Assembly: GCA_958349075.1 (NCBI GenBank)
Contig: CATWBR010000042.1
Coordinates: 1 to 15,911, forward strand
DNA length: 15,911 bases
Direction: 5' to 3'
Origin: an uncultured Clostridium sp.
Lineage (GTDB): Bacteria > Bacillota > Clostridia > Lachnospirales > Lachnospiraceae
Under the pieces are notes generated by a model. It saw only the letters and a program-made list of their open reading frames with translations, was not told where the DNA came from and ran no database searches. Shown here piece by piece: positions 1 to 15,911 of the stretch (position 1 is its first letter; each line of letters opens with the position of its first letter). A program made the translations under genes and the position numbers.

Positions 1-1016
1 GTGCAATGGTGCTTTCCATGACAGCCTGCGGCGGACAGAAAGCAGCCGAAACAACGGCGGCTCCGGCAGAGTCCACAGCAGAAGCGGCTGCAGATGCAGT
101 GACGGAGGCAGTTTCAGAGGCAGCAAAAGAGGGGAATTACACAATCGGTTTTTCTCCATACACACTGACAAACGAATACTTCACCGCAGTATTAACAGGT
201 GTTCAGACAGCATGTGAGGAACTGGGATGCGAGCTGATTTACTTTGACCCGCAGAATGACCCAACCAAACAGGCATCCCAGATTGACGATATGATTGCAA
301 GCGGAATTAATGCACTGGTGTACATCCCATACGATTCCGCAGGAGCACAGACCGTACTTCAGACATGTAAAGATGCAGGCGTAAAGGTTATCAACGTAGA
401 CAATGTCATTCAGGAAGAAGATTACGAACTGGTAGACGGAATCATCGCTTCCGACAATACACAGCTTGGGTATCTTTCCGGACAGTGGGTTGCAGAGCAT
501 CATCCGGACGGAGCCAACGTTCTTATCGTTCATCTTCAGACAGCGGAATCCTGCATTATCAACGTAGACGGATTCTGGAAGGGAATTAAAGAAAACGTAG
601 AGAATCCGGATGCTTTTGTAGAAGTTCAGGTAGTGGAAGGCAAAGGTGCTACAGACGCAGCATTTGAAGTTGTATCAGACGCCCTTCAGGCTCATGACAA
701 CATCGACGTAATCTACGCAATCAACGATACATCCGCTTTAGGCGCAGTACAGGCAGTGGAAGAAGCAGGCAAGACAGGAACTATCGATATTCTGGGCAAA
801 GACGGCGCTCCAATCGGAAAACATGCCATCAAAGACGGCACAATGGTACAGAGCTCCGCTCAGAGACCTACATACATGGGATACATGGGAGTGAAAGAAG
901 CAGTTGATCTCTTAAACGGAAAAGAAATTACATTTAACACAAGCATCGAATCCTACAGCATTACAGCAGACAATATCGACAATTACGATCTTGACGCATG
1001 GGATTCCCTTGACTAA
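1..1016 (+). CDS. Sugar ABC transporter substrate-binding lipoprotein (5' end outside window)
   Basis: Extracytoplasmic binding protein that captures a sugar and delivers it to the permease encoded two genes downstream. The reading frame is open from base 3; no ribosome binding site precedes the first in-window ATG, so the true start lies upstream. The first residues read A-M-V-L-S-M-T-A-C-G-G, the end of a lipoprotein signal peptide with its lipobox Cys. An Ala/Glu/Thr-rich linker of about 30 residues follows, then a periplasmic-binding-protein type I fold (RbsB-like, Peripla_BP_4) beginning near YTIGFSPYTLTNEYF, with typical stretches such as DDMIASGINALVYIP and VIYAINDTSALGAVQA. Genes for the ATPase and permease follow in the same direction, 292 bases away. 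The family is certain; the sugar cannot be read from the sequence, although the downstream kinases suggest a pentose, a deoxyhexose or their keto forms. Confidence 0.93.
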   Translation, partial: AMVLSMTACGGQKAAETTAAPAESTAEAAADAVTEAVSEAAKEGNYTIGFSPYTLTNEYFTAVLTGVQTACEELGCELIYFDPQNDPTKQASQIDDMIASGINALVYIPYDSAGAQTVLQTCKDAGVKVINVDNVIQEEDYELVDGIIASDNTQLGYLSGQWVAEHHPDGANVLIVHLQTAESCIINVDGFWKGIKENVENPDAFVEVQVVEGKGATDAAFEVVSDALQAHDNIDVIYAINDTSALGAVQAVEEAGKTGTIDILGKDGAPIGKHAIKDGTMVQSSAQRPTYMGYMGVKEAVDLLNGKEITFNTSIESYSITADNIDNYDLDAWDSLD

Positions 1017-1090
1017 CCACAGTCAGACAGAGAACGTTTTTGTAACAGGACGACAATGAACAACATAGAATTGGCTGACGTGTAAAACAG

Positions 1091-1139
1091 GTTACCCTTC
1101 AGTGCCGCCTCCTCGGGAGCTGCCGGCCTGAACCGTAAC
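1091..1139 (+). other. Long imperfect hairpin after the binding-protein gene
   Basis: Nested complementary blocks fold into one rod: GTTAC (1091-1095) with GTAAC (1135-1139), TTCAG (1098-1102) with CTGAA (1128-1132), GCCG (1104-1107) with CGGC (1124-1127), and CTCC (1109-1112) with GGAG (1116-1119) around a TCG loop. That makes 18 base pairs interrupted by small internal loops. A short T-run (ATTTTT) comes 7 bases later, so a leaky terminator or a 3'-end protector of the binding-protein message is possible. Structure is seen; function is inferred. Confidence 0.5.
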
Positions 1140-1158
1140 AGCAGATTTTTGATTACGT

Positions 1159-1191
1159 GGTTCGGCTCAAAATAAGATTTTGAGCCGGACC
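1159..1191 (+). terminator. Strong 15-bp hairpin between binding protein and ATPase (attenuator or mRNA stabiliser)
   Basis: The arm GGTTCGGCTCAAAAT (1159-1173) pairs with ATTTTGAGCCGGACC (1177-1191) around an AAG loop; all 15 positions pair if one G-U is allowed. The run that follows is CATTTATTAAG, only moderately T-rich, so full termination is unlikely. Such hairpins between a binding-protein gene and its transporter genes commonly keep the binding-protein message more abundant. The rest of the 292-base gap holds no convincing ORF or promoter. Confidence 0.55.
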
Positions 1192-1308
1192 ATTTATTAA
1201 GTGGCAATGAAAAGTTTGCGAAGCGTGCTTTTCGTTGTTTCATAAGGAAGAGAATTTCAAAAGAGGTCACGTGCAGATATAAACATTCCAGGGAATACGA
1301 GGTAGCAT

Positions 1309-2802
1309 ATGGGCGAAACAAAACTCTTACAGATGCAGAATATAACAAAAGCATTTGCTTCAAACGTGGTACTGACCGGTGTAAACCTCTCTGTCGGAGA
1401 AGGGGAAGTGGTAGCCATCCTCGGTGAAAACGGAGCCGGTAAGTCAACCTTAATCAAGATACTGGGCGGAATCTATAAAGCGGATTCCGGCGAAATACAT
1501 ATAAACGGAGAATTGAAAAATATACATTCTGCCGCTGTGGCAGGGGCGAACGGAATCAGAATCATCCATCAGGAAATCATTCTGGTGCCGGCCAGGACAA
1601 TTGCGGCGAATGTTTTTATGGGGCGTGAGCTCAAAGATAAATTCGGGCTTGTAGATGCAAAACGGATGGAGGAGGAGACGCAGAAGGTCATAGACGATCT
1701 GCACTTAAACCTCCGGGCGTCTCAACTGGTGGAGGACTTATCCATCGGAATGCAGCAGCTTGTGGAGATTATCAAGGCCGTGTCGGCCGAGGCCAGAATC
1801 GTTGTCATGGATGAACCGACCTCCTCCCTGTCACAGGGTGAGGTGGAAACGCTGTTTGACATTATCAGGCTGCTGAAGAAAAAAGGAGTGGGAATCATCT
1901 ACATTTCCCACAGGCTGGAAGAACTCTTTACCATTACAGACCGGATCGTGGTCCTGCGTGACGGCAAGATGATCGGCGACGTTCCGACGCCCGAGGCGGA
2001 CAAGGATGAGCTGATCAAGATGATGGTAGGCCGCGAACTGAGCAGTTACTATACGAGAAACAAACATGAGATCAAGGGAACCTCCCTTGAAGTAAAGGGA
2101 CTGGATCATGAGAAGTACTTCAAAGACGTGAATTTCCATGCCAGGTACGGTGAGATTGTCGGTTTCGCAGGTCTTGTCGGGGCCAGAAGAACGGAACTGA
2201 TGAAGACCATATTCGGAGCTTACCAGAAATCCGGCGGCGAGATTTTCCTGGATGGTAAAAAGCTGGAAATCCGGCGGCCGCAGGATGCTATCGACAATGG
2301 TATCGTCTATGTCTCGGAGGACAGAAGGGACGAGGGACTGATTCTTAAAAATGATGTAAAGTTCAACATGGGCCTTGTCTGTCTCAGTGATTTTATAAAG
2401 GGAGTCGGTGTAAAACAGGCGGACTGGGATAAGATGGTGGAGGATTACAGAAAGAAATTTTCCATCAAAATCACCTCAGCCAGACAATTAACCGGCAATT
2501 TAAGCGGCGGAAACCAGCAGAAGGTAGTTTTGAGTAAATGGCTGGCCAAAAATCCGAAGGTCATTATTCTGGATGAGCCGACAAGGGGCATCGACGTAGG
2601 TTCCAAGGCCGAAATATACGCCATCATCGATGAGCTGGCGGCAAACGGCGTTTCGATTATTATGGTTTCTTCGGAACTCCCGGAGATTATCAATATGTGC
2701 AACAGGTGCTATGTCATGTGCGAGGGAAGAATCACCGGAGAACTGTCCGAGGAAGAATTTTCCCAGGAATCCATGATGACGTATGCAACAAACAGAGAAT
2801 AA
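1309..2802 (+). CDS. Sugar ABC transporter ATP-binding protein, tandem NBDs (RbsA/MglA type)
   Basis: Cytoplasmic motor of the importer; hydrolyses ATP to drive sugar through the permease. Two fused nucleotide-binding domains are visible. The N-terminal one has Walker A GENGAGKST (residues 39-47), Q-loop region RIIHQE, signature LSIGMQQ and Walker B IVVMDEPTS. The C-terminal one begins near residue 255 and has the altered Walker A GLVGARRTE typical of the second half of RbsA-like proteins, signature LSGGNQQ and Walker B VIILDEPTRGID. Length (497 aa) matches the family. The ATG at 1309 is preceded by GAGGT at 1299-1303, five bases away, a modest site. The gene ends 22 bases before the permease start, so the two are co-transcribed. 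The substrate is not deducible from this subunit. Confidence 0.95.
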   Translation: MGETKLLQMQNITKAFASNVVLTGVNLSVGEGEVVAILGENGAGKSTLIKILGGIYKADSGEIHINGELKNIHSAAVAGANGIRIIHQEIILVPARTIAANVFMGRELKDKFGLVDAKRMEEETQKVIDDLHLNLRASQLVEDLSIGMQQLVEIIKAVSAEARIVVMDEPTSSLSQGEVETLFDIIRLLKKKGVGIIYISHRLEELFTITDRIVVLRDGKMIGDVPTPEADKDELIKMMVGRELSSYYTRNKHEIKGTSLEVKGLDHEKYFKDVNFHARYGEIVGFAGLVGARRTELMKTIFGAYQKSGGEIFLDGKKLEIRRPQDAIDNGIVYVSEDRRDEGLILKNDVKFNMGLVCLSDFIKGVGVKQADWDKMVEDYRKKFSIKITSARQLTGNLSGGNQQKVVLSKWLAKNPKVIILDEPTRGIDVGSKAEIYAIIDELAANGVSIIMVSSELPEIINMCNRCYVMCEGRITGELSEEEFSQESMMTYATNRE

Positions 2803-2824
2803 GGAAATTTTAGGAGGTACAACT

Positions 2825-3802
2825 ATGGAAAAGAAGAAGGAACTGGGAGTTCCATTCACAGGCTCTGCTTATCTGAAGCGTAATATCGGAACGATCATCG
2901 GTCTGATCCTGCTTATTATAATCGTTTCGGTTTCAACACCGAAGTTTATGACGTCATCAAACCTTTTAAACCTTTTAAAATCCAACTCGGTTAACGCAAT
3001 CATCTGCTGCGGCATGCTGCTTGCGATTCTGATGGGTGAGATTGATATTTCCGTCGGTTCCACCGTCGGCCTGACGGGCGTTATCGGTGCATATATGATT
3101 ACCAACTTAAACGCACCGGTATGGGTAACCGTAATAAGCTGTCTGGCAGTGGGTGCCCTGGTGGGAACGATCAACGGTTTTGCCATCGCTTATCTGCAGG
3201 TACCCGCTTTTGTCGCCACGCTGGCGACGCAGTGTATCGGCCGCGGACTGACCGAGATTATCTCGGGCGGCGTGACAATCCGTGTGCGCAATGCCACATA
3301 TACGGGACTTGGCAATACGAGCCTTGGCGGAGTGTCGGTCATCATTGTTTATGCGGCCGTTATCCTGATTGCGACCTGGATTCTGTTAAATAAGACACGG
3401 TTTGGGTACTATATTTATGCGCTGGGCGGCAACAAGACGGCGGCTAAATACTCCGGCGTCAATGTGAAAAAATACAACATGCTTCCCTACGTTCTCATCG
3501 GCCTGCTCTGCGGCGTGGGCGGAATCGTATGGTCGGCCCGTCTCGGTTCGGCAGCTGCGACGCTCGGCAACGGATTTGAAATGGATGCCATTGCGGCCGT
3601 TGTAATCGGCGGAACCAGCATGTCGGGCGGCGTAGGAACCGTGGGCGGCACCTTTATCGGTATTCTGATCATCGGCGTTATCACAAACGGCCTGAACCTG
3701 ATGGGAATCAACTCCTTCTGGCAGGGCGTATTCAAGGGGATCATTATCATGGTAGCCGTGGTCATCGACGTATTCAAGAAGAGCCGTTCCAAACAGCAGT
3801 AA
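2825..3802 (+). CDS. Sugar ABC transporter permease (RbsC type)
   Basis: Integral membrane channel of the importer. The 325-aa product is almost wholly hydrophobic, with about eight to ten membrane segments starting at NIGTIIGLILLIIIVSVS. It carries family hallmarks: GEIDISVGS after the second segment, and AIAAVVIGGTSMSGGVGTVGG in the C-terminal half, the loop region contacting the ATPase. An upstream in-frame ATG at 2783 overlaps the ATPase gene; the ATG at 2825 is preferred because AGGAGG sits at 2812-2817, seven bases ahead, and the protein then begins MEKKKELG like its relatives. Only one permease gene is present, so the channel is probably a homodimer, unlike rhamnose importers with two permeases. 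Confidence 0.94.
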   Translation: MEKKKELGVPFTGSAYLKRNIGTIIGLILLIIIVSVSTPKFMTSSNLLNLLKSNSVNAIICCGMLLAILMGEIDISVGSTVGLTGVIGAYMITNLNAPVWVTVISCLAVGALVGTINGFAIAYLQVPAFVATLATQCIGRGLTEIISGGVTIRVRNATYTGLGNTSLGGVSVIIVYAAVILIATWILLNKTRFGYYIYALGGNKTAAKYSGVNVKKYNMLPYVLIGLLCGVGGIVWSARLGSAAATLGNGFEMDAIAAVVIGGTSMSGGVGTVGGTFIGILIIGVITNGLNLMGINSFWQGVFKGIIIMVAVVIDVFKKSRSKQQ

Positions 3803-3838
3803 AAAAGAAATAGAAAGCTATTTTTCAAAGGAGATACT

Positions 3839-5326
3839 ATGGCATTTGCAGGACTGGATGTCGGAACCAGCGGAAGTAAGATGCTGGTCTATGATCTGGA
3901 TGGAAACGTACTTTTTACAGCTTCCAGAAAATATGAGGAGCTGGGAGGCGGCGGGCACAGGGAACTGAACCCGGAGACCGTCATGAAATATGTAAAACAG
4001 GTGCTCCGTGAAGTGGGAGAGCGCTGTCCTGAAAAGATAGAGGCCATGGCCGTTACAAGCCTTGGAGAATCCGTGGTCTGCCTTGACAAAGAGGGAAAAG
4101 CCCTGGCCAATTCCATGCTGACGGGCGATTCCAGAGGAATTAAAGAGACAGAAGAAATTATAGAAAAAATGGGGGCACAGCGGATTTTTGAAATTACCGG
4201 CCTCCCTCCCAACGAGCTCTACGGCCTTCCCAAGTACATGTGGCTGAACCGGAATACGGACGCGGTAAAAAAGGCGGATGCCATCCTCTATTATGAGGAC
4301 TTTGTGGGATACATGCTGACCGGAAAACGGATGGTCAGTTATTCCTCCGCAGCCCGGAGCATGGCGTTCGACATCAGGAAGATGGACTGGTCAGAAGAGC
4401 TTCTGAGTCTTGCTGTAATCTGGAAAGAACTTTTTTCAACGCGGGTAAAGCCCTGTACCGTGATTGGCACGATACTTCCCGATGCTGCTAAGGAGCTTCA
4501 TTTAAATCCCGATATGAAACTGGTGGCCGGAGGCCACGACCAGAGCTGCGCAGCCCTTGGAAGCGGCCTTTGCGGGGCAGAGGCGGGAGAATGCGGGATG
4601 GGAACGTGCGAGTTCCTGTTCACAATGCTGCCAGGTGCCATGATGACCCCTTATATGATAGACAATGATTTTACCTGTATCCCCTATATCCTGCCGGGTA
4701 CTTATCTCTCAAGCCTGGAGGTAACGACCTGCGGAGCGCTCAAAAACTGGGCGAGGGACAGCATTTTAAAAGGATTTAAGATGGAGTGCGATGCGCGGGG
4801 AGAAAATTTCTATTCCGGCATCGACAGAGCCGTAAAGGATATCCGGACGGACGTCATGGTGCTTCCGCAGTTCGGGTCGTCCGGAAACCCGGATCTTTCG
4901 ATGGATGCCAGAGGAACCATAACCGGCCTTACCATCCATACGAAGGCGGAGGAGATCTACCGGGCGATTCTGGAGGGAATGGCGTTTCAGATGTACCTGT
5001 CCTATGAACGCCTCAAAACACTGGGGACAAAGATGAACCGCATTGTGGCGACGGGAGGAGGCGCAGCCTCCGAACTGACTCTTCAGATCCGGGCCGATAT
5101 ATTTAACATGAAGGTTCTTTCACTGGAAAATGAAGAATCGGGAACCGTGGGATGTATGCTGATGGCCGCGGCCGGTACGGGCGCCTACACTTCCCTGGAA
5201 GAAGGAATCAGAAGGGCCGTAAAGATCAGAAAAGAATTTTTACCTGATCCCGCCATGCATGAGTACTATATGGAAAAATTCGCGAAATATAAAGTCCTGT
5301 ACGAAAGAATGTATGACTTCAGGTGA
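3839..5326 (+). CDS. FGGY-family carbohydrate kinase, substrate unknown
   Basis: ATP-dependent sugar kinase of the FGGY family (xylulokinase/rhamnulokinase/glycerol kinase fold). It is 495 aa, the usual size. The N-terminal ATPase-fold motif is GLDVGTSGSKM (residues 5-15); the second domain has GGHDQSCAALGSG with the probable catalytic base Asp234, and the C-terminal lobe has ATGGGAASELTLQIRADI. It differs from the two downstream FGGY kinases: the region after the first domain reads VTSLGESVVCLD where xylulokinases have a GQMH motif, so it is neither a clear XylB nor a RhaB. The start has AAAGGAG at 3827-3833, five bases ahead. It lies 36 bases after the permease and 46 bases before an FbaA-type aldolase, suggesting it primes the imported sugar for that aldolase. 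Substrate and phosphorylated position are unknown. Confidence 0.88.
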   Translation: MAFAGLDVGTSGSKMLVYDLDGNVLFTASRKYEELGGGGHRELNPETVMKYVKQVLREVGERCPEKIEAMAVTSLGESVVCLDKEGKALANSMLTGDSRGIKETEEIIEKMGAQRIFEITGLPPNELYGLPKYMWLNRNTDAVKKADAILYYEDFVGYMLTGKRMVSYSSAARSMAFDIRKMDWSEELLSLAVIWKELFSTRVKPCTVIGTILPDAAKELHLNPDMKLVAGGHDQSCAALGSGLCGAEAGECGMGTCEFLFTMLPGAMMTPYMIDNDFTCIPYILPGTYLSSLEVTTCGALKNWARDSILKGFKMECDARGENFYSGIDRAVKDIRTDVMVLPQFGSSGNPDLSMDARGTITGLTIHTKAEEIYRAILEGMAFQMYLSYERLKTLGTKMNRIVATGGGAASELTLQIRADIFNMKVLSLENEESGTVGCMLMAAAGTGAYTSLEEGIRRAVKIRKEFLPDPAMHEYYMEKFAKYKVLYERMYDFR

Positions 5327-5359
5327 TTACTGAAAAATGAACTAAGTGAAAGAAAAGAT

Positions 5360-5375
5360 GGAGGAGAGAATTATG
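5360..5375 (+). promoter_or_regulatory. Ribosome binding site that fixes the aldolase start
   Basis: GGAGGAG at 5360-5366 lies six bases before the ATG at 5373-5375. An upstream in-frame GTG at 5346 would add nine residues (mostly Lys, Glu and Met) but has no such site, so the ATG is preferred. Confidence 0.8.
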
Positions 5376-6209
5376 AAGCTTGTAAATGGTTTTGACCTTA
5401 TGGAATTTGCCAAGAAATATCATCACGTATTACCGGCGTTTAACACGACCAACCTGGAAATGACTTATGCGATCGCGAGAGGACTGCAGGAGGCCGATCT
5501 GCCTGGATATATTCAGATATCCTCCAACAACCTGCGGCTTTCCAACCCGCGCGTCATTGCCATGATTGCACAGGATGCAGTTAAGAATTCGGATACGCCG
5601 ATCGGCCTTCACCTGGATCACGGCAAGTCTTTTGAAGATGTAAAGGCCTGTGTGGATGCAGGATTTACCTCCATCATGATTGACGCTTCCCACCTTCCGT
5701 TCGAGGAAAATGTAAAAGAGTGCCGCCGCGCCGCCGAATACTGCCATTTCTACGGTATTCCGGTGGAGGCTGAGCTGGGCGCTCTCCAGGGAAAGGAAGA
5801 GGATGTGGTAAATGAGGCGGAGTGCAAGACCGATCCGGCCATGGTGGCTGATTTCGTGGAACAGACGGGCTGCGATACCCTGGCAGTATCCGTAGGCAAT
5901 GTCCACGGCCTGTGCCTGAATCCCCAGATTGATATTCCTCTGCTGGCAAAAATAAATGAGGTATCCTCCGTTCCGCTGGTACTTCACGGCGGTTCCGGAA
6001 TCCCGAAGGAGGTAATCTGGGAGGCCAAGAAACACGGCCTGATTAAGATTAACTACGGTTCGGATTTGAGAAAAGAATACATACGCACATTTGGCGAGGC
6101 TTATGAGACGAACCACAATGAGCACGACGTAATTCATCTGAGCGTTGAATCAGTTGAGAATGTAAGCAGAAAGGCCAGGGAACTGGTCACGATGATTAAC
6201 GAAAACTAA
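5373..6209 (+). CDS. Class II (metal-dependent) ketose-phosphate aldolase, FbaA/GatY family
   Basis: Reversible aldol cleavage of a phosphorylated ketose to dihydroxyacetone phosphate and an aldehyde; Zn2+-dependent, cytoplasmic. The 278-aa TIM-barrel protein shows the expected residues: HLDHG with Asp82 and metal ligand His83, GNVHG with His178, LHGGSG with His205, and the phosphate loop INYGSD from about residue 226. The last differs from the NxxTD form usual in fructose/tagatose bisphosphate aldolases. Fructose-bisphosphate aldolase is a possible automatic call, but the position inside a sugar operon next to FGGY kinases argues for a dedicated catabolic substrate, perhaps a ketose 1-phosphate (inference). 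It follows the unknown FGGY kinase by 46 bases and precedes the xylulokinase-like gene by 66. Confidence 0.88.
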   Translation: MKLVNGFDLMEFAKKYHHVLPAFNTTNLEMTYAIARGLQEADLPGYIQISSNNLRLSNPRVIAMIAQDAVKNSDTPIGLHLDHGKSFEDVKACVDAGFTSIMIDASHLPFEENVKECRRAAEYCHFYGIPVEAELGALQGKEEDVVNEAECKTDPAMVADFVEQTGCDTLAVSVGNVHGLCLNPQIDIPLLAKINEVSSVPLVLHGGSGIPKEVIWEAKKHGLIKINYGSDLRKEYIRTFGEAYETNHNEHDVIHLSVESVENVSRKARELVTMINEN

Positions 6210-6214
6210 TCATT

Positions 6215-6254
6215 TGACGGCGGTGAGAGACGGGCAGATGCTCCCCCGCCGTCA
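6215..6254 (+). other. Hairpin in the aldolase-xylulokinase gap
   Basis: TGACGGCGG (6215-6223) and CCGCCGTCA (6246-6254) are perfect 9-bp complements, with an inner GGG/CCC pairing possible. No T-run follows, so this is not a canonical terminator. It lies just before the ribosome binding site AAGGTGG (6261-6267) of the next gene and could stabilise the upstream message or modulate downstream translation. Confidence 0.5.
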
Positions 6255-6275
6255 TCCGTAAAGGTGGATTGCAGT

Positions 6276-7772
6276 ATGGAACAAACAAAACAGACATTTT
6301 TAGGCATAGATTTAGGAACCTCTGCAATGAAGCTGGTACTGATAGACGAAAATAAAAATGTGCTGGCACAGATTACGGAGGAATATCAGGCGGCCCAGCC
6401 GGAGAGAGGCTTCAGTGAAATCGATCCGGAGATTTGGTACGATTGTATGATGAGCGCCATGGAACGGATTTTTAAGAAGTGTGACCGGAGCCTGATCAGA
6501 GGGATTGGAGTGACGGGCCAGATGCATACGCTGGCTGTTCTGGACGGGGAAGGGAAATCGGTCCGGCCTGCGCTGATGTGGAATGATATCAGAACTAAGG
6601 ATTTAATCCCGGAACTCAAGGAGCGGATCAGGGATTTTCCGGAGGGAGAATATCTGGCCAGAACCATTTCCACCGGAAGTCCGGCGGCCAATCTATACTG
6701 GCTGAAGGAGAATGAGCCTGAAAATTTTAAGAAAATCAAAAAATTCCTGATCGGTCCGGACTATCTCGTATACCGCCTGACCGGGCACTGCGGAACGGAT
6801 TACTGCGAGGCATCCACGTCCTGTCTCTACCAGATCAAAGAGCGGAAATGGTCGCCCGAAATGCGGGATCTAATAGGCCTTGAGGAGGAGCTGTACCCGG
6901 AGGTGCGGGGCAGCGTCCTTGCGGCCGGGACGCTGACGGAAGAAATTGCGGAGCGTTTTTCCCTGAGCCGGCGGATAGACGTGCTGACCGGGACGGGAGA
7001 CAATCCCGCGACGGCTATTTCCACGGGCTGCCTGGGCCGGGGCTATCCCGTGATTTCCCTGGGAACATCGGGCGTATTCATGATGCCGGTGGCGGAAATA
7101 AAGGACAATTCAAAGGGGAAGATGATTCTTTTTTCCTTTGACGACAAGAGCTATTCCTACCTGATCCAGGGAGCCGTGCAGTCCAACGGAAGTACGTTTG
7201 ACTGGTGGGTGCGGGGAATCATGGAGGCGGATTTTTCCGAGGTGGACTGTCTGGTGGATGTGGAGAAATCTTCCGGGAGCGGTGTGCTTTTCTATCCTCA
7301 TTTAATGGGGGAAAAGACACTCTATGCGGATCCTGACATCAGGGGTTCGTTTATCGGCCTGAGCACGGAGACGGACCGCTCCGATATGCTGTATGCAGTG
7401 ATTGAGGGACTCTGCTTCAGCTTTCGGGAACTGGCCGAGAAGATGCGCCTTCCCCTGTGCCGGTTCGGCAGTGTGAAAGTAGTGGGCGGAGGCGCGAGGA
7501 GCCGGGTTTGGATGCAGACCCTGGCCAATGTGCTGAATATCCGCATCGAGCAGATGGACGGAATGATAGGGCCGGCCTTTGGCATCGCCCTTCTGGCGGC
7601 ATACCACTGCGGCTGTTTTGACTCCCTGGAGCAGATATCGGAGGGGACGGTAAAAATCCAGAACTGTTTTGAGCCCCAGCCGGAAGCGGCAGCGGTCTGT
7701 AACGAGCAGTACGGTAAGTATCTTAGGATTCAAAAAGGGCTGCAGTACATAACAGAGGGGACTGAGGATTAG
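6276..7772 (+). CDS. xylB: Xylulokinase-like FGGY kinase
   Basis: Expected reaction: D-xylulose + ATP to D-xylulose 5-phosphate, feeding the pentose phosphate pathway. The 498-aa protein has GIDLGTSAMK near its N-terminus, then GVTGQMHTLAVLD and ALMWNDIR, the xylulokinase signature around the sugar site. TGTGDNPATA contains the likely catalytic Asp242; SLGTSGVFM and VVGGGARSRVWMQ complete the ATP and sugar lobes. The ATG at 6276 is chosen over an in-frame GTG at 6264 because AAGGTGG lies eight bases before the ATG. Related kinases act on other ketoses, so the substrate is likely but not certain. No xylose isomerase is nearby. The next gene is 194 bases away, an unusually wide gap holding a large hairpin. 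Confidence 0.85.
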   Translation: MEQTKQTFLGIDLGTSAMKLVLIDENKNVLAQITEEYQAAQPERGFSEIDPEIWYDCMMSAMERIFKKCDRSLIRGIGVTGQMHTLAVLDGEGKSVRPALMWNDIRTKDLIPELKERIRDFPEGEYLARTISTGSPAANLYWLKENEPENFKKIKKFLIGPDYLVYRLTGHCGTDYCEASTSCLYQIKERKWSPEMRDLIGLEEELYPEVRGSVLAAGTLTEEIAERFSLSRRIDVLTGTGDNPATAISTGCLGRGYPVISLGTSGVFMMPVAEIKDNSKGKMILFSFDDKSYSYLIQGAVQSNGSTFDWWVRGIMEADFSEVDCLVDVEKSSGSGVLFYPHLMGEKTLYADPDIRGSFIGLSTETDRSDMLYAVIEGLCFSFRELAEKMRLPLCRFGSVKVVGGGARSRVWMQTLANVLNIRIEQMDGMIGPAFGIALLAAYHCGCFDSLEQISEGTVKIQNCFEPQPEAAAVCNEQYGKYLRIQKGLQYITEGTED

Positions 7773-7825
7773 AGCGCAGAAGCGCGGCAGAGGATAGAAT
7801 GCGGTGTGGCGCCGGTGAACGCGCT

Positions 7826-7876
7826 CCATGCCGGGAGTGAGGCCGGTCGGGATGACCGGCCTCTTTGCCGGTACGG
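7826..7876 (+). terminator. Large GC-rich hairpin between xylB-like gene and rhaB
   Basis: The upper stem is GAGGCCGGTC (7839-7848) with GACCGGCCTC (7854-7863), a perfect 10-bp match around GGGAT, followed by only TTT. A lower stem pairs CCATGCCGG (7826-7834) with CCGGTACGG (7868-7876), with one mismatch and one wobble, across a 4x4 internal loop. Because the T-run is only three bases, I read it as a partial terminator or message-protecting structure. The rest of the 7773-7966 gap has no ORF or recognisable promoter, only a small GCGC-AGAA-GCGC hairpin at 7774-7785. Confidence 0.55.
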
Positions 7877-7966
7877 CGTTTGGCGGCCGGACTGGAGCTG
7901 CAATGAAACGTCTGCTGCGGGAGTTCTGCATGCGGTATGCTCCGCTTATCCGGAAAGGGTGAGAAG

Positions 7967-9403
7967 ATGAAGGAAATAGAGAAGAAATATTACCTGGCGG
8001 TAGACTTTGGCGCGTCCGGGGGCAGGCACATCCTGGCCGACAGGGATGGGGATAAGATCAGAATGCAGGAAGTCTACCGTTTTTCCAACAGCCCCGTGAA
8101 GAGGGAACATATGATGTGCTGGGATATTGAATACCTGACGGAGCAGCTTATGGAAGGTATGAAACGCTGCCGGGATGCAGGGAAAATACCGGCCGGTATG
8201 GGAATCGACACATGGGGATTGGATTATGTGTTTCTGGACAGGGAAGGCCGGATTCTGGGAAATGCTGCAAATCACCGCGACATGAGAACCCGCGGGATAT
8301 ACGGCAGTATATGGGAGAAGATGCCTGAGCAGGAATTATATAAGAGAACGGGAATCCAGACGGCCGAATTCAACACCCTCTGCCAGTTGGCGGCAGACAG
8401 GCGGGACAGGCCGGAGATCCTGCGGAAGGCTTGGTGCATGCTCATGATTCCGGATTACTTTGGCTTCTATCTGACGGGCAGGAGAGTGCAGGAATATACG
8501 AACGCCTCCACAAGCCAGCTCCTCGACCCGGAGAAAAAGGACTGGGACCGGGAGCTGGCCGGAAAGATGGAGATACCGGACCGTCTGCTTTTGCCGGTCA
8601 GTATGCCGGGAGAACGGCTGGGGAGACTGAAAGACGAAGTAAAAGAAAAAGTGGGATTTGACTGTAATGTAATCCTGCCTGCCACCCATGACACGGCTTG
8701 TGCCCTGATGGTTTTGCCGGAATGCGGCGAAGGGGAAACAAGAGCCGTCATCAGTTCCGGGACGTGGTCGCTAATGGGGATGATTACGGAGAAACCGGTT
8801 ATCTGCGAAGCGGGAAGACGACTTAAATTTACGAATGAGGGCGGATTCGGGGGAAAGAACCTGCTTCTTAAGAACAGCATGGGACTGTGGATGATACAGA
8901 ATATCAGGAAAGAGACGGCTCCGGGAATGGCGTTTGAGACGCTGTGCGCGGAGGCCATGAGAGCGGATATTGCCTCCTTTGTGGACTGCAACAGCGATGA
9001 ATTCCTGGCTCCGGAGAGCATGGCGGAGGCGGTCGGAGGATTCTGTAAAAGAACGGGGCAGCAGGTACCGGAAACGCCCGGGGAGCTGGCGGCGGTTGTA
9101 TACCGGAGTCTGGCCAAATCCTATGCAGGGATACGCAAAGAACTGGAAACGGTGACCGGAAAGTGCTGCACGTCAATCCACATTGTCGGCGGCGGTTCGA
9201 ACGCCGGCTATCTCAATCAGCTTACGGCCGACTATGCCGGGGTGCCGGTCCTCGCCGGACCGCCGGAAGCTACGGCGGCTGGAAATATCATGGCGCAGAT
9301 GATAGCGGACGGCGTATTTAAGGATCTGAAAGAGGCGCAGGAATGCGCTGTATCATCGTTTGAGATAAAGAGGTACCTGCCGCGGAAGCGGCCGGAAGGA
9401 TAA
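7967..9403 (+). CDS. rhaB: Rhamnulokinase
   Basis: Phosphorylates L-rhamnulose at C1 to L-rhamnulose 1-phosphate in L-rhamnose catabolism. The 478-aa product shows the RhaB-specific run of motifs: AVDFGASGGR (11-20), GIDTWGLDY (from residue 79), HRDMRT, GIQTAEFNTLCQL, MIPDYFGFYLTG, EYTNASTSQLLDP, THDTACAL with the probable catalytic Asp242, SSGTWSLMG, and TNEGGFGGKNLLLKNSMGLW. The ATG at 7967 is preferred to an in-frame ATG at 7937 because the purine-rich AAAGGG site sits about seven bases ahead and the family begins close to this point. The next gene encodes the matching aldolase, 52 bases downstream, which strengthens the call. No rhamnose isomerase (RhaA) or mutarotase lies in the window. 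Confidence 0.95.
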   Translation: MKEIEKKYYLAVDFGASGGRHILADRDGDKIRMQEVYRFSNSPVKREHMMCWDIEYLTEQLMEGMKRCRDAGKIPAGMGIDTWGLDYVFLDREGRILGNAANHRDMRTRGIYGSIWEKMPEQELYKRTGIQTAEFNTLCQLAADRRDRPEILRKAWCMLMIPDYFGFYLTGRRVQEYTNASTSQLLDPEKKDWDRELAGKMEIPDRLLLPVSMPGERLGRLKDEVKEKVGFDCNVILPATHDTACALMVLPECGEGETRAVISSGTWSLMGMITEKPVICEAGRRLKFTNEGGFGGKNLLLKNSMGLWMIQNIRKETAPGMAFETLCAEAMRADIASFVDCNSDEFLAPESMAEAVGGFCKRTGQQVPETPGELAAVVYRSLAKSYAGIRKELETVTGKCCTSIHIVGGGSNAGYLNQLTADYAGVPVLAGPPEATAAGNIMAQMIADGVFKDLKEAQECAVSSFEIKRYLPRKRPEG

Positions 9404-9455
9404 TGTTTTTGAATGGTAAGTATTTTCCGGGAGAACGGGAACAGGAGGAAATAGA

Positions 9456-10283
9456 ATGAAGGTACTGGAAAGCAATGCGGCAAAAGGTTTTATCAGAATG
9501 TCGGATGACGGCTGGAGGCTCGGCTGGCATGAGTGCCATGGCGGGAATTTAAGCTTCCGCCTGACGGAAACGGAAGTGGGTGAGGTGCGGGAGGAACTGA
9601 AAACGGACGGTGCCTGGATCGCCCTCCCGGTGAGTGTCCCGGAACTGTCGGGAGACTTTTTATATGTGACCGGAAGCGGAAAATTCATGCGCAACATGAC
9701 GCTAAACCCGGCCGATTCATTCGGTATGATAGAAATAAGCAAAGACGGCGGTTCCTACCGGATTGTATGGGGACTGTCCGGGGGAGGCCTTCCCACCAGC
9801 GAACTGCCGGCCCATCTGATGAACCAGGCCGTGAAGAAAAGGGTGACGGGAGGAAGATACCGTGTGATTTACCACGCCCATCCGGCCAATATTATCGCTC
9901 TTTCATTTATACTCCCTCTAAAGGATGAGATATTCACAAGGGAGCTTTGGGAGATGGAACCGGAGTGCGCGATGACATTTCCGTCGGGAATGGGCGTGCT
10001 CCCATGGATGGTTCCGGGCACGGCAAAGATAGCGGAGCTGACCTGCACCATGATGGAAGAGTACGATGTGGTGCTATGGGCCCAGCACGGCCTCTTTGCG
10101 GCCGGGGACAGCTTTGACAATACATTCGGCTTAATGCATACCGTGGAAAAAGCAGCGGAGATGCTTATCAAGGTAATGTCCGTGACAAAGGAAAAGCGGC
10201 AGCTCCCGTCGGTGCAGGATTTTAAGGATATGGCAGCGGTGTTCCGGCTGGAACTACCCGGTAAATTCCTTTATGAAAAGTAG
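9456..10283 (+). CDS. rhaD: Rhamnulose-1-phosphate aldolase
   Basis: Zn2+-dependent aldolase of the class II aldolase/adducin fold, splitting L-rhamnulose 1-phosphate into dihydroxyacetone phosphate and L-lactaldehyde. The 275-aa length agrees with the E. coli enzyme (274 aa). Catalytic SELPAH carries Glu116; YHAHP carries His140 and His142; WAQHG carries His211. These sit one position from the E. coli Glu117, His141, His143 and His212 as I recall them, so the active site looks complete. The phosphate-binding regions NLSFRL and VTGSGKF are also present. Start ATG 9456 has AGGAGG at 9443-9448. It is the last gene of the + strand sugar operon, ending 9 bases before the stop codon of a convergent gene. 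No lactaldehyde reductase or dehydrogenase is adjacent. Confidence 0.95.
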   Translation: MKVLESNAAKGFIRMSDDGWRLGWHECHGGNLSFRLTETEVGEVREELKTDGAWIALPVSVPELSGDFLYVTGSGKFMRNMTLNPADSFGMIEISKDGGSYRIVWGLSGGGLPTSELPAHLMNQAVKKRVTGGRYRVIYHAHPANIIALSFILPLKDEIFTRELWEMEPECAMTFPSGMGVLPWMVPGTAKIAELTCTMMEEYDVVLWAQHGLFAAGDSFDNTFGLMHTVEKAAEMLIKVMSVTKEKRQLPSVQDFKDMAAVFRLELPGKFLYEK

Positions 10284-10292
10284 AATCGGGTT

Positions 10293-11126
10293 TCAGGAAC
10301 GCTCCAGCAGCACGGCTATGGTTGGGGCGTCTTTTTTGTATGGGGCTCCGGCCACATCACCGTACAGGCCGCAGATTTTAAAACCGGCTTTGGCCGCCTC
10401 CGCGGCCAGCGAAGCCTCCGTAAAATACGTATTCCACAGATAGTAAACCGCCGTTTCCCGCTCTGTGACAACCACAGTCTGTTCTAGCGACACGCCGTCC
10501 GGATATTGATAGGCCCCGTTCAGGGCAGCATACTTCGACCCGCTCCAGAATCCGCCGTTTTCACACACTTCCCAGGTCTGTCCTTCTTTAAAACGGTCAA
10601 ATACGGCCATTGAAAATACATCCAGTAGAAATCTTCCCCCCGGCCGCAGGCAGCGGTAAACATTTTTAAGCAGAATCTGCCTGTCCGCGGGAGAGAGCAC
10701 GCCATAGTCACAGTAAATCATTGTGGCGAAATCAAACGCCTTTTCGAAATCCATTGTCAGATAATCCAGACACAGATAACGAATGTCTAAACCGAGCCGG
10801 TCTGCCGAATCCCTGGCATAGCCGATTGACCGTCTTGAAAAATCGATCCCGGTAACACGGTATCCGGCTGCGGAAAAATGTTCGGCATAAATTCCGGGAC
10901 CACAGCCCACGTCCAGGAGGGAGGGATATCGTGACGGCGGCAGAGCAGCTTGAATCCAGGCGGCAGAATTCCTGATAAATTCCAGCTTTCTGCTGGCGCC
11001 CTCAAAATCGGGATCCAGATGAGCCTTAAGCATCTGTTCTGAGATGTAGTCGTCATCCCAGAATGCATGCTCCATTTTTGTGTAAACGGGCGGTTTTTCT
11101 AACAGTGTCATCAGTGTGTTTAGCAT
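10293..11126 (-). CDS. Class I SAM-dependent methyltransferase, substrate unknown
   Basis: Transfers a methyl group from S-adenosylmethionine to an unknown acceptor. The 277-aa protein has an N-terminal helical extension of about 65 residues, then motif I LLDVGCGPG (70-78), the acidic residue of motif II in GIDFS (Asp95), a motif-III-like region DFATMIYCDYGVLS, and LRPGGRFLLDVFS. This is a complete Rossmann-type methyltransferase domain. The C-terminal part carries a YYLWNTYFTEASL stretch, perhaps the acceptor side. The start has AAAGGAG seven bases ahead (minus strand). The upstream membrane-protein gene ends 13 bases away, and its stop codon abuts this ribosome binding site, so the two are probably translated from one message. 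Nothing ties it to the sugar operon it faces. Confidence 0.85.
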   Translation of the reverse strand: MLNTLMTLLEKPPVYTKMEHAFWDDDYISEQMLKAHLDPDFEGASRKLEFIRNSAAWIQAALPPSRYPSLLDVGCGPGIYAEHFSAAGYRVTGIDFSRRSIGYARDSADRLGLDIRYLCLDYLTMDFEKAFDFATMIYCDYGVLSPADRQILLKNVYRCLRPGGRFLLDVFSMAVFDRFKEGQTWEVCENGGFWSGSKYAALNGAYQYPDGVSLEQTVVVTERETAVYYLWNTYFTEASLAAEAAKAGFKICGLYGDVAGAPYKKDAPTIAVLLERS

Positions 11127-11139
11127 GGAACTTCTCCTT

Positions 11140-11562
11140 TCAAATCATCCGAGGCTCCTTCGGCATTTTATAAAGTTTCACGCTCAGCCAAATAAAAGCC
11201 AGCAGCGTTACAAGAAAAAACACCGCTCCCTCAATGCGTCCTTTCTCCCTGAACAGAAAAATTATATTTCCTGCAAAGCTGCAGAACAGATATGGGACAT
11301 AGAAAAAAATAGCCCACAGGACTCCTCTGCTGCGCAGGACAATCGGCTGGGAGCCGTCAGGATTTTTTCGGTAAATCAGGCGTTCGCCGATGTAAAAAGC
11401 AAACAGGATGCCAAAGACAGCCACATATCCTGCATTCTCCAGCCCTGCTGGAATTTCCAATCCCTCGGGCGGAAGTCCACGGAAAACCACAGTCGATTTC
11501 GTGAAAATCCATTCCGCCAATGCGATGAGTATGAATATAATCTGTAGTCCGGTTATTTCCAT
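11140..11562 (-). CDS. Small four-helix membrane protein, function unknown
   Basis: I do not recognise this 140-aa protein. Four hydrophobic segments are visible: IIFILIALAEWIF near the N-terminus, NAGYVAVFGILFAFYIGERL, GVLWAIFFYVPYLFCSFAG, and GAVFFLVTLLAFIWLSVKLY near the C-terminus. The loops are short; the second carries RKNPDG and the tail ends in a basic KMPKEPRMI. A start at ATG 11562-11560 is supported by GGAGG seven bases ahead on the minus strand. The stop codon touches the ribosome binding site of the downstream methyltransferase, so the pair is likely one operon. A role in modifying or sensing the membrane is possible, but nothing in the sequence shows it. Confidence 0.8.
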   Translation of the reverse strand: MEITGLQIIFILIALAEWIFTKSTVVFRGLPPEGLEIPAGLENAGYVAVFGILFAFYIGERLIYRKNPDGSQPIVLRSRGVLWAIFFYVPYLFCSFAGNIIFLFREKGRIEGAVFFLVTLLAFIWLSVKLYKMPKEPRMI

Positions 11563-11677
11563 CCGCTTGCCTCCGTTCTCCTCTTAATAAATGGTCACTT
11601 AATCATAATATGTCACATGATCAGTTAGGTATCTCTATTCGCATCCGTCTTTTTTCTGCACCTTCTTATGACAAACT

Positions 11678-11716
11678 CCCCTGAACCGTTATAGGACATC
11701 CTATACGGCTCAGGGG
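11678..11716 (-). terminator. Terminator of the flavin reductase-like gene
   Basis: On the minus strand, just after the stop codon at 11727, an arm of 18-19 bases (CCCCTGAGCCGTATAGGA, right side 11699-11716 on +) pairs with its near-complement at 11678-11696, with one bulge and one mismatch. It is followed on the minus strand by AGTTTGTC, a modest T-run. The remaining 11563-11677 stretch holds the start region of the membrane-protein operon; a TATGAT-like -10 is present but no convincing -35. Confidence 0.7.
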
Positions 11717-11726
11717 AATCTGGTTG

Positions 11727-12287
11727 TTATCTCAGTTTCAGACCGTCCCTAAAGGCGTCGCCGGCTTTAGCGCCAAGCTTTAAATAGGTGTGGTTAACCG
11801 GATCGAATGTGATGGGATTAAGCTTGGCGGGATCGATTTTCCCGTTTTCTCCAAGTATTCGTTCGTCCGCACTGACGTTGACAATCTCGCCCGTCAGACG
11901 GCTGGATTCGGCGTCATAATGAATCAGAGTGCACTCTAACGCCATTGGAAGCTCGTCGATAAGCGGTGCATCCACAAATTCTGCCTTTGTGGTATGGAAA
12001 CCGGCCTTTGCCAGTTTATCCGGCACATCATTGGCTGAAACAATGCCGACATAGTCGCATTCCGTGACATGGGCGGCATCTGCCATGCTGACGGTAAAAG
12101 CGCCGCGTGCCAGAATGTTCTTTACTGTTTTGTGCTCTGCACTCAGACACATGGAAATTTGTGTGTCATCGCTGATACCGCCCCATGCGGCGTTCATTGC
12201 ATCGGCAGTTCCGTTTTCATCATACGTCGCAATGATCAGCACCGGCTGCGGATAAGTATACGGTTTAGCTCCAAAATTTTTCCTCAT
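11727..12287 (-). CDS. Flavin reductase-like (FMN-binding split-barrel) protein
   Basis: Member of the flavin reductase domain family (DIM6/NTAB type), which binds FMN and passes electrons from NAD(P)H or other donors. The 186-aa protein is a single domain, normal for the family. Typical features are PVLIIATYDENGTADAMNAAWGG at the N-terminus (flavin phosphate region), SMCLSAEHKTVKNI in the middle, AFTVSMAD, and CDYVGIVSANDVPDKLAKAGF, followed by the acidic ALECTLIHY strand region. The ATG has AAGGAGG eight bases ahead on the minus strand. The gene has its own promoter and terminator, so it is probably a single-gene unit. The electron partner and substrate are unknown. Confidence 0.88.
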   Translation of the reverse strand: MRKNFGAKPYTYPQPVLIIATYDENGTADAMNAAWGGISDDTQISMCLSAEHKTVKNILARGAFTVSMADAAHVTECDYVGIVSANDVPDKLAKAGFHTTKAEFVDAPLIDELPMALECTLIHYDAESSRLTGEIVNVSADERILGENGKIDPAKLNPITFDPVNHTYLKLGAKAGDAFRDGLKLR

Positions 12288-12320
12288 GATTGACGCCTCC
12301 TTATTATTTGTTGTTAGTCG

Positions 12321-12351
12321 TGAGTAAAACTCTGAACATGAGTTTTGCTCA
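12321..12351 (-). promoter_or_regulatory. Dyad in the 5' leader of the flavin reductase-like gene
   Basis: TGAGTAAAACTC (12321-12332) and GAGTTTTGCTCA (12340-12351) are inverted copies with one mismatched pair around a 7-base centre. It starts about 15 bases downstream of the predicted transcription start on the minus strand, so it may be a repressor operator or a leader hairpin; the sequence alone cannot decide. Confidence 0.5.
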
Positions 12352-12374
12352 TCCCTATTATTAATGATATATTT

Positions 12375-12403
12375 ATTTTATAGCACAAGGCGGCGGACGT
12401 CAA
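12375..12403 (-). promoter_or_regulatory. Sigma-70/SigA-type promoter for the flavin reductase-like gene
   Basis: On the minus strand, TTGACG (12403-12398) and TAAAAT (12380-12375) are separated by exactly 17 bases; each matches consensus at five of six positions. The predicted start point is near 12367, giving a leader of about 80 bases. Confidence 0.75.
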
Positions 12404-12504
12404 CCGTTCCGGGAATGATCCGCAGTACATTACCGGTTCCTGTTTAGCCGGGAAACTGAACTGTAACCAGTACTTCCATAGGGAGGAATAAAAATATCCA
12501 AATG

Positions 12505-12525
12505 CAGGTGTACCTGTGATATACT
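12505..12525 (+). promoter_or_regulatory. Possible extended -10 promoter with adjacent dyad for the EamA transporter gene
   Basis: TATACT at 12520-12525 is preceded by TGA, giving an extended -10, but no good -35 is seen. Directly upstream, CAGGT-GT-ACCTG (12505-12516) is a short perfect dyad in the position where MerR-family activators bind. Further upstream, 12424-12474 can form an imperfect hairpin (AGTAC/GTACT, TTAC/GTAA, GTTC/GAAC). All of this is tentative. Confidence 0.4.
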
Positions 12526-12577
12526 CAGGACAGAAAAGTAATTCTTGCAGAAAGCAGAAAGTGAGACAAAAACTGAA

Positions 12578-13498
12578 ATGGAACATAAATTACGCAGCGC
12601 AAAGTTTATGAATGTAACTGCAATGGCCGCCTTTGGAACCATTGGTATTTTTGTGGCGCAAATCCCCCTTTCTCCGGAGGAGATTGCCTTTTTCCGGGCC
12701 GCAATCGCAATTGCAGTGATTTTTACCTGGCAATTTATCAGGGGCAGGAAATTTCACCTTCCAGGCAGTAAGAAAAGTCTTGTTCTTCTGATAGTATCCG
12801 GGGCCATGATTGGTTTTAACTGGATTTTTCTTTTTGAGGCATACCGTTATACTTCAGTATCCGTGGCAACGCTCAGTTACTATTTTGCCCCGGTGATTGT
12901 GACGGCGGTCTGCCCGTTTCTGTTTCATGAGAGGCCTTCCCTGCGCCAGATTATCTGTTTTATCTTTTCCACAGCCGGACTTGTTCTGGTGATTTCGGCG
13001 GGCGGCCTTGGAGGCGGCAGCAGCAACATAACGGGAGTGGAATATGGACTGGCTGCCGCCGTCCTGTATGCCGGCATTATTCTCATCAATAAGTCGCTGC
13101 CGGATATAGAGGGGATTGACAGGACGTTTCTGCAGTTTATCGTCGGACTGATTGTCATGTTCCCATATGTCCTGTTTAAATCGGGATTCCACGTGGCGGA
13201 GGCGGGAATGTTTGGAATATTGAACCTTCTGATCCTGGGCGTGGTACATACAGGAATCGGATACTGCCTCTATTTTTCCTCATTAAAAGACCTGAAAGGC
13301 CAGGAAGCCGCAATTCTGAGCTACATTGATCCCCTGGTGGCATGCCTCATGTCCGTATTTGTTCTGGGGGAAGCGATGAGCATGATGCAGGCGGCGGGAG
13401 GCCTTATGATTCTTGGATTTACACTTTATAATGAGCTGGGAGGAGCGCCCGGTAAGACGGGAAATAAGGGTGAAAGAAACGGATGTATGGAAGAGTAG
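12578..13498 (+). CDS. EamA/DMT-superfamily transporter
   Basis: Inner-membrane metabolite transporter of the drug/metabolite transporter superfamily, usually an amino-acid or metabolite exporter. The 306-aa protein has about ten membrane segments arranged as two EamA repeats. The first includes FRAAIAIAVIFTW and GFNWIFLFEAYRYTSVSVATL with the conserved Y-x-x-APV turn (YYFAPVIVTA); the second includes GVVHTGIGYCLYFSSLKDL and the matching YIDPLVACLMSVFVLGEAMS. The frame is open from a TTG at 12545, but that codon has no ribosome binding site and lies only about 13 bases after the predicted transcription start. I therefore chose ATG 12578, although its Shine-Dalgarno (AAGTGAG, 12 bases ahead) is weak. 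Substrate unknown. The gene stands alone, followed by a 222-base gap without a terminator. Confidence 0.85.
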   Translation: MEHKLRSAKFMNVTAMAAFGTIGIFVAQIPLSPEEIAFFRAAIAIAVIFTWQFIRGRKFHLPGSKKSLVLLIVSGAMIGFNWIFLFEAYRYTSVSVATLSYYFAPVIVTAVCPFLFHERPSLRQIICFIFSTAGLVLVISAGGLGGGSSNITGVEYGLAAAVLYAGIILINKSLPDIEGIDRTFLQFIVGLIVMFPYVLFKSGFHVAEAGMFGILNLLILGVVHTGIGYCLYFSSLKDLKGQEAAILSYIDPLVACLMSVFVLGEAMSMMQAAGGLMILGFTLYNELGGAPGKTGNKGERNGCMEE

Positions 13499-13627
13499 GG
13501 GATATGAGGTTGAAATAAAAATTCAGAATAAAAGGGGGGTAAAAAAGATTGTGACAAAAAGGGCCTAATAAAGAAAGTATATATAGAGACACCGCAAAAA
13601 GGATGGCAAAAAAATAATCAAGGTTAC

Positions 13628-13655
13628 TTGACAAATAAGAAAATTATGGTAAAAT
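13628..13655 (+). promoter_or_regulatory. Promoter of the hydrogenase-rubrerythrin gene
   Basis: TTGACA (13628-13633, a perfect -35) is followed after 16 bases by TAAAAT (13650-13655), which is also preceded by TGG, an extended -10. The predicted start point is about 13662, giving a leader of about 58 bases. A 6-bp hairpin GGAAAT/ATTTCC (13680-13700) lies in the leader, and AGGAGG (13710-13715) precedes the ATG at 13721 by five bases. Confidence 0.82.
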
Positions 13656-13660
13656 AAAAA

Positions 13661-13675
13661 TAGTAATCATTATCG
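13661..13675 (+). promoter_or_regulatory. Fur/PerR-like operator over the predicted transcription start
   Basis: TAGTAATCATTATCG is a 7-1-7 dyad-like element. It matches the Fur-type consensus TGATAAT-n-ATTATCA at 11 of 14 positions and the PerR-type TTATAAT-n-ATTATAA at 10 of 14. It sits at the predicted +1, where a repressor would block initiation. Which family member would bind cannot be told from the sequence; peroxide or iron control would fit a rubrerythrin-bearing, iron-rich enzyme. Confidence 0.6.
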
Positions 13676-13720
13676 ATTTGGAAATTGCATATTTATTTCC
13701 ATAAATTTCAGGAGGTGTAG

Positions 13721-15769
13721 ATGAATCATTTACCAATGAACGTGCGCGTACCCATTGAGAAAGATAACCCGTCTATCTGCAGAGATGAAGCGCTCTGTAT
13801 TAAATGCGGCCAGTGCAGGGATATCTGTACGGACTATATAGGGGTCCACGGAACTTATACTCTGGAGCAGACAGGAGGAACGGCAGTCTGTATTAACTGC
13901 GGACAGTGCGCCAATGTCTGTCCGGTGTCCAGCATCACGGAGAAATACGAATACCACGATGTTAAAAAAGCGATCCTGGACCCGGAGAAAATCGTGATAT
14001 TCAACACCTCTCCGTCGGTTAGGATTTCACTCGGCGAAGAGTTTGCAATGGAAGACGGAAGTTTTGTCCAGGGAAAGATGGTTGCCCTTCTTCGGAAACT
14101 GGGAGCCTCCTATGTGCTGGATACAAATTTTGCCGCAGATCTTACGATTGTGGAGGAGGCCAGTGAGCTGATTGAACGTATCACGAAGAAGACGAGACCG
14201 CTTCCCCAGTTTACAAGCTGCTGTCCATCCTGGGTAAAATACGCGGAAACCTATCATCCTGATATGCTGCCGCACCTGTCGACGGCCAAAAGCCCGATAG
14301 GGATGCAGGGACCGACGGTCAAGACGTATTTTGCAAAGAAGATGGGGATTGACCCGAAAAAGATTGTCAATGTAGCCGTGACGCCGTGTACCGCAAAGAA
14401 ATTTGAGATTCGCAGGGAAGAGATGAATGCGGCGGCACAGTATCTGGGCATAGATGATATGCGCGATATGGACTACGTCATTACGACCAGGGAACTGGCA
14501 AAGTGGGCGAAAGAAGAGGCTGTTGATTTTGCCGGACTTGAGGATTCCTCCTATGACAGGCTGATGGGTGAAGCATCGGGAGCCGGTGTGATCTTCGGCA
14601 ATACCGGAGGAGTTATGGAAGCAGCCCTGCGGACGGCATATGAATATATTACCGGCGAGAAGGCTCCGGCTGTTCTTTACGATTTGGAGCCGGTGCGGGG
14701 AATGGAGGACGTCAAGGAAGCTCAGATGACCATAAAGGGAATGGAAGTAAATGTAGCCGTTATTTATGGAACGAGAGCAGCCTCACGATTTATTGATAGA
14801 ATAAAGAATGGCGGTAAAGAATATCATTTCATAGAAGTGATGACCTGCCCCGGAGGATGCATCGGAGGAGGAGGACAGCCAAAGGGCACGCTGTTAAAAG
14901 GCGATGAACTGCGGAAAAAGCGGATTGCCGGCCTGTACCGGAAGGACAGCGGCATGGAACTGCGCACCAGCCATGAGAACCGGGAAATCATTGAACTTTA
15001 TAAAGAATTTTACAAGAAACCGCTCAGTGAGCTGGCAGAGCAGATGCTTCATACCGGCTACAGAGACAGAAGTGAAGATTTAGGAGGAAAAAATATGAAC
15101 AGTTCGGTAAAATATCGTTGTACAATCTGTGGATATATCCATGAGGGAGAGCTTCCGGAAGGATTTACCTGTCCGGTGTGTCATCAGCCGGCTTCCGTAT
15201 TTGAGAAGATCGAAGAGAAAGCAGAGAATCCGGAAAATAAATATGCAGGAACCAAGACAGAGAAGAACCTGATGGAAGGTTTTGCAGGCGAGAGCCAGGC
15301 AAGGAATAAGTATACATATTTCGCTATGATTGCCCAGAGAGAGGGCTATGAGCAGTTGGCCGAGATTTTCTTAAAGACAGCCAGAAACGAGCAGGAACAT
15401 GCCAAGCTTTGGTTTGAGGCGCTCGGACATCTGGGAACAACCGCACAGAACCTGCTGGCTGCAGCAGAGGGGGAGAATTACGAATGGACCGATATGTACG
15501 ACCGCTTTGCAAAGGATGCGGACGAGGAAGGTTTCCCGGAGATGGCGGAGCTCTTCAGAAAAGTGGGCGCAATTGAGAAATCCCATGAGGAGCGTTACCG
15601 TAAGCTGCTTCATAATGTTGAGATGCAGCAGGTCTTCGAGAAAGCGGAGGAGAGTATGTGGGAGTGCCGTATCTGCGGACACCTTGTAATTGGAAAGAAA
15701 GCTCCGGAAGTATGTCCGGTCTGCAAATATGCTCAGAGTTATTTTGAGATCAGGAAAGAGAACTACTAA
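13721..15769 (+). CDS. [FeFe] hydrogenase fused to rubredoxin/rubrerythrin
   Basis: A 682-aa multidomain redox enzyme, probably cytoplasmic. Residues 20-70 hold two [4Fe-4S] motifs ([11 protein letters not shown], 26-36; [12 protein letters not shown], 57-68). Residues about 90-440 form the H-cluster domain: L1 TSCCPSW (165-171), L2 TPCTAKKFE (221-229), L3 beginning EVMTCPGGC (372-380) and ending GGGGQP; all cluster cysteines are present. The run [20 protein letters not shown] suggests the group B1/B3 type. From Met459 a rubrerythrin follows: rubredoxin-like C467-x2-C470 and C484-x2-C487; ferritin-like diiron domain with Glu524, E557-x2-H560, Glu588 and E619-x2-H622; and a second rubredoxin C649-x2-C652, C665-x2-C668. 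The second part reduces peroxide in known rubrerythrins; electron flow from H2 or ferredoxin is inferred. An in-frame ribosome binding site and ATG lie at the junction. Hydrogenase maturases are not in the window. Confidence 0.93.
15082..15097 (+). promoter_or_regulatory. Internal in-frame ribosome binding site and ATG for a free rubrerythrin
   Basis: AGGAGG (15082-15087) lies seven bases before an ATG at 15095-15097 that is in the same frame as the hydrogenase. Translation from here would give a 224-residue rubredoxin/ferritin-like/rubredoxin protein, a plausible complete rubrerythrin. The site is as good as those of the strongest genes in the window. Confidence 0.75.
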
Positions 15770-15777
15770 TAATGAAG

Positions 15778-15863
15778 TGATAACGGTGATCTGCAAAGAG
15801 AAACCGTTGAATTTCTGATAAGGATAACCGCATGTTCAACAAGCAGGTTACCGTTATCAGAAA
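15778..15863. repeat. Overlapping inverted repeats downstream of the hydrogenase-rubrerythrin gene
   Basis: TGATAACGGTGATCTGC (15778-15794) matches the complement of GCAGGTTACCGTTATCA (15843-15859) at 15 of 17 positions. A second hairpin pairs TTTCTGATAA (15812-15821) with TTATCAGAAA (15854-15863) and TAACC (15825-15829) with GGTTA (15846-15850). The two use the same 3' bases and cannot form together. A third option pairs AACGGT (15782-15787) with ACCGTT (15803-15808). No T-run follows, so a simple terminator is unlikely. No gene is seen in 15770-15911. Confidence 0.6.
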
Positions 15864-15866
15864 CTT

Positions 15867-15882
15867 AACAACGAAAAGCACG
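15867..15882. repeat. 16-base repeat shared (inverted) with 1224-1239
   Basis: AACAACGAAAAGCACG here is the exact reverse complement of CGTGCTTTTCGTTGTT at 1224-1239 in the binding protein-ATPase gap. Both gaps also contain CAGGTTACC (1089-1097 and 15844-15852). This may mark a dispersed intergenic repeat, but a chance 16-base match is not excluded. Confidence 0.35.
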
Positions 15883-15911
15883 AACAGCGGCGATTCTCAT
15901 CTGTATATGCC

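Follow-up and report, generated by a model that had tools for sequence, protein, structure and literature searches.

A conserved internal start site at the domain junction of hydrogenase-rubrerythrin fusion genes and the free rubrerythrin it may yield

Can a gene that joins a hydrogenase to a rubrerythrin in one reading frame also make the rubrerythrin by itself? The question arises at a 682-aa open reading frame of the window (the whole stretch of 15,911 nucleotides analysed here), where AGGAGG, a 7-base spacer and an in-frame ATG lie at the domain junction, as a preliminary description of this DNA had claimed and as we could confirm (15082-15097, Met459). That description went on to read the locus as a former two-gene operon whose stop codon was lost while the initiation signal of the second gene survived, so that both a tethered and a free rubrerythrin could be made. 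The features of the locus are the following (SD, Shine-Dalgarno sequence):

13628..13655, + strand: promoter-like TTGACA-16-TAAAAT, 5' of the chimera gene (predicted; consensus scan 11/12)
13710..13715, + strand: SD of the long product, AGGAGG, with its ATG at 13721-13723 (sequence, motif count)
13721..15769, + strand: [FeFe] hydrogenase-rubrerythrin chimera gene, 682 aa, long product about 75 kDa (ORF list, Pfam, NCBIfam, homologues)
13988..14872, + strand: H-cluster domain, aa 90-384 (Pfam PF02906, E 2.9e-92)
14903..15070, + strand: hydrogenase small-subunit domain, aa 395-450 (Pfam PF02256, E 2e-20)
15071..15094, + strand: linker bearing the internal SD (alignment; low model confidence at aa 445-462)
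15082..15087, + strand: internal SD, AGGAGG (sequence, survey of relatives, GGA test, motif count)
15095..15097, + strand: internal start codon ATG, Met459, 7 nt 3' of the SD (sequence, relatives)
15095..15769, + strand: predicted frame of the short product, a complete rubrerythrin of 224 aa, about 25 kDa (NCBIfam NF045767, free-standing homologues)
15263..15610, + strand: diiron rubrerythrin domain, aa 515-630 (Pfam PF02915, E 3.5e-24)
15659..15748, + strand: C-terminal rubredoxin-like domain, aa 647-676 (Pfam PF21349)

The fusion gene and its junction

The long protein is a chimera in which a 4Fe-4S ferredoxin-like, an H-cluster, a small-subunit, a rubredoxin-like, a diiron rubrerythrin and a further rubredoxin-like domain follow one another in this order (Pfam, NCBIfam). 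Its first part is a Group A [FeFe] hydrogenase, with a TIGR02512 score of 469.3 bits (cut-off 405.95) and a match to PF02906 too, and the NCBIfam rubrerythrin profile NF045767 reaches 259.6 bits (cut-off 200). PF21349 matches two stretches of the 682-aa protein which, together with PF02915 and NF045767 in the one ORF, identify a rubrerythrin with two rubredoxin-like centres on the same polypeptide. Work published in 2025 characterised one such chimera, HydR, as a reductase of H2O2 that depends on H2; in the purified chimera of Clostridium perfringens (CperHydR), oxidation of H2 is coupled to reduction of H2O2 (PMC11926857). By its published description, CperHydR resembles the protein of the window in its domain order and in being a single polypeptide that holds a hydrogenase with 4Fe-4S clusters, two rubredoxin centres and a diiron site (PMC11926857); it is not named among the at least 120 homologues listed for the window's protein.

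The hydrogenase frame does run straight through the internal site (ORF 13721-15769, 682 aa), as the preliminary description stated. The internal ATG lies in that frame, (15095-13721)/3 being 458, and thus encodes Met459; the 7 nt that part it from the internal SD read AAAAAAT (15088-15094), so that the ORF contains an in-frame start codon with an SD at normal spacing. The pattern AGGAGG-N4-9-ATG occurs five times on both strands of the window, where shuffled sequences lead us to expect 1.22 (2 of 200 shuffles reach five); four of these sites are gene starts by the ORF list, 13721 being one, and the fifth is the internal site. Free-standing rubrerythrin homologues begin at the position aligned with Met459. 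A structure model (mean pLDDT 62.5, built from 14 sequences), used solely for its confidence at aa 445-462, has low confidence in that stretch.

A single-base sequencing error had also been considered as a mimic of the fusion, with reference to a TAG in the +1 frame at 15080-15082. This TAG is in fact at 15081-15083, and an error as the origin of the fusion is excluded, since, of 7,998 homologues scored, the best 120 span 93-100% of the chimera protein and 59 hydrogenase genes from independent loci run in frame into a rubrerythrin of this kind. The source names among the matches listed include [Clostridium] symbiosum, Clostridium transplantifaecale and Blautia.

The start signal among related genes

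When the 120 listed homologues and the window are aligned, the linker varies in length and residues, and yet a Met behind GG-like or KGE-like residues recurs. By eye, this seam Met is present in 119 of the 120 (P0103 has Val), and P0039, P0040 and P0116, which carry long insertions, again close with GG and then Met a few residues later. A Met that recurs behind variable linkers made us suspect a nucleotide signal anchored to it.

The DNA sample comprised at least 80 loci from named genomes plus 97 further loci, some of which repeat the same gene. The first 144 loci yielded 105 distinct hydrogenase genes, 68 of them with a C-terminal partner of at least 150 aa; the 37 with shorter tails were left out, among them L029, L132, L133 and L135, whose rubredoxin-like tails lack an SD and start site at the seam. 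We scored 64 genes as fused, and with L023, L120, L121, L122 and L124 bearing another partner, 59 chimeras proper remain. The seam scan looked back from the first rubredoxin cysteine, accepting the closest ATG within 12 codons and, failing that, another start-like codon, and is therefore partly in favour of ATG; in the protein survey, the motif filter passed over 53 of 143 hydrogenase proteins, which stay out of the counts. The second start signal proposed for the junction proved to be kept among these relatives: a start codon is found at the seam in 58 of the 59 chimeras (56 ATG, 2 GTG), the exception being L018, with GTA at the seam, the N-terminal rubredoxin part lost and the SD still present. 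Over all 68 genes with a long partner, the seam holds ATG in 61 and GTG in 3 (a start in 64/68), and no start codon in L018, L023, L025 and L031. The partner in L023 and L025 looks like a reverse-type rubrerythrin, and neither has a start at the seam.

An SD core was matched over 4-8 bases in 75 of 77 loci (64 hydrogenase loci and 13 of a second fusion kind discussed below), L024 and L127 having the start codon and no core match of at least 4 nt. Core and start are 6, 7 or 9 nt apart in 67 of the 75, even though the start itself lies anywhere from 22 to 95 codons behind a fixed point in the hydrogenase. AAGGAG is commoner than the exact AGGAGG in the loci surveyed, so that of the expected conservation of AGGAGG the SD as such was upheld and the universality of the hexamer was not. 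The SD is nevertheless kept beyond codon needs: it falls in three codon registers in the hydrogenase loci (52, 9 and, in L034, 1 of 62), the residues encoded there differ (GG, KGE, KGD, KE, EE; RS in L034), and GGA encodes the SD glycine in 51 of the 53 start-bearing genes that have one there, compared with 689 of 2,430 glycines (28%) in the rest of the hydrogenase parts.

Several side observations belong to this survey. L033 has an additional rubredoxin-like domain between its hydrogenase and rubrerythrin parts, and SD and ATG precede the rubrerythrin, not the extra domain. In L100, L102, L120, L121, L122 and L124 the hydrogenase has a different partner, be it a set of four rubredoxin-like repeats, an unknown domain with rubredoxin flanks, or a large domain resembling part of glutamate synthase; most of these, too, have SD and ATG or GTG at the seam, that of L102 being weak.

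Pairing strengths agree with these counts. An SD pairing of -7 kcal/mol or stronger was found at 84% of 57 junction starts, whereas the remaining in-frame ATGs of these genes, 1,146 in all, reach it in 6% (Mann-Whitney p 4e-30, on rows that are not independent), with medians of -9.0 and -3.0 kcal/mol, respectively, and of -9.9 kcal/mol at 45 of the genes' own starts. All survey rows are related, which makes p-values overstated; when each 80%-identity cluster is reduced to a single row, 24 of 26 still pair at or below -7 kcal/mol. The test scored 57 of 62 rows, including that of L018, which took a wrongly placed codon; L033 and L034 went unscored here and were placed by hand in the seam survey. 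Under shuffling of synonymous codons with the amino acids kept, pairing is -8.8 observed against a null mean of -6.7, and 54 of the 57 junctions pair more strongly than their own null mean. Taken singly, only 4 of 57 reach p<0.05 (the window has p 0.39): much of the SD is forced by the amino acids alone.

A stronger test sets the SD against the other synonymous sites of these genes. In 1,777 pairs below 75% identity, fourfold sites come close to saturation (0.31 observed, 0.28 expected), and still GGA prevails at the SD glycine. Across 23 other Met columns the average retention of Met is 57%, L, V, T, Y and I being its main replacements; six of these columns, however, keep Met in at least 95%, so that conservation of the seam Met alone is not decisive. 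Likewise, Val codons at the other Met columns are GTG in 27 of 74 cases, and the few GTGs at the seam therefore prove little. Taking registers, the GGA codon and the fusion kinds together, the signal is conserved beyond what the protein sequence needs, even though the single-row tests are mostly non-significant, and the internal start looks to have been selected at the nucleotide level.

The mRNA around the site folds weakly, with a mean of -4.3 kcal/mol against -13.0 kcal/mol at other internal ATGs, partly because the linker is A-rich. An SD-like stretch in an inter-domain linker could conceivably serve to slow ribosomes at the domain border for folding, with no initiation, and its location in the linker fits such a role. 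A pause, however, needs no start codon, and ATG or GTG stands at the right spacing in 58 of 59 chimeras, with the narrow set of core-to-start gaps given above and with mRNA folding as weak as at a start. Together with the third fusion kind described below, these points make a pause site very unlikely.

Other fusion kinds and the history of the fusions

A second fusion kind, found through the rubrerythrin half, places about 170 aa before the rubrerythrin, in most cases with a dicluster ferredoxin motif, as in Kineothrix alysoides. The motif is present in 11 of the 13 loci surveyed and missing from L047, where the N-terminal part is cut short, and from L062, where that part is rubredoxin-like; L041 and L042 are near copies. 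Four more loci (L146-L149), which align with the Kineothrix protein over almost its full length, bring those examined as DNA to 17, and the seam of every one holds an in-frame ATG. The SD falls in two registers, in 12 and 1 of the 13 loci. Among at least 120 protein homologues, 111 have the seam Met, 3 have Val or Leu in its place and 6 failed the filter. One ferredoxin-rubrerythrin fusion (L066) sits on a contig labelled as a Methanomethylophilaceae archaeon MAG, which may reflect transfer or bin contamination.

The linkers of this second kind also bear on whether GG or KGE plus Met might be kept as a protein hinge, with the SD resemblance following from the codons. Glycine-rich hinges are indeed common, and the synonymous test of the window alone is non-significant (p 0.39). 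In 73 distinct linkers, however, nearly every row has K, Q, M, T, E, R, L or V before the SD Glu, a chemically mixed set, and yet this residue can be encoded by NNG in 97%, compared with 49-77% at positions -6 to -12; the residue after the Glu has a G-first codon in 88%. Around the SD of the second kind, the amino acids thus follow the bases. With SD residues that vary among the hydrogenase fusions down to RS in L034, and with GGA in 51 of 53 genes, the hinge is extremely improbable.

A third kind, the flavin-reductase-rubrerythrin fusions, lacks the seam ATG in 10 of 10 loci (L071, L078, L157-L164). An SD-like site at or below -7 kcal/mol is present in 1 of these 10, as against 86% of 64 hydrogenase and 88% of 17 second-kind fusions. 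Because these fusions, like L023 and L025, have no start at the seam, the rubrerythrin fold does not demand the start, and a fusion does not bring it along by itself; that the same fold goes without the site here also speaks against a ribosomal pause.

How old the junctions are can be approached through trees. At least 13 changes of the fused state are required on the hydrogenase tree, and well-supported branches force 6 of these. On the rubrerythrin tree, which includes four non-rubrerythrin rows (L120, L121, L122, L124), hydrogenase-fused, second-kind and free rows interleave, with 11, 7 and 10 changes, of which 3, 2 and 3 are forced. Fusion probably happened more than once, with losses as well. 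An old fusion is suggested by one rubrerythrin clade (SH-aLRT 99) whose 33 rows are all hydrogenase-fused and of which 32 keep the start codon (30 ATG, 2 GTG), L018 being the exception; fourfold sites in this clade stand at 0.33 observed and 0.28 expected (32 genes, pairs below 75% identity).

Hydrogenase and rubrerythrin form a split pair of genes, the second with an SD in front of it, in L030 and in the more distant L048, L051, L055, L059 and L061, where a stop parts the two. L034, a much diverged hydrogenase (45% identity), is fused with AAAAGGAGTTATGATATG at the seam; set beside the split pairs it looks like a stop loss with the second start kept, its place in the tree being unsure on a long branch. 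Our search for close split relatives covered 22 hydrogenase genes with tails of at most 60 aa and more than 50% identity (L026 and L032 run out of sequence). Among the rest, only L030 has a rubrerythrin gene behind it, in a match without the N-terminal rubredoxin-like part, and no pair divided by a stop codon alone was found. The idea of a former two-gene operon is thus supported only in part, by the existence of the six split pairs. A stretch directly behind the hydrogenase stop in L101 reads like a rubrerythrin C-terminal remnant after deletion, from a lineage that lost its partner.

Since split pairs bear the SD, a fusion by stop loss would begin with the signal in place, and SD and ATG could then be a functionless leftover of the ancestral second gene. 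If several fusions occurred, as is likely, some could be young, and the synonymous null is singly significant in just 4 of 57 rows, both of which suit a relic. A relic should, on the other hand, have decayed where fourfold sites are near saturation, as they are in the 33-row clade, yet GGA encodes the SD glycine in 51 of 53 of all start-bearing genes, and 32 of the 33 rows retain the start (L024 and L127 without a 4-nt SD core). SD registers that differ between loci, and an ATG missing from every flavin-reductase fusion, argue against it as well, and we regard a relic as unlikely.

Two probable products of one mRNA

The reading that we consider quite probable, on the pattern of conservation, is that one mRNA gives both a tethered and a free rubrerythrin, the second start having been kept by selection since old fusions. 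Ribosomes starting at 13721 would make the full hydrogenase-rubrerythrin chimera, and others, starting at the internal SD and ATG (15082-15097), a complete free rubrerythrin of about 25 kDa; selection would have held this second start since old fusion events. A separate promoter within the gene could instead supply a short rubrerythrin mRNA served by the same SD and ATG, and a weak promoter-like match does lie at 14793-14822. Its 9/12, however, equals the threshold of the scan, which finds 7 promoter-like sites in the region where 3.1 are expected, so we hold an internal promoter to be quite unlikely; the start would be identical either way, and such a promoter would alter the mRNA, not the claim of two products.

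With regard to use, stoichiometry might be at stake. Rubrerythrins work as dimers or larger assemblies, and free subunits could therefore pair with tethered ones, much like the two forms of certain endolysins (PMC9430671) and of SpaO (PMC13059759), so that one hydrogenase would feed several peroxide-reducing sites, while free rubrerythrin dimers might work with other donors; iron-sulfur donors might gain from several acceptors per donor. In the published study, modelling favours a CperHydR homodimer, the rubrerythrin part made alone showed a diiron EPR signal and was assayed for its ability to reduce H2O2, and a 400-mV difference between oligomeric states, which is reported there, indicates that assembly can matter much (PMC11926857). 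We infer initiation in the cell and two proteins and, only tentatively, from rubrerythrin dimerisation and the modelled homodimer, their mixed assembly. With comparable reserve we put forward a more general notion, that of 'leaky fusions', in which a rubrerythrin start is kept behind [FeFe] hydrogenase and behind dicluster ferredoxin in separate fusions, yielding mixed peroxidases of tethered and free subunits whose ratio of electron input to catalytic sites might be set by two ribosome-binding strengths on one mRNA, and in which the start is absent behind flavin reductase.

Chimeras and internal starts are each already known. Phage endolysins can yield two polypeptides from single genes, and in some cases the two forms assemble, in one at 1:5; their short form is a cell-wall binding domain, whereas here it would be an entire redox enzyme, one for which free-standing genes occur as well (PMC9430671). 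Internal in-frame initiation also yields Cas11b, a subunit encoded by the C-terminal part of the larger cas8b gene of Haloferax volcanii, which differs in being part of an interference complex, in an archaeon, with no redox fusion (PMC11899642). In the secretion-system gene for SpaO, one gene gives two isoforms and the short-form dimer docks on the long form; SpaO is a structural part, not an enzyme, and here the same start recurs in a second fusion kind (PMC13059759). The main text on the C. perfringens chimera makes no mention of an internal start or a short product and, unlike the two-product gene predicted here, describes one polypeptide (PMC11926857). In the open-licence literature, which leaves most subscription journals outside, we found no report that links a HydR-type chimera with an internal start; the new part is the recurrence of this start over two fusion kinds with a third negative.

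The H2-driven peroxide reductase of gut anaerobes has so far been described as one polypeptide (PMC11926857). If our reading is true, its native composition, dimer state and activity need re-examination, and gene fusions would exist that do not replace the free protein. An SD in changing registers at near-saturated synonymous sites would moreover offer a simple sequence test for hidden two-product genes.

Upstream, between the strong promoter-like site and the chimera gene, the window holds a palindromic stretch (13656-13674) that resembles a Fur/PerR site, with 15/19 matches, and 16/19 in L081, to a Fur consensus. The resemblance is weaker in L001, L002 and L082, and such an operator is not general among the loci. 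The other end of the window (3-10283) is taken up by a sugar gene cluster with genes for FGGY kinases, a class II aldolase, a rhamnulokinase-like protein and a rhamnulose-1-phosphate aldolase, within which positions 3-3802 hold what appear to be parts of an ABC transporter.
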